DNA of 64,000 bases from the NCBI RefSeq assembly GCF_001428255.1, contig NZ_LMRW01000023.1, positions 372,309 through 436,308 on the forward strand, written 5' to 3'. Shown here piece by piece: positions 1-64,000 of the stretch. This DNA is from Agromyces sp. Soil535 (GTDB lineage Bacteria; Actinomycetota; Actinomycetes; Actinomycetales; Microbacteriaceae). Made by a program: the position numbers and the translations under genes. A model generated the notes under the pieces. The model was given only the letters and a program-made list of their open reading frames with translations, did no database searches and was not told where the DNA came from. Every line of letters begins with the position of its first letter. The stretch's first letter is position 1.

Positions 1-58
1 CACGCCGGACTGGAGGCGGCCGATGCCGCACGTCATGCGCAGGCGGCGTCGGCGGCGC
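1..58. other. Window edge, no gene assigned
   Basis: These bases lie downstream of capA. A minus-strand ATG at 34-36 opens a frame that runs off the window edge, but there is no clear ribosome binding site before it and too few codons to judge. I see nothing that can be supported here. Confidence 0.3.
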
Positions 59-1042
59 TCAGACCGAGTCGGGAAGGATTCGGATGACGAGACACCGCTC
101 GTCGTCATCCCAGACGGCGCGCGTGCCGAGTGCCAGGCAGCGCTGCGTCATGGCATCGGCGATCTCGCTGGCGTGCCGTCCGGCGTGACGGGCCTGGAAG
201 TGGACGATCTCGGTCGGATGCAGGCGCAGCTCGGTCGGGATCGCAGCTTCGGTGCGCAACATGAACAGGAACGACCGGTCGTTGCGCTCGACCGGATCGA
301 CCGCGTAGTCGTCGACGAAGTCGCCGGCGCCGTAGAGGATCGGCCTGTCGCGGTACACCTCGACCCCACGCACGATGTGCGGGGAGTGCCCGAACACGAC
401 GTCCGCTCCCGCGTCCACGAGCTCGCGCGCGAACGCACGGTGGCTGCGCGGGGCTTCGACGCCCCAGTTCCCACCCCAGTGCGCCGACACGATGAGCAAG
501 TCGACGATGTCTCGCTCCCGGGCGACGATATCGAGCAGGGCCACGGCGCGTGGGTCGTCGGGGTCGATGGGCACGTGGTGCACGCCGGGCGACTCCTGGC
601 CTGCTTCCCAGTCCGGCTCGTTGTCGGTGAAGGCGATCATGGCAATCGTGAGATCGTCGCGACGGATGACGGCGGGGCGCCGAGCCTCTTCCGCGTTCGC
701 CCCCGCACCGGCGAAGCGGATGCCGTGCTGCGCGAGCGTCGCGAGCGACTCGAGCGCGGCATCCGCGCCGAAATCGAGCACATGGTTGTTCGCCACCGAA
801 ACGAGAGCGAAGCCGGCCGACTCGAGGCTCGCCACGGCACGACGGTCGGCGCGGAAGTGGAAGGCCTTGCCGGGCCATGGCTCGCCGTCGTCGGCGAGCA
901 CGAACTCGACGTTGCCGACGAGCGCGTCGGCGCGTCGCAGCAGCGGCAGCGTGTCGCCCCACGGGTACTCCGGCGGGCGACGGCGCAGTTCCTCCGCCAC
1001 GAGCCGGCCCAGCATCACGTCACCGACGAAGGCGATCTCCAT
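59..1042 (-). CDS. CapA family metallophosphatase-like protein
   Basis: Predicted 327-residue protein of the CapA/PgsA family (calcineurin-like metallophosphatase fold), known from capsule and poly-gamma-glutamate synthesis; its substrate here is unknown. Visible motifs are FVGDVMLG (5-12), GNVEF (43-47), ANNHVLDFG (84-92), SAHWGGNW (186-193) and GHSPH (218-222), which fit the family's metal-binding Asp, Asn and His residues. I place the start at the ATG at 1042 because GGAGG lies five bases before it; in-frame ATGs at 1063 and a GTG/ATG at 1099 are alternatives. No signal peptide or membrane segment is obvious with this start. It follows pyk across a 238-bp gap containing a hairpin, so it may be a separate transcript. 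Confidence 0.85.
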   Translation of the reverse strand: MEIAFVGDVMLGRLVAEELRRRPPEYPWGDTLPLLRRADALVGNVEFVLADDGEPWPGKAFHFRADRRAVASLESAGFALVSVANNHVLDFGADAALESLATLAQHGIRFAGAGANAEEARRPAVIRRDDLTIAMIAFTDNEPDWEAGQESPGVHHVPIDPDDPRAVALLDIVARERDIVDLLIVSAHWGGNWGVEAPRSHRAFARELVDAGADVVFGHSPHIVRGVEVYRDRPILYGAGDFVDDYAVDPVERNDRSFLFMLRTEAAIPTELRLHPTEIVHFQARHAGRHASEIADAMTQRCLALGTRAVWDDDERCLVIRILPDSV

Positions 1043-1240
1043 GGGACCCTCCGAGCCGCTCATGGCGGCGCGTTCGCTCTTCTTTCCATCATGCACCACC
1101 GGCGCTGCCCATCAGGCACCAGGCACATGCGCGACACGAGGATGAAGGCCCAGACGTCACCCGCAGGTGAGGGTCACGCGGCGCGGCATCCGAACGGGCC
1201 CACCGTCGCGGCGACGCGGCATCCGCCTGCAGACGACGAC

Positions 1241-1271
1241 GGCCCGGTCGCTCCTCGCGGAGCACCGGGCC
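1241..1271 (-). terminator. Hairpin downstream of pyk
   Basis: Inverted repeat with arms 1241-1254 and 1259-1271, a 4-nt loop and one bulged base, starting 10 bp past the pyk stop. The stem is nearly all G-C. No strong T-run follows on the minus strand, so termination is inferred from position and stem strength. The rest of the pyk-capA gap (1043-1240) holds two copies of the GCGGCATCCG motif and no recognisable gene. Confidence 0.5.
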
Positions 1272-1280
1272 ATCGGTGCG

Positions 1281-2699
1281 TCAGTCCAGCACGTCGCCGA
1301 CGACGTGGACGCGCACGTCGTTCGTGGTGCCGGGGATGCCGGGAGGCGAACCCGAGATGATGACGACCTTCTCGCCGTTCGCGGCGATCCCGGTCTTCGC
1401 GAGGACCTCGTCGACCTGGCCGACCATCTGGTCGGTGTGGGTCACGCGATCGACGACGAACGACTCGACACCCCAATTCAGCGCCATGCGGCGACGGATC
1501 GCCGGGTCGGGCGTGAACGCGAGGATGGGGATGACGGAGCGGATGCGGGACATCCGGCGCACCGATTCGCCGGTCTCGGTGAAGACGCAGAGGTACTTCG
1601 CCTCGACGAAGTCCGCGACCTCGACGGCGGCGAGCGTGATCGCGCCGGCCTGCGTGCGCGGCTTCGTGCCGAGCGGCAGGATGCGGTCGAGCCCGTGCTC
1701 CTCGGTGGACTCCACGATGCGCGCCATCGTCTTCACCGTGATCACCGGGTACTCGCCGACGCTGGTCTCGCCCGAGAGCATCACGGCATCTGCACCGTCG
1801 AGCACCGCGTTCGCGACGTCGGAGGTCTCGGCGCGGGTCGGAACCGGGCTGTGGATCATCGACTCGAGCATCTGCGTGGCGACGATGACGGGCTTGGCGA
1901 GGCGCCGGGCGATCTCGACCGCGCGCTTCTGCACAATGGGCACGGCCTCGAGCGGCAGCTCGACGCCGAGGTCGCCTCGGGCGACCATGATCGCGTCGAA
2001 GGCCTCGGTGATCTCCTCCAGGGCGTCGACCGCCTGCGGCTTCTCGATCTTCGCGACGACCGGCACGCGACGTCCGACCTCGTCCATGATCTCGTGCACG
2101 CGCTCGATGTCGGAGGCGCTGCGCACGAAGGAGAGCGCGATGAGGTCGGCGCCGAGCTCGAGGCCCCAGCGCAGGTCGGCCTCATCCTTCTCCGACAGGG
2201 CTGGCACGTTGACGGTCACCCCGGGAAGGTTGATGCCCTTGTTGTTCGAGACGGGGCCTGCGACGACGACGCGGGTGGTGACCACCGTGCCGTCGGTCTC
2301 GACGACCTCGACGCGCACCTTGCCATCGTCGATGAGCAGGAAGTCGCCGGGCTTCACGTCGTGGGGCAGGCCCTTGAAGGTCGTGCCGACGATCTCCTTG
2401 GTGCCGACGATGTCTTCCGTCGTGATCTTGAAGACGTCGCCCTCTGCGAGCTCGTACGGGCCGTCGGCGAACTTCCCGAGGCGGATCTTGGGGCCCTGCA
2501 GGTCGATGAGCACCGCCACGGCGCGACCTGAGTCGTTCGCCGCCTTCCGCACGTTCTGGTAGACGCCCTCGTGCACGTCGTAGCTTCCGTGGCTGAGGTT
2601 CATGCGCGCGACGTCGATGCCCGCATCGACGATCGCCCGGATCTGCTCATAGCTCGATGTCGCCGGCCCGAGGGTGGCGACGATCTTCGCTCGTCTCAT
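1281..2699 (-). CDS. pyk: Pyruvate kinase
   Basis: Converts phosphoenolpyruvate and ADP to pyruvate and ATP, the last step of glycolysis, in the cytoplasm. The 472-residue length is normal for the family. It starts with the typical KIVATLGPATSS (5-16). The catalytic signature around KIEKPQA (217-223) and MVARGDLGVELP (238-249) is intact, followed by DGADAVMLSGETSVGEYP with the conserved SGET. ATG start with GGGAG upstream. It lies downstream of gltD on the same strand across 74 bp that contain a small GC hairpin, so it may be partly independent of gltBD. Confidence 0.97.
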   Translation of the reverse strand: MRRAKIVATLGPATSSYEQIRAIVDAGIDVARMNLSHGSYDVHEGVYQNVRKAANDSGRAVAVLIDLQGPKIRLGKFADGPYELAEGDVFKITTEDIVGTKEIVGTTFKGLPHDVKPGDFLLIDDGKVRVEVVETDGTVVTTRVVVAGPVSNNKGINLPGVTVNVPALSEKDEADLRWGLELGADLIALSFVRSASDIERVHEIMDEVGRRVPVVAKIEKPQAVDALEEITEAFDAIMVARGDLGVELPLEAVPIVQKRAVEIARRLAKPVIVATQMLESMIHSPVPTRAETSDVANAVLDGADAVMLSGETSVGEYPVITVKTMARIVESTEEHGLDRILPLGTKPRTQAGAITLAAVEVADFVEAKYLCVFTETGESVRRMSRIRSVIPILAFTPDPAIRRRMALNWGVESFVVDRVTHTDQMVGQVDEVLAKTGIAANGEKVVIISGSPPGIPGTTNDVRVHVVGDVLD

Positions 2700-2751
2700 C
2701 TGGTGTGTGCTCCCGTGTTCCGCGCCGCAGCGCTGGGTGGTGGTCGTGCGA

Positions 2752-2766
2752 CGCGCCGTCGGCGCG
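2752..2766 (-). terminator. Small hairpin between gltD and pyk
   Basis: A 6-bp perfect GC stem (2752-2757 with 2761-2766, 3-nt loop) lies 8 bp past the gltD stop. There is no T-run after it. It could be a weak terminator or pause, or chance in GC-rich DNA. Confidence 0.3.
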
Positions 2767-2773
2767 CGCGGGT

Positions 2774-4231
<1,458 letters not shown>

Positions 4232-4284
4232 CCGTCACCTCCATGCATTCGTGGAGCACTGCTCGAGTCTGGTTCGGGTCGCGC

Positions 4285-8877
<4,593 letters not shown>

Positions 8878-8970
8878 CAACTAGTCAGGCAGCGGGGGAC
8901 GTCGTCGGCCCTTCGAAGGGATGTCGCGACGCATGGTGCGGCGTCGCGTCGGAGAACGTGAGGTGGGGCG

Positions 8971-9963
8971 CTACTCGGTGGTAGAACGGCTCGAGCTTGT
9001 GGCTGCCGTCTCGCCCGTGCGGTTCTCGCCCTCGACGCCATCGTCGAGAGAGTCGGAGTCGGACTCGGTTTCGTCAGAGTCTACCTCAGCGTCGGGTCCC
9101 TTCCATTCACGTCCGGGAACGTAGGGGCTCAGCTCATCGCCGGTGTGCCGGCGGCGCTGCACGAGGAAGATCACGATGCCGAGCACGACGGCGGCCCACG
9201 ACGCCCACACGTTGACGCGGACGCCGAGGAACATCTCACTCGGGTCGACGCGGATCGCCTCGAAGAACGAGCGGCCCGCGCCGTACCAGATGAGGTAGAG
9301 GGCGAACGCCTTGCCCCAGCGCAGGTTGATCCGCCGCTCGAGCAGGATGATGAGCGCGGCGCCCGCGAGGTTCCACACCATCTCGTACAGGAACGTCGGG
9401 TGGAACAGCGTGCCCTCGGCCAGGCCGGCCGGGAAGGCGAGGTTCTCGGACTCGATCTCCAGGCCCCACGGGAGGTCGGTCGGCATACCGAAGAGCTCGT
9501 GGTTGAACCAGTTGCCGAGGCGGCCGACCGCCTGCGCGACCAGGAGGCCGGGGGCGAGGGCGTCGGCGAACGACAGGAAGCGGATGCCGGTCATACGGCA
9601 GCCGATCCAGACGCCGATCGCGCCGCCGATCAGTGCACCGTAGATGGCGTTGCCGCCCTCCCAGATGCGCACCACTGCCCACGGGTCGGCCCCGGCGAAG
9701 AAGTAGTCGTCGGGGTGCGTCAGCACGTGGTAGATCCGTGCCGCGATGATGCCGAGCGGCACGGCCCACAGGGCGATGTCGAGCACGACGCCCGGCTCCG
9801 CCCCGCGCTTGGTGAGTCGGCGCGACGTGATGATGACCGCGAGGATGATGCCGAGCAGGATGCACAGCGCGTACATGTGGATGTTGAGCTGCCACCCGAA
9901 CAGGTTGAGCTCCCAGATCTGCCATTCGTAGTCGGGGCTGGGGATGCTGAGCGGTGCGATCAC
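8971..9963 (-). CDS. lgt: Prolipoprotein diacylglyceryl transferase
   Basis: Integral membrane enzyme that transfers diacylglyceryl from phosphatidylglycerol to the lipobox Cys of prolipoproteins, the first step of lipoprotein maturation. The 330-residue protein has about seven hydrophobic segments and the Lgt signature GRLGNWFNHELFG. The C-terminal 55 or so residues are acidic and Ser/Thr-rich, a poorly conserved cytoplasmic tail common in actinobacterial Lgt. GTG start with GAGGAAAGG upstream. Its place right after trpA is conserved in actinobacteria and does not imply a shared function. Confidence 0.95.
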   Translation of the reverse strand: MIAPLSIPSPDYEWQIWELNLFGWQLNIHMYALCILLGIILAVIITSRRLTKRGAEPGVVLDIALWAVPLGIIAARIYHVLTHPDDYFFAGADPWAVVRIWEGGNAIYGALIGGAIGVWIGCRMTGIRFLSFADALAPGLLVAQAVGRLGNWFNHELFGMPTDLPWGLEIESENLAFPAGLAEGTLFHPTFLYEMVWNLAGAALIILLERRINLRWGKAFALYLIWYGAGRSFFEAIRVDPSEMFLGVRVNVWASWAAVVLGIVIFLVQRRRHTGDELSPYVPGREWKGPDAEVDSDETESDSDSLDDGVEGENRTGETAATSSSRSTTE

Positions 9964-10010
9964 TCGGGCTGCTGCCTTTCCTCGTGCGACGTGCGGCCGT
10001 CAGGCCTCAG

Positions 10011-10805
10011 TCAGCGTACTTCACTCGGCCGCGTGCCGCGCGCGAGCTCCCCTGCCAGCTCGCCCGCCGCTTCGACCCCGCCGTCGGCGAGCGCCTTCAC
10101 GAGCGCAGAGCCCACGATGGCGCCGTCGGCGTACTCGAGCACCTCCGCGACCTGCGCCGCGGTCGAGATGCCGAGCCCGACGCAGCTGGCGGGGGCCCCG
10201 GCCTCGGCGAGCCGGGCGACGAGGGTGCGTGCGGCCTCGTCGACGTCACTGCGGGCACCCGTGATGCCCATCGTCGAGACGGCGTACACGAAGCCACGGC
10301 TCGAGTCGACCGCCTGGCGGATGCGGGCGTCGGTCGAGGTCGGCGCCGCGAGGAACACACGGTCGAGGCCGGTGCGCTCGGATGCCGCGATCCAGTCGGC
10401 CGCCTCGTCGGGGATGAGGTCGGGCGTGATCAGGCCCGCTCCCCCGGCCGCGGCGAGGTCGTCCGCGAAGCGGTCGACGCCGTACTGCAGGACAGGGTTC
10501 CAGTAGGTCATGATCAGCACCGGGGCATCCGTGCGCTCGGTGATGCGACGCACGGCCTCGAACCCGTGGGTGAGGCGGAAGCCGTTGGCGAGTGCCTGCT
10601 GCGTGGCCGCCTGGATGACGGGGCCGTCCATGACCGGGTCGGAGTACGGCAGCCCGAGCTCGAGCACGTCGACGCCGTGTTCGACCAGTGCGATGGCCGC
10701 CTCGACGCTCTCGTCGAGGGTCGGGAAGCCGACCGGCAGGTAGCCGACGAGCGCACCTGCGGCCTCATCGTTGCGGCGCCGGATGACGGGACCCACCGTT
10801 CTCAC
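10011..10805 (-). CDS. trpA: Tryptophan synthase alpha subunit
   Basis: Cleaves indole-3-glycerol phosphate to indole and glyceraldehyde 3-phosphate and passes the indole to TrpB. The 264-residue TIM barrel has the catalytic Glu in [16 protein letters not shown] and the conserved YWNPV and GLITPDL segments. The GTG start overlaps the trpB stop (GTGA), so translation of the two subunits is probably coupled and equimolar. Confidence 0.96.
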
Positions 10806-12010
10806 TTGGGGTGCTCCTGGTCGTAGAGGTCGAAGTACTTCGCGGCGGTGTCCATGTCCTTGTCGCCGCGTCCGGAGAGGCTGACGAGGATGGTCGCGCC
10901 TGGTCCGAGCTCCGTGCCGAGCTCCAGGGTGCCGGCGAGGGCGTGCGCGGACTCGATGGCGGGGATGATGCCCTCGGTGCGGGTCAGGAGACGGAGCGCC
11001 TGCATGGCGGCGGCATCCGTCACCGGCCGGTACGTCGCGCGCCCGATCGCGGCGAGCCAGGCGTGCTCGGGGCCCACGCCCGGGTAGTCGAGGCCCGCGG
11101 AGATGGAGTGCGACTCGATGGTCTGGCCGTCTTCATCCTGCAGGAGGTAGCTGCGGGCGCCGTGCAGCACCCCGGGGCGGCCCTTCGTGATGGTGGCCGC
11201 GTGCCGCTCGGTGTCGACGCCCTCGCCGCCCGCCTCGAAGCCGTAGAGGGCCACCTCGGCGTCGTCGAGGAAGGCATGGAAGATGCCGATCGCATTGGAG
11301 CCGCCGCCGACGCAGGCGGTCACCGCCGTGGGCAGCGCGCCGGTGAGGTCGATGACCTGCTGGCGCGCCTCCTCGCCGATGACCTTCTGGAAGTCGCGCA
11401 CCATCTCGGGGAACGGGTGGGGACCCGCGACCGTGCCGAAGATGTAGTTGGTGGTGGCCACGTTCGTGACCCAGTCGCGCATCGCCTCGTTGATCGCGTC
11501 CTTCAGCGTGCGCGATCCGGTGGTGACCGGCACGACCTCGGCGCCGAGCAGGCGCATGCGGGCGACGTTCAGTGCCTGGCGCTCGGTGTCGACCTCGCCC
11601 ATGTAGATCGTGCACTCGAGGCCGAACAGGGCGGCGGCGGTCGCCGTGGCGACTCCGTGCTGACCGGCGCCGGTCTCTGCGATCACGCGTGTCTTGCCGA
11701 TGCGCTTCGTGAGCAGCGCCTGGCCGAGCACGTTGTTGATCTTGTGCGAACCCGTGTGGTTGAGGTCCTCGCGCTTCAGGATGACGCGTGCTCCGCCGGC
11801 GTGCCGCGCGAACCGCGGCACCTCGGTGATGATCGACGGCCGGCCGGTGTAGCTGCGTCCGAGCTCGGCGAGTTCCTCGCCGAAGGCGGGGTCGAGCTTC
11901 GCGAGGTCGTACGCCTCGCCCAGCTCGTCGAGGGCGGCGACGAGGGATTCGGGCACGAACCGCCCGCCGAAGTCGCCGAAGTACGGACCGCTCTGCGCTC
12001 TCAGCGCCAT
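10802..12010 (-). CDS. trpB: Tryptophan synthase beta subunit
   Basis: PLP enzyme that condenses indole with L-serine to give tryptophan. The predicted protein is 402 residues. The PLP lysine lies in [10 protein letters not shown], the phosphate-binding loop is GGGSNAIG, and the N-terminus [14 protein letters not shown] is typical of TrpB1. I start at the ATG at 12010, one base after the trpC stop; the open frame extends 35 codons further upstream, but that part lies inside trpC and has no family similarity. Confidence 0.96.
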
Positions 12011-12011
12011 G

Positions 12012-12782
12012 TCACACCGCCAGGAAGGCTCGGAGGTTGGCAATCGGGTCGCCCGTGACGAGCGCCTCGCCCACGAGCACCACGTCGGCGCCCGATGCAC
12101 GGTAGTGCGCGACATCCACCGCCGACAGCACCGCGGACTCGGCGACGCGGATGGCGCCGCCCGGGAAGCGGTCGGCGAGGCGGCCGAAGAGGTCGCGGTC
12201 GAGCTCGAAGCTCGAGAGGTCGCGGGCGTTCACACCGATGAGCCGCGCACCGAGCGCGGCGGCCCGGTCGAGCTCCTCGGCGGAGTGCGCCTCGACGAGC
12301 GGCGTCATGCCGAGCCCGACGACCAGGTCGAAGAGCTCCCGCAGCGTGGCGTCGTCGAGCGCCGCGACGATGAGGAGCACGAGGTCGGCGCCGGCGGCGC
12401 GCGCCTCGTACACCTGGTACGGCGTCGCGATGAAGTCCTTTCGCAGCACCGGCAGCGCGACCGCGGCACGCACGGCCTCGAGGTCGGCGAGCGACCCGCC
12501 GAACCTGCGCCCCTCGGTGAGCACGCTGATGGCGCTCGCGCCGCCGAGCTCGTAGCTGCGTGCGAGTGCCGCCGGATCGGCGATCTTCGCCAGCGACCCT
12601 CGGGAAGGGCTCGAGCGCTTGATCTCGGCGATGACCTTCACGTGGTGGGCGGGCTTCAGCGCCTCGAGGGCGTCGAGCGCGGCGGGACGCGCGAGTGCGG
12701 CACGCTCGACCTCTTCGAGGGAGCGTGTCTCACGGCGTGCGAGCGAATCGGCGACCGCGTTCGCGGTCAGTTCGGACAGCAC
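12012..12782 (-). CDS. trpC: Indole-3-glycerol phosphate synthase
   Basis: Closes the indole ring from carboxyphenylaminodeoxyribulose 5-phosphate. 256 residues, TIM barrel, with the signature [13 protein letters not shown] and the conserved VLRKDFI and [11 protein letters not shown] start. The gene is monofunctional: no TrpF domain is fused, and no trpF occurs in the window. In actinobacteria the HisA-type isomerase often supplies that activity, but that gene is not here either. Confidence 0.95.
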
Positions 12783-12785
12783 GCG

Positions 12786-13016
12786 TCAGTGCACCCTCTC
12801 GGCGACCTTCGCGCCACCGACACCGTATCCGGCGCGGGCGAGCGCCCAGCCGACGATCGCACCGACCACGAGGAGGACGGCCGACGCCCACACCAGCCAC
12901 TGCACGTCGAAGAAGAACGCGACCGTGCCGATGACGAACGCGATGAGCATGATCGTGACGGAGGTCCATGCCGCGGGCGAGTGTCCGTGGCCGGGATCTG
13001 CGTGCTCAGTGCTCAT
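12786..13016 (-). CDS. HGxxPAAW family small membrane protein
   Basis: A 76-residue protein with the actinobacterial motif HGHSPAAW near residues 10-17, followed by two hydrophobic helices (about 21-40 and 44-64) and a short basic tail. Function unknown; the family is usually found beside the trp genes in actinobacteria, as here between trpC and another membrane protein. ATG start with GAAGGAG at good spacing. It may help fold or regulate a membrane partner, but nothing in the sequence tells. Confidence 0.85.
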   Translation of the reverse strand: MSTEHADPGHGHSPAAWTSVTIMLIAFVIGTVAFFFDVQWLVWASAVLLVVGAIVGWALARAGYGVGGAKVAERVH

Positions 13017-13049
13017 GATGCTCCTTCGTTGCGGGGTTCGGGGGTCAGT

Positions 13050-13751
13050 CTAGCGGCTGGGCCCGGCCGGCCCCTCGCCGGTCTGGGGGTCCTCGTGCGT
13101 CGCCTCGACGCCGGCGGCGCCGGTGTCGTCGTCGGTGGGGTCGTCGCCGCGGCTGAGTTCGTCCCAGTCGTCGATGGCACGGTCGGATGCCGCACGCTCG
13201 TGCGCCCCGGACGCCCCCTCGTCGGCGTCGGCGAGGCGCGCACCGCGGTACCGCCGCGACGAGACGGGCCACCGGGTGCCGGTGACCAGCACCGCGATAC
13301 CCGCGAGGACGAAGAGCACTCCCCCGACGACGGCGGCCGCGGGCCACACGGTGGCGGTCGCCGACGCCACGAGCTCGGCGGTGGGGCCCGAACCCGAGAC
13401 GCCCGTGGCATCCGTCACCGCGGGGGCGGCCGCCGCGATCGGGTCGCCCAGCGAGACGCCGACGGCGAGCAGGACGCAGCCGCCGAGCACGACCTCGAGC
13501 ACGCCGAGCACGATGCGGATGCCGGGACCCGCGATCGCGAGGGCGGCGACGAGCGCGAGCCCGGCGAGCCCGAGCGCCGCAAGGGCGGGCGAGGCCACGC
13601 TGCCGGGCACCGCGATCGCCTCTCCTGCACCCTGCGCCGAGGCATCCGTGAGCTCCAGCTCGAACCAGGTCTGGCTCCACGAGAGCAGGGCGAGCGCCGC
13701 GCCGATGACCGTGACGACGACGACCGGGAGCTTCATGCGGGCCGCGATCAC
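13050..13751 (-). CDS. Trp region conserved membrane protein (Trp_oprn_chp type)
   Basis: Predicted 233-residue protein with four hydrophobic helices: one at the start, two in the Ala/Leu/Val-rich centre, and one around WPAAAVVGGVLFVLAGIAV. An acidic, disordered C-terminal tail of about 60 residues follows. This arrangement and its position directly after trpE match the actinobacterial 'trp region conserved hypothetical membrane protein'. The WSQTWFE motif after the first helix is characteristic. The function is unknown. The GTG start at 13751 overlaps the trpE stop (GTGA); an ATG five codons later is the alternative. Confidence 0.8.
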   Translation of the reverse strand: MIAARMKLPVVVVTVIGAALALLSWSQTWFELELTDASAQGAGEAIAVPGSVASPALAALGLAGLALVAALAIAGPGIRIVLGVLEVVLGGCVLLAVGVSLGDPIAAAAPAVTDATGVSGSGPTAELVASATATVWPAAAVVGGVLFVLAGIAVLVTGTRWPVSSRRYRGARLADADEGASGAHERAASDRAIDDWDELSRGDDPTDDDTGAAGVEATHEDPQTGEGPAGPSR

Positions 13752-15280
13752 TCGACCCTCCGCATCGCGTTCGCCACTGCGACCGCACGCAGCGGCGCGG
13801 CGGCCTTGTTCTGGGACTCCTGGAACTCCGACTCGGGCACGGAGTCGGCCACGAGCCCGCCACCCGCCTGGACCCGTGCGATGCCACCCGAGATGGACGC
13901 GGTGCGGATCGCGATGGCGAGGTCGGCGTCGCCGCCGAAGCCGAAGTAGCCGACGACGCCGCCGTAGAGGCCCCGTTGCGCCGGTTCGAGCTCGTCGATG
14001 ATCTCGAGCGCGCGGGGCTTCGGCGCACCGGAGAGCGTGCCCGCCGGGAAGGTCGCGCGGAACACGTCGACGGCGTTCGCGTGGGGCGCGAGGTCGCCCT
14101 CGACGGAGGAGACGAGGTGCATGATGTGGCTGAACCGCTCCACGCGCATGAACTCGGTGACCTCCACCGAGCCCGCCGTGCAGACCTTGGCGAGGTCGTT
14201 GCGGGCGAGGTCGACGAGCATGAGGTGCTCGGCCTGCTCCTTGGGGTCGGCGACGAGCTCGGCCTCGAGGTCGGCGTCCTGCTCCGGCGTGGCACCGCGC
14301 GGCTTGGAGCCCGCGATCGGGTGCGTGAACACGCGACCGTCCTGCACCTTCACGAGCGCCTCGGGCGAGGAGCCGACGATCCAGTACGGCTCGCCCGCCG
14401 GGTCGTCGAGGTGCAGCACGTACATGTACGGGCTCGGATTGAGGCTCCGCAGCACCCGGTAGACGTCGATCGGGTCGGCCGTCGCCTCCTGCTCGAAGCG
14501 CTGTGAGATCACCACCTGGAAGATGTCGCCCTCGCGGATGTACTCCTTCGAGCGCTCGACCGCCGCGAGGAAGTCGGCCTTCTCGGTGCGGTACGTCGGC
14601 GCGGCAGCGGTGCTGAGGTCGATCTCGGCGAGCCACGCCTCCGACGGGCGCGCGAGCCGTCGCTGCATCCGGTCGAGGCGCTCCTGCGCGTCCACCCACA
14701 GCGCCTCGGGCGAATCGTCGCCGTCGTGCAGCGCGGAGGCGATGAGCTGCACGGTGCCGGTGCGGTGGTCGATCACGACGAGCTCGGACACGAAGCTGAA
14801 CGCCTGTCCGGGCATCCGGAAGTCGGCAGGCGGTCGGTTCGGAAGGTGCTCGATCTGGCGGATGGCCTCCCACCCGATGAACCCGACGAGTCCGCCGGTG
14901 AGCGGCGGCGCGCCCGGCACGTCCTCCGTGCGCCACCGCTCGTAGAGCGCCTCGAGCGCGGCGAGCGGGGCGAGGGCCGCGGCCTCGCCGAGCGCGCGCT
15001 CCGCCGACAGCCCATAGTCCTGCCACTCGACACGCCCGTCGTGCTCGGTGAGCACGCCGTACGACGACGCGCCCACGAACGAGTATCGCGACCAGATGCC
15101 GCCCTGCTCGGCGGACTCGAGGAGGAAGGTGCCGGGGCGACCCTCCGCGAGCTTGCGGTAGATGCCGACGGGAGTCTCGCCATCGGCGAACAGCTCTCGG
15201 GCGACGGGCACGACGCGACGTCCGGGCAGGAGCGCGGTGAACTCGTCGAAGCTCGTGGTGGCGGAGGGCACTCGGATCAC
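13748..15280 (-). CDS. trpE: Anthranilate synthase component I
   Basis: Makes anthranilate from chorismate, the committed step of tryptophan synthesis. About 510 residues. The chorismate-binding domain is complete, with HPIAGSKPRGATPE and MLVDLARNDLAKVC, and the N-terminal LLESAEQGG segment resembles the tryptophan-feedback site. The amidotransferase partner TrpG is not in the window. The start is taken as the GTG at 15280, 7 bp after the hisI stop; another GTG three codons later is possible. There is no leader peptide or attenuator, since hisI lies immediately upstream. Confidence 0.95.
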   Translation of the reverse strand: MIRVPSATTSFDEFTALLPGRRVVPVARELFADGETPVGIYRKLAEGRPGTFLLESAEQGGIWSRYSFVGASSYGVLTEHDGRVEWQDYGLSAERALGEAAALAPLAALEALYERWRTEDVPGAPPLTGGLVGFIGWEAIRQIEHLPNRPPADFRMPGQAFSFVSELVVIDHRTGTVQLIASALHDGDDSPEALWVDAQERLDRMQRRLARPSEAWLAEIDLSTAAAPTYRTEKADFLAAVERSKEYIREGDIFQVVISQRFEQEATADPIDVYRVLRSLNPSPYMYVLHLDDPAGEPYWIVGSSPEALVKVQDGRVFTHPIAGSKPRGATPEQDADLEAELVADPKEQAEHLMLVDLARNDLAKVCTAGSVEVTEFMRVERFSHIMHLVSSVEGDLAPHANAVDVFRATFPAGTLSGAPKPRALEIIDELEPAQRGLYGGVVGYFGFGGDADLAIAIRTASISGGIARVQAGGGLVADSVPESEFQESQNKAAAPLRAVAVANAMRRVE

Positions 15281-15287
15281 CTCGTCG

Positions 15288-15695
15288 TCAGTCGGCGGGC
15301 CGCAGGCCCTCGGCGACCTCGAGCGGGTCGCCGTCGAAACAGGTGCGGGTGCCGGTGTGGCACGCCGCGCCGACCTGCTCGACCGTGACGAGCAGCGTGT
15401 CCGCGTCGCAATCGAGCGCCGCGGCGCGCACGTACTGCACATGCCCCGAGGTGTCGCCCTTGCGCCAGTACTCCTGCCGTGACCGCGACCAGAACGTGAC
15501 GCGGCCCTGGGTGAGCGTTCGTCGCATGGCCTCGCGGTCCATCCAACCGAGCATGAGCACCTCGCCGGTGCCCTCCTGCTGGATGATGGCGGGCAGCAGC
15601 CCGTCGGCGTTGAACGCCGCACGGTCGAGCGGCGAGCCGCCGGCCGTCCAGGCCTCCTCGTCGCGTTCCAGCTCCTCGTCGCCCGGTTCGCTCAT
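15288..15695 (-). CDS. hisI: Phosphoribosyl-AMP cyclohydrolase
   Basis: Opens the adenine ring of phosphoribosyl-AMP, step 3 of histidine synthesis. 135 residues, monofunctional; the pyrophosphohydrolase step is the separate hisE. The metal-binding segment [19 protein letters not shown], the end HTGTRTCF and MLGWMDREA are intact. The ATG at 15695 overlaps the hisF stop by 4 nt (ATGA). Confidence 0.94.
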
Positions 15696-16453
15696 CGCAC
15701 GGTCCTCCCATCGGCCGCGAGGGCCGCCTTGACCTCGGCGATCGTCACCTCGCCGTTGTGGAACACGGATGCCGCGAGCACCGCGTCGGCGCCCGCCGCG
15801 ATCGCCGGCGCGAAGTCGCCGACGGCGCCGGCACCCCCTGACGCGATCACGGGCACGCTCGAGAGCTCGTGCATGAGCGCGGTGAGCTCGAGGTCGAAGC
15901 CCTGCTTGGTGCCGTCGGCGTCGATCGAGTTCACGAGGAGCTCCCCCGCGCCCAGCCCGATCGCGGTGCGGGCCCACTCGAGCGCGTCGAGGTCGGTCTC
16001 GGTGCGGCCGCCGTGGGTGGTCACGACGAAGCCCGACGGCGTGCGGCCGGATCGCTTCACGTCGAGTGACAGCACCAGCACCTGGGCGCCGAACCGGTCG
16101 GCGATCTCGGCGAGCAGCGGCGGGCGCGCGATCGCGGCGCTGTTCACGCCGATCTTGTCGGCGCCGTGGCCGAGCAGGCGCGCGACGTCTTCGGCGGAGC
16201 GCACGCCGCCGCCGACCGTGAGCGGGATGAAGACCTGCTCCGCGACGCGCTGCACCATGTCGTAGGTCGTCGAGCGGTCGTCGACGGTGGCGGTGACGTC
16301 GAGGAAGGTGAGCTCGTCGGCGCCCTGCTCCGCATACCGCGCCGCGAGCTCGACGGGGTCGCCCGCGTCACGCAGGTTCTGGAAGTTCACGCCCTTCACG
16401 ACGCGGCCGGCGGCCACGTCGAGGCACGGGATCACACGGACGGCGAGGGACAT
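15692..16453 (-). CDS. hisF: Imidazole glycerol phosphate synthase cyclase subunit
   Basis: Cyclase half of IGP synthase; uses ammonia from HisH to close the imidazole ring and release AICAR. 253 residues, half-barrel repeat fold, with [19 protein letters not shown] containing the catalytic Asp and the second phosphate site near [15 protein letters not shown] start at the ATG at 16453, which leaves 7 bp after hisG. Its partner hisH and the preceding hisA are not in the window, so they must be elsewhere. Confidence 0.95.
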
Positions 16454-16460
16454 CCGCGCC

Positions 16461-17300
16461 TCACAACCGCGCCGCGTGGATCGCACTCACGAGGATCGCG
16501 CGCGCGCCGAGCGAGTAGAGCTCGTCCATGACGTGGTTCATGTCCACGCGGGGCGTCATGACGCGCACGGCGACCCACTCGGGGTCGTGCAGCGGCGAGA
16601 CCGTGGGCGACTCGAATCCGGGCGCCACCTCGGTGGCCCGCTCGAGGTGCGCGACCGGAACGTCGTAGTCGAGCAGCACGTACTGGCGGGCCACGAGCAC
16701 GCCCTGCAGCCGGCGCAGCAGCGTGGCGGCGCCCGGCCGATCGACGCCCGAGCCGATCAGCACGGCCTCGGACTCGAGGATCACGGGGCCGAAGATCTCG
16801 AGGCCCGCCTTGCGGAGCGTCGACCCCGTCGAGACGACGTCGGCGACGGCGTCGGCCACTCCCAGTCGCACGGCCGATTCCACGGCGCCGTCGAGCTTCA
16901 CGAGCCTGGCGCTCACGCCGTGGCCGGCGAGGAAGTCGCCGACGAGGCCCGGGTAGCTCGTCGCCACCCGCACGCCGTGCAGGTCGGCGAGCTCGGTGAA
17001 GTCGCCGGCGGGCCCCGCGAAGCGGAACGTGGAGTCGCCGAAGCCGAGCGGCGCGATCTCGGTGGCATCCGATCCGGAGTCGAGCAGGAGGTCGCGGCCC
17101 GTGATGCCGACGTCGAGCGCGCCGGAGCCCACGTAGGTTGCGATGTCACGGGGGCGGAGGTAGAAGAACTCGACCCCGTTGCGGGGGTCGGCGACGATGA
17201 GCTCGCGCGGGTCGCGGCGGCCGGTGTAGCCGGCCTCGTAGAGCATCTGCGCGGCGGTCTCGGAGAGCGAGCCCTTGTTGGGCACGGCGATTCGGAGCAT
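16461..17300 (-). CDS. hisG: ATP phosphoribosyltransferase (long form)
   Basis: First and feedback-controlled step of histidine synthesis: ATP plus PRPP to phosphoribosyl-ATP. The 279 residues are long enough to include the C-terminal ACT-like regulatory domain of HisG-L, so no HisZ partner is needed. The N-terminus [12 protein letters not shown] is canonical, which is why I choose the ATG at 17300. An in-frame ATG at 17336 would add 12 residues; neither start has a well-spaced Shine-Dalgarno sequence. Confidence 0.94.
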
Positions 17301-17346
17301 TCCCTGGCTTTCGTGTCGACGGTACTGATCGGTCATGGGCGCCTGA

Positions 17347-17610
17347 TCAGAGATGTCGGTACACGTCGGCGGGCGCCAGCCCCTTCGCGAGCATGAGCAC
17401 CTGCACGTGGTAGAGCAGTTGCGAGATCTCCTCGGCGGTCTCGTCGTCGCTCTGGAACTCGGCGGCCATCCACACCTCGGCCGCCTCTTCGACGATCTTC
17501 TTGCCGATGGCGTGCACGCCGGCGTCGAGCTGGCGCACGGTGCCGGAACCCTCGGGGCGGGTGCGGGCCTTGTCGCTGAGCTCGACGAAGAGGTCGTCGA
17601 AGGTCTTCAC
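17347..17610 (-). CDS. hisE: Phosphoribosyl-ATP diphosphatase
   Basis: Hydrolyses phosphoribosyl-ATP to phosphoribosyl-AMP, step 2 of histidine synthesis. 87 residues, all-alpha MazG-like fold, with the metal-binding acidic motif [14 protein letters not shown] and [13 protein letters not shown]. It is the first his gene after rpe, 9 bp downstream of it. The partial set hisE-hisG-hisF-hisI indicates a split histidine pathway. Confidence 0.94.
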
Positions 17611-17619
17611 CCGTCCAGA

Positions 17620-18303
17620 CTACCGGTGCCCGGCGGCGTGCCTGTGCGGGTGCGCGGACGCGGCGGCCCTGAGCGACGCGATGCGTTCTGCCGGCACGTC
17701 GCCGTTGAAGACCGCGGATCCGGCGACGAAGGTGTCGGCCCCGGCCTCGGCGGCCATGCCGATCGTGTCGGCGGTGATGCCGCCGTCGACCTGCAGCCAC
17801 ACGTCGAGCCCGGCATCGTGGACGGCGTCGGCGAGGCGCGCGAGCTTCGGCATCGTCTCGGGGATGAACGACTGGCCGCCGAAGCCCGGCTCGACCGTCA
17901 TGACGAGCACCTGGTCGAACTCGGGCAGGAGGTCGAGGTAGGGCGCGGCATCGGTGCCGGGCTTCAATGCGATGCCGGCGCGCGCGCCCATGTCGCGCAG
18001 TCGCCGCGCGAGCGACACCGGCTCGCCGGCCGCCTCGGCGTGGAAGGTCACCGAGAAGGCACCCGCCTCGGCGTAGCCCGGTGCCCATCGGTCGGGGTCG
18101 TCGATCATGAGGTGCACGTCGAGTGGGATCGGCGTGACCTGCGCCAATCGCTCCACCATCGGCAGCCCGAACGTGAGGTTCGGCACGAAGTGGTTGTCCA
18201 TGATGTCGACGTGCACGAGGTCGGCCGACGCGATGCGTCCGAGCTCCCTCTCGAGGTTCGCGAAGTCGGCAGCGAGGATGCTCGGGTTGATCCGCGTCGT
18301 CAT
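17620..18303 (-). CDS. rpe: Ribulose-phosphate 3-epimerase
   Basis: Interconverts ribulose 5-phosphate and xylulose 5-phosphate in the pentose phosphate pathway. 227 residues. Signatures are [29 protein letters not shown] and [13 protein letters not shown], with the metal-binding His and Asp residues present. I take the ATG at 18303; a GTG two codons earlier is possible. It supplies pentose phosphate, the precursor of the PRPP used by the neighbouring his and pyr genes, but this link is only by context. Confidence 0.95.
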
Positions 18304-18312
18304 GCACACACC

Positions 18313-19776
18313 CTACCGAGGGTCGCCCGCGGCATCCGTCTCGCGGCGTCGAACGAGCGCGATGAACATCGCGTCGGTGCCGTGCCGGTGCGGCCAGAGC
18401 TGCACGGTCTCGGGCGCTCCGGCGAGGTCGAGCGGATGCCGCGACAGCCCCTGCACGACCGCCTGCGTGTCGAGCTGCTCGACGCGGCCGCGCCAGCGGT
18501 CGAGCGCGGCGCCCAGCGTGCCGTGCGTCTCCGCCGTGTGCGGGGAGCACGTGACGTAGGCGAGGATGCCGCCCGGCGCGAGCGCGCGCATCGCCGCATC
18601 GAACAGCTCGCCCTGGAGCCCCGTGAGCTCCGCGACATCCGCCGGCGACTTGCGCCATCGTGCTTCGGGGCGCCGGCGCAGGGCCCCCAGCCCGGTGCAC
18701 GGCGCGTCGAGCAGGATGCGATCGAATCCGCCGGATGCCCCGATCGAGGCGGCATCGATCTCGCGGCCGTCGCCCACCCGTACCTCGACCGGCGCCGGAA
18801 CGCCTGTCACGGCTGCGCGCACCAGCTCCGCCCGGGCGGGCACCATCTCGTTGGCGACGAGCTCGGCGCCCGACGCGAGTGCCTCCGCCGCGAGCACGGC
18901 CGTCTTGCCGCCCGGTCCCGCGCAGAGGTCGAGCCAGCGCTCCCCCGGCCTCACGGGCGCCACACGGGTGAGGGCGAGCGCCGCGAGCTGCGAGCCCTCG
19001 TCCTGCACCCGGATGCGGCCACCGGACGCCCCCACCACCGCGACAGGGTCGCCAGCGACCGCGCCGATCGGCGAGAAGCGGTTCGGCTCGAACCCCGCGA
19101 TGCCGTCGGTGGCGGTGTCGAGTGCCGGCAGCACGACGAGGTTCACGCGTGGCGAGGCGTTGTCGGCGGCGAGCAGCTCGGGCAGCTCCGCGCCGCGTCC
19201 CTCGCGTTCAAGGGCGGTGCGAAGGGCGCGCACGATCCATACGGGGTGGCTCTCGAGGCGCGCGAGGCGTTCGTCGTCGGTCGCGGCGCCTTCGGCGACG
19301 AGATCGCGCCATGCCTCGGGCGACGAGCGCGACACCGTGCGGAGCACCGCGTTCGCGAATCCCGCCGCCCTCGGCGCCACCCGACGGGCGAGCGCGACCT
19401 GCTCGTAGACGGCGGCGTGCGTCGGCACCCTGGTGGCGAGGAGCTGGTGCGTGCCGAGGCGCAGCACGTCGAGCACGGCCGGGTCGATCGCGGCGGTCGG
19501 CCGGCCCGCCGCGAGCCCGATGACGCGGTCGTAGTACCCCTGCATGCGGAGCGTGCCGTAGGCCAGCTCGGTCGCGAACGCGGCATCCGCCCGGCCCAGC
19601 CCCGCGCGACGGATGCGAGCGGGCAGGAGCAGGTTGGCGTACGCGTCGTCCTCACGCACGGCTGCGAGCACCTCGAAGGCCACGAGCCGCGCCGGTGAGA
19701 TGTTCTCGCCGCCCTGTGCAGGCCGGCGTCCGCCTCCGGGTGCCGGCCGGCGCCCACCGCCGCGCTGCCCGCTCAT
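18313..19776 (-). CDS. rsmB: 16S rRNA (cytosine-C5)-methyltransferase RsmB-like
   Basis: SAM-dependent methyltransferase expected to modify C967 of 16S rRNA. 487 residues: a Gly/Arg-rich N-terminal tail (1-23), a NusB-like RNA-binding domain (about 30-170) and a Rossmann methyltransferase domain with DLCAGPGGKTAVLA, DAPCTGLGALRRRP and YVTCSPHTAE. Both catalytic Cys (PCTG and TCS) are intact. The ATG overlaps the fmt stop (ATGA). The order fmt-rsmB is common in bacteria. Confidence 0.92.
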   Translation of the reverse strand: MSGQRGGGRRPAPGGGRRPAQGGENISPARLVAFEVLAAVREDDAYANLLLPARIRRAGLGRADAAFATELAYGTLRMQGYYDRVIGLAAGRPTAAIDPAVLDVLRLGTHQLLATRVPTHAAVYEQVALARRVAPRAAGFANAVLRTVSRSSPEAWRDLVAEGAATDDERLARLESHPVWIVRALRTALEREGRGAELPELLAADNASPRVNLVVLPALDTATDGIAGFEPNRFSPIGAVAGDPVAVVGASGGRIRVQDEGSQLAALALTRVAPVRPGERWLDLCAGPGGKTAVLAAEALASGAELVANEMVPARAELVRAAVTGVPAPVEVRVGDGREIDAASIGASGGFDRILLDAPCTGLGALRRRPEARWRKSPADVAELTGLQGELFDAAMRALAPGGILAYVTCSPHTAETHGTLGAALDRWRGRVEQLDTQAVVQGLSRHPLDLAGAPETVQLWPHRHGTDAMFIALVRRRETDAAGDPR

Positions 19777-20699
19777 CGCGCCACCGCGCGGTCGCGTGCT
19801 GCGCCGCGCCACCAGTCCGCCGCGGCCATCGCGGTGCGACCGGCCGGCTGCACTCGACGCAACTCCAGCGGCGTCGTGCCGGTGCCGATGAGCAGGCGTC
19901 GGCCGACGAGCTCGAGCCGCCCGCGCGGGAGGGGAGCGGCATCCGGTGCATCCGCGAGGTCGAGCACCTTCAGCCGTTGGTCGTCGATGGTCGTCCAGGC
20001 GCCGGGCTCGGGCGTCACACCTCGGAACCGGTTGCGTACGTCGTCGGCCGGCCCGGCCCAGTCGAGCCGGGCGTCGTCGATGCCGAGCTTCGGCGCGAAC
20101 GTCGCCTCGCCGACCTGCGGCGTCGCGACGGCCGTGCCGGCGGCGATGCCGTCGACCACGTCGGCGAGGAGCGCCGCCCCGTCGACCGCCAGCTCGTCGA
20201 GCAGCGAGCCCGCGATGTCGTCGGGCCCGACAGCGCGAGACCGCATGCCGTACACGTCGCCCGCGTCGAGCTCGGGCACGAGCCGGAACACGGATGCCCC
20301 CGTCTCCGCGTCGCCCGCGATCAGCGCGTGCTGCACGGGCGCCGCGCCGCGCCAGGCCGGGAGGAGCGAGAAGTGCAGGTTGATCCAGCCGTGGGCAGGC
20401 GTGGAGAGCAGCGGCTCCCGCACGAGCCCGCCGTACGCGACGATGACGCCGAGGTCGGGGCGCAGCGCCGAGATGCGGCCGCTGGCGTCGGCGTCCAGCC
20501 GTGCGGCCTCGATCACGTGGATGCCGAGCCGCTCCGCCGCCTCGGCGACGGGCGACGGCGTGAGCACGCGCTTGCGGCCGAGCGGCGCCGCCGGACGGGT
20601 CACCGCGGCGACGACGTCGTGCCCGCTCGCGGCGAGTCGTTCGAGCGACGGGACGGCGGCGGCCGGCGTGCCGGCGAAGACGAGGCGGAGCTTCTGCAC
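19773..20699 (-). CDS. fmt: Methionyl-tRNA formyltransferase
   Basis: Formylates initiator Met-tRNA using 10-formyltetrahydrofolate. 308 residues. The signature HGWINLHFSLLPAWRGAAP contains the catalytic Asn-His-Ser residues, and VFAGTPAAAVPSLERL forms the N-terminal strand-loop. The C-terminal tRNA-binding OB fold follows from about residue 205. GTG start, 49 bp after priA. Confidence 0.95.
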   Translation of the reverse strand: MQKLRLVFAGTPAAAVPSLERLAASGHDVVAAVTRPAAPLGRKRVLTPSPVAEAAERLGIHVIEAARLDADASGRISALRPDLGVIVAYGGLVREPLLSTPAHGWINLHFSLLPAWRGAAPVQHALIAGDAETGASVFRLVPELDAGDVYGMRSRAVGPDDIAGSLLDELAVDGAALLADVVDGIAAGTAVATPQVGEATFAPKLGIDDARLDWAGPADDVRNRFRGVTPEPGAWTTIDDQRLKVLDLADAPDAAPLPRGRLELVGRRLLIGTGTTPLELRRVQPAGRTAMAAADWWRGAARDRAVAR

Positions 20700-20748
20700 A
20701 CTCCATTGTTGCCGACCGATCGCTCCGGACGGAGACAGGTCGGGCCGG

Positions 20749-22704
20749 TCAGGGAACGTCGGGGTCGTCGAACCGCACCCGGAGCACCGGCGGACGCCGC
20801 GCCGGGCGGCCTGCGACGGGGCGGCGGCGCTCCGTCGCGACGCGGATCATCTCGGCGCGCAGCTCCCTCGCGACCGGAGCGCCGGCGGCGTAGTCGAAGC
20901 GGACGATGGCGCGCTCCAGCCCATCGTCTGCGGGTGCAGGCCCCAGCACGTCGACGCCCTCGATCGCGCGCACCGCCTCCACCGCACGGGCGACGGCGGC
21001 GTTGGACGCCGTGATGCTCGCAACCCGCACCGCGGGCGGGAAGCGGAGCGCGCGCCGCGCCGCGAGCTCGGTCGCCGCCCATTCCGCCTGACGCCAGGTC
21101 GAGAGCGCCGTCGCAAGCGTCCCGGCGACGCCCACCAGGAAGACCGGCGCGCCCGGCGCCGCCAGCGCACTCGCGTTCGACCACCATCGCAGGCAGTCCT
21201 CCGCCACACGCAGCGACTCGCGCAGCAGCATCCGCTCGCCGTCGAGGAGCAGCACGGCGCGGTAGCCGCCGTCGGCGATGGGCTCGGCTCCGCGCGTCGC
21301 GACCACGAGCCCGGGCTCGGCGTCGACCTTCAGGACCGGCCGCTCGCCATCGGACAGGATGATCCGCGTCCGCGGGAACGCGCGACCGAGCTCCTCGGCG
21401 GTTCGGCTCGCGCCGACCGTGACGACGCGCAGCTTCGTGCCGTCGCAGACGGGACACCGCCAGGCGCTCGCCCTCGTGCCGCACAGCACGCAGCCCGGAT
21501 CGCCGCCGCTACGGGGCACGGCGAGCGTGCCGCCGCACGCCGCACAGCGCGCGGGCTCGCGGCACCGATCGCACGCGAGCAGCGGTGCGTTGCCCGGCCT
21601 CGCGACCTGCACGAGCACCGGTCCCTCGCGCACCGCCTCCTGCGCCTGCCGCCACGCCGCCGACGGGATACGCGCCGACCCCGGCTCGGGCGTCGCCTGC
21701 TGCTCGGTGGGGATGATCCTGGGCTTCGCGGAGCCGACCGGTGCGATGTCGTGCACCCAGCCGATCTCGACGAGGCGCTCGACCTCGACGCTCCGCGTAT
21801 GCGCCATCAGGAGCAGCGCGGACCCGCTCTGCTCCTGCCGCACGAGCGCGGCGTCGCGGGGGTGCACGCCCGGCGCGAGCGGCTCGTTGAGGAGTGCGTC
21901 GCCGTCGTCCCAGATCGCGATGAGTCCGAGCCGCGCGGCGGGCGCGTAGACCGTCGAGCGGTTGCCGATGACGATGCGGGCCTCGTCACGGGTCGCATCG
22001 AGGAATGCGCGGTAGCGTTCACCGCCCGACTGCCTCGCGTCGGTGCGCAGCACCCGACGGGGGTCCACGGATGCCGCGAGCGCGGCCTCGAGCTGCCCCT
22101 GGTCGCGGTAGTCGGGCACGACGAGGATCGAGGAGCGGCCGGCCGCTAGCGCGTGCGCAGCGGCCACGGCGATCGTCACGGCCCATGCCCCCACCCACTC
22201 GCCCGTCGGAAGCCGCAGCGGGCGGGGATCGGCGCTGAGTGACATCCGCTCGCCCCGCGCGATGCCCGCCTCGACGCGCCCGGCGGGAGCGCCGTGGATC
22301 GCGGGCGGGGTGTCGGGCAACGGCCCCGGATCGCCGGGTGCAGCCACCCATGTCCGTTCGACGCGCACGTAGCGGCTCGGGATCGCGAGGCGCAGCACGT
22401 CGCTCGCGTTGCCCGCCGCGCGATCGGCGACGGCCCGCGCGAGCGCCCACACCTCGGGCATCAGCAGCGGCACCTCGGAGACCACGTCCTCGAGCTCGCT
22501 CAGCCTGCCGCCGTACTCGCTCGTGTCCGCGAGCTCGACCAGCCATCCGTCGGCGATGCGCCCGCCCGTGCGCAGCGGCACCCGCACTCGAACGCCGGGA
22601 CGCGCGCTCGCGCGGAAGCGCTCGGGAACGGAGTAGTCGAAGAACTGGTCGAGCTGCGGCAGCGGCGAATCGACGAGCACCCTGGCGACGGCGCCGCCCG
22701 GCAC
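20749..22704 (-). CDS. priA: Primosomal protein N' (PriA), helicase motifs degenerate
   Basis: About 651 residues. The N-terminal 3'-DNA-binding domain (VDSPLPQLDQFFDYSVPE) and the zinc-binding Cys set CDRCREPARCAACGG / CVLCG / CPVCDG are clear. The helicase core lacks the expected Walker A: the region near VTIAVAAAHALAAGRSS has no GKT. The DEEH-type Walker B is replaced by IWDDGDALLNEP. This matches the actinobacterial PriA form, thought to keep DNA and protein binding without helicase activity. I start at the GTG at 22704, just after the metK stop. Confidence 0.88.
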   Translation of the reverse strand: MPGGAVARVLVDSPLPQLDQFFDYSVPERFRASARPGVRVRVPLRTGGRIADGWLVELADTSEYGGRLSELEDVVSEVPLLMPEVWALARAVADRAAGNASDVLRLAIPSRYVRVERTWVAAPGDPGPLPDTPPAIHGAPAGRVEAGIARGERMSLSADPRPLRLPTGEWVGAWAVTIAVAAAHALAAGRSSILVVPDYRDQGQLEAALAASVDPRRVLRTDARQSGGERYRAFLDATRDEARIVIGNRSTVYAPAARLGLIAIWDDGDALLNEPLAPGVHPRDAALVRQEQSGSALLLMAHTRSVEVERLVEIGWVHDIAPVGSAKPRIIPTEQQATPEPGSARIPSAAWRQAQEAVREGPVLVQVARPGNAPLLACDRCREPARCAACGGTLAVPRSGGDPGCVLCGTRASAWRCPVCDGTKLRVVTVGASRTAEELGRAFPRTRIILSDGERPVLKVDAEPGLVVATRGAEPIADGGYRAVLLLDGERMLLRESLRVAEDCLRWWSNASALAAPGAPVFLVGVAGTLATALSTWRQAEWAATELAARRALRFPPAVRVASITASNAAVARAVEAVRAIEGVDVLGPAPADDGLERAIVRFDYAAGAPVARELRAEMIRVATERRRPVAGRPARRPPVLRVRFDDPDVP

Positions 22705-22705
22705 G

Positions 22706-23899
22706 TCAGAGCCCGGCGGCCGCGCGGAGGTCGTCGACGCGGTCGAGCCGCTCCCAGGTGAAATCGGGCAGCTCGCGGCCGAAGTGGCCGTAGCTCGCGG
22801 TCTGCGCGTAGATCGGCCGGAGCAGGTCGAGGTCGCGGATGATCGCCGCAGGCCGCAGGTCGAAGACCTCGCGGATGGCGCCGATGATGCGCTCTTCGGG
22901 CACGTGGGCGGTGCCGAACGACTCGACGTAGAGCCCCACGGGTGAGGCCTTGCCGATCGCGTAGGCGACTTGGAGCTCGAGGCGGTCGGCGAGCCCGGCC
23001 GCGACCGCGTTCTTCGCGACCCATCGCATCGCGTACGCAGCGGAACGGTCGACCTTCGAAGGGTCCTTGCCGCTGAACGCGCCACCGCCGTGGCGGCTGG
23101 AGCCGCCGTAGGTGTCGATGATGATCTTGCGCCCGGTGAGGCCGGCATCGCCCTGCGGGCCACCGATCTCGAACCGCCCCGTGGGGTTGATGAGCACGGC
23201 GAGATCGGGGCGGGCGAGGTCGACCCGGTCGAGCACGGGCCGGATGACGAGCTCCTCGACCTCGGCCCGCAGCTGCTCGGTCGACACGGCCGGCGAGTGC
23301 TGGGTCGACAGCACCACGGTCTCGATGGTGCGCGGCACCTGGCCGTCGTAGCCGATCGTGACCTGGGTCTTGCCGTCTGGGCGCAGGTAGTCGAGCTCGC
23401 CCTGCTTGCGCACCTCGGCGAGCCGCTCGGAGAGCCGGTGCGCGAGCCAGATCGGCACGGGCATGAGCTCTGGGGTCTCGCGGGTGGCGTAGCCGAACAT
23501 GATGCCCTGGTCGCCCGCGCCCTGCATGTCGAGCGCGTCCTCGCTCGCGCGCTCGCGCGCCTCGAAGGCGTGGTCGACGCCCTGCGCGATGTCGGGCGAC
23601 TGGCCGCCGATCGACACCGAGACGCCGCAGGAGCGGCCGTCGAACCAGACGTCGGAGGAGTTGTAGCCGATCGACGTCACCCGATCCCGCACGATCGCCG
23701 GGATCTCGACGTATCCAGACGTCGTCACCTCGCCTGCGACATGCACGAGCCCCGTCGTGACGAGCGTCTCGACCGCGACCCGGCTGTGGGGGTCGACGGT
23801 GAGCAGCGCATCGAGGATCGAGTCCGAGATCTGGTCGCAGAGCTTGTCGGGGTGGCCCTCGGTGACGGATTCGGAGGTGAAGAGTCGGAGTGCGCTCAT
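22706..23899 (-). CDS. metK: S-adenosylmethionine synthetase
   Basis: Makes SAM from methionine and ATP. 397 residues, normal length. Motifs are [16 protein letters not shown], the flexible-loop [12 protein letters not shown] and the glycine-rich [16 protein letters not shown]. The ATG overlaps the coaBC stop (ATGA). No SAM riboswitch is possible in the 4-nt overlap; transcription probably comes from upstream. Confidence 0.97.
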
Positions 23900-25152
23900 G
23901 TGGTGGGCTCGTGTTCCTTCGTGGTGTCGGCGGCGGACGCCGCGGTCGTCGATTCCGAGACAACCACGTCGAGGATGTCATCTGCCACCGACGCCTTGGT
24001 TCCGTGTGCTCGTGTGACGATCTCGCCGTCGCGTCCGATGACCACGACGCGGTTCTCGTCGCTCGCGAACCCCTCATGCCAGCCCACACGGTTGATCACG
24101 ATGAGGTCGGCGCCCTTGGCCTCGAGCTTGGCGCGGCCGAGGGCGAGGAGCCGGTCGTCGTCGGGCTCGGTCTCGGCGGCGAACCCCATGAGGAGGGTGC
24201 CGTCGTGCGGAGCGCCGCCGAGGCCCGCGAGGATGTCGGGGTTGCGTACGAGCTCGAGCGTCATGCCGCCGTCGCCCTCGTCCTTCTTGAGCTTCGACTC
24301 GCTCACGTCGGCAGGCCGGTAGTCGGCCACTGCCGCCGCCATCACGACCACGTCGGCGCCCTTCGCGGCATCCGTCACCGCCTGCTGCAACTCGAGGGCG
24401 GTCGACACGCGGCGGATGTCGCACCCCTCGGGGGCGGCGATCTCGAGGTTCGCGGCGATCAGCGTCACCTCGGCGCCCCGCGCGCGAGCGGCCTCGGCGA
24501 TCGCTACGCCCTGTTTGCCGCTCGAGCGGTTGCCGAGGAATCGCACGGGGTCGAGCGGCTCGCGGGTACCGCCGGCGGTCACGACCACCCGGCGGCCGGC
24601 GAGGTCGCGACGAGCGGATGCCGCGGCTCGCTCGAGCGCGGCGGCGGCGATGACCTCGGGCTCCTCCATGCGGCCGGGGCCGCTGTCGGCACCCGTCAGC
24701 TGGCCGACGGCGGGACCGACGATCGTGACGCCGCGCGAGCGCAGCGTGGCGACGTTGGCCTGGGTCGCCGGATGCCGCCACATCTCGGTGTGCATCGCCG
24801 GCGCGATGACGACGGGCGCCTCGCTCGCAAGCACGGTGTTGCCGAGAAGGTCGTCGGCGAGGCCCGTCGCGAGCTTTGCGATCGTGTTCGCCGTGGCCGG
24901 CGCGATCACGATGAGGTCGGCGGCCTGGCCGATCGCGACGTGGCGCACCTCGGCGACGCCCTCGTAGAGGTCGGTGTGCACGGGATTACGCGAGATCGCC
25001 TCGAGGGTGGGGCGGCCGACGAATCGCAGCGCGCCCTCAGTCGGCACGACGTGCACGTCGTGCCCGGCGAGCACCAGCGCGCGGACGACGCCGACGGCCT
25101 TGTACGCCGCGATGCCGCCGGTGATGCCGACGACGATGTTGAGCGGCGACAT
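23896..25152 (-). CDS. coaBC: Bifunctional phosphopantothenoylcysteine synthetase/decarboxylase
   Basis: Two consecutive steps of coenzyme A synthesis. 418 residues. The N-terminal FMN-dependent decarboxylase domain (about 1-180) has [15 protein letters not shown], the active-site His in [12 protein letters not shown] and the [11 protein letters not shown] loop. The C-terminal CTP-dependent synthetase (about 185-400) has [20 protein letters not shown] with the conserved nucleotide-binding loop. The last 20 or so residues are low-complexity Ala/Ser/Thr. ATG start, 11 bp after rpoZ. Confidence 0.95.
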
Positions 25153-25163
25153 CCGTGCCGTGT

Positions 25164-25421
25164 TCAGTCGCCGATCGGGCGGAGCCGGAGCTTGTCCTCG
25201 TTGATCTCGTGCAACGCCACCGAGAGGGGCTTGTCGTCGATCGAGGAGTCTACGAGCGGGCCCACGTTGTCGAAGAGGCTGCCCTCATGCAGGTCCGCGT
25301 AGTAGTCGTTGATCTGGCGGGCACGCTTGGATGCGAAGATCACGAGCTGGTACTTCGAGTCGACCTTGGAGAGCAGGTCGTCGATGGGCGGATCGATGAT
25401 GCCGGACAGCTTCTCAGCCAT
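25164..25421 (-). CDS. rpoZ: RNA polymerase omega subunit
   Basis: 85-residue omega subunit, which helps assemble beta-prime into RNA polymerase. Conserved features are [31 protein letters not shown] and the acidic C-terminal part. ATG with AAGGAG upstream. The order gmk-rpoZ-coaBC-metK is highly conserved in actinobacteria. Confidence 0.94.
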
Positions 25422-25440
25422 GGACAGACTCCTTAGAACG

Positions 25441-25463
25441 AAAACGTGCGCACCTCGGTGCGC
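25441..25463 (-). terminator. Hairpin plus T-run between gmk and rpoZ
   Basis: On the minus strand a perfect 6-bp stem GCGCAC/GTGCGC (25458-25463 with 25448-25453, loop of 4) is followed after three bases by TTTT. It lies 23 bp past the gmk stop. This is the most canonical intrinsic terminator in the window; it may attenuate read-through from the pyr genes into rpoZ. Confidence 0.6.
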
Positions 25464-25485
25464 GGAAACTCGTGGCCCGGGCAGC

Positions 25486-26421
25486 TCAACGCCGACCCTT
25501 GCGAGGCCGCATCAAGTCTACGACCTTTTGCGCGGCCTCGCCGACGTCGTGGTTCACGACCCGGTGGTCGAACTCCTCGACCGCCGCCAGTTCGACCCTC
25601 GCGGTCTCGAGGCGGCGCTGCTGCTCGGCAGGGCTCTCGGTGCCGCGGCCGACGAGGCGTCGCACGAGTTCGTCCCAGCTCGGCGGCAGCAGGAACACCA
25701 GTGTCGCCTCGGGCATCGCGCGGCGCACCGAGCGGGCGCCCTGGATGTCGATCTCGAGCAGCACGCTGTTTCCGGCGGCGATGGCGGCCTCGACAGGCCG
25801 GCGCGGCGTGCCGTAACGGAAGGCGTTGTGCACGGTCGCCCACTCGAGGAGCTCGCCCGCCTCGATCATGCGGTCGAACGAGGCGTCGTCCACGAAGAAG
25901 TAGTGCTCACCCTCCACCTCGCCGGGGCGGGGCGGGCGGGTCGTCGCCGAGACGGACAGTCGGACGTCGGGATGGTGCCGCCGGATGTAGGACGCCACGG
26001 TGCCCTTGCCCACGGCGGTCGGGCCGGCGAGCACGACGAGTCGGTCGCCGGTGCCGCCGTGATCGGCCACCCAGTCGGCGACGAAATCGCGCAGGCGCCG
26101 GCGCTGCAGCCGGCCGAGCCCGCCGAGGCGCTTCGACGTCGCGATCGCGAGCTCGGTCATGATGCGAGTGCTCTTGGTCGCGCCGATCGCAGGGATCGAC
26201 GTGAGGAACTCGGGCACGCGAATGCGGCCCTCGACGCCCTCGGGCTCCTCGTAGGCCACACGCAGCACGTCGAGCGGGCTGCGGGCGCCGCTCGCGACGT
26301 CGGCCTTCACCGTCGCGCGGGCGCGTCGCGCCGCCACCGCGGCGCGGGAGGCGGCGACGCGGTCGACCTCAGGCGGGGTGGGGGTGGTCGTCGTGGTCGT
26401 GTCAGGCAACGGCCGCTCCAT
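25486..26421 (-). CDS. gmk: Guanylate kinase with N-terminal actinobacterial IHF domain
   Basis: Predicted 311-residue fusion. Residues 1-19 are a Thr/Pro-rich tail. Residues about 20-113 match the actinobacterial integration host factor m[13 protein letters not shown], a helix-hairpin-helix around [16 protein letters not shown], and [16 protein letters not shown]. Residues about 127-311 are a complete guanylate kinase with P-loop [10 protein letters not shown] (133-142) and [19 protein letters not shown], which makes GDP from GMP. In Mycobacterium mihF and gmk are separate adjacent genes, so fusion is the simplest reading. The ATG at 26421 overlaps the pyrF end by 20 nt; a TTG at 26409 is the alternative. 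Confidence 0.92.
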
Positions 26422-27282
26422 ACTCGTCGACGCGACGCGCGATGGCGTCGGCAAGCCCGTCGGGTCCCGCCATGAGGAGGGAGCGCGACTCGTTCGCCAC
26501 GACACCGGCGGAATAGGAGCCGAAGCGGGCCCGCAGCTCGCGGGGCTCCGCGCCCTGGTGCCCGAAGCCGGGCGCGAGCACTGGCAGGCCCGGTCGCGGC
26601 GGCTCGCCGTCGATGTCGATGCCGGCGGCCGGGAGGTCGGTGGTGGCGCCGAACACGACGCCGATCGAGCCGAGCGCGCGCTCCGCGGCATCCGTCCGCC
26701 CCTGGTTCCAGCCGATGACGCCCTGCGTGATCGCCTGCGCGACCGTGGAGCCCGCGCGGCTCGACTGCTGCAGCACCGCCCGCTGGATCGCCCCGGCCTC
26801 GGGGTTCGAGGTCGCCGCGAGCACGAAGAGGCCCTTGCCGGCCGCCTCGGCGGCGCCCATGACCTGCTCGATGGAGCCGAGGCCCTGGTAGGCGCTGATC
26901 GTCATCGCGTCGGCCTCGAGGCTCGAGCCGGGGCGCAGCCACGCCTCGCCGTAGGCCTCGACCGTCGAGCCGATGTCGCCGCGCTTCACGTCGGCGATCA
27001 CGAGCAGGCCGGCGTCGCGCGCCTCGCCGAGCAGCCGCTCGAGCACGGCATAGCCCGCCGCACCGTGTCGCTCGAAGAACGCCACCTGCGGCTTCACGAT
27101 CCCGATGTGGTCGGCTGCGGCCTCGATGGCGCGCAGCCCGAACTCGCGCACGCCCTCAGCCGAGTCGGGCTGGCCCCATGCCGCGAGCACGGACGCGTGC
27201 GGATCGAGACCGAGGCAGAGGTGGCCATAGGCGGCGAAGACGGCCTCGAGCCGGTCTCCGAAGGGAATCACGCCGACGCCGT

Positions 27283-27286
<4 letters not shown>
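26402..27286 (-). CDS. pyrF: Orotidine 5'-phosphate decarboxylase (type 2)
   Basis: Last step of UMP synthesis. 294 residues, the longer actinobacterial/myxococcal class. The catalytic Lys-Asp pair lies in [10 protein letters not shown], with [11 protein letters not shown] and [10 protein letters not shown] also conserved. The GTG at 27286 overlaps the carB stop (GTGA). The open frame continues far upstream, but that part lies inside carB and is not homologous. Confidence 0.93.
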
Positions 27287-30569
<3,283 letters not shown>

Positions 30570-30570
<1 letters not shown>

Positions 30571-31727
30571 CAGGCGCTGGTCTCCTTGCTCGCGATGACC
30601 ATGTCGCGGAAGCGGTCGAACAGGTAGTTGGCGTCGTGCGGGCCCGCAGCCGACTCGGGGTGGTACTGCACCGAGAACGCCGGGATGTCGAGGCAGTTGA
30701 GCCCCTCGACGACGTTGTCGTTGAGGTCGTAGTGGCTCACCTCGACGCGGCCGAATCCCTCGCTGGACTCGCTGACGCGGTCGATCGGCGCGTCGACGGC
30801 GAAGCCATGGTTGTGCGCGGTGATCTCGACGCGGCCCGTTGCCCGGTCGAGCACGGGCTGGTTGATGCCGCGATGCCCGAAGGGCAGCTTGTAGGTGCCG
30901 AACCCGAGTGCGCGGCCGAGAAGCTGGTTGCCGAAGCAGATGCCGAAGTACGGCAGGCCCTCCTTGAGGGTCGCCCGAAGCAGCTCCACGTGCCGGTCGG
31001 ATGCCCCGGGGTCGCCCGGTCCGTTCGAGAAGAACAGGGCGTCGGGCGCCATCGCGAGCACCTCCTCGGCGGTGATCGACTGCGGCATGACGTGCACGTC
31101 GAAGCCCCGCTCGGCGAGGTACTTCAGCGTCGACGTCTTCACGCCGAGGTCGAGCACCGCCACGGACCCGACCCGCTCGCCCTCGGCGGGCCGCGTGTAT
31201 GGCTCGGTGGTCGAGACGGTGCCCGAGAGGTTCAGGCCCGTCATCTCGGCGCTGCCGAGCACGAGCTCGAGTTGCTCGCCGTGCGTGAGCGCGATCGCCT
31301 CACCCGAGAAGATGCCGGCGCGCATCGCCCCGGCCGAGCGGAGGTGGCGGGTGAGGGCACGCGTGTCGATGCCGCTGATGCCGACGACGCCCGACCCCTC
31401 GAGGTCGGCGTCGAGGCTGCGCTCGGCGCGGAAGTTGGAGACGACGCGGGAGGGGTCGCGCACGACGAAGCCGGACACCCAGATGCGCGCGGACTCCATG
31501 TCCTCGTCGTTCATGCCGGTGTTGCCGATGTGCGGTGCCGTCATCATGACGATCTGGCCGGCGTAGGAGGGGTCGGTGAGGGTCTCCTGGTACCCGGTCA
31601 TGCCGGTTGCGAAGACCGCCTCGCCGAGGGTGCGACCGCGGGCGCCATAGGCACGCCCCTCGTACCGGCGCCCGTCCTCGAGCACGAGCACGGCGGGTTC
31701 GGGCGTGCGGGTGGGGGTCTCAGTCAT
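30570..31727 (-). CDS. carA: Carbamoyl-phosphate synthase small subunit
   Basis: Glutaminase subunit that releases ammonia and channels it to CarB. 385 residues, with an N-terminal CarA domain and a class I amidotransferase domain. The nucleophile Cys is in [14 protein letters not shown], and the His-Glu pair in [15 protein letters not shown]. The ATG lies inside the end of the PH-like gene (8-nt overlap). The order pyrB-pyrC-x-carA-carB-pyrF is the usual actinobacterial one. Confidence 0.96.
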
Positions 31728-32271
31728 CCGAGGCCTCTTTCTCCTGTTCCGGCCGCGGCGCGGTCCGTGCGGCGGCGATGTCGTTGACGGCGACGATGAT
31801 GCGCGCCGAGTCGCCCGGGTACCGGGCCCTGAGGTAGCTGTCGACGTGCGGAGCGGTCATCTCGACGTCGGCGACCTGCGCGACCCAGGTGATCGCCACG
31901 AGCCCTTCGGGCTCGACGCCGCGGTCGATCGCGTAGCTGGCCTCGCCGGCCGACACGATGCGGTCGGCGGGGAGGAAGCTCGCCTGCTCCCCGGCGACCC
32001 GGAGCACCACGCCCTCGGGCGCGATCTCGATGTGCGCGGCGCCGCGGAAGGCGAGCCCGTGCACGGCGAGGCGCTCGAGGGGCTGGCCGGTCGGTGTCGT
32101 GGCGACGTAGAGCACCTCCATCTCGAGCGCGGGCGCGCCGGGGGACGCCGGAAGTGCGTACGCCGAGAGCGTCTCGTCGCGTACGGTGCGCCGCTTCCAC
32201 GACCGCACCATGAGCCATGCGGCGACCCCGACGATGGCGACGGCGATGATCACGCCGAGCCACTCACCCAC
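31720..32271 (-). CDS. PH-like membrane protein of the pyr cluster
   Basis: Predicted 183-residue protein of unknown function. An N-terminal transmembrane helix (about 3-25, [17 protein letters not shown]) is followed by a soluble beta-rich domain of about 140 residues that resembles the PH-like domain of the actinobacterial pyrC-carA intergenic protein (Rv1382 position in M. tuberculosis), ending in a charged tail. Start chosen at the GTG at 32271, which overlaps the pyrC stop by 8 nt. Conserved placement suggests a cotranscribed but uncharacterised role. Confidence 0.75.
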
Positions 32272-33607
32272 GTGCCACCTCCAGCCGGTCGGCCGCGCGC
32301 CGCGCCACCTCGTCGGCGGGACGCACGGCGCCGTCGAGGTACGTCGGGTAGCCACCGTGGAACGTCGCGACGACGCGTCCTGGCAGTCGACGCCCGAGGT
32401 ACGGCGAGTTCACGCTGCGTCCCGCGAGACGGTCGAGCGAGAACTCGGATGCCGCGGCGGGGTCGTACAGCGTGACCTCCGCCGCCGAACCGGCCGCCAG
32501 CGCCTGTCCCTGACCGTCGAGCCGCCCGATGCGGGCCGGCGTCGCCGACATCACGCGCGCGACATCCGCCCACCCGAGGAGGCCGTTCTCGACCACGGCG
32601 GCGTGCACGACCGCGAGCGCGGACTCGAGCCCGACCATGCCGTTGGCCGCGGCATCCCACTCGCTCTCCTTCGCCTCCACCGGGTGGGGCGCGTGGTCGG
32701 TCGCGACGATGTCGATGGTGCCGTCGGCGAGGGCCGCGCGGAGCGCCTCGACGTCTTCGGCACGGCGAAGCGGCGGGTTCACCTTGAAGCGGGGGTCGTA
32801 GCTCGCCACCAGGTCCTCGGTGAGGAGCATGTGGTGCGGCGTGACCTCGGCGGTGACGTCGATGCCGCGGGCCTTGGCCCAGCGGATCACCTCGACGGAC
32901 CCGGCGGTGGAGACGTGGCAGACGTGCAAGCGGCTGCCGACGTGCTCGGCGAGCAGCACGTCGCGCGCGATGACCGACTCCTCGGCGACCGCCGGCCAGC
33001 CGGTGAGCCCCAGCTCGCCCGACAGTGCGCCCTCGTTCATCTGCGCGCCCTCGGTCAGGCGCGGCTCCTGCGCATGCTGGGCGATGACGCCGTCGAACGC
33101 CTTCACGTACTCGAGCGCGCGACGCATCAGCAGCGGGTCGGCGACGCAGAAGCCGTCGTCGGAGAACACGCGCACGTTCGCGCGGGAGCGTGCCATCGCG
33201 CCGAGCTCGGCGAGCTGCTCGCCCTTGAGGCCGACGGTGACGGCGCCGATCGGCTGCACCGTGGCGTACCCGGCCGCGCGGCCGAGGCTCGCCTCCTGCT
33301 CGACGACGCCGGCCGTGTCGGCGACCGGGAAGGTGTTCGCCATCGCGAAGACGGCGGTGAAGCCGCCGGCGGCCGCGGCCTGCGTGCCGGTGAGCACGGT
33401 CTCGCTCTGCTCGTAGCCGGGTTCGCGCAGGTGCGCGTGGAGGTCGACGAGGCCGGGGAGGGCGAGGAGCCCGTCGGCGTCGACGACCGTCGCGCCGGCG
33501 GCATCCGTGATGCGGCCGATCTCGGCGATGACGCCGTCGGCGAGCAGCAGGTCGGCACGCTCGCCCGAGGGCAGGGTCGCGCCGGCGATCAGGTGGCGCT
33601 CGGCCAT
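32264..33607 (-). CDS. pyrC: Dihydroorotase
   Basis: Cyclises carbamoyl aspartate to dihydroorotate, step 3 of UMP synthesis. 447 residues, amidohydrolase fold, class I type. The metal site is seen in DLHAHLREPGYEQSET, with later His residues in ADHAPHPVEAKE. The ATG at 33607 overlaps the pyrB stop by one base; the GTG directly before it (33610) is an equal alternative. Confidence 0.95.
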   Translation of the reverse strand: MAERHLIAGATLPSGERADLLLADGVIAEIGRITDAAGATVVDADGLLALPGLVDLHAHLREPGYEQSETVLTGTQAAAAGGFTAVFAMANTFPVADTAGVVEQEASLGRAAGYATVQPIGAVTVGLKGEQLAELGAMARSRANVRVFSDDGFCVADPLLMRRALEYVKAFDGVIAQHAQEPRLTEGAQMNEGALSGELGLTGWPAVAEESVIARDVLLAEHVGSRLHVCHVSTAGSVEVIRWAKARGIDVTAEVTPHHMLLTEDLVASYDPRFKVNPPLRRAEDVEALRAALADGTIDIVATDHAPHPVEAKESEWDAAANGMVGLESALAVVHAAVVENGLLGWADVARVMSATPARIGRLDGQGQALAAGSAAEVTLYDPAAASEFSLDRLAGRSVNSPYLGRRLPGRVVATFHGGYPTYLDGAVRPADEVARRAADRLEVARG

Positions 33608-34557
33608 CACGCCTCACCCCGTTCGCCCGACAGCAGCAGATAGAGGGCGGCCATTCTCACTGATACTCCGTTCGCGACCTGCTCGCGCACCGTCGACTGG
33701 GGCGAATCGGCAGCGCGGGCGGCGATCTCCAGCCCGCGGTTCATCGGGCCGGGGTGCATGACCATCGTAGTCGGGGGCAGTCGATCGAACCTGGCGTCAT
33801 CGAGGCCCCAGGTGCGGGCGTACTCCCGGGTGTTCGGGAAGAACGCCGCGTGCATGCGCTCCGCCTGGATGCGGAGCATCATGACGACGTCGGGCGAACC
33901 GGCGAGCGACGCGTCGAGGTCGTAGCCGACCGTCGCCGGCCAGCCCGCGGTGTCGACCGGCACGAGCGTCGGCGGGGCCACGAGCTGCACCTCGGCGCCG
34001 AGGGTCGTGAGGAGCCACACGTTCGACCGGGCGACGCGCGAGTGCAGGATGTCGCCGACGATCACGACGCGCACGCCGTCGAGCCCGCGGCCTCGCGAGG
34101 CGGCGCCGTGCAGCCGGCGCCGGATCGTGAACGCGTCGAGGAGGGCCTGGGTCGGATGCTCGTGCGTGCCGTCCCCGGCGTTGACGACGCCGGCGTCGAT
34201 CCATCCGCTCGTCGCGAGGGTCTGCGGGGCGCCCGAGGCGTGGTGGCGGATGACCACCCCGTCGGCGCCCATGGCCTGGAGCGTCTGGGCGGTGTCCTTC
34301 AGGCTCTCGCCCTTCGAGACGCTCGACCCCTTGGCGCTGAAGTTGATGACGTCGGCCGAGAGGCGCTTGGCCGCGGCCTCGAACGAGATGCGGGTGCGCG
34401 TGGAGTCCTCGAAGAAGAGGTTCACGACCGTCTTGCCGCGCAGGGTCGGGAGCTTCTTCATCTCGCGCTCCTGCACGGCCGACATGTCCTCGGCGATGTC
34501 GAGCAGGGCGATGGCGTCGTCGCGCGGGAGGTCCTTCGTGGTGAGCAGGTGCCGCAT
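33607..34557 (-). CDS. pyrB: Aspartate carbamoyltransferase catalytic subunit
   Basis: Joins carbamoyl phosphate and aspartate. 316 residues. Carbamoyl phosphate site [13 protein letters not shown] and [14 protein letters not shown] are intact. No pyrI regulatory subunit is present, as usual when PyrR controls the operon. ATG at 34557 overlaps the pyrR stop by one base; a GTG one codon earlier is possible. Confidence 0.96.
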
Positions 34558-35096
34558 CACTCCACACCCCCGTCGATCGTGACAGCGTCGTCGCCGTCGA
34601 TCTCGGCGAGTCGCACGTTGATACGCTCGCGGGTGGAGCTCGGGAGGTTCTTGCCGACGAAGTCGGCCCTGATCGGGAACTCGCGGTGGCCGCGGTCGAC
34701 GAGCACCGCGAGGCGCACCGCTCGTGCGCGGCCGAGGTCGGCGAGCGCGTCGAACGCGGCCCGGATCGTGCGACCCGAGTAGAGCACGTCGTCGACGAGC
34801 ACGACGGTCACACCGTCGATGCCGCCCTCTGGCACCGATGTGGGCTGCGGCGCGCGCACCGGGTGCCGGCCGAGGTCGTCACGGTACATCGTCACGTCGA
34901 GCGCGCCGGCGGGGACATCGGATGCCGCGATGCGGCCGATGATGGCAGCGAGGCGTTCGGCGAGCACCACGCCGCGGGTGGGGATGCCGAGGAGCATGAG
35001 CCCTTCGACTCCGCGATTCGACTCGAGGATCTCGTGGGCGATGCGAGTGATCGCCCGATCGATGTCAGCCTGCTGCAGCACGGTGCGCACAGCCAC
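34557..35096 (-). CDS. pyrR: Pyr operon regulator / uracil phosphoribosyltransferase
   Basis: RNA-binding regulator that represses the pyr operon when UMP/UTP is high; also has weak uracil phosphoribosyltransferase activity. 179 residues. PRPP-binding loop [13 protein letters not shown] and [15 protein letters not shown] are present, with basic residues that bind RNA. GTG start preceded by GAAGGGAG. It is the first gene of the pyr cluster, and its own ribosome binding site lies inside the predicted PyrR target hairpin. Confidence 0.95.
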
Positions 35097-35100
35097 GCGG

Positions 35101-35135
35101 ACTCCCTTCTCCGCCTCACGGGACGGGCTTCAAGG
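35101..35135 (-). promoter_or_regulatory. PyrR-binding RNA hairpin overlapping the pyrR ribosome binding site
   Basis: On the minus strand, 35135 to 35105 can fold as lower stem CCUU/AAGG (35135-35132 with 35108-35105), an asymmetric purine bulge, upper stem CCG/CGG, and a loop reading CCGUGAGG. The loop fits the PyrR consensus CNGNGAGG exactly, and the AGAAGG strand also matches known PyrR targets. The Shine-Dalgarno GAAGGGAG (35108-35101) is part of the hairpin, only 4 nt before the GTG. PyrR binding should therefore block translation, as known for mycobacterial pyrR. Confidence 0.78.
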
Positions 35136-35197
35136 TTGCCTTCTCCGAGCAAGCCTACCAGCCGCGACGATCGACGCCTTCGACTCCCCCGGACGAA

Positions 35198-35234
35198 CAC
35201 GAAGGGCGGAACGCATCGCGCTCCGCCCTTCGTG
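35198..35234. terminator. Strong hairpin after the DoxX-type gene
   Basis: Perfect 13-bp inverted repeat (35198-35210 with 35222-35234, loop of 11), starting 15 bp past the stop of the DoxX-type gene. Only a weak T-run follows on either strand. It probably separates that gene from the pyr operon leader. Confidence 0.6.
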
Positions 35235-35249
35235 CGTGGGTGCCGCCGG

Positions 35250-35786
35250 TCATCGGCTGGACCGCGCAGGTCCACGCAGCGCGCGCGAGGCGACGACGAG
35301 CGCCGCCGCGATGAGCACGACGTTCTTCAGGACGTATTGGCCGAGGAGCGTCGGTCCCGCGGCGGTGAACAGCTCGCCCGGGAAGAACACGATGGGCGAG
35401 AGGATTCCGACGAACGCGATCGCGAGCATCACGAGGCCGAATCGGGCGAAGACGCCCGAGATGAGCGCGAGGCCCGCGACGGTCTCGATGATCGCCGTGA
35501 GGACGAGGGCGAGCTGGCCCCCCACGATGCCGAACGTGAGCACGCCCCACGTGGCCTCGACGAGCGACTCGAGGGGGCTCACGCCGGGGAAGAACTTCAC
35601 GACGCCGAAGGCGACGAACACCGCGCCGAGGGCGACGCGCAGCGCGGGGATGCTCCAGCGCTCGAGGAGCGCCTTGAGCATCGCCTCGAGCGAGCCGAGA
35701 CGGTCGGGCAGGCTGATGTGGGCGACCGGCACGGGACGTGGCCCGACGGGTTGCAGGCCGGGAGTGCGGGCGGGAATCGTGGACAT
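35250..35786 (-). CDS. DoxX family membrane protein
   Basis: 178-residue integral membrane protein with four hydrophobic segments after a soluble N-terminus of about 45 residues. ALRVALGAVFVAFGVVKFFPG and IIETVAGLALISGVF are typical of DoxX/DoxD-like proteins. Relatives act with thiosulfate:quinone oxidoreductase or in redox homeostasis, but the exact role is unknown here. ATG at 35786 with AAGGAG somewhat far (10 nt) upstream. It stands apart from the pyr operon, between two hairpin/promoter regions. Confidence 0.82.
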   Translation of the reverse strand: MSTIPARTPGLQPVGPRPVPVAHISLPDRLGSLEAMLKALLERWSIPALRVALGAVFVAFGVVKFFPGVSPLESLVEATWGVLTFGIVGGQLALVLTAIIETVAGLALISGVFARFGLVMLAIAFVGILSPIVFFPGELFTAAGPTLLGQYVLKNVVLIAAALVVASRALRGPARSSR

Positions 35787-35832
35787 GGCGCAGGTGCTCC
35801 TTCCAGAGCGATCGAGGTGATGGGATCGGCGC

Positions 35833-35861
35833 ACGATACCGCTGCGCCTACATCCAGTGAA
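35833..35861 (-). promoter_or_regulatory. Candidate promoter of the DoxX-type gene
   Basis: Minus strand: TTCACT (35861-35856), 17-nt spacer, TATCGT (35838-35833). The -35 matches 4 of 6 bases of TTGACA and the -10 fits the TANNNT pattern. The leader to the ATG at 35786 would be about 40 nt. Confidence 0.45.
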
Positions 35862-35970
35862 CCGTCGGCGGCCGCGCCGGAGATCAGTGCGAGCGCCGGA
35901 ATCCGTGGAGGGCGTCCACCCATTCGGTGCCCGTGCCAGCACTGGGGGTGCCGTGCCGATGCCCGCGTGT

Positions 35971-35983
35971 GGTCGAATCGACC
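35971..35983. repeat. Palindrome touching the glycosyltransferase start codon
   Basis: GGTCGA-A-TCGACC is a perfect inverted repeat ending directly before the ATG at 35984, where a Shine-Dalgarno sequence would be expected but is missing. It might be an operator, or chance. The rest of the 35,787-35,983 gap holds the DoxX promoter and no gene. Confidence 0.35.
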
Positions 35984-37279
35984 ATGGCCGAAGTGATGAT
36001 CGCGGTGATGCCGTTCCACGGGCACGTCGCGCCGATGGCGGCGGTGGCGCGGGCGTTCCTCGACGCCGGCCACGGGGTGCGCGTCTACACCGGCTCGGCG
36101 CACGCGCCGCGGTTCGAGGCGCTCGGTGCGCGCGTCGTGCCGTGGCGGGCGGCGCCCGACTTCGACGAGCTCGACCTGTCGGCGACCTTCCCGGCGCTGC
36201 GGGGCCGGAAGGGTCCGAGGCAGATGCTCGCCAACGTCGAGCACCTCTTCGTCCGCACCGGCTCGCGGCAGGCCGACGATCTCGTGGCGGCGTATCGCGA
36301 CGAGCCGTGGGACGTCATCGTCGCCGACGGCCTGAGCCTCGGCGCACACTTCGCCTCGGAGCTGAGCGGTACGCCGTGGGTCACGGTGAGCATCGTTCCG
36401 CTCGGGATCCCGAGCCGCGACCTCCCGCCGCCGATGTTCGGCCTCGCACCGGCGACCGGCGTGCTCGGCCGGTGGCGGGATCGTGCCCTGCGGGCGGTCG
36501 CGCGGGCAGGTGCGCGCGGCATCCAGCGGGCCTACGACGAGGAGCGTCACCGCACCGGCCTTCCGCCGAACCACCTCACCTTCGACGAGGCGTGCTACTC
36601 CCCCACGCTCGTCTGCGCCTCGGGCATCGAGGAGCTGGAGTTCCACCGTACGGACCTGGCGACGCACGTGGTGTTCGTCGGCGAGCTCACGCGCGCGGCG
36701 AGCGGCACGCCCGTCCCGGCGTGGTGGCCAGACGTCGCGTCATCCGACGCTCCCGTGGTGCACGTCACGCAGGGCACGCAGAATGTCGACCCGCACGACC
36801 TCGTCGAGCCCGCATTCGCCGCGCTCGGCCGCCGACGTGCGCTCGTGGTGGCGACGACTGGGCGGGCGGATGACGCCAGCCTGCCGTTCCCGGCGCCGCC
36901 GAACGCCCGCGTGGCCGGCATCGTGCCGTACGAGGCGCTGCTCCCTCACGTCGACGTGATGATCACGAACGGCGGATGGGGCGGCGTGCTCGCCGCGCTC
37001 GCGGCGGGCATCCCCCTCGTGGTGGCCGGCGGCGACCTCGACAAGCCCGAGGTGGCCGCACGCGTCGCGTGGTCGGGCGCCGGTGTGAACCTGCGCACCG
37101 GACGACCGTCGGCGCGGGCCGTGCTGCGGGCGTGGCGCCGGGTCTCGTCGGATGCGGTCTACCGGGCGAACGCGCAGCGGCTCGCTGCTGTGCTCTCCGA
37201 GCACGACGGGCCGCGCGAGGTCGTCGCGCACACCCTCGGGTTGCTCGACGCAGGGATCCCGAATCCAGCGGGCGACTAA
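35984..37279 (+). CDS. UGT/MGT-like glycosyltransferase (GT1 type)
   Basis: 431-residue GT-B fold enzyme. The N-terminal MIAVMPFHGHVAPMAAVARAF matches the acceptor domain of macrolide/UDP-glucuronosyl-type transferases. The C-terminal donor domain has HVTQGTQNVDPHD and MITNGGWGGVLAALAAGIPLV, with the usual HGG replaced by NGGWGG. It probably glycosylates a small hydrophobic molecule; donor and acceptor are unknown. Chosen start ATG 35984 has no Shine-Dalgarno; a GTG at 35927 is the longest alternative. One of few plus-strand genes here, it ends by overlapping the nusB stop (4 nt). Confidence 0.83.
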   Translation: MAEVMIAVMPFHGHVAPMAAVARAFLDAGHGVRVYTGSAHAPRFEALGARVVPWRAAPDFDELDLSATFPALRGRKGPRQMLANVEHLFVRTGSRQADDLVAAYRDEPWDVIVADGLSLGAHFASELSGTPWVTVSIVPLGIPSRDLPPPMFGLAPATGVLGRWRDRALRAVARAGARGIQRAYDEERHRTGLPPNHLTFDEACYSPTLVCASGIEELEFHRTDLATHVVFVGELTRAASGTPVPAWWPDVASSDAPVVHVTQGTQNVDPHDLVEPAFAALGRRRALVVATTGRADDASLPFPAPPNARVAGIVPYEALLPHVDVMITNGGWGGVLAALAAGIPLVVAGGDLDKPEVAARVAWSGAGVNLRTGRPSARAVLRAWRRVSSDAVYRANAQRLAAVLSEHDGPREVVAHTLGLLDAGIPNPAGD

Positions 37280-37689
37280 CCCTTCGTGTGCGAGATCGCC
37301 GCGAGCAGCCCGTTCACGAACCCGGCCGAGTCGTCGGTGGAGAGCACGGTGGCCGCCTCGACGGCCTCGGAGATCGCGACCGGGTCGGGCACCTCCTCGT
37401 TGTAGAGGATCTCCCACACGCCGATGCGCAGCAGGGCACGGTCGACCGCGGGCATGCGCTCCAGCGTCCATCCGCGCGAATGGGTCGTGATGAGCTCGTC
37501 GATCTCGTCGCGGTGGTCGACGATGCCGTCCACGATCTCGCGGGCGTACAGCCACGACGCCTGGCGTTCGGGCTCGCTCACGGCGCGCTCCGCCTCGACG
37601 GCGAGCAACTGCTCCACCGGCACCTGGCGCATGTCGGCCGCGTAGAGCATGTCGAGGGCGCGCTTGCGCGCCTTCGTGCGGGCGCTCAC
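37276..37689 (-). CDS. nusB: Transcription antitermination factor NusB
   Basis: 137 residues. Binds boxA RNA with NusE (S10) in rRNA antitermination. ARKRALDMLYAADMR and the region around [17 protein letters not shown] are characteristic. GTG start overlaps the efp stop by one base (TAGTG). The order efp-nusB followed by pyrR is usual in actinobacteria; here two other genes lie between nusB and pyrR. Confidence 0.93.
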   Translation of the reverse strand: MSARTKARKRALDMLYAADMRQVPVEQLLAVEAERAVSEPERQASWLYAREIVDGIVDHRDEIDELITTHSRGWTLERMPAVDRALLRIGVWEILYNEEVPDPVAISEAVEAATVLSTDDSAGFVNGLLAAISHTKG

Positions 37690-38252
37690 TAGTCGTTCAC
37701 GCGGCCGAGGTAGTCGCCCGTGCGGGTGTCGACCTTGACCTTCGTGCCGGTCTCGAGGAAGAGCGGCACCTGGATCTCGTAGCCGGTCTCGACGGTGGCG
37801 GGCTTCGTGCCGCCCGTCGAGCGGTCGCCCTGCAGGCCGGGCTCGGTGTAGGTGATCTCGAGCACCACCGAGGCGGGCAGGTCGACGTAGAGGGGGTTGC
37901 CGTTGTTCAGGGCGATCGTGACCGACTGGTTCTCGAGCATGAAGTGCGCGGCGTCGCCGACGACGGCCGCGGGCACCGTGATCTGGTCGTAGTCGGTCGC
38001 GTCCATGAACACGAAACCGTCGCCGTCGTCGTACAGGTAGGTGAAGTCGCGGCGGTCGACGTTCTCGATGTCGACCTTCGTACCGGCGTTGTACGTGCGG
38101 TCGACGACCTTGCCCGTCACGACGTTCTTCAGCTTCGTGCGGACGAACGCGCCGCCCTTGCCGGGCTTGACGTGCTGGAACTCGATGACGCTCCAGAGCT
38201 GGCCGTCGATGTTGAGAACGACGCCGTTCTTGATGTCAGCGGTGCTTGCCAT
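37689..38252 (-). CDS. efp: Elongation factor P
   Basis: 187 residues, three OB-like domains. It stimulates peptide-bond formation at polyproline stalls. The tip loop [12 protein letters not shown] holds the Lys where modification occurs in some bacteria; a PGKG loop is typical of actinobacterial EF-P. ATG start. It lies 76 bp downstream of aroQ; that gap has a 7-bp hairpin and a possible -10, so efp may have its own promoter. Confidence 0.96.
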
Positions 38253-38288
38253 TCGAAGAGGTTCCGATCGATCGAGGGAAGTCAGAGG

Positions 38289-38322
38289 GCACGCGTCGAA
38301 CGCGTGCGACTGATCGAGTGTA
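38289..38322 (-). promoter_or_regulatory. aroQ-efp gap: possible -10 and hairpin
   Basis: Minus strand: TACACT (38322-38317) could be a -10, though no good -35 precedes it. After it comes a perfect 7-bp hairpin GCACGCG/CGCGTGC (38289-38295 with 38301-38307, loop 5). The hairpin could end aroQ transcripts or lie in the efp leader. Confidence 0.3.
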
Positions 38323-38328
38323 GTCGAC

Positions 38329-38769
38329 TCACCCTCGCGACCGCAGAACCCAGTCCACCGCGAGCCGGTACGAGTCGGCGCCGAACCCGGCGATCACCCC
38401 CGTCGCGACGCCCGAGATCACGCTCGTGTGCCGGAACGTCTCGCGCGCGTGCGGGTTCGACAGGTGCACCTCCACGAGCGGCACGCCCGCCTGCTTCAAC
38501 TGCGCCGCCGCGTCCCGCAGCGCGTAGCTGTAGTGCGTGAACGCGGCCGGGTTCAGCACGACCGGCACCCGGCGGTCGACCGCCTCGTGGATCCAGCCGA
38601 TGAGCTCGGCCTCGTCGTCGGTCTGCCGCAGCTCGATCTCGACGCCGTCGGGCACGGATGCCGCGAGGGCGGCCTGGATGTCGGCGAGGGTCTCGCTGCC
38701 GTACACCTCGGGTTCGCGCGTGCCGAGCCGGCCGAGGTTCGGGCCGTTCAGCACGAGGATCGTCGTCAT
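38329..38769 (-). CDS. aroQ: 3-dehydroquinate dehydratase, type II
   Basis: Third step of the shikimate pathway. 146 residues, dodecameric type II fold. Catalytic Tyr is in [10 protein letters not shown], Asn in [13 protein letters not shown] and His in [15 protein letters not shown] start. It lies between efp and the inserted phosphodiesterase gene, away from aroB-aroK-aroC-aroE. Confidence 0.95.
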
Positions 38770-38823
38770 GCGGCAAGCCTACCGACGCGGTGTTCCGCCG
38801 CCCACGCCGGCTGCGCGCATCTC

Positions 38824-38856
38824 GGCAGGTGAACCTCCGGGTGACGAGAGGTTGAC
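38824..38856 (-). promoter_or_regulatory. PHO box-like triple direct repeat
   Basis: On the minus strand three consecutive 11-nt units read GTCAACCTCTC, GTCACCCGGAG and GTTCACCTGCC, from 38856 to 38824. They follow the actinobacterial (Streptomyces-type) PhoP pattern of 11-nt direct repeats with core GTTCACC. On the plus strand the same DNA contains TTGACA (38852-38857), a perfect -35, with no convincing -10 17 bp later. The site lies 97 bp before the phosphodiesterase gene and 55 bp before aroQ. A further single GTTCACC lies at 38881-38887 on the plus strand. Confidence 0.6.
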
Positions 38857-38952
38857 ACTCGTGCGGCCGGCGGGCGCCGGGTTCACCGACTCGTCGTGCC
38901 TCATTCCACTCACGGCAACCGAGCGGTGCCCTGCGCCCGATTGGCTCGCCCC

Positions 38953-41211
38953 ATGCCAGCAGACCCCAACACCCGCACGCGAACGCGCGTCGTGGCCCTT
39001 GCCGCAGCGGCAGTCACCGCAGCCGTGATCCTCCTTCCCTCCCCCGCCGACGCCGTCGGCGACACGGAACCGAACGGTCCATCGGTCAAGACCGTCGAGC
39101 CCACCCTCGTCGCTCGGGCGACGCTGTCGGCCGACCACCTCGAGCCCGGTCCCGCCAGCGGCGCCGCCCTCACGACGACGGTGAACGGCCGCACCGGCCC
39201 GTTCGCCGGCCAGGTCATCCCCGGGTTCTCGGCGATGATCGACAACGGCGATGGGACGTTCTGGGCCCAGCCCGACAACGGGTTCGGCTCGAAGGGCAAC
39301 TCGGCGGACTTCCTGCTCCGCAACTACCTCGTCCGTCCGGCGTGGCAGACCGGCGAGGGCGGAAGCGGCGAGATCGAGATCGAGCGCTTCATCACCTACA
39401 ACGACGCCGACCGGGTGCTCGACTTCCCGATCGTGAACGAGGCGACGCCGGATCGACTCCTGACGGGTGCCGACTTCGACATCGAATCGGTCGTGCTCGC
39501 GAAGGACGGCACGTTCTGGGTCGGCGAGGAGTTCGGCCCGTTCCTGCTCCACTTCGACTCCGACGGAACACTGCTCGAGAAGCCGTACCCGCTGCCCGGC
39601 GGCGCGAAGTCGCCGCAGAACCCGTACCTGCAGGCCGGCGAGACGCCGCGCGTGCGCGCGAGCCGCGGCTTCGAGGCGCTGGCGGGTTCCGCGAGCGGTC
39701 GATTCCTCTTCCCGGTGGTCGAGGGCCCGTACGCGGATGAGACGGACCTGCGCCGACGGGAGGTCCTCGAGTTCGACACGAGGGCCGGTGCCTACACGGG
39801 TCGCGCCTGGAACTACGAGACCGACCAGGACGCGAACGTCGTGGGCGACGCGTTCGCCGTGCGCGACGAGGTGCTGCTCTTCGTCGAGCGAGACGACTTC
39901 GAGGGCGACCAGGCCGTCACGAAGCGCGTCTACGAGGTCGACCTCAAGCGCATCGATGCCGAGGGCAAGCTCGAGAAGACACTCGTGCTCGACGCGCTGC
40001 GCATCGCGAACCCCGACCTCCTCGGAGCCGGCGACGGCTACGGGACGGGCGATCCGTTCTCATTGCCGGTGCAGTCGTTCGAGACCGTCGTTCAGCTCCG
40101 CGACGGCAACCTGCTGATCGCCAACGACAACAACTACCCGGGGAACGACGCGCGGATCACGGGCACCCCCGACGACGTCGAGTTCGACATCATCGACCTC
40201 GACCGGGCCCGGGTGCAGCCCTCCGACGTCACCGTCGTGGCGCACCGCGGCGCGAGCGGCTACCGGCCCGAGCACACGCTTGCCGCGTACGAGACGGCGA
40301 TCACGCAGTGCGCCGACTTCATCGAGCCCGACGTGGTCGCGACGAAGGACGGCGTCCTCGTCGCCCGTCATGAGAACGAGATCAGCGGCACGACGGATGT
40401 CGCGTCCCGCCCGGCGTTCGCCGACCGGAAGGCCACGAAGGTCATCGACAGCGTCCCGGTCACCGGATGGTTCACCGAGGACTTCACCCTGGCTGAACTC
40501 AAGACGCTCCGCGCGATCGAGCGGCTCTCGCAGGTCCGACCCGCGAACACGGCGTTCAACGACCTCTACCCCATCCCGACGCTCGACGAGGTGCTCGACC
40601 TCGCCCGCCACTCGGTGAGCTGCGACGGGCGGCAGGTGGGCGTCTACCCCGAGACGAAGCACCCCACGTACTTCGACTCGATCGGACTCTCGCTGGAGGA
40701 GCCGCTCGTCGCCGAACTCGCCGGGAACGGACTCGACTCGGCCGGGGCACCGGTGATCGTGCAGAGCTTCGAGGTGGGCAACCTGAAGGAGCTCGACGGC
40801 GCCACGGACGTGACGCTCGCACAGCTCATCAGCTCGAGCGGCCGTCCCTACGACTTCACCGTCGCGGGCGACACTCGCACCTACGCCGACCTCGCCACGC
40901 CCGCCGGGCTGGCTGAGATCGCGACGTACGCCGACGGGATCGGAGTCGAGAAGAGCGTCGCGATCCCGCGCACCGCGGACGGCACGCTCGGCTCGCCGAC
41001 CACGCTGATCGCCGACGCCCACGCGATCGGCCTCGAGGTGCACGGATGGACCTTCCGCCGCGAGAATGCCTTCCTCCCCGCCGAGTTCCGCTCGAGCGCC
41101 GACCCCGCCGGCATCGGCGACCTGGCCGGCGAGCTTCGGGTGTTCCTCGACGCGGGCCTCGACGGCTTCTTCAGCGACAACCCCGACATCGGGGTCGCGA
41201 CCGCGGGCTGA
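38953..41211 (+). CDS. Secreted esterase/phytase-like and glycerophosphodiester phosphodiesterase fusion
   Basis: 752 residues with a Sec-type signal peptide (1-34; hydrophobic core 13-29, PADA cleavage). Residues about 45-415 resemble the 'esterase-like activity of phytase' beta-propeller domain (PGFSAMIDNGDGTFWAQPDNG, FWVGEEFGPFLLHFD). Residues about 425-750 are a GDPD TIM barrel with VVAHRGASGYRPEHT (His431), EPDVVATKDG and ARHEN, so the metal and catalytic residues are present. It likely hydrolyses extracellular phosphodiesters and phosphoesters to supply phosphate or glycerol phosphate. Start ATG 38953 gives a good signal peptide but has no clear Shine-Dalgarno; a GTG/ATG upstream (38896) is possible. 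Confidence 0.85.
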   Translation: MPADPNTRTRTRVVALAAAAVTAAVILLPSPADAVGDTEPNGPSVKTVEPTLVARATLSADHLEPGPASGAALTTTVNGRTGPFAGQVIPGFSAMIDNGDGTFWAQPDNGFGSKGNSADFLLRNYLVRPAWQTGEGGSGEIEIERFITYNDADRVLDFPIVNEATPDRLLTGADFDIESVVLAKDGTFWVGEEFGPFLLHFDSDGTLLEKPYPLPGGAKSPQNPYLQAGETPRVRASRGFEALAGSASGRFLFPVVEGPYADETDLRRREVLEFDTRAGAYTGRAWNYETDQDANVVGDAFAVRDEVLLFVERDDFEGDQAVTKRVYEVDLKRIDAEGKLEKTLVLDALRIANPDLLGAGDGYGTGDPFSLPVQSFETVVQLRDGNLLIANDNNYPGNDARITGTPDDVEFDIIDLDRARVQPSDVTVVAHRGASGYRPEHTLAAYETAITQCADFIEPDVVATKDGVLVARHENEISGTTDVASRPAFADRKATKVIDSVPVTGWFTEDFTLAELKTLRAIERLSQVRPANTAFNDLYPIPTLDEVLDLARHSVSCDGRQVGVYPETKHPTYFDSIGLSLEEPLVAELAGNGLDSAGAPVIVQSFEVGNLKELDGATDVTLAQLISSSGRPYDFTVAGDTRTYADLATPAGLAEIATYADGIGVEKSVAIPRTADGTLGSPTTLIADAHAIGLEVHGWTFRRENAFLPAEFRSSADPAGIGDLAGELRVFLDAGLDGFFSDNPDIGVATAG

Positions 41212-41228
41212 GCCCGCGCGCACGACAC

Positions 41229-41266
41229 GAGAGCGGGTGGATGCGTCGGCGCATCCGCCCGCTCTC
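41229..41266. terminator. Shared bidirectional terminator hairpin
   Basis: A 17-bp stem (41229-41245 with 41250-41266, one G-T pair, 4-nt TCGG loop) lies between the converging phosphodiesterase gene and aroB. Stem strength and position make it a likely terminator for both directions, although T-runs are weak. Confidence 0.7.
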
Positions 41267-41277
41267 CTGCGTTCGCG

Positions 41278-42363
41278 TCAGGAGCCGATCTCCTGGTACG
41301 CGGCGAACAGCAGCGACTGGTCGGGCGCCTGCATGACCGTGGGCTTCGCGAGGTCGTCGAGCACGATGAAGCGGAGCTGCCCGCCGCGTGCCTTCTTGTC
41401 GCGCTGCATGGTGGCGAGCAGCGTGCTCCAGCGGCCGGCCGGATAGGTCGTGGGCAGGCCGAGGAGGTCGAGCACCCGCTTGTGCCGGTCGGCGACCTCG
41501 TCGGAGAGCCGGCCGGACAGCCGGCCGAGCTCAGCGGCGAACGCCATGCCCACCGAGATCGCGGCGCCATGGCGCCACTGATAGCGCTCGGCGTGCTCGA
41601 CGGCGTGGCCGAGCGTGTGACCGTAGTTGAGGATCTCGCGGACGCCCTGCTCGGTGAAGTCCTCGGAGACGACCTCCGCCTTCATCTGGATCGCCAGCTC
41701 GACCACCCGGCGGAACTCGGGCGTCGACGGGTCGGTTGCGACATCCGGATCGGCCTCGATGGTGTCGAGGATCTCGGGGTACCGGATGAATCCCGCCTTC
41801 ACGATCTCCGCGAAGCCGGCCAGGATCTCGTTGCGTGGCAGCGTGTCGAGCAGCTCGAGGTCGCAGAGCACGGCGGCGGGAGCGTGGAAGACCCCCACGA
41901 GGTTCTTGCCCTCACTCGTGTTGATGCCGGTCTTGCCGCCGACGGCCGCGTCGACCATGCCGAGCACCGTGGTGGGCACCTGCACGATGCGCACGCCGCG
42001 CAGCCACGTCGCGGCGACGAACCCCGCGAGGTCGGTGATCGCTCCCCCGCCGAGGCCGACGATGGCGTCGCTGCGCGTGAAGTCCGCCTGGCCGAGGATC
42101 TGCCAGCAGAACGCGGCCACTTCGACCCGCTTGCCGGCCTCGGCGTCGGGCACCTCGGCGAGGAGCACCTCGAAACGGCCATGGAGCTCCTCGCGCAGGG
42201 CGACGGCGCGTGCGCCGAGCGTCGGCGCATGCACGACGAGCACCTTGCGCACGCCGAGACCGAGCGCATCGCCGAGCTCCGCGACCACGCCGCGACCAAC
42301 GACCACGTCGTAGCCCGTCTCGCCGCCCACGCGGATCGCCGTGCGCGTCTCGCCTGCTTTCAT
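41278..42363 (-). CDS. aroB: 3-dehydroquinate synthase
   Basis: Second step of the shikimate pathway: DAHP to 3-dehydroquinate, NAD and metal dependent. 361 residues. Conserved are GGGAITDLAGFVAATWLRG, VPTTVLGMVDAAVGGKTGIN and the metal-binding GHTLGHAVEH. ATG overlaps the aroK stop (ATGA). Confidence 0.96.
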   Translation of the reverse strand: MKAGETRTAIRVGGETGYDVVVGRGVVAELGDALGLGVRKVLVVHAPTLGARAVALREELHGRFEVLLAEVPDAEAGKRVEVAAFCWQILGQADFTRSDAIVGLGGGAITDLAGFVAATWLRGVRIVQVPTTVLGMVDAAVGGKTGINTSEGKNLVGVFHAPAAVLCDLELLDTLPRNEILAGFAEIVKAGFIRYPEILDTIEADPDVATDPSTPEFRRVVELAIQMKAEVVSEDFTEQGVREILNYGHTLGHAVEHAERYQWRHGAAISVGMAFAAELGRLSGRLSDEVADRHKRVLDLLGLPTTYPAGRWSTLLATMQRDKKARGGQLRFIVLDDLAKPTVMQAPDQSLLFAAYQEIGS

Positions 42364-42878
42364 CGTGCTCCTCCGAACCGCTCGGTGATGTCGTCGACGA
42401 TGCGTGCGACCGAGCGGCGCGACGTGTCGATGTCGAGATCGGCGAGCGCCGCGTAGAACGGCGCGCGCTGCTCCAGGATCGCGGTCCAGGTCGCGAGCCC
42501 GCCGTCGGCAAGCAGCGGGCGGTTGCCACCCGTGAGCCGCGGCGCGACCGCCTCGGGCGTGACGCGCAACCACACCACCGGCAGCCCGGCGAGGTCGTCG
42601 CGCGTGTCGGGGTGCAGGACGGCGCCGCCGCCGAGCGAGATCACGGCCTCCTCGCGGAGCGCCTCGGCGACGACCTCGCGCTCGATGATGCGGAAGTACT
42701 CCTCGCCCTCGCGTTCGAAGATCTGCTCGATGGGGCCATAACGCTCGATGATGCGCTGGTCGGTGTCGATGAAGGGCGCGCCGACGGATGCCGCGAGCCG
42801 ATGCCCCACGCGGGACTTGCCGGCCCCCATCGGCCCGATGAGCACGATGGGCAGCGCGAGTCGTGGGCCGTCAGACAC
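42360..42878 (-). CDS. aroK: Shikimate kinase
   Basis: Phosphorylates shikimate at O3. 172 residues. P-loop [15 protein letters not shown], shikimate-binding [11 protein letters not shown] and SLGGGAVL, and the lid GNRPLL are present. The GTG start overlaps the end of aroC by 8 nt. Confidence 0.95.
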
Positions 42879-44091
42879 GGTCGGCCGCGACGTCCGCCGC
42901 CGCGATCTCCGTGAGGAGCGCATCGGGGATGGCCGCGAGGTACGACTCGAGATTGCGGCGCGTCTCGGCGACCGCGTCGCCGCCGAACTTCTCGAGCACG
43001 GCGTTCGCGAGCGTGAGCGCGACCATGGCCTCGGCCACGACGCCCGCCGCGGGCACGGCGCAGACATCGGATCGCTGGTGGTGCGCCGGGGCAGCCTCAC
43101 CCGTGGCGACGTCGATCGTCGGCAGCGCGTGCGGCACGGTCGCGATGGGCTTCATGCCCGCGCGCACGCGGAGCACGGTGCCGGTGGACATGCCGCCCTC
43201 GGTGCCACCGGCGCGGTCGCTCGCACGCACGATGCGGCCGTCGGACAGGTGGAGCTCGTCGTGTGCAGCCGAGCCGCGACGGGTGGTGGTGACGAAGCCG
43301 TCGCCGACCTCGACGCCCTTGATCGCCTGGATTCCCATGAGCGCGGCGGCGAGCTGTGCGTCGAGACGGCGGTCCCAGTGCACGTACGAGCCGAGCCCCG
43401 GCGGCACGCCGTAGGCGAGCACCTCGACGACGCCGCCGAGTGTGTCGCCGTCCTTGTGCGCGGCGTCGACCTCCGCCACCATGCGTGCGGAGGTCTCCTC
43501 GTCGAAGCAGCGCAGGGGGTCGGCGTCGAGGCGGTCGACGTCGCCCGGGAGCGGGAGCGGGCGGTCCTCGGGCACCCGCACGGGGCCGATCGCGATCGTG
43601 TGCGACACGAGGCGGATGCCGAGCTCGGCGAGGAACGCGCGCGCGACCGCGCCGAGGGCCACCCGTGCGGCGGTCTCGCGGGCGCTCGCCCGCTCGAGCA
43701 CGGGCCGCGCCTCGTCGAAGCCGTACTTCTGCATGCCCACGAGGTCGGCGTGGCCGGGACGCGGACGCGTGAGCGGGGCCCCGCGACCTCGGCCGAGTGT
43801 CGCCGGGTCGACGGGCTCGGGGCTCATGACCTCCTGCCACTTCGGCCACTCGGTGTTGCCGATCCGGAGGGCGATGGGGCTGCCGAGGCTTCGGCCGTGG
43901 CGTACGCCGCCGGAGATCGCGAGTTCGTCCTGCTCGAACTTCATGCGGGCGCCACGGCCGTAGCCGAGCTTGCGTCGCGCGAGGTCGGCGCGGATGTCGT
44001 CGAGCATGACGGGGGTGCCGGCGGGAAGACCCTCGAGGATCGCGACGAGCTCAGGGCCGTGCGACTCTCCGGCAGTGAGCCAACGGAGCAT
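42871..44091 (-). CDS. aroC: Chorismate synthase
   Basis: Final step to chorismate, FMNH2-dependent. 406 residues, typical length for actinobacteria. Signatures include [30 protein letters not shown] and [18 protein letters not shown] start at 44091, 24 bp after aroE. Confidence 0.96.
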
Positions 44092-44115
44092 GCTCCTATC
44101 CTTCCACAGCGCGCA

Positions 44116-44931
44116 TCAGAGGGTTCGGCGCATGACGTCGAGCACGGAGGTCTCGTCGGGCAGCTCCGCGAACGGGTCGCCCGTCATGAAGATGCGCACC
44201 TGCAGCAGGGCCTGGTGCAGCAGCATCTCGAGCCCGTGCACGACGGTGCCGTGCGCGGCCATCCATCGCGCGCCGAGCGGCGACGGCCACGGGTCGTAGG
44301 CCACATCGAGCAGGGCTGCGCGTCCGACGAGGGCCTCGGATGCCACGACGCCGAGGTCCGTGCCCCCGGGAACCGTGCTCACCACGAGCTCGACGTCGTC
44401 GAGGTGCGCGAGGTCGTCGATCCGCGCCTCCTCCACCATGAGGCCGAGGCGCCTGCCGAGCGCGGCGAGCTCCGAGGCGCCCGGTCGGCGCACGAGCACC
44501 CGCACGTGCGCGGCGCCGAGCTCGGCCAAGGCGACGAGCGCGGAGGCCGCGGTGGCGCCGCCGCCGATCACTGCGCCACGGCGCACGGACACGACGCCGG
44601 CCTCGCGGAGCGCGCGCATGATGCCGAAGACATCCGTGTTGTATCCGCGTCGCCGGCCCCCGTCGAAGAGCACGGTGTTCGCGGCTCCCGCGAGCACCGC
44701 CATCTCGTCGACGTCGTCGAGGAGTGGGAGCACGTCGTGCTTGAGCGGCATGGTGAGCGAGAGCCCCCGCCAGGAGGCATCCAGCCCCTCGATGAACGCG
44801 GCGAGTCCCTCGCCGTGCATCTCGATGGCGGTGTACTCCCAGTCGAGCCCCAGCAGCCGGTAGGCGGCGCGGTGCAGCGCCGGGCTCTTGGAGTGGGCGA
44901 TGGGCGAGCCGAGCACCGCGAGCCGGCGCAT
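44116..44931 (-). CDS. aroE: Shikimate dehydrogenase
   Basis: Reduces 3-dehydroshikimate with NADPH. 271 residues. Substrate-binding SPIAHSKSPALHRAAY and LTMPLKHD, and the nucleotide loop VIGGGATAASA are seen. The NADP-binding Arg/Thr set (VRRP) is present. ATG overlaps the mltG stop by one base (TGATG). Confidence 0.94.
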   Translation of the reverse strand: MRRLAVLGSPIAHSKSPALHRAAYRLLGLDWEYTAIEMHGEGLAAFIEGLDASWRGLSLTMPLKHDVLPLLDDVDEMAVLAGAANTVLFDGGRRRGYNTDVFGIMRALREAGVVSVRRGAVIGGGATAASALVALAELGAAHVRVLVRRPGASELAALGRRLGLMVEEARIDDLAHLDDVELVVSTVPGGTDLGVVASEALVGRAALLDVAYDPWPSPLGARWMAAHGTVVHGLEMLLHQALLQVRIFMTGDPFAELPDETSVLDVMRRTL

Positions 44932-46601
44932 CAGCTGGCGTACTCCGGGTGCTCCTCGAGCCACGCGAGGAACTTCTCGACCGCGGCCTCGTGCTCCTCC
45001 ACGGTCGCCGAGAACACGGTCTCGCCGGTGTCGAGATCGACCGTCACGAAGTACAGCCACGGGCCGTCGGCGGGGTGGATGGCCGCGTCGATCGCGTCGT
45101 CGCCGGGATTGCCGATCGGGCCCGGCGGCAGGCCCGGGTGCACGTACGTGTTGTACGGGTTCGCCGCGTCGGCACGCTGCTCGTCGGTCGTGGTGACGAC
45201 CGAGTCGTCGCCGACCCCGTAGTGCACGGTCGAATCGAACTGCAGCAGGCCGCTGTCGAAGAGCTCGGGGTTCAGGCGGTTCTCGATGACACGCGAGACC
45301 TTGTAATAGTCGGGAAGGAGGCCCGCTTCCCGCTGGATGAGCGAGGCCTTGACGACGGTGCGCCACCGGTCCTCGGGGGCGACGCCCGCGGCATCGAGGG
45401 CCTCGAACGAGCGGTCGACGAGCATCTTCACGAGTCCGGGCGCCGTGACGGCCGGGTCGACCGTGTACGTCGCGGGGAACAGGAATCCCTCGACGCTCGT
45501 CGCCTCGGCCGGCAAGCCGAGTGCCGGCAAGTCCGCGGCGGCGGCCTGGAGCTCCTCGATCGGGATCTCGGTGACGGCGGCCGCCTCTGCGAGGGCGTCC
45601 TTCGCCCACATGCCCTCCTGGATGACGAACGTGTTCTCGAGCTTGTTCGCGGGCTCGAGGAGCGCGTCGAGCGCCGCCTGCGCGCTCATCTCCTCGGCGA
45701 GACGGTATGCGCCCGGTTGGAACTCGGGCTCGGGCGTCTGCGCGAGCAGCAGGTCGTAGAACGCGTCGTACGAGGCGGTGACCCCTTCATCGACGAGATT
45801 CTCGGCGATGTCCGACCCGGTGTCGCCGTCGTGGATCATGAAGACCACCTCGCCGGTGCCGGCGCCCGTGTAGTCCTCGGCGGGCGTGAAACGCTCGATG
45901 ACCGCAGTGATGGGCCCCTGCAGGAAGAAGAACGCGCCGGCCCCGAGCGCGGCCACGACGAGCAGCCCGACGAGGCATCCCCACGGGCCGCGACGCTTGG
46001 GCCGGCCGGATCCGGGGTCGTAGCCGCCGTGCTTGAGGGCTCGCCGGTCCGGGCGGCTCAAGCGACCCGGCTGGTTGTCGTCGTCGTCATCGGACCACGC
46101 TTGCGGTTCGTCGTCCCATGGCAGCGGACTGTCCGTTTCGTGCTGCTGCGACGCGGAGCCCGGGTCATCGAGCTGCAGGGGGAATGGGGCCGCGTCGTGC
46201 GCGGCTCGAAGCGGGGCGCCCTGCTGGCCGGCCGCCCGCTGCTGGGCCGCCTGCTGCTCAGCCGCCCACTGCTGGGCCGCCTGCTGCTCAGCCGCCCACT
46301 GCTGGGCCGCCTGCTGCTCAGCCGCCCACTGCTGGGCCGCCTGCTGCTCCGCCGCCCACTGCTGAGCGGCCTGCTGCTCAGCCGCCCACTGCTGGGCCGC
46401 CTGCTGCTCAGCCGCCCACTGCTGGGCGGCCTGCTGCTCCGCCGCCCACTGCGCCGCGGCGGCCTGCTCGGCTGCCTGCGCCTGCTCCTGCTGCTGCGCG
46501 AGGAGGGCTGCCCTGCGCTGCTCGGCCTCGCGGGCCTCGCGACGGGTCATCTGGGGTCGATCGGATCCGCCGGGCGGCGTGCCAGGAGGAAGGTGGGTCA
46601 C
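44931..46601 (-). CDS. mltG: Endolytic murein transglycosylase MltG with Gln/Ala repeat tail
   Basis: 556 residues. Cleaves nascent glycan strands at the membrane. A long cytoplasmic N-terminus contains basic/acidic residues (1-40), seven perfect WAAEQQAAQQ repeats (52-121) and an acidic stretch (164-176). One transmembrane helix follows (about 206-228), then the extracellular YceG domain with the catalytic Glu425 in KASLIQREAGLLPDYY. The family core is normal; the repeat tail is unusual. GTG start overlaps the ruvX stop (GTGA); an ATG at residue 18 is possible. Neighbours ruvX, alaS and aroE are its usual actinobacterial companions. Confidence 0.93.
   Translation of the reverse strand: MTHLPPGTPPGGSDRPQMTRREAREAEQRRAALLAQQQEQAQAAEQAAAAQWAAEQQAAQQWAAEQQAAQQWAAEQQAAQQWAAEQQAAQQWAAEQQAAQQWAAEQQAAQQWAAEQQAAQQRAAGQQGAPLRAAHDAAPFPLQLDDPGSASQQHETDSPLPWDDEPQAWSDDDDDNQPGRLSRPDRRALKHGGYDPGSGRPKRRGPWGCLVGLLVVAALGAGAFFFLQGPITAVIERFTPAEDYTGAGTGEVVFMIHDGDTGSDIAENLVDEGVTASYDAFYDLLLAQTPEPEFQPGAYRLAEEMSAQAALDALLEPANKLENTFVIQEGMWAKDALAEAAAVTEIPIEELQAAAADLPALGLPAEATSVEGFLFPATYTVDPAVTAPGLVKMLVDRSFEALDAAGVAPEDRWRTVVKASLIQREAGLLPDYYKVSRVIENRLNPELFDSGLLQFDSTVHYGVGDDSVVTTTDEQRADAANPYNTYVHPGLPPGPIGNPGDDAIDAAIHPADGPWLYFVTVDLDTGETVFSATVEEHEAAVEKFLAWLEEHPEYAS
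46241..46450. repeat. Seven tandem copies of a 30-bp coding minisatellite in mltG
   Basis: Seven head-to-tail 30-bp units, differing only at a few positions such as GGGCCGC/GGGCGGC/GAGCGGC and CTCA/CTCC. Each encodes the same ten residues on the minus strand (Trp-Ala-Ala-Glu-Gln-Gln-Ala-Ala-Gln-Gln). Unit length is a multiple of three, so copy number can change without breaking the frame. A degenerate copy follows on the low-coordinate side. Confidence 0.95.
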
Positions 46602-47074
46602 AGGGGGGACGACCCTTCGTCTGTCGTGAGCAGGCGCCCGGGCTCCTTACCCGACGCCCGTTCCGTGTCGATGGCGTGTTGCAGAATGATAACGGCTGCA
46701 ACTTGGTCGACGATGGGACGCTGGCTGCGACTCGACTTCCCCGAGGCGCGCAGGGCCTGTTGAGCGCTCACCGTCGAGAGTCGCTCGTCGACGAGGCGCA
46801 CCGCCGCGCCGGATGCCGCGAGCCGCCCGGCGAAGGACACGGCATCGTCGGTCGACGCGGTCCGCCCGCCCGAGAGCGAGAGCGGATTGCCCACGACGAG
46901 CTCGATGGCGTCGTACTCGTCGGCGAGCTCGAGGATCCGCCGCACGTCGGCGTCGCCGTCCGAGGCGCGGGGCACGGTCTCCACCGGCACGGCGAGCAGC
47001 CCGCCGGCGTCGCAGCGCGCGACGCCGATGCGGGCTCGCCCGACGTCGATGCCGAGTCTCGCTCCCGGGCGCAT
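46598..47074 (-). CDS. ruvX: Putative pre-16S rRNA nuclease (Holliday junction resolvase fold)
   Basis: 158 residues, YqgF/RuvX family, RNase H-like fold. It is thought to mature the 5' end of 16S rRNA. GIDVGRARIGVARCD holds the first catalytic Asp, VGNPLSLSG follows, and VDERLSTVSAQ contains further acidic residues; a distal Asp lies in IVDQVAAVIIL. ATG start 4 bp after the alaS stop. The C-terminal tail overlaps the mltG start. Confidence 0.92.
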   Translation of the reverse strand: MRPGARLGIDVGRARIGVARCDAGGLLAVPVETVPRASDGDADVRRILELADEYDAIELVVGNPLSLSGGRTASTDDAVSFAGRLAASGAAVRLVDERLSTVSAQQALRASGKSSRSQRPIVDQVAAVIILQHAIDTERASGKEPGRLLTTDEGSSPL

Positions 47075-47078
47075 CGTC

Positions 47079-49736
47079 CTACCGGTCGAGCACTCGGCGC
47101 ACGGCCTCGAGCGCGGCGGGGATCGCCGAGACGTCGTTGCCGCCGCCCTGTGCGAGGTCGGGCTTGCCGCCGCCACCGCCGCCCAGCACCGACGCCATCG
47201 CCTTCGCGAGCGCTCCCGCGTTCGCCCCGGCGTCGCGGGCGGCGGGCGAGGTCGCCGCGATCGCGACCGGCTTGCCGCCGACCTCGGCGGCGAGCGCGAC
47301 CACGGATGCCGCGTCACCGAGCTTCGAGCGCACGGCCGTGGCGAGCGAGCGCAGTTCGTCGCTCGAACCGAGGCGTCCGACGTTGTCGGAGACCAGGAGC
47401 ACGTCGCCTGTGCGCACCGCGGTCGCCGCGAGCGCCGGGACGCGATCGTTCAGCGCCTTGGCCTCGAACTGCGCGATGCGCTTCTCCGCGGACTTGAGGC
47501 TCGCGACCAGCTCGCCGACGCGATCGACGAGCTGCTCGGGGCGGGTCTTCAGGCTGGTGCTGAGCTCGGACACGAGCGCGCGCTCCGCAGCGAACCGACG
47601 GAACGCCTCGATGCCGACGAGCGACTCGACGCGTCGGTTCGACGCGCCCACGGAGGACTCGCCCACGATGTTGATCATGCCGATCTCGGAGCTCGTCGCC
47701 ACGTGGGTGCCCGCGCAGAGCTCACGCGACCACGGGCCGCCGATGTCGACGACGCGCACGACGTCGCCGTACTTCTCGCCGAACAGGGCCATGGCACCGA
47801 GCGACTTCGCCTCGTCGAGCGGCATCTCGCGCGTGACGACCTGCAGGTTGTCGCGGATCGCGTTGTTGGAGATCTCCTCGATCTCGCCACGCGTCTCCGC
47901 CGAGAGGGCGGAGTTCCAGCCGTAGTCGAGGCGCAGGTAGCCGGCCTTGTTGAACGAGCCCGACTGGTGCGCGTTGGGTCCGAGGACCTGCCGCAGCGCG
48001 GCGTGCACGATGTGCGTGCCCGAGTGGGCCTGCGTGGCGCCGCGCCGGTAGTCCTCGTCGACGAGTGTCGTCGCCGGCACGCCCACGCCGACCTCGCCCG
48101 ACACGACCTTCGCAGTGTGGCTGATGAGGCCCTTGACCGGCTTCTGCACGTCGATGACCTCGAGTTCGAAGCCGTCGCCGACGATGCGACCCTGGTCGGG
48201 CGCCTGACCGCCCGACTCCGCGTACAACGAGGTCTCGGCGAGGATCACCTCGGCCGTCTGCCCGGCGGTCGCGAAGGGCACAGGGCGGCCGTCGACGAGC
48301 AGGCCGAGCACGGTCGAGTCCGTCGTGAGGTCCGAGTATCCGGTGAAGATCGTCTCGCCCTTGGCGCGGAAGTCGCCGTACACCGACAGGTCGGCCAGCA
48401 CCTTCTTCTTGGACTTCGCATCGGCCTTCGCGCGCGTGCGCTGGGCGGTCATCAGCTCGTCGAACGCGCCACGGTCGACCGCGAGGCCCGCCTCCTCGGC
48501 CATCTCGAGCGTCAGCTCGATCGGGAAGCCGTAGGTGTCGTGCAGGAGGAACGCGGTGTCGCCGGCGAGCTCGGCCTTGCCGGCATCCTTCGTGGATGCG
48601 ACTGCTACGTCGAGGATCGACGTGCCCGCGGTGAGCGTGCGCAGGAACGCCTCCTCCTCGCCGAGCGCGAGCTGCTCGATGTGCGTGTAGTCGCGGGCCA
48701 CTTCGGGGTAGGCCGACTTCATCGCGTCGCGCGACGCAGCGAAGAGCTCGCGGAACGTCGGCCCCTCTACGCCGAGCAGCCGCATGGCACGGATGCTGCG
48801 GCGCAGGAGCCGGCGCAGGATGTAGCCGCGGCCCTCGTTCGACGGGCTCACGCCGTCGCTCATGAGCATCAAGGACGAGCGGATGTGGTCCGCGATCACG
48901 CGCATCCGGACGTCGTCCTCGTGGTCGGCGCCGTAGCGGCGGCCGGACAGCTCGGCGGCACGATCGAGCACCGGACGCACCTGGTCGATCTCGTACATGT
49001 TCTCGACGCCCTGCTTGATGAACGCGACGCGCTCGAGGCCCATGCCCGTGTCGATGTTCTTCTTCGGCAGTTCCTTCACGATGCGGAAGTCCGTCTTCGA
49101 CTTCACGTCGTCGATGAGGTACTGCATGAACACGAGGTTCCAGATCTCGACGTACCGATCGTCGTCGGTGGCAGGGCCCCCGTCGACGCCGTACTCGGGC
49201 CCGCGGTCGAAGAAGATCTCGGAGCACGGCCCGGCGGGGCCGGGCTGTCCGGTGTGCCAGTAGTTCGTGTCCTTGTCGAGGCGCTGGATCCGCTCCTCGG
49301 GCAGGCCCGCGATCTTCTTCCAGAGCTCGATCGCCTCGTCGTCGTCCTTGTAGACGGTGACCCACATGTCCGCAGGCGCGAAGCCGTATCCGCCGTCGGC
49401 CTCGGGGGTGGTGAGCAGCTCCCACGCCATGCTGATGGCGCCCTCCTTGAAGTAGTCGCCGAAGGAGAAGTTGCCGTTCATCTGGAAGAACGTGCCGTGA
49501 CGCGGGGTCTTGCCGACCTCTTCGATGTCGTTGGTGCGGATGCACTTCTGCACGCTCGTCGCACGGGGATACGGCGCAGGCACGAGCCCGGTGAGGTATG
49601 GGACGAACGGCACCATGCCGGCCACGGTGAACAGCAGCGTCGGGTCGTCGGACACGAGCGGAGCGGAGGGAACGACGGTGTGGCCGCGCGCGGCGAAGAA
49701 GTCCAGCCAGCGCTGGCGGATGTCTGCGGTCTGCAT
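47079..49736 (-). CDS. alaS: Alanyl-tRNA synthetase
   Basis: Charges tRNA-Ala. 885 residues. The N-terminal class II catalytic core starts at QTADIRQRWLDFFAARGHT, with motif 2 near SVQKCIRTNDIEEVG. The editing domain has HSGTHIVHAALRQ and CAGTHVATSSE, with the zinc-binding His and Cys residues. A C-Ala domain with GGGGGKPDLAQGGG lies near the end. I start at the ATG at 49736; the open frame extends 26 codons upstream without family similarity. Confidence 0.97.
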   Translation of the reverse strand: MQTADIRQRWLDFFAARGHTVVPSAPLVSDDPTLLFTVAGMVPFVPYLTGLVPAPYPRATSVQKCIRTNDIEEVGKTPRHGTFFQMNGNFSFGDYFKEGAISMAWELLTTPEADGGYGFAPADMWVTVYKDDDEAIELWKKIAGLPEERIQRLDKDTNYWHTGQPGPAGPCSEIFFDRGPEYGVDGGPATDDDRYVEIWNLVFMQYLIDDVKSKTDFRIVKELPKKNIDTGMGLERVAFIKQGVENMYEIDQVRPVLDRAAELSGRRYGADHEDDVRMRVIADHIRSSLMLMSDGVSPSNEGRGYILRRLLRRSIRAMRLLGVEGPTFRELFAASRDAMKSAYPEVARDYTHIEQLALGEEEAFLRTLTAGTSILDVAVASTKDAGKAELAGDTAFLLHDTYGFPIELTLEMAEEAGLAVDRGAFDELMTAQRTRAKADAKSKKKVLADLSVYGDFRAKGETIFTGYSDLTTDSTVLGLLVDGRPVPFATAGQTAEVILAETSLYAESGGQAPDQGRIVGDGFELEVIDVQKPVKGLISHTAKVVSGEVGVGVPATTLVDEDYRRGATQAHSGTHIVHAALRQVLGPNAHQSGSFNKAGYLRLDYGWNSALSAETRGEIEEISNNAIRDNLQVVTREMPLDEAKSLGAMALFGEKYGDVVRVVDIGGPWSRELCAGTHVATSSEIGMINIVGESSVGASNRRVESLVGIEAFRRFAAERALVSELSTSLKTRPEQLVDRVGELVASLKSAEKRIAQFEAKALNDRVPALAATAVRTGDVLLVSDNVGRLGSSDELRSLATAVRSKLGDAASVVALAAEVGGKPVAIAATSPAARDAGANAGALAKAMASVLGGGGGGKPDLAQGGGNDVSAIPAALEAVRRVLDR

Positions 49737-49791
49737 GGTTCCGTTCTGGTTCGGCGGCCCGGATCGGCCGCGCGGAGTCGTGGCGCCGGCG

Positions 49792-49992
49792 TCAGCGCGC
49801 GGCGGGCCCGTCACCCTCGGCGCGGAGCTCGGCGTCGCGTTCGTGGTACCCCTCGGCGATGGCCTTGCCGAACGCCCTGGCCTTGGCGTCGATCGACGAG
49901 AAGAACTCCCGGCCCTGCTTGGTCTGGTTGAGCTGGTGCGCGGCGACGAAACCGGCAGCGACGCCCACGGCGAACCACACGATGCTCTTCAC
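49792..49992 (-). CDS. Small conserved membrane protein of unknown function
   Basis: 66 residues. The N-terminal hydrophobic helix (about 4-20, VWFAVGVAAGFVAAHQL) is followed by a charged amphipathic segment (TKQGREFFSSIDAKARAFGKAIAEGYHERDAEL). GTG start with AGAGGAG six nt upstream strongly supports it. It lies between rpsD and alaS and may be translated with alaS. The function is not recognisable; such short proteins occur at this spot in related genomes. Confidence 0.75.
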   Translation of the reverse strand: MKSIVWFAVGVAAGFVAAHQLNQTKQGREFFSSIDAKARAFGKAIAEGYHERDAELRAEGDGPAAR

Positions 49993-50048
49993 GAAGTGCT
50001 CCTCTGACCGATTCCGTCGCGCGAATTCCGCCCGACGCATATCCCAAC

Positions 50049-50054
50049 AGTCTA
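50049..50054 (-). promoter_or_regulatory. Possible -10 element before the small membrane protein
   Basis: Minus strand TAGACT (50054-50049) fits TANNNT and lies after the rpsD hairpin, about 57 nt before the GTG. No good -35 is visible, so this is tentative. Confidence 0.3.
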
Positions 50055-50083
50055 ATGGCGTCGGATGCCGCAGGAGATTGGCA

Positions 50084-50114
50084 CAGGGGCCGCGGGAAAC
50101 CCCCGCGACCCCTG
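50084..50114 (-). terminator. Hairpin downstream of rpsD
   Basis: Stem of 13 bp with one mismatch (50084-50096 with 50102-50114, 5-nt loop), starting 18 bp past the rpsD stop. The loop on the minus strand is GTTTC-like and no T-run follows. Likely rpsD terminator. Confidence 0.55.
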
Positions 50115-50131
50115 GTCGGTCTGTGCCCCGC

Positions 50132-50755
50132 TCAGCGAGCGGCGTAGTACTCGACGACGAGCTGGACTTCACAGGTCACGGGGACCTCGGCACGCTTCGG
50201 ACGGCGAACGAGCTTCGCCTGGAGCTTGTCGAGCTCGACCTCGAGGTAGCCCGGGGTCTTGGGGAGCACGTCGACGTGACCGCCGGCCGCTGCGACCTGG
50301 AAGGGCTCGGTGCCCTCGGAGCGCTGCTTGACGCCGATGAGCTGGCCGGGCTTCACGCGGAACGAGGGGCGGTCGACGATCTTGCCGTCCACGAGGATGT
50401 GGCGGTGAACGACGAACTGGCGGGCCTGCGTGATCGTGCGGGCGAAGCCGGCGCGGAGCACGAGGGCGTCGAGACGCATCTCGAGCAGCTCGACCAGGTT
50501 CTCACCCGTCAGGCCGTCGACGCGGCGGGCCTCGTTGAACGCGATGCGGAGCTGCTTCTCGCGGATGCCGTACTGGGCGCGCAGGCGCTGCTTCTCGCGC
50601 AGACGCACCGCGTAGTCGGAGTCGGCCTTGCGCTTGGTGCGGCCGTGCTCGCCCGGGGCGTACGGACGCTTCTCCATGTAGCGGGCGGCCTTCGGGGTGA
50701 GGGCGACGCCGAGCGCACGGGAGAGGCGGGTCTTGCTTCGTGACTGGTTCGACAC
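50132..50755 (-). CDS. rpsD: 30S ribosomal protein S4
   Basis: 207 residues. Primary 16S rRNA-binding protein that starts 30S body assembly. It has the S4 N-terminal domain (RLSRALGVALTPKAARYMEKRPYAPGEHG region) and the S4 RNA-binding fold (LEMRLDALVLRAGFARTITQARQFV). It lacks the N-terminal zinc Cys set, so it is the Cys-minus paralogue form. ATG start. In actinobacteria a monocistronic rpsD near alaS is usual. Confidence 0.97.
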   Translation of the reverse strand: MSNQSRSKTRLSRALGVALTPKAARYMEKRPYAPGEHGRTKRKADSDYAVRLREKQRLRAQYGIREKQLRIAFNEARRVDGLTGENLVELLEMRLDALVLRAGFARTITQARQFVVHRHILVDGKIVDRPSFRVKPGQLIGVKQRSEGTEPFQVAAAGGHVDVLPKTPGYLEVELDKLQAKLVRRPKRAEVPVTCEVQLVVEYYAAR

Positions 50756-50919
50756 GGATGTCCTTTCGGAAGAATCTCAAATGTGAATTCTCGGCGCGAT
50801 CGTGCACCGGAAGTCTGTGTCAGAGGGATTCGCCAAGGGCTGATCGGCTACAGATCACACCCATTCGCCGATGACTCTCTCGCAGCCGCGCTCGAGAATC
50901 TGGCTTCAGGCCAACGAGT

Positions 50920-50928
50920 ATGCTATCA
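50920..50928 (-). promoter_or_regulatory. Possible extended -10 promoter for rpsD
   Basis: Minus strand TGATAGCAT (50928-50920) looks like an extended -10 in an otherwise GC-rich stretch. A start near 50913 would give a leader of about 155 nt before rpsD, long enough for S4 autoregulation, but I cannot see a specific structure. No other feature is seen in the 50,756-50,954 gap. Confidence 0.35.
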
Positions 50929-50954
50929 CGCCGGCCGCGGGCGGCGCGCCGCAC

Positions 50955-52358
50955 TCATCGGCCTCCGCGGACGATGCGCCGGAGCTTCGCGAGCCGGGCC
51001 GAGACTTCGCGCTCGTTCCCGTGCTCCGTGGGCTCGTAGTACACCGCGCCGCGGAGCTCGTCGGGCAGGTACTCCTGGGCGACGACTCCGATCGCATCGT
51101 CGTGCGGATACACGTACCCCTTGCCGTGCCCGAGCCGCTTCGCCCCGGGGTAGTGCGCATCGCGCAGGTGCTTCGGCACACGCCCTGCCTTGCCCTCCCG
51201 GACGTCGGCGATGGCGCGATCGATGCCGAGGTAGGCCGCGTTCGACTTGGGTGCGGTCGCGAGGTGCACGACGGCCTGGGCGAGCGGGATGCGCCCTTCG
51301 GGCATGCCGATGTACTGCACGGCGTCGGCCGCGGCCACGGCCACCCCGAGCGCGGTCGGATCGGCCATGCCGATGTCCTCCGAGGCGAGCACGATGATGC
51401 GGCGGGCGATGAACCGCGGGTCCTCGCCGGCCTCGATCATGCGCGCCAGGTAGTGCAGTGATGCATCGACGTCGCTCCCCCGCACCGACTTGATGAACGC
51501 GCTGATGACGTCGTAGTGCTCGTCGCCGTTGCGGTCGTAGCGCAGCAGCGCGCGGTCGACGGCGCGAGCCACCACCTCGGCCGTGATCACCGGCTTCGCG
51601 GGCCTCGCGGCATCCGCATCGACGGACCCGTCATCGTCCTCGCCCGCTGCGCCATCCCCTGCGCCGGTGGCCACGGCGGCCTGGGTCGCAGCCACGGATG
51701 CCGCCTCGAGCGCCGTGAGCGCACGACGGGCGTCGCCGGACGCGAGCCGGACGACGGCGGCGCGCGCGTCGACCTCGAGCTGGACCGCACCGTTGAGGCC
51801 GCGCGGATCGGACACCGCCCGGTCGACGAGCGTGCCGAGATCGTCGTCGGTGAGGAGCTCGAGCGTGAGCAGGAGCGATCGCGAGAGGAGCGGCGAGATC
51901 ACCGAGAACGACGGATTCTCGGTCGTGGCGGCCACGAGGATGACCCAGCCGTTCTCCACCCCGGGAAGCAGCGCATCCTGCTGCGCCTTCGTGAAGCGGT
52001 GGATCTCGTCGAGGAACAGCACGGTCGAGACCCCGTAGAGATCGCGGCTCGCCCGCGCCTCCTCCATGACCTGGCGCACGTCGCGGACCCCAGCGGACAC
52101 GGCGGAGAGCTCGACGAACTTGCGCCCCGACGACCTCGCGATCGCCTGCGCGAGCGTGGTCTTGCCCGTGCCGGGAGGCCCCCAGAGGATGACGGAGACC
52201 GACCCCGACTCGCCCGTGCGGTCGCCCGCGAGCGCCACGAGCGGCGAGCCGGGCGTCAGCAGGTGCCGCTGTCCGGCCACTTCGTCGAGGCTCGTGGGAC
52301 GCATGCGCACCGCGAGCGGAGTCGCGCCGGAGCGCAGCCCCGGGCTCGAGTCGACCAT
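50955..52358 (-). CDS. rarA: Replication-associated recombination protein A (AAA ATPase)
   Basis: 467 residues, MgsA/RarA family, acting at stalled replication forks. The N-terminus [16 protein letters not shown], Walker [13 protein letters not shown], Walker [17 protein letters not shown] and sensor 1 ATTENPSF are complete. The C-terminal tetramerisation domain includes [22 protein letters not shown]. Between these lies an Ala/Gly/Asp-rich insertion (around residues 240-265) that looks disordered. I start at the ATG at 52358. Confidence 0.93.
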
Positions 52359-52433
52359 GCCGTCAAGCGTAGCCGCGGCATCCGACACCGAAGGCCGGCT
52401 TCCGCGCGCGAGCACGTGCGCCCGCGCACGCGA

Positions 52434-52463
52434 TTGGTGCCGATCACGGCCCTTGCGTAGAGT
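52434..52463 (+). promoter_or_regulatory. Candidate promoter of the cyclophilin gene
   Basis: TTGGTG (52434-52439), 18-nt spacer, TAGAGT (52458-52463). A start near 52470 would leave a leader of about 25 nt with AAGGAG at 52484-52489 before the GTG. The -10 fits TANNNT; the -35 shares TTG. Confidence 0.5.
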
Positions 52464-52494
52464 CGGCTCGCAGGAGTCCGGAGAAGGAGCACGC

Positions 52495-53274
52495 GTGGCA
52501 TCGAACGACCGTCAGGCGCGTGAGGAACGCGCCCGCCTCCGCACCTATCAGGCACGCCAGGAGGTGCACGTCCGCAAGCAGCGCCGCCGCACCCGGGACA
52601 ACGTCATCGCGGTGGTCGCCCTCGTCGTCGCGCTGACCCTCGCGACCGCCGCACAGCTCTTCTTCTTCAGCGGCGGTCCGGGCGCGCCAGAGGCGGAGCC
52701 CACGCCCACGCCCACCCCCACGGCCCCGGCCGGCGAGAACCAGGGCGACGTCCCGTCCGCCGACATCGCCGAGGACCGCACGTGGACCGGCACGCTCACG
52801 CTCAACGACATCCCGCTCGCCGTCGAGCTCGACGGCGCCGCAGCGCCGCAGGCGGTCTCGAGCGAGATCAGCCTCATCCAGTCCGGCTTCTACGACGGCA
52901 CCACCTGCCACCGCCTCACGCGCGACAGCATCTGGGTGCTGCAGTGCGGCGACCCTTCCGGCGACGGCACGGGTGGGCCGGGCTACAGCTACGGCCCCGT
53001 CGAGAACGCACCCGCCGACAGCCTGTACCCCGCCGGCACGATCGCGATGGCCCGCCAGTCGCAGAACGCCTATAGCCACGGCAGCCAGTTCTTCATCGTG
53101 TACGAGGACACCACGCTCCCGCCCGACGAGTCCGGCGGCTACACCGTCATCGGCCACGTCACGAGCGGCCTCGACCAGCTGAAGACGGGCATCACCGACG
53201 CTGGAACGGCCGACGGCGGCACCGACGGCGCACCCGCGGTGCCCGTGACGATCAGCGGGTTCACGATCGGGTGA
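52495..53274 (+). CDS. Membrane-anchored peptidyl-prolyl cis-trans isomerase (cyclophilin)
   Basis: 259 residues. A charged N-terminus of 35 residues precedes a single transmembrane helix (about 37-58). A Thr-Pro-rich linker follows ([10 protein letters not shown]), then a cyclophilin domain (about 88-257) with [19 protein letters not shown] and [12 protein letters not shown]. It likely helps fold secreted proteins outside the membrane. The usual catalytic Arg in FHR is replaced by the related CHRL context, as in other actinobacterial members. GTG start with well-spaced AAGGAG. Confidence 0.9.
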
Positions 53275-53364
53275 CGACCGGTGCCGCCCTCCGGCGGTGC
53301 AATAGGCTTGATGCCGTCAACGCCGCCCCCCGCGGGCGGCATCCGACCACGACAGGGTGAGGCC

Positions 53365-54600
53365 GTGACCGATTCAGAGCAGCAACCGTGGGGCCGCGTC
53401 GACGAGACGGGTACCGTCTTCGTACGCACCGCCGACGGCGGCGAGCGAGAGGTCGGCCAGTACCCCGACGCGACGCCTGAGGAAGCGCTCGCGTACTTCG
53501 AGCGGAAGTACGCCGACCTCGCCGGCCAGGTCGGCCTCCTCGAGCAGCGCTCGCGTCGCGGTGCACCGGCGGCGGATGTCGCCAAGGCTGTCGCCAACCT
53601 CCGCGTGTCGGTGGCCGGGGCCCACGCCGTCGGCGACCTCGACGCCCTCGCGCGCCGCCTCGAGGCCCTGTCCGGCACCGCCAAGGAGCTCACCGAGCAG
53701 CAGCAGGCCGAGGCGAAGGCCGCGCTCGATGAGGCGATCGCCGAGCGCACCCGCATCGTCGAGCAGGCGGAGGCGCTCGCCGCGCAGGACCCGGCGAAGA
53801 CGCAGTGGAAGCAGGCGACCGCCGAGCTCGACGCCCTCTTCGCGAGCTGGCAGCAGCATCAGCAGGAGGGGCCGCGCCTGCCGAAGAACGAGGCCAACGA
53901 GCTGTGGAAGCGGTTCCGCACCGCCCGATCGACCATCGAGCAGCACCGCAAGGCCTTCTTCGCCGAGCTCGACGCCGCCCATCGCGACGTGCGGGCCCGC
54001 AAGCAGCGGCTCATCGAGCGCGCCGAGGCACTCGCGCCCCGCGGGGCGGACGCCGTCGCAGACTACCGTGCACTGCTCGACGAGTGGAAGGAGGCGGGTC
54101 GTGCCGGCAAGAAGCTCGACGACGCCCTGTGGGCGAAGTTCAAGGCGGCCGGCGACGTGCTGTTCCAGGCCAAGGCCGAGGTCGACGCGCAGGAGGACGA
54201 GGAGTACCGGACGAACCTCACCGAGAAGCTCGCGCTCCTCGACGAGGCCGAGAAGCTGCTTACGGAGACGGATCCGAAGCAGGCGCGCACCGCGCTCAAC
54301 CGCATCCAGCGCAGCTGGGATGAGATCGGCCGCGTTCCCCGCGACCAGGTGCGGCCCGTCGAGGACCGCCTCCGCAAGGTCGAGACGCATGTGCGCTCGC
54401 TCGAGGACGAACGCTGGCAGCGCGAGGACCCCGAGAAGAAGGCGCGCTCCGAGGGCATGCTCGGGCAGCTGCAGGACGCGATCGCCAAGCTCGAGGCCGA
54501 GCTCGCCGCAGCGGAGGCGTCCGGCGACCAGCGCGCGGCGGCGGCGGCGCGTGAGGCGCTCGATGCGCGGCGTGCGTGGCTGAAGGCCGTCGGGGGCTGA
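53365..54600 (+). CDS. DUF349 domain-containing protein
   Basis: 411 residues, mostly alpha-helical and charged, with repeated DUF349 units: segments around LFASWQQHQQEGPRLPKNEANELWKRFRTAR and the similar YRALLDEWKEAGRAGKKLDDALWAKFKAAGD, then RTALNRIQRSWDEIGRVPRDQVRPVEDRLRKVE. The C-terminus is coiled-coil-like. Function is not established; related proteins are reported as RNA-associated in some bacteria. GTG start 53365 chosen because the preceding 28 codons have no family similarity. It lies beside rel in many actinobacteria. Confidence 0.85.
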   Translation: MTDSEQQPWGRVDETGTVFVRTADGGEREVGQYPDATPEEALAYFERKYADLAGQVGLLEQRSRRGAPAADVAKAVANLRVSVAGAHAVGDLDALARRLEALSGTAKELTEQQQAEAKAALDEAIAERTRIVEQAEALAAQDPAKTQWKQATAELDALFASWQQHQQEGPRLPKNEANELWKRFRTARSTIEQHRKAFFAELDAAHRDVRARKQRLIERAEALAPRGADAVADYRALLDEWKEAGRAGKKLDDALWAKFKAAGDVLFQAKAEVDAQEDEEYRTNLTEKLALLDEAEKLLTETDPKQARTALNRIQRSWDEIGRVPRDQVRPVEDRLRKVETHVRSLEDERWQREDPEKKARSEGMLGQLQDAIAKLEAELAAAEASGDQRAAAAAREALDARRAWLKAVGG

Positions 54601-54645
54601 TCGGCCCGAGCGGCTGCGGCGCTGCGCGGCGACTCGTCCGCGTAC

Positions 54646-54682
54646 GCCGTCGGGTGCTCGTCATTCTCCACAACCCGACGGC
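54646..54682. repeat. Perfect 10-bp inverted repeat upstream of the AbiEi-like gene
   Basis: GCCGTCGGGT (54646-54655) and its exact complement ACCCGACGGC (54673-54682) flank 17 bases. It lies 46 bp after the DUF349 stop and 42 bp before the next ATG. It could terminate the upstream gene, but the wide loop and lack of T-run also suit an operator for the next gene. Confidence 0.5.
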
Positions 54683-54723
54683 CCTCGAGCTCCAGGCGTC
54701 TCCGGATGCCGCAGCATGTCCCC

Positions 54724-55314
54724 ATGGCCAGGCTTCCTCCGGTGCTCGACACCGACCATCTGCCACTCGCGGAGCTCTGTGCGGCGCGCCTCGATGGTGA
54801 GCTGTACGCGATCGACGACGGTTGGGCACCGATCGACGAGCCCGACCTGCCCGGCTTCCGTGCCGCGGTGGCCGCGCTCCGCGCGCCGCGTTCCCTCATC
54901 GTCGAGCGGCTCTCGGCGGCGTGGGTGCACGGCGCCGTCGACGCACCTCCCCCGATCGCCCAGTTCTGCGTACCACTGCGTTCGCGCATCGCCGTGATCG
55001 CCGACCACCGCTCCATCGTGCGCGAGGTGCGCATCGACGACGACGAGATCACGTGGTTCGGCGACATCCGCTGCACGTCGATCGTGCGCACCGGGTTCGA
55101 CCTGCTCCGCGATCCGACCCTCGGCGACGGGCAGGTCGTCGAGGTCGTCGGTGCGATGCTCGCACCTCGGCCGGCGCTCGAGACCGCCCTGCGGGAGCGC
55201 CTGGATGCCGCGGCGCGCATGCCGCACCGCACGACCGCGCGCAGTCGGCTCGACGCAGCGGCGCTCGTCGCACGATCACGGTGCGATCGCGTTCAGCCGT
55301 CGCTCACCCGGTAG
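54724..55314 (+). CDS. AbiEi-like (type IV antitoxin-related) protein
   Basis: 196 residues. The N-terminal region [20 protein letters not shown] and the LSAAWVHGA segment resemble actinobacterial proteins annotated as AbiEi-family antitoxins. The C-terminal half ([28 protein letters not shown]) matches the same group. No AbiEii nucleotidyltransferase toxin follows, so it is an orphan and its function is uncertain; it may be a DNA-binding regulator. ATG 54724 (an ATG six codons upstream is possible). Its last 22 bases overlap the 3' end of rel on the other strand. Confidence 0.65.
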
Positions 55315-57545
55315 ACGTCGTACACGGCGTCGATGCGGCGAACCGCGTTCAGCACGCGGTCGAGGTGGGTGGTGTCGCCCATCTCGAAGACGAATCTGCT
55401 GAGTGCGAGTCGGTCGGTCGACGTCGACACGTTCGCCGAGAGGATGTTCACGTGGTGCTCGGACAGCACCCGCGTGACGTCGGAGAGCAGGCCGGCCCGG
55501 TCGAGCGCCTCGATCTGGATCTGCACGAGGAACACGCTCTTCGAGCTCGGCGCCCAGTCCACGTCGATCATGCGCTCGGGCTCGCGCATCAGGGACTGCA
55601 CGTTGTGACAGTTCGCCTGGTGCACCGAGACGCCCGCGCCGCGGGTGACGAAACCGACGATCTCGTCGCCGGGCACCGGCGTGCAGCACCGGGCGAGCTT
55701 CACGAGGATGTCGGGCGCCCCGCGCACGAGCACCCCGGAGTCGGAGCTCCGCGGAAGCGGCCGAGAGCGCACCGGGATCGGCAGGTCGGGCTCGTCGCCC
55801 TCGTCGACGTCGCGCACGAGCGCGACGACCTTCTCCAGCACCGACTGCGTCGAGACGTGGCCCTCGCCCACCGCCGCGTAGAGCGACGAGACATCGTCGT
55901 AGCGCAGCTGGGCCGCGACCTCGGCGAACGACTCCTGGCTCATGAGCTTCTGGAGGGGCAGGTTCTGCTTGCGCATCGCGCGCGCGATGGCGTCGCGACC
56001 CTGCTCGATCGCCTCGTCGCGTCGCTCCTTGGTGAACCACTGCCGGATCTTGTTCCGTGCACGCGGGCTCTTGACGAACGTCAGCCAGTCCTTGCTCGGA
56101 CCCGAGTCGGGGTTCTTCGAAGTGAACACCTCGACGACATCGCCGCTCGACAGCTCGCTCTCGAGCGGCACGAGCCGGCCGTTGACCTTCGCGCCCATGG
56201 TGCGGTGACCGACCTCGGTGTGCACCGCGTAGGCGAAGTCGACCGGCGTCGCGCCCGCCGGCAGCCCGATCACCCGGCCCTTCGGCGTGAAGACGTAGAC
56301 CTCCTTCGCGCCGATCTCGAAGCGCAGCGAGTCGAGGAACTCGCCAGGGTCGGCGGTCTCGGCCTGCCAGTCCGAGATGTGCGCAAGCCAGGCCATGTCG
56401 GTCTCGTTCGCGCTCGGGGCCTGCGTCGCGCGGCCCGAATTCACCCGTTCCTTGTACTTCCAGTGCGCCGCGACGCCGTACTCGGCGCGCTGGTGCATGT
56501 CGTGCGTGCGGATCTGGATCTCGACGGCGCGGCCCTTCGGACCGATCACCGTCGTGTGCAGCGACTGGTAGAGGTTGAACTTCGGCGTGGCGATGTAATC
56601 CTTGAACCGGCCCGGTAGCGGCGTCCACCGCGCGTGGATCGAGCCCAGCACCGCATAGCAGTCGCGCACCGAGTTGACGAGCACGCGGATGCCGACGAGG
56701 TCGTAGATCTCGTCGAAGTCGCGGCCGCGAACGATCATCTTCTGGTAGATCGAGTAATACTGCTTGGGGCGACCCATGACCTTGCCGCGGATCTTCGCCG
56801 CCTTCAGGTCATCGTTCACGAGGTCGATGACCGTCTGCACGAACTCCTCGCGCTGCGGCGTGCGCTGCTTCACGAGGCTCTCGATCTCGGCGTAGAGCTT
56901 GGGGTACAGCACCGCGAACGACAGGTCCTCGAGCTCCCACTTGATGGCCTGGATGCCGAGCCGGTGCGCGAGGGGGGCGTAGATCTCGAGCGTCTCGGTG
57001 GCCTTCCGCGCGGCGGACTCGGCGGGCACGAAACCCCACGTTCGCGCGTTGTGGAGCCGGTCGGCGAGCTTGATGATGAGCACGCGGATGTCCTTCGACA
57101 TCGCGACGATCATCTTGCGAACGGTCTCGGCCTGCGTCGAATCGCCGTACTTGACCTTGTCGAGCTTGGTGACGCCGTCGACGAGCATCGCGATCTCGTC
57201 ACCGAAGTCGGCGCGCACCTGTTCGAGCGTGTATGCCGTGTCCTCGACCGTGTCGTGGAGCAGTGCGGCGGCGACGGTCTTCGATCCGATGCCGAGGTCG
57301 GCGAGAATCTGCGCGACCGCGATCGGATGGGTGATGTACGGCTCGCCGCTCTTGCGCTTCTGGCCCTCGTGCGCACGCTCGGCGACCGTGTACGCCCGTT
57401 CGACGAGCGCGAGGTCGGCCTTCGGATGGTGCATCCGCACCGTGCGCATGAGCGTGTCGACGGCTCCCGACGGTTGTGCCTTCGAGAAGATCCGCGGCAC
57501 GAGGCGGCGCAGCGAAGCGGTCGAGTTCACTCCCGCCTCGGTCAT
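55293..57545 (-). CDS. rel: Bifunctional (p)ppGpp synthetase/hydrolase
   Basis: 750 residues, RSH family, the stringent-response enzyme. The N-terminal HD hydrolase domain has LLHDTVEDT with the HD pair at 97-98 and THPIAVA (His73). The synthetase domain holds [13 protein letters not shown] and [17 protein letters not shown] ([24 protein letters not shown]), zinc/RIS ([13 protein letters not shown]) and C-terminal ACT domains follow. Both active sites look intact. The ATG at 57545 has GGAGGT seven nt upstream, so I prefer it to the TTG at 57566. Confidence 0.95.
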
Positions 57546-57565
57546 GCGCACACCTCCAGAACTCA

Positions 57566-57571
57566 ATTATC
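57566..57571 (-). promoter_or_regulatory. Possible -10 of rel
   Basis: Minus strand GATAAT (57571-57566) lies 20 bp before the rel ATG and is one base off TATAAT. The start would be near 57559, giving a short leader that includes GGAGGT. No clear -35 is visible. Confidence 0.35.
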
Positions 57572-57616
57572 CCCGTTCCGTGGTGTGCCCCGTGCTGCGC
57601 TCGCCCCGGGCGAACA

Positions 57617-58636
57617 TCACGTGCCCGGCAGGGACGCCACGTCGCGGACGGCGGAGGCGGCGCGCTCGCGCTCCTTCAGCACCTTCTGCTCGTGTCGCCG
57701 GATCGCCGGCTCGCCCTCGCGCAGTTGCGAGTACAGTGGCGCCGCGATGAAGACGGTCGACCAGGTGCCGACGATGATGCCGATGAGCAGGGCGAGCGAG
57801 ATGTCGCGCAGCGTATCCGCTCCGAGCACGCCCGCACCGATGAACAGGATCGCCGCGACCGGGAGCGCCGCCACCACGCTCGTGTTGATCGAGCGCACGA
57901 GGGTCTGGTTCACCGCGAGGTTCACCGACTCGGCGAACGTCCGGCGCGATTCCTGCCCGTCTTCCGCAGTGTTCTCACGGATCTTGTCGAAGACCACGAC
58001 GGTGTCGTAGAGCGAGTAGCTGAGGATGGTCAGGATGCCGATCGTGGCTGCAGGGCTGATCTCGAAGCCGACGGCGGAGTAGATGCCGACCGTGACCACG
58101 AGGTCGCCGATGAGCGCGAGGATCGCCGCGAGCGACATCTTCCACGTTCGGAAGTACAACGCCATGATGATCGCGGCGAGCAACACGAACGCGAGGAGGC
58201 CCACCAGGGCCTGCCTCGTGACATCCGCTCCCCAGCTCGGGCCGATGAACGAGGAGGTGACCTCGGACTCGGGCACGTCGTAGGCCTCGGCGAGTGCCGT
58301 CGTGACGGCGCGCGAGTCCTCCTGCTCGAGTTGGTCGGTCTGCACGCGCACGCCATCGCCGCCGACGATGGTCACGTGGGCGGTTGCGTCGGGAACCACG
58401 GATGCCACGGCGTCGATCCCGGGCTGCGACGTCGCGTTCTCGACACCCGCGATCTGGAACTGCGAACCGCCCCGGAACTCGATGCTGAAGTTGACGCCTC
58501 GCAGCACGGGGATGAGCACCGTGAGGATGATCAGCGCCCCCGCGATGGCGTACCACTTCTTGCGCCCGCCGACGAAGTTGAACGAGCGCTTGCCGGTGTA
58601 GAGGTCGTTGCCGAATGTGGTGAGCCGGTTGGCCAT
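57617..58636 (-). CDS. secF: Protein translocase subunit SecF
   Basis: 339 residues. Forms the SecDF complex that uses the proton gradient to pull secreted proteins. TM1 near residue 30 is followed by a small periplasmic domain (FSIEFRGGSQFQI) and five further helices; YSLYDTVVVFDKIREN contains the conserved motif D5-type residues. ATG overlaps the secD stop by one base (TGATG). Confidence 0.95.
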   Translation of the reverse strand: MANRLTTFGNDLYTGKRSFNFVGGRKKWYAIAGALIILTVLIPVLRGVNFSIEFRGGSQFQIAGVENATSQPGIDAVASVVPDATAHVTIVGGDGVRVQTDQLEQEDSRAVTTALAEAYDVPESEVTSSFIGPSWGADVTRQALVGLLAFVLLAAIIMALYFRTWKMSLAAILALIGDLVVTVGIYSAVGFEISPAATIGILTILSYSLYDTVVVFDKIRENTAEDGQESRRTFAESVNLAVNQTLVRSINTSVVAALPVAAILFIGAGVLGADTLRDISLALLIGIIVGTWSTVFIAAPLYSQLREGEPAIRRHEQKVLKERERAASAVRDVASLPGT

Positions 58637-60369
58637 CAGGACTCCTTGCCTTCGCTCGTCCCGCTGCCGACACCGGCGGTGGCCTTGCGTTCTGCGATGG
58701 TCTGGCGCTTCTGCGCCTCCTTCGCGCTCGACGCGACCTTGCTGGCGGGCACCGCGACCGGCTTGCGGAACTCGGCGCGGCCGCGGTATACCGCGCCCAG
58801 CGCGGTGGGGTCGAGCCCCGACCACGGATTGCCGCTCGAGAAGAACCTGGTCTGTGCGAGCAGTTGCAGCATCGGGTGGGTGAACAGGATCACCACCACG
58901 ACGTCGATGATCGTGGTGAGACCCAGCGTGTAGGCGAAGCCCTTTACGCTTCCGACCGCGAGGATGAACAGCACGATCGCGGCGAGGAGGTTTGTGCTCT
59001 TGGAGGCGAGGATCGTGCGGAAGGCCCGCTTCCAGCCGGCCTCGACGGCCCCCACCAGAGGCCTTCCGTCACGCAATTCGTCACGCACGCGTTCGAAGTA
59101 CACGATGAACGAGTCGGCCGTGAAGCCGATCGCGACGATGAGGCCCGCGATGCCCGCGAGCGACAGGCGGTACCCCTCGCGCCACGAGAGGATCGTGATC
59201 ATCAGGTACGTGATGAGCCCCACGATCGCGAGCGATGCGATCGTCACGGAGCCGAGCGCCCGGTATTGGAACAGGGTGTAGATCACGACGAGGACGAGGC
59301 CGATGAGGCCGGCGATGAGGCCGGACTGCAGCTGCGAGGTGCCGAGTGTCGCGGAGATCGTGTCGGATGACTGCACGGTGAAGCTGATCGGCAGCGCGCC
59401 GAACTTGAGCTGGTCGGCGAGCGACTTCGACGACTCCTGCGTGAAGCTGCCCGTGATCTGCGGGCGCCCGTCGGTGATGGCGCCGTTCATCTGCGGCGCC
59501 GTGAGCACCGCGCCGTCGAGCACGAACGCGAACTGGTCGCGCGGCGTCTGGCCGTTCAGGCCGTAGAGGCGCGTGCTGACCGCGGCGAAGTCCTTGGTGC
59601 CCTGTTCGTCGAACTGGATGTTCACGGCCCACTGGCCCGTGTTCGCACCCGTGGACGTCTGCACCATGCCGTTGGTGGCGTCGACGATGTTCTCGCCGCT
59701 CGCCTCGACCGGGCCGAGCAGGTACTTCGCGCTACGGGACACGTCGCAGGTGACGAGCGGCTCGTCGGCCGGCGCCACGTTCGTCGCGGCCTCGTCGAGC
59801 GTGGAGCAGTCGAAGTTGTCGAACTCGTTCTGCAGGGCCGGCGTGATCCACGCGGGGTCGCTGCCGTCGGTCGGCTCGGCGGTCGGCGTGGACTCGAGCT
59901 CCTCTGCGGGCTCCGTGGGCTCGGGGCTGGCGCTCGCGTCGACCGACTGGTTGGTCGCGGCATCCGCCAGCAGCACGGCCCGCAACTCGAGCTTCGCCGA
60001 GGACTCGATGCGCGCGCGGGTCTGGTCGTCGAGCTCGCCCGGGATACGGACGACGACGTTCGAGCCCTCGGTGTTGATCTCCGCCTCTGCGACGCCCGAC
60101 GCGTCGACGCGCTGGCGGATGATCGAGACGGCCTGGTCGAGCTGCTCCTGTGAGACGGACTGTCCGGTCTCGACCTTCGGTTCGAGGATGATCTGCGTGC
60201 CGCCCTCGAGGTCGAGGGCGAGCTTCGGCGTCCATGAGCCGCCGGCCCAGATCACACCCGCCGCGTTGATGGCGAACAGCCCGATGATGATGACACCGAG
60301 CCAGGTCAGCGATCGCCGAGCCTTGCGAACGGGGGTCGGCCGGGATGACCGCTTCGATGGTGCAGCCAC
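58636..60369 (-). CDS. secD: Protein translocase subunit SecD
   Basis: About 577 residues. TM1 near residue 25-45, large extracellular domain with LALDLEGGTQIILEP, and five C-terminal helices with the conserved FTADSFIVYFERVRDELRDG. The extracellular part has an acidic Pro/Ser/Thr-rich insertion (around 170-200), common in actinobacterial SecD. The only start codon between the yajC stop and TM1 is the GTG at 60369, with a weak GAGAAAG upstream. I use it rather than the frame's earlier ATG, which lies inside yajC. Confidence 0.92.
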   Translation of the reverse strand: MAAPSKRSSRPTPVRKARRSLTWLGVIIIGLFAINAAGVIWAGGSWTPKLALDLEGGTQIILEPKVETGQSVSQEQLDQAVSIIRQRVDASGVAEAEINTEGSNVVVRIPGELDDQTRARIESSAKLELRAVLLADAATNQSVDASASPEPTEPAEELESTPTAEPTDGSDPAWITPALQNEFDNFDCSTLDEAATNVAPADEPLVTCDVSRSAKYLLGPVEASGENIVDATNGMVQTSTGANTGQWAVNIQFDEQGTKDFAAVSTRLYGLNGQTPRDQFAFVLDGAVLTAPQMNGAITDGRPQITGSFTQESSKSLADQLKFGALPISFTVQSSDTISATLGTSQLQSGLIAGLIGLVLVVIYTLFQYRALGSVTIASLAIVGLITYLMITILSWREGYRLSLAGIAGLIVAIGFTADSFIVYFERVRDELRDGRPLVGAVEAGWKRAFRTILASKSTNLLAAIVLFILAVGSVKGFAYTLGLTTIIDVVVVILFTHPMLQLLAQTRFFSSGNPWSGLDPTALGAVYRGRAEFRKPVAVPASKVASSAKEAQKRQTIAERKATAGVGSGTSEGKES

Positions 60370-60433
60370 GTGTTCTGCTTTCTCTGCAAGAGCCCGCGCG
60401 ACGTCGCGACGGGCCGAGCCTCTGGTGGGAGCC

Positions 60434-60820
60434 TTAGTCGTCCGACTTCTTGGTGTCGGGTGACTCGTCGGTCGGCGTGTCGTCGACACGCTCGCCGAAC
60501 TCGGGCTCGCCCTCGACGTCGTCGTGACCGACCTCGGTCGTGGTGTCGACCTCAGCCGGCTCCACCACGCGGGCGATCGTCTGGCGGTGCACCGTGAGCA
60601 CCGTGCCGGGCGAGGTCTCGAGGAGCACCTGGCTCTCGTCTTCGTCGATCGAGAGGATGGTGCCGAAGACGCCGAAGTTGGTCATGACCTTCGCCCCCGG
60701 CTGGACCTTCGCCTGCAGGTTCCGTGCGTCGGACTGGCGCTTGCGCGAGTTGCGGAACATGAAGAAGATCAGCACCGCCAGGACGGCGAGCATGATGATA
60801 GTGAAGGGATCGAACGTCAT
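60434..60820 (-). CDS. yajC: Preprotein translocase subunit YajC
   Basis: 128 residues. One N-terminal helix (about 5-24, FTIIMLAVLAVLIFFMFRN) and the YajC core VQPGAKVMTNFGVFGTILSID. The last 40 residues are acidic and disordered. It accompanies SecDF. ATG start; the sequence directly before it is pyrimidine-rich, with AAGG only 12 nt away. Confidence 0.93.
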   Translation of the reverse strand: MTFDPFTIIMLAVLAVLIFFMFRNSRKRQSDARNLQAKVQPGAKVMTNFGVFGTILSIDEDESQVLLETSPGTVLTVHRQTIARVVEPAEVDTTTEVGHDDVEGEPEFGERVDDTPTDESPDTKKSDD

Positions 60821-60891
60821 GAGGGGGAGGAACCTTCCGGTGTGCGGCGTGCCGCACGAAGTCGACGGCGTTGAGGACGAAGCCTCAATGG

Positions 60892-60897
60892 ATTATA
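60892..60897 (-). promoter_or_regulatory. Candidate -10 of the yajC-secD-secF unit
   Basis: Perfect TATAAT on the minus strand (60897-60892), overlapping the ruvB stop codon. A start near 60885 gives a leader of about 65 nt to yajC. The leader contains two small hairpins (TTGAGG/CCTCAA near 60871-60888 and GTGCGGC/GCCGCAC at 60842-60857). No TTGACA-like -35 precedes it. Confidence 0.45.
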
Positions 60898-61951
60898 GGT
60901 CATCGATCGGCAGGGTCGCTGCGCCCTCGGGTGCACCCTGCGACAGCCCGAAATGGCGCCACGCCGCCGGCGTCGCCACTCGACCTCTGGGGGTTCGCGT
61001 GATGAGCCCGATGCGGACCAGGAAGGGCTCGACCACCGCCTCGATCGTCTCGGCCTCCTCCCCCACGGAGACCGCCAGGGTGTTGAGCCCGACGGGGCCC
61101 CCGCCGAACCTCGTGAGGATCGTCTGCATGACCGCCCGGTCGAGCCGGTCGAGCCCGAGCGGGTCGACATCGTAGAGGTCGAGCGCTGCCCGCACTGCGT
61201 CGATGTCGGCCCTTCCGCCATGCACGAGCGCGTAGTCGCGGACGCGACGGAGCAGGCGGTTGGCGATGCGGGGCGTGCCACGGCAGCGCCCGGCGATCTC
61301 GGCGATGGCCTCGCGGTCGATGGCGAGGCCGAGCAGGCTCGCCGCCCGCACCAGCACCTGTTCGAGCTCCGCCTCGTCATAGAACTCGAGGTGGGCGGTG
61401 AAGCCGAACCGGTCGCGAAGCGGGTTCGGCAGGAGGCCGGCGCGCGTGGTGGCGCCCACGAGCGTGAACGGGGCGAGGTCGAGCGGAACCGACGTGGCGC
61501 CGGCGCCCTTGCCCACCATGATGTCGATGCGGAAGTCCTCCATCGCGAGATACAGCATCTCCTCGGCCGCGCGCGCCATGCGGTGGATCTCGTCGATGAA
61601 GAGCACTTCACCCGGCACGAGGGAGCTGAGGATCGCGGCGAGGTCGCCGGCGTGCTGGATCGCCGGGCCGCTCGACATGCGCAGCGGGCGGCCGCCCTCG
61701 TGGGCGACGATCATCGCGAGGGTGGTCTTGCCGAGGCCAGGCGGGCCGGCGAGCAGGATGTGGTCGGGCGTGCGCTGCTGCAGCGTTGCGGCGGTGAGCA
61801 GCAGGTGCAGCTGCCCGCGCACGCGGGTCTGCCCGACGAACTCGGCGAGGCTGCGGGGCCGGAGCGCCCCTTCGAAGGCGAGCTCCGCCTCCGACGCGAG
61901 CACCGGGTCGGTGAGGTCGAGGTCGGGCTCGTCCATCTCGCTGCGGCTCAT
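60893..61951 (-). CDS. ruvB: Holliday junction DNA helicase RuvB
   Basis: 352 residues. Hexameric AAA motor that drives branch migration. Walker [18 protein letters not shown], Walker [13 protein letters not shown], sensor 1 GATTRAGLL and the C-terminal winged helix ([19 protein letters not shown]) are complete. ATG overlaps the ruvA stop (ATGA). Confidence 0.97.
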
Positions 61952-62568
61952 CTCGACCGGCCGAAGTGCTGTGCCGGCCCGAGGCGAGCCAGCGTGAGCC
62001 GCAGCAGCGCGGGCACCGACGCGGCCTCCACGTCGGATGCCGCGGCCATCGTCTCTTCGACGGCGTCAGCCGCGACCCGCTCCGACCAGCCGAGCCCGGT
62101 GATCGCGGCGAGGACGCTCTCGGCGACGCCACCGGCGGCCACGGTGGCCGGCATGGAAACCGACCGCGTGGAGACGAGCTTGCCCGCGAGCGACACCGTG
62201 ATGAGCTTGGCGGTCTTCGGGCCGATGCCGCTCACCTTGCGGAACACGGCATCGTCGTCGGCCTGCACGGCCGAGGCCACCTGCTCGGGTGAGAGCGCCG
62301 AGAGCACGCCGAGCGCCGATTTCGGCCCGACGCCGGTGACGCCGATGAGCAGCTCGAACACGTCGAGCTCGTCGCGGGTGGCGAACCCGAAGAGCGTCAA
62401 CGCGTCCTCGCGCACGATGAGGCTCGTGTGCACCGTGATCTCGTGGCCCTCTCGGCTCGCGAGCGCGAGCGCGGGCGTGGCGTTGACGTGGAACCCGACG
62501 CCGCCCACGTCGATCACGACCGAACTGCCGGCTGCCGTGAGCACTCGGCCGCGGAGAGAGGAGATCAC
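61948..62568 (-). CDS. ruvA: Holliday junction DNA helicase RuvA
   Basis: 206 residues. Tetrameric junction-binding protein. Domain [15 protein letters not shown], helix-hairpin-helix [18 protein letters not shown] and [12 protein letters not shown], and the C-terminal RuvB-contact domain are seen. GTG start overlaps the ruvC stop (GTGA). Confidence 0.96.
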
Positions 62569-63173
62569 TCCTTCACCCTACGGGCCGCCCCCGACACGGC
62601 GGCGGAACGCTCCGCGGCGAGCCACGCCCGTTGCGCGGGCGTGAGCGCCGCATCGCCGGCCTGTGCGGCACTCGCGTCGGTCACGGCGGCCCCCGCCGCA
62701 CCGCCCGTGCGCCAGGCGTGGCAGATCGCCAGCGCGAGCGCGTCGGCGGCATCCGCCGGCTTCGGCACCGCGTCGAGCCCGAGGATGCGGGCGACCATCG
62801 CCCCCACCTGCGCCTTGTCGGCGCGACCGTAGCCCGTGATCGCGGCCTTCACCTCGCTCGGCGTGTGCAGCGCGACCGGCAACGCCCGCCGCGCGGCGAT
62901 GAGCATCGCGACGCCCGAGATCTGTGCGGTGCCCATGATCGTCGAGACGTCGCTGCGGGCGAACACCCGCTCGAGCGCGACCGCCTGCGGCCGGTGCTCC
63001 TCGATGATCGCCTCGAGCCCGTCGGCGATCCGCGCGAGGCGGCGCGGCGTGTCGAGGTCGGCCGGCGAACGCAGCACGACGACGTCGACGAGCCTGGCGG
63101 TGCGGTTCGGCTCGACGTCGACCACCCCCACGCCGCAGCGCGTGAGCCCCGGGTCGATGCCAAGCACGCGCAC
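62565..63173 (-). CDS. ruvC: Holliday junction resolvase RuvC
   Basis: 202 residues. Cuts Holliday junctions. The catalytic Asp in [12 protein letters not shown], Glu in [10 protein letters not shown] and the later acidic pair in [15 protein letters not shown] are present. The C-terminal 35 residues are an Ala-rich extension. GTG at 63173; another GTG two codons later is possible. It lies 10 bp after yebC. Confidence 0.95.
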
Positions 63174-63183
63174 GGTGATCGGC

Positions 63184-63939
63184 CTACTCCGCCTCGAGCA
63201 CGGCCTGCACCTCTGCCGAGAGGTCGAAGTTGCTGTAGACGTTCTGCACGTCGTCGCTGTCCTCGAGGGCGTCGATGAGCCGGAACACCTTGCGGGCGGT
63301 GTCGGCGTCGATCTCGACCTTGAGCGACGGCACGAACGCGGCATCCGCCGAGTCGTAGTCGATGCCCGCCTCCTGCAGTGCCGTGCGCGCCGCCACCATG
63401 TCGGATGCCTCGGTGATCACCTCGAACGTATCGCCCTCGTTGGTGACCTCCTCCGCGCCGGCGTCGAGCACTGCGACGAGCACGTCGTCCTCCGTGGTGC
63501 CCTCGGCGGGGACCACGATGACGCCCTTGCGGGAGAAGTTGTAGGCGACCGAGCCGGGATCGGCCATCGTGCCGCCGTTGCGGGTCATGAGGGTGCGCAC
63601 CTCGGCGGCGGCGCGGTTCCTGTTGTCGGTGAGGCACTCGATGAGCAGTGCGACGCCGTTGGGGCCGTAGCCCTCGTACATGATCGTCGCGTAGTCGATC
63701 GACTCACCGGTGAGGCCGGCGCCGCGCTTGATGGCGCGGTCGATGTTGTCGTTCGGCACCGAGGTCTTCTTGGCCTTCTGCACGGCGTCGACGAGCGTCG
63801 GGTTGCCGGAGAGATCGGCGCCGCCCATCTTCGCGGCTACCTCGATGTTCTTGATGAGCTTCGCGAACGACTTCGCCCGTCGTGCGTCGATGACGGCCTT
63901 CTTGTGCTTGGTCGTCGCCCACTTGGAATGCCCGGACAT
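63184..63939 (-). CDS. YebC/PmpR family protein
   Basis: 251 residues. Known as a DNA-binding regulator and, more recently, as a ribosome-associated translation factor. N-terminus [14 protein letters not shown] and [13 protein letters not shown], with [15 protein letters not shown], are typical. ATG at 63939 with AGGAG six nt upstream. It is the first gene of the ruvC-ruvA-ruvB block, the usual arrangement. Confidence 0.93.
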
Positions 63940-63984
63940 GATGCTCCTGAATCGCTTCGCGGCGGGTGCGTCCGCCGACAGACC

Positions 63985-63990
63985 ATTGTA
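63985..63990 (-). promoter_or_regulatory. Candidate -10 for the yebC-ruvCAB unit
   Basis: Minus strand TACAAT (63990-63985) is one base from TATAAT. A start near 63978 would leave a leader of about 38 nt. The matching -35 would be just outside the window. Confidence 0.45.
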
Positions 63991-64000
63991 AGGCAGCACC

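Follow-up and report, generated by a model that had tools for sequence, protein, structure and literature searches.

The window, i.e., the whole stretch of 64,000 nucleotides of the Agromyces sp. Soil535 genome that was analysed, harbors on its reverse strand a gene in which a domain of the actinobacterial integration host factor (mIHF/sIHF) is joined to guanylate kinase (Gmk). The features of the locus are the following:

27283..30570 (-), carB, upstream of pyrF (NF003671, 1589 bits)
26402..27286 (-), pyrF, orotidine-5'-phosphate decarboxylase (TIGR02127, 255.2 bits)
25486..26421 (-), longer version of the fused open reading frame, from an upstream ATG, 311 aa; this is the start chosen in the preliminary description, and the residue numbering follows this frame
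25486..26409 (-), fused mIHF-Gmk coding sequence, 307 aa, with TTG at 26409..26407 as the most likely start and the stop codon at 25486..25488
26086..26364 (-), mIHF (actinobacterial IHF, H2TH) domain, residues 20-112
26113..26136 (-), basic motif SKRLGGLG, residues 96-103, aligned to TRRLRGLG of 6TOB
26044..26085 (-), stretch between the two profile matches, residues 113-126
25510..26043 (-), guanylate kinase domain, residues 127-304
26002..26025 (-), P-loop GPTAVGKG, residues 133-140
25164..25421 (-), rpoZ, RNA polymerase omega, the next gene downstream (TIGR00690, 69.1 bits)
23896..25152 (-), coaBC, downstream of rpoZ (TIGR00521, 394.8 bits)
22706..23899 (-), metK, downstream of coaBC (TIGR01034, 550.7 bits)

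According to the profile names, the order on this one strand is carB, pyrF, fused gene, rpoZ, coaBC, metK, and the TGA stop codon of pyrF overlaps the start of the fused gene. In the fused rows of Microbacteriaceae (n = 119), pyrF lies directly upstream in 117 cases and rpoZ downstream in 109; short loci may explain why these neighbours were not seen in the remaining rows. The order is the same as that of the mihF-gmk-rpoZ neighbourhood of actinobacteria, with the difference that in Agromyces the first two genes are one. The preliminary description had stated that in mycobacteria these are two neighbouring genes, which agrees with the mihF-gmk-rpoZ arrangement of M. tuberculosis in the available passages of PMC6155035; in the same passages, the deletion of mihF needed gmk and rpoZ to be supplied, and this was attributed to polar effects. 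A table of Streptomyces genes, in the available part of PMC8365161, has as consecutive entries metK, coaBC, omega, guanylate kinase, and integration host factor.

The identity of the two parts was assessed by means of profile HMMs. The N-terminal part matches NF041260 (mIHF/sIHF) with 70.8 bits (curated cut-off 60), and the C-terminal part matches TIGR03263 (Gmk) with 215 bits (equivalog cut-off 160.45). The original proposal of an actinobacterial IHF fused to guanylate kinase is therefore borne out, both profiles being over their curated cut-offs, the kinase being complete, and the IHF similarity of the first part being clear. The predicted structure of the fused protein matches both DNA-bound sIHF and M. 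tuberculosis Gmk: in the model, the mIHF part adopts an H2TH fold as in sIHF, and the Gmk part is 52-53% identical to the M. tuberculosis enzyme over the superposed residues. The listing of this PDB comparison consists mostly of Gmk chains, and the lack of other folds there carries no meaning. The PHROGs search returned only one family, of guanylate kinases. The fusion model has a pTM of 0.62 and a linker of low confidence; in it, a long helix (104-121) ends within residues 113-126 and is followed by a turn of low confidence (123-125).

The N-terminal part resembles the known mIHF/sIHF proteins (NF041260; Rv1388, SCO1480; 6TOB, 4ITQ, 6BEK) in the profile, in the fold, in the core basic residues, and in the place upstream of gmk/rpoZ. 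However, the known form is a free protein of about 105 aa, whereas the Agromyces form carries Gmk at its C-terminus; moreover, the known TRRLRGLG is changed to SKRLGGLG and the hairpin GKVKA to GATKS. In terms of the basic motif RR-x-R-G-L-G, which reads KRLGGLG here, the first and second basic positions are kept and the third is absent. Since the mIHF part is not free-standing but joined to Gmk, the protein was filed as a fused variant rather than as mIHF itself. The C-terminal part shares with bacterial Gmk (TIGR03263; Rv1389, 1S4Q/1ZNW) a complete kinase domain, the residues of the nucleotide site, and the P-loop (G133-P-T-A-V-G-K139-G140), which is invariant, together with many other Gmk columns, in 54 aligned fused proteins; the difference is the additional N-terminal mIHF domain. 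NF041260 is typed as "equivalog_domain" by NCBI, and this suggests that its curators had met the mIHF domain within longer proteins.

The comparison with the closest named relative, Agromyces sp. ISL-38 (L138, 90% identical), revealed that the 97 mIHF codons differ 10, 6, and 29 times at the first, second, and third position, respectively (22 silent and 11 amino-acid changes), and that the 180 Gmk codons differ 9, 9, and 54 times. The third-position excess in the two parts alike points to a selected reading frame in both. The start codons were then compared in 74 fused loci (the window and 73 named ones). Measured from the end of the pyrF stop, an in-frame NTG is located exactly 8 nt upstream in 33/74 loci and exactly 4 nt upstream in 28/74; the two offsets correspond to different frames, so that the joint total is 61/74. 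According to a looser test, any in-frame NTG not more than 25 nt from the pyrF stop, 71-72 of the 74 loci have a start, but this test is weak because 536 of 740 control windows inside gmk contain an NTG too. In the inspected loci belonging to the genus of the window, the start overlapping the pyrF stop is directly readable, and in the window it is TTG 26409. This codon has a GGAG upstream, and a homologous NTG overlaps the pyrF stop in the same-genus relatives, while no SD-like match was found upstream of ATG 26421. Hence, the true start is probably TTG 26409, the ATG being four codons too early; the mIHF domain is complete with either start. The codon-position pattern and the clustering of start codons around the pyrF stop speak for translation into a single chain. 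The same two observations, together with the profile score of the N-terminal part, contradict the possibility that this part is untranslated and that the gene begins at the kinase, which can practically be discarded; internal starts near the kinase are scattered, and the sole recurrent one, a GTG in the first Gmk strand, lacks an SD-like match in most cases.

The genome contains only one NF041260 match over the cut-off. The sole two candidates for a second mihF reach 18.4 and 14.3 bits, against a cut-off of 60, and were rejected; no second mihF over the cut-off is therefore present in the genome, in line with the earlier remark that no separate mihF lies in the window. In the same way, one Gmk match is over the cut-off, and the five others do not exceed 13.6 bits; as the sole Gmk over the cut-off in the genome, the fused protein very likely has GMP kinase activity. 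The genome also encodes one HU-type protein (PF00216, 82.6 bits) and, therefore, another nucleoid protein.

The fusion is not peculiar to the Agromyces genome. In the survey of fused versus split forms, 148 of 150 Microbacteriaceae genomes were matched (the two misses being 75% and 66% complete), and 137 of these 148 have one match across both domains. As for the remaining 11, nine have Gmk without mIHF by profile, one has a frameshift (G009), and one has only pieces that reach the contig ends (G147), in which the mIHF piece runs in frame into Gmk. Two genomes within the 137 (G134 and G066) have one TGA in the match, yet they are fused by the locus profile scan; G133, within the nine, has a match across both domains with two TGA, yet no mIHF by profile. 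Exactly one NF041260 match (E <= 1e-5) is present in 114 of the 120 family genomes that are at least 95% complete, and in 107 of these 114 it is over the cut-off; the other six genomes have none. In a sample of rows inspected by eye, these single matches sit at the fused gmk site. As far as the genome sequences go, in Agromyces and in most sampled relatives the fused protein is the only copy of mIHF and of Gmk. Among the named loci (the window and 80 others, the latter being the best 80 of 506 candidates, a set that leans toward fused relatives), 74 are fused and seven are split, i.e., two Rothia, four Arthrobacter or Pseudarthrobacter, and Pseudolysinimonas kribbensis. By similarity, the named loci point to Microbacteriaceae as the family and to Agromyces as the genus. 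In P. kribbensis (L036/L210, taken as the same genome as G009), gmk is cut off from the mIHF part by a frameshift close to the end of the latter; this frameshift might be real or a sequencing error.

In the nine family genomes without mIHF (L039-L047; genera g11, g14, g66, g71, and g81), a pyrF-like frame is followed directly by gmk, and no other mIHF match over the cut-off was found in these genomes (best 20.1 bits), three of which are less than 90% complete. Their sizes range from 1.1 to 2.4 Mb. In the Gmk tree, g66 and g71 are placed just outside the main family clade, and g11, g14, and g81 sit on long branches in other parts of the tree. What is absent here is a protein reported, in the available parts of PMC6155035 and PMC3724605, as essential for mycobacteria, where it also ranks among the most abundant proteins. 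In one of the nine loci (L040, genome G070), the Gmk frame is preceded by an Ala/Pro/Thr-rich stretch of ~80-90 residues where the relatives have mIHF.

In the survey of the taxonomic order (159 genomes, 11 of them Microbacteriaceae), no stop-free match across both domains was found in other families among the matches listed, and in 37 of the 40 other-family loci examined mihF lies directly upstream of gmk. No mihF stands beside gmk in the three others (L085 and L086, family f4; L093, genome G184, family f3), and no NF041260 match elsewhere, at E 0.01, was found in the f4 genomes G152, G169, and G270 or in G184. The survey of the class (296 genomes) disclosed, among the matches listed, uninterrupted fusions in 29 of the 30 genomes of family f40 (1.2-2.2 Mb; the exception, G536, is split) and in two of the 16 genomes of family f46, both belonging to genus g213. 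In the phylum sample (246 genomes), every listed two-domain match outside Microbacteriaceae has at least one stop. In many split actinobacterial pairs, among the matches listed (L130-L137), mihF and gmk are in the same frame, separated by just one stop, so that the loss of this stop would represent an easy route to fusion.

The tree constructed on mIHF and Gmk of 47 rows contains three fused clades, each beside split relatives, and requires three changes of state. The f40 fusions join the split G536 (97/98), the g213 fusions join the split G509 (100/99), and the fused clade of Microbacteriaceae (100/100) is nested among families of the same order that have the split form (97/81). With the long rows kept, the full Gmk tree gives seven changes of state, which become three once seven long or odd rows are dropped, and the 50-row tree gives two only. 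On the best tree, three separate fusion origins are likely, although not proven: a single event for the Microbacteriaceae and f40 fusions is disfavoured by the 47-row tree, but the AU tests do not reject a joint clade (p 0.171; 0.299 on the 50-row set).

The residues of the mIHF part were compared in 130 fused rows (119 Microbacteriaceae, nine f40, and two g213; some family genomes may occur twice) and in 51 split rows, numbering the positions on the mycobacterial-type row L133. Position 81, within RRLRGLG, is basic in 49/51 split rows versus 1/130 fused ones. At the column of Gly100 of the Agromyces protein (the first G of SKRLGGLG), Arg is found in 47/51 split rows and Lys in two. The Arg of the basic motif is absent across all three fused lineages, and it is kept at position 81 in G536 and G509, the split genomes closest to the f40 and g213 fusions, respectively. 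This position is also not basic in the split L075 and L092, nor in four of 11 further split loci (L221, L222, L223, and L228; two of these four were read from printed sequence), and these six split rows indicate that the loss of Arg does not require fusion. The Arg at position 81 presumably matters for DNA binding, as we take from mutagenesis work on mIHF. Position 62, the hairpin Lys, is not basic in most Microbacteriaceae rows and is basic in 8/9 f40 rows. On the other hand, R15, R18, and Q87 are invariant, K22 is invariant in the fused rows, position 64 is basic in every one of the latter, and position 79 nearly always is; the invariant residues and the basic position 64 suggest that nucleic-acid binding has probably not gone. 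The mean net charge of the mIHF part is 7.9 in fused Microbacteriaceae, 7.4 in f40, and 8.5 in g213, versus 6.2 in the split rows, and a charge that is not lower in the fused rows counts against a weaker binding.

The two halves also differ in their divergence. At a Gmk identity of 75-80%, the mIHF identity is 58.7% for fused pairs of Microbacteriaceae versus 71.7% for split pairs, the pairs not being independent. The ratio of mIHF to Gmk tree length is 1.96 in fused Microbacteriaceae (112 rows, five long ones dropped; 1.88 with them), 1.48 in fused f40 (nine rows), and 1.06 in split rows (51). Using rpoZ as a yardstick, the mIHF part appears faster (4.48 versus 1.85), whereas using pyrF it is unchanged (0.73 versus 0.75) and Gmk is slower (0.37 versus 0.63); the rpoZ figure of f40 (tree length 0.11) looked faulty and was left out. 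Since the two yardsticks disagree, an acceleration of mIHF after the fusion is not claimed; the balance between mIHF and Gmk differs in fused and split rows, and either half may have changed pace. The interpretation put forward in the preliminary description holds in part: the fusion is real, but against a simple reading as a nucleoid protein plus a kinase stand the absence of the Arg in 129/130 fused rows, the greater divergence of mIHF relative to Gmk compared with split pairs, and the nine sampled family genomes that have Gmk without mIHF.

The domain composition, the single copy, the signs of translation in one frame, and the spread across the family can be read from the sequences themselves. 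The explanation that we consider, on balance, probable is that of a housekeeping Gmk that has kept its nucleic-acid-binding mIHF domain in altered form and that was formed by the loss of the intergenic stop. The gene would encode one polypeptide in which a short linker joins an mIHF-type H2TH domain to a complete guanylate kinase, and would have arisen through the loss of the stop between mihF and gmk as adjacent, co-directional genes. The established reaction of Gmk is the phosphorylation of GMP to GDP; the sole copy, the intact P-loop, and the conserved kinase columns suggest that the fused enzyme almost surely does so, presumably by the ordinary reaction, GMP + ATP to GDP + ADP. The mIHF domain might still bind nucleic acid without sequence preference, more weakly or differently than free mIHF, and part of the Gmk of the cell would then ride loosely on the nucleoid. 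In the available parts of PMC3724605 and PMC10028186, the binding of mIHF/sIHF to DNA shows no sequence preference, sIHF reportedly binds as a monomer and recombinant M. tuberculosis mIHF was a homodimer, and M. smegmatis IHF carrying EGFP (msIHF-EGFP) or mNeonGreen allows normal growth; by analogy with the tagged protein, a fused partner need not block the function of mIHF. Since free mIHF is highly abundant, its 1:1 tie to an enzyme should lower the amount of mIHF or raise that of Gmk; mIHF would now be present at the copy number of Gmk, and not as a free, abundant packing protein. A dedicated sensing circuit is not needed for this explanation.

It is unlikely, albeit with an appreciable chance of being correct, that the fusion is the outcome of drift, so that the mIHF part no longer usefully binds DNA and serves Gmk as a structural or regulatory N-terminal domain (folding, oligomerisation, or stability). 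The absence of the Arg at position 81 in all three fused lineages and of the hairpin Lys 62 in most Microbacteriaceae rows would fit such a loss, as would the greater divergence of mIHF relative to Gmk and the nine sampled family genomes whose Gmk has no mIHF part. However, position 62 is not basic in 13/51 split rows either, and in the fused rows R15, R18, K22, and Q87 are invariant, position 64 is always basic, R79 nearly so, and the charge is not reduced. Furthermore, the mIHF part is predicted to fold like DNA-bound sIHF, and the pTM of the model and its low-confidence linker show no sign of a fixed mIHF-Gmk interface.

Going beyond the housekeeping Gmk, one might imagine that a benefit of the link led actinobacteria to fuse mIHF to Gmk on three separate occasions: through the loss of the Arg, the H2TH domain would be retuned and would hold the kinase transiently on the nucleoid, coupling the local supply of GDP/GTP, or the inhibition by (p)ppGpp, to DNA occupancy. 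This would represent a new way to tie the state of the chromosome to guanine nucleotides, but we regard it as quite improbable. The idea of nucleotide sensing advanced in the preliminary description, i.e., that GMP/GDP or (p)ppGpp on the kinase alters the DNA binding of mIHF, or that DNA alters the kinase, is very doubtful; if true, guanine-nucleotide supply would be linked to the nucleoid. The three fusion lineages of the best tree and the retention in 137/148 genomes suggest that the link is tolerated and perhaps useful, and, in the available part of PMC6783271, (p)ppGpp inhibits the Gmk of several phyla, the response depending on contacts with a neighbouring chain. The available part of PMC5686395 states this inhibition for most actinobacterial Gmk, not for that of M. 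tuberculosis. The linker, however, varies in length and sequence, which counts against a tuned mIHF-Gmk interface, and nine of the sampled family genomes lack the mIHF part. Still less credible, and indeed highly improbable, is that one gene gives two products, internal initiation or proteolysis of the linker freeing mIHF or Gmk: in favour of this are the short and variable linker, to which the model gives low confidence, and the internal NTG codons that carry an SD-like match of 4-6 bases at a few loci, but the only recurrent internal start is the above-mentioned GTG, which mostly has no such match.

In a limited literature search, covering mainly titles, abstracts, and a few passages, no published account of an mIHF-Gmk fusion was found. 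Within that literature, the domains and the gene neighbourhood are known, while no mention was found of the fusion as the main form of a family, of its recurrence, or of the motif change that the fused lineages share. Most sampled Microbacteriaceae, common bacteria of soil, plants, and water, possess mIHF only in the kinase-fused form, and some are without it; three fused lineages with the same motif change and the lineages lacking mIHF represent a natural experiment on the need for this protein. An automatic annotation labelling the fusions as "guanylate kinase" alone may hide the nucleoid domain from surveys. Clavibacter is a member of Microbacteriaceae. A 10-kDa "integration host factor", of either mIHF or HU type, is reported in a Clavibacter table in the available part of PMC7839047.
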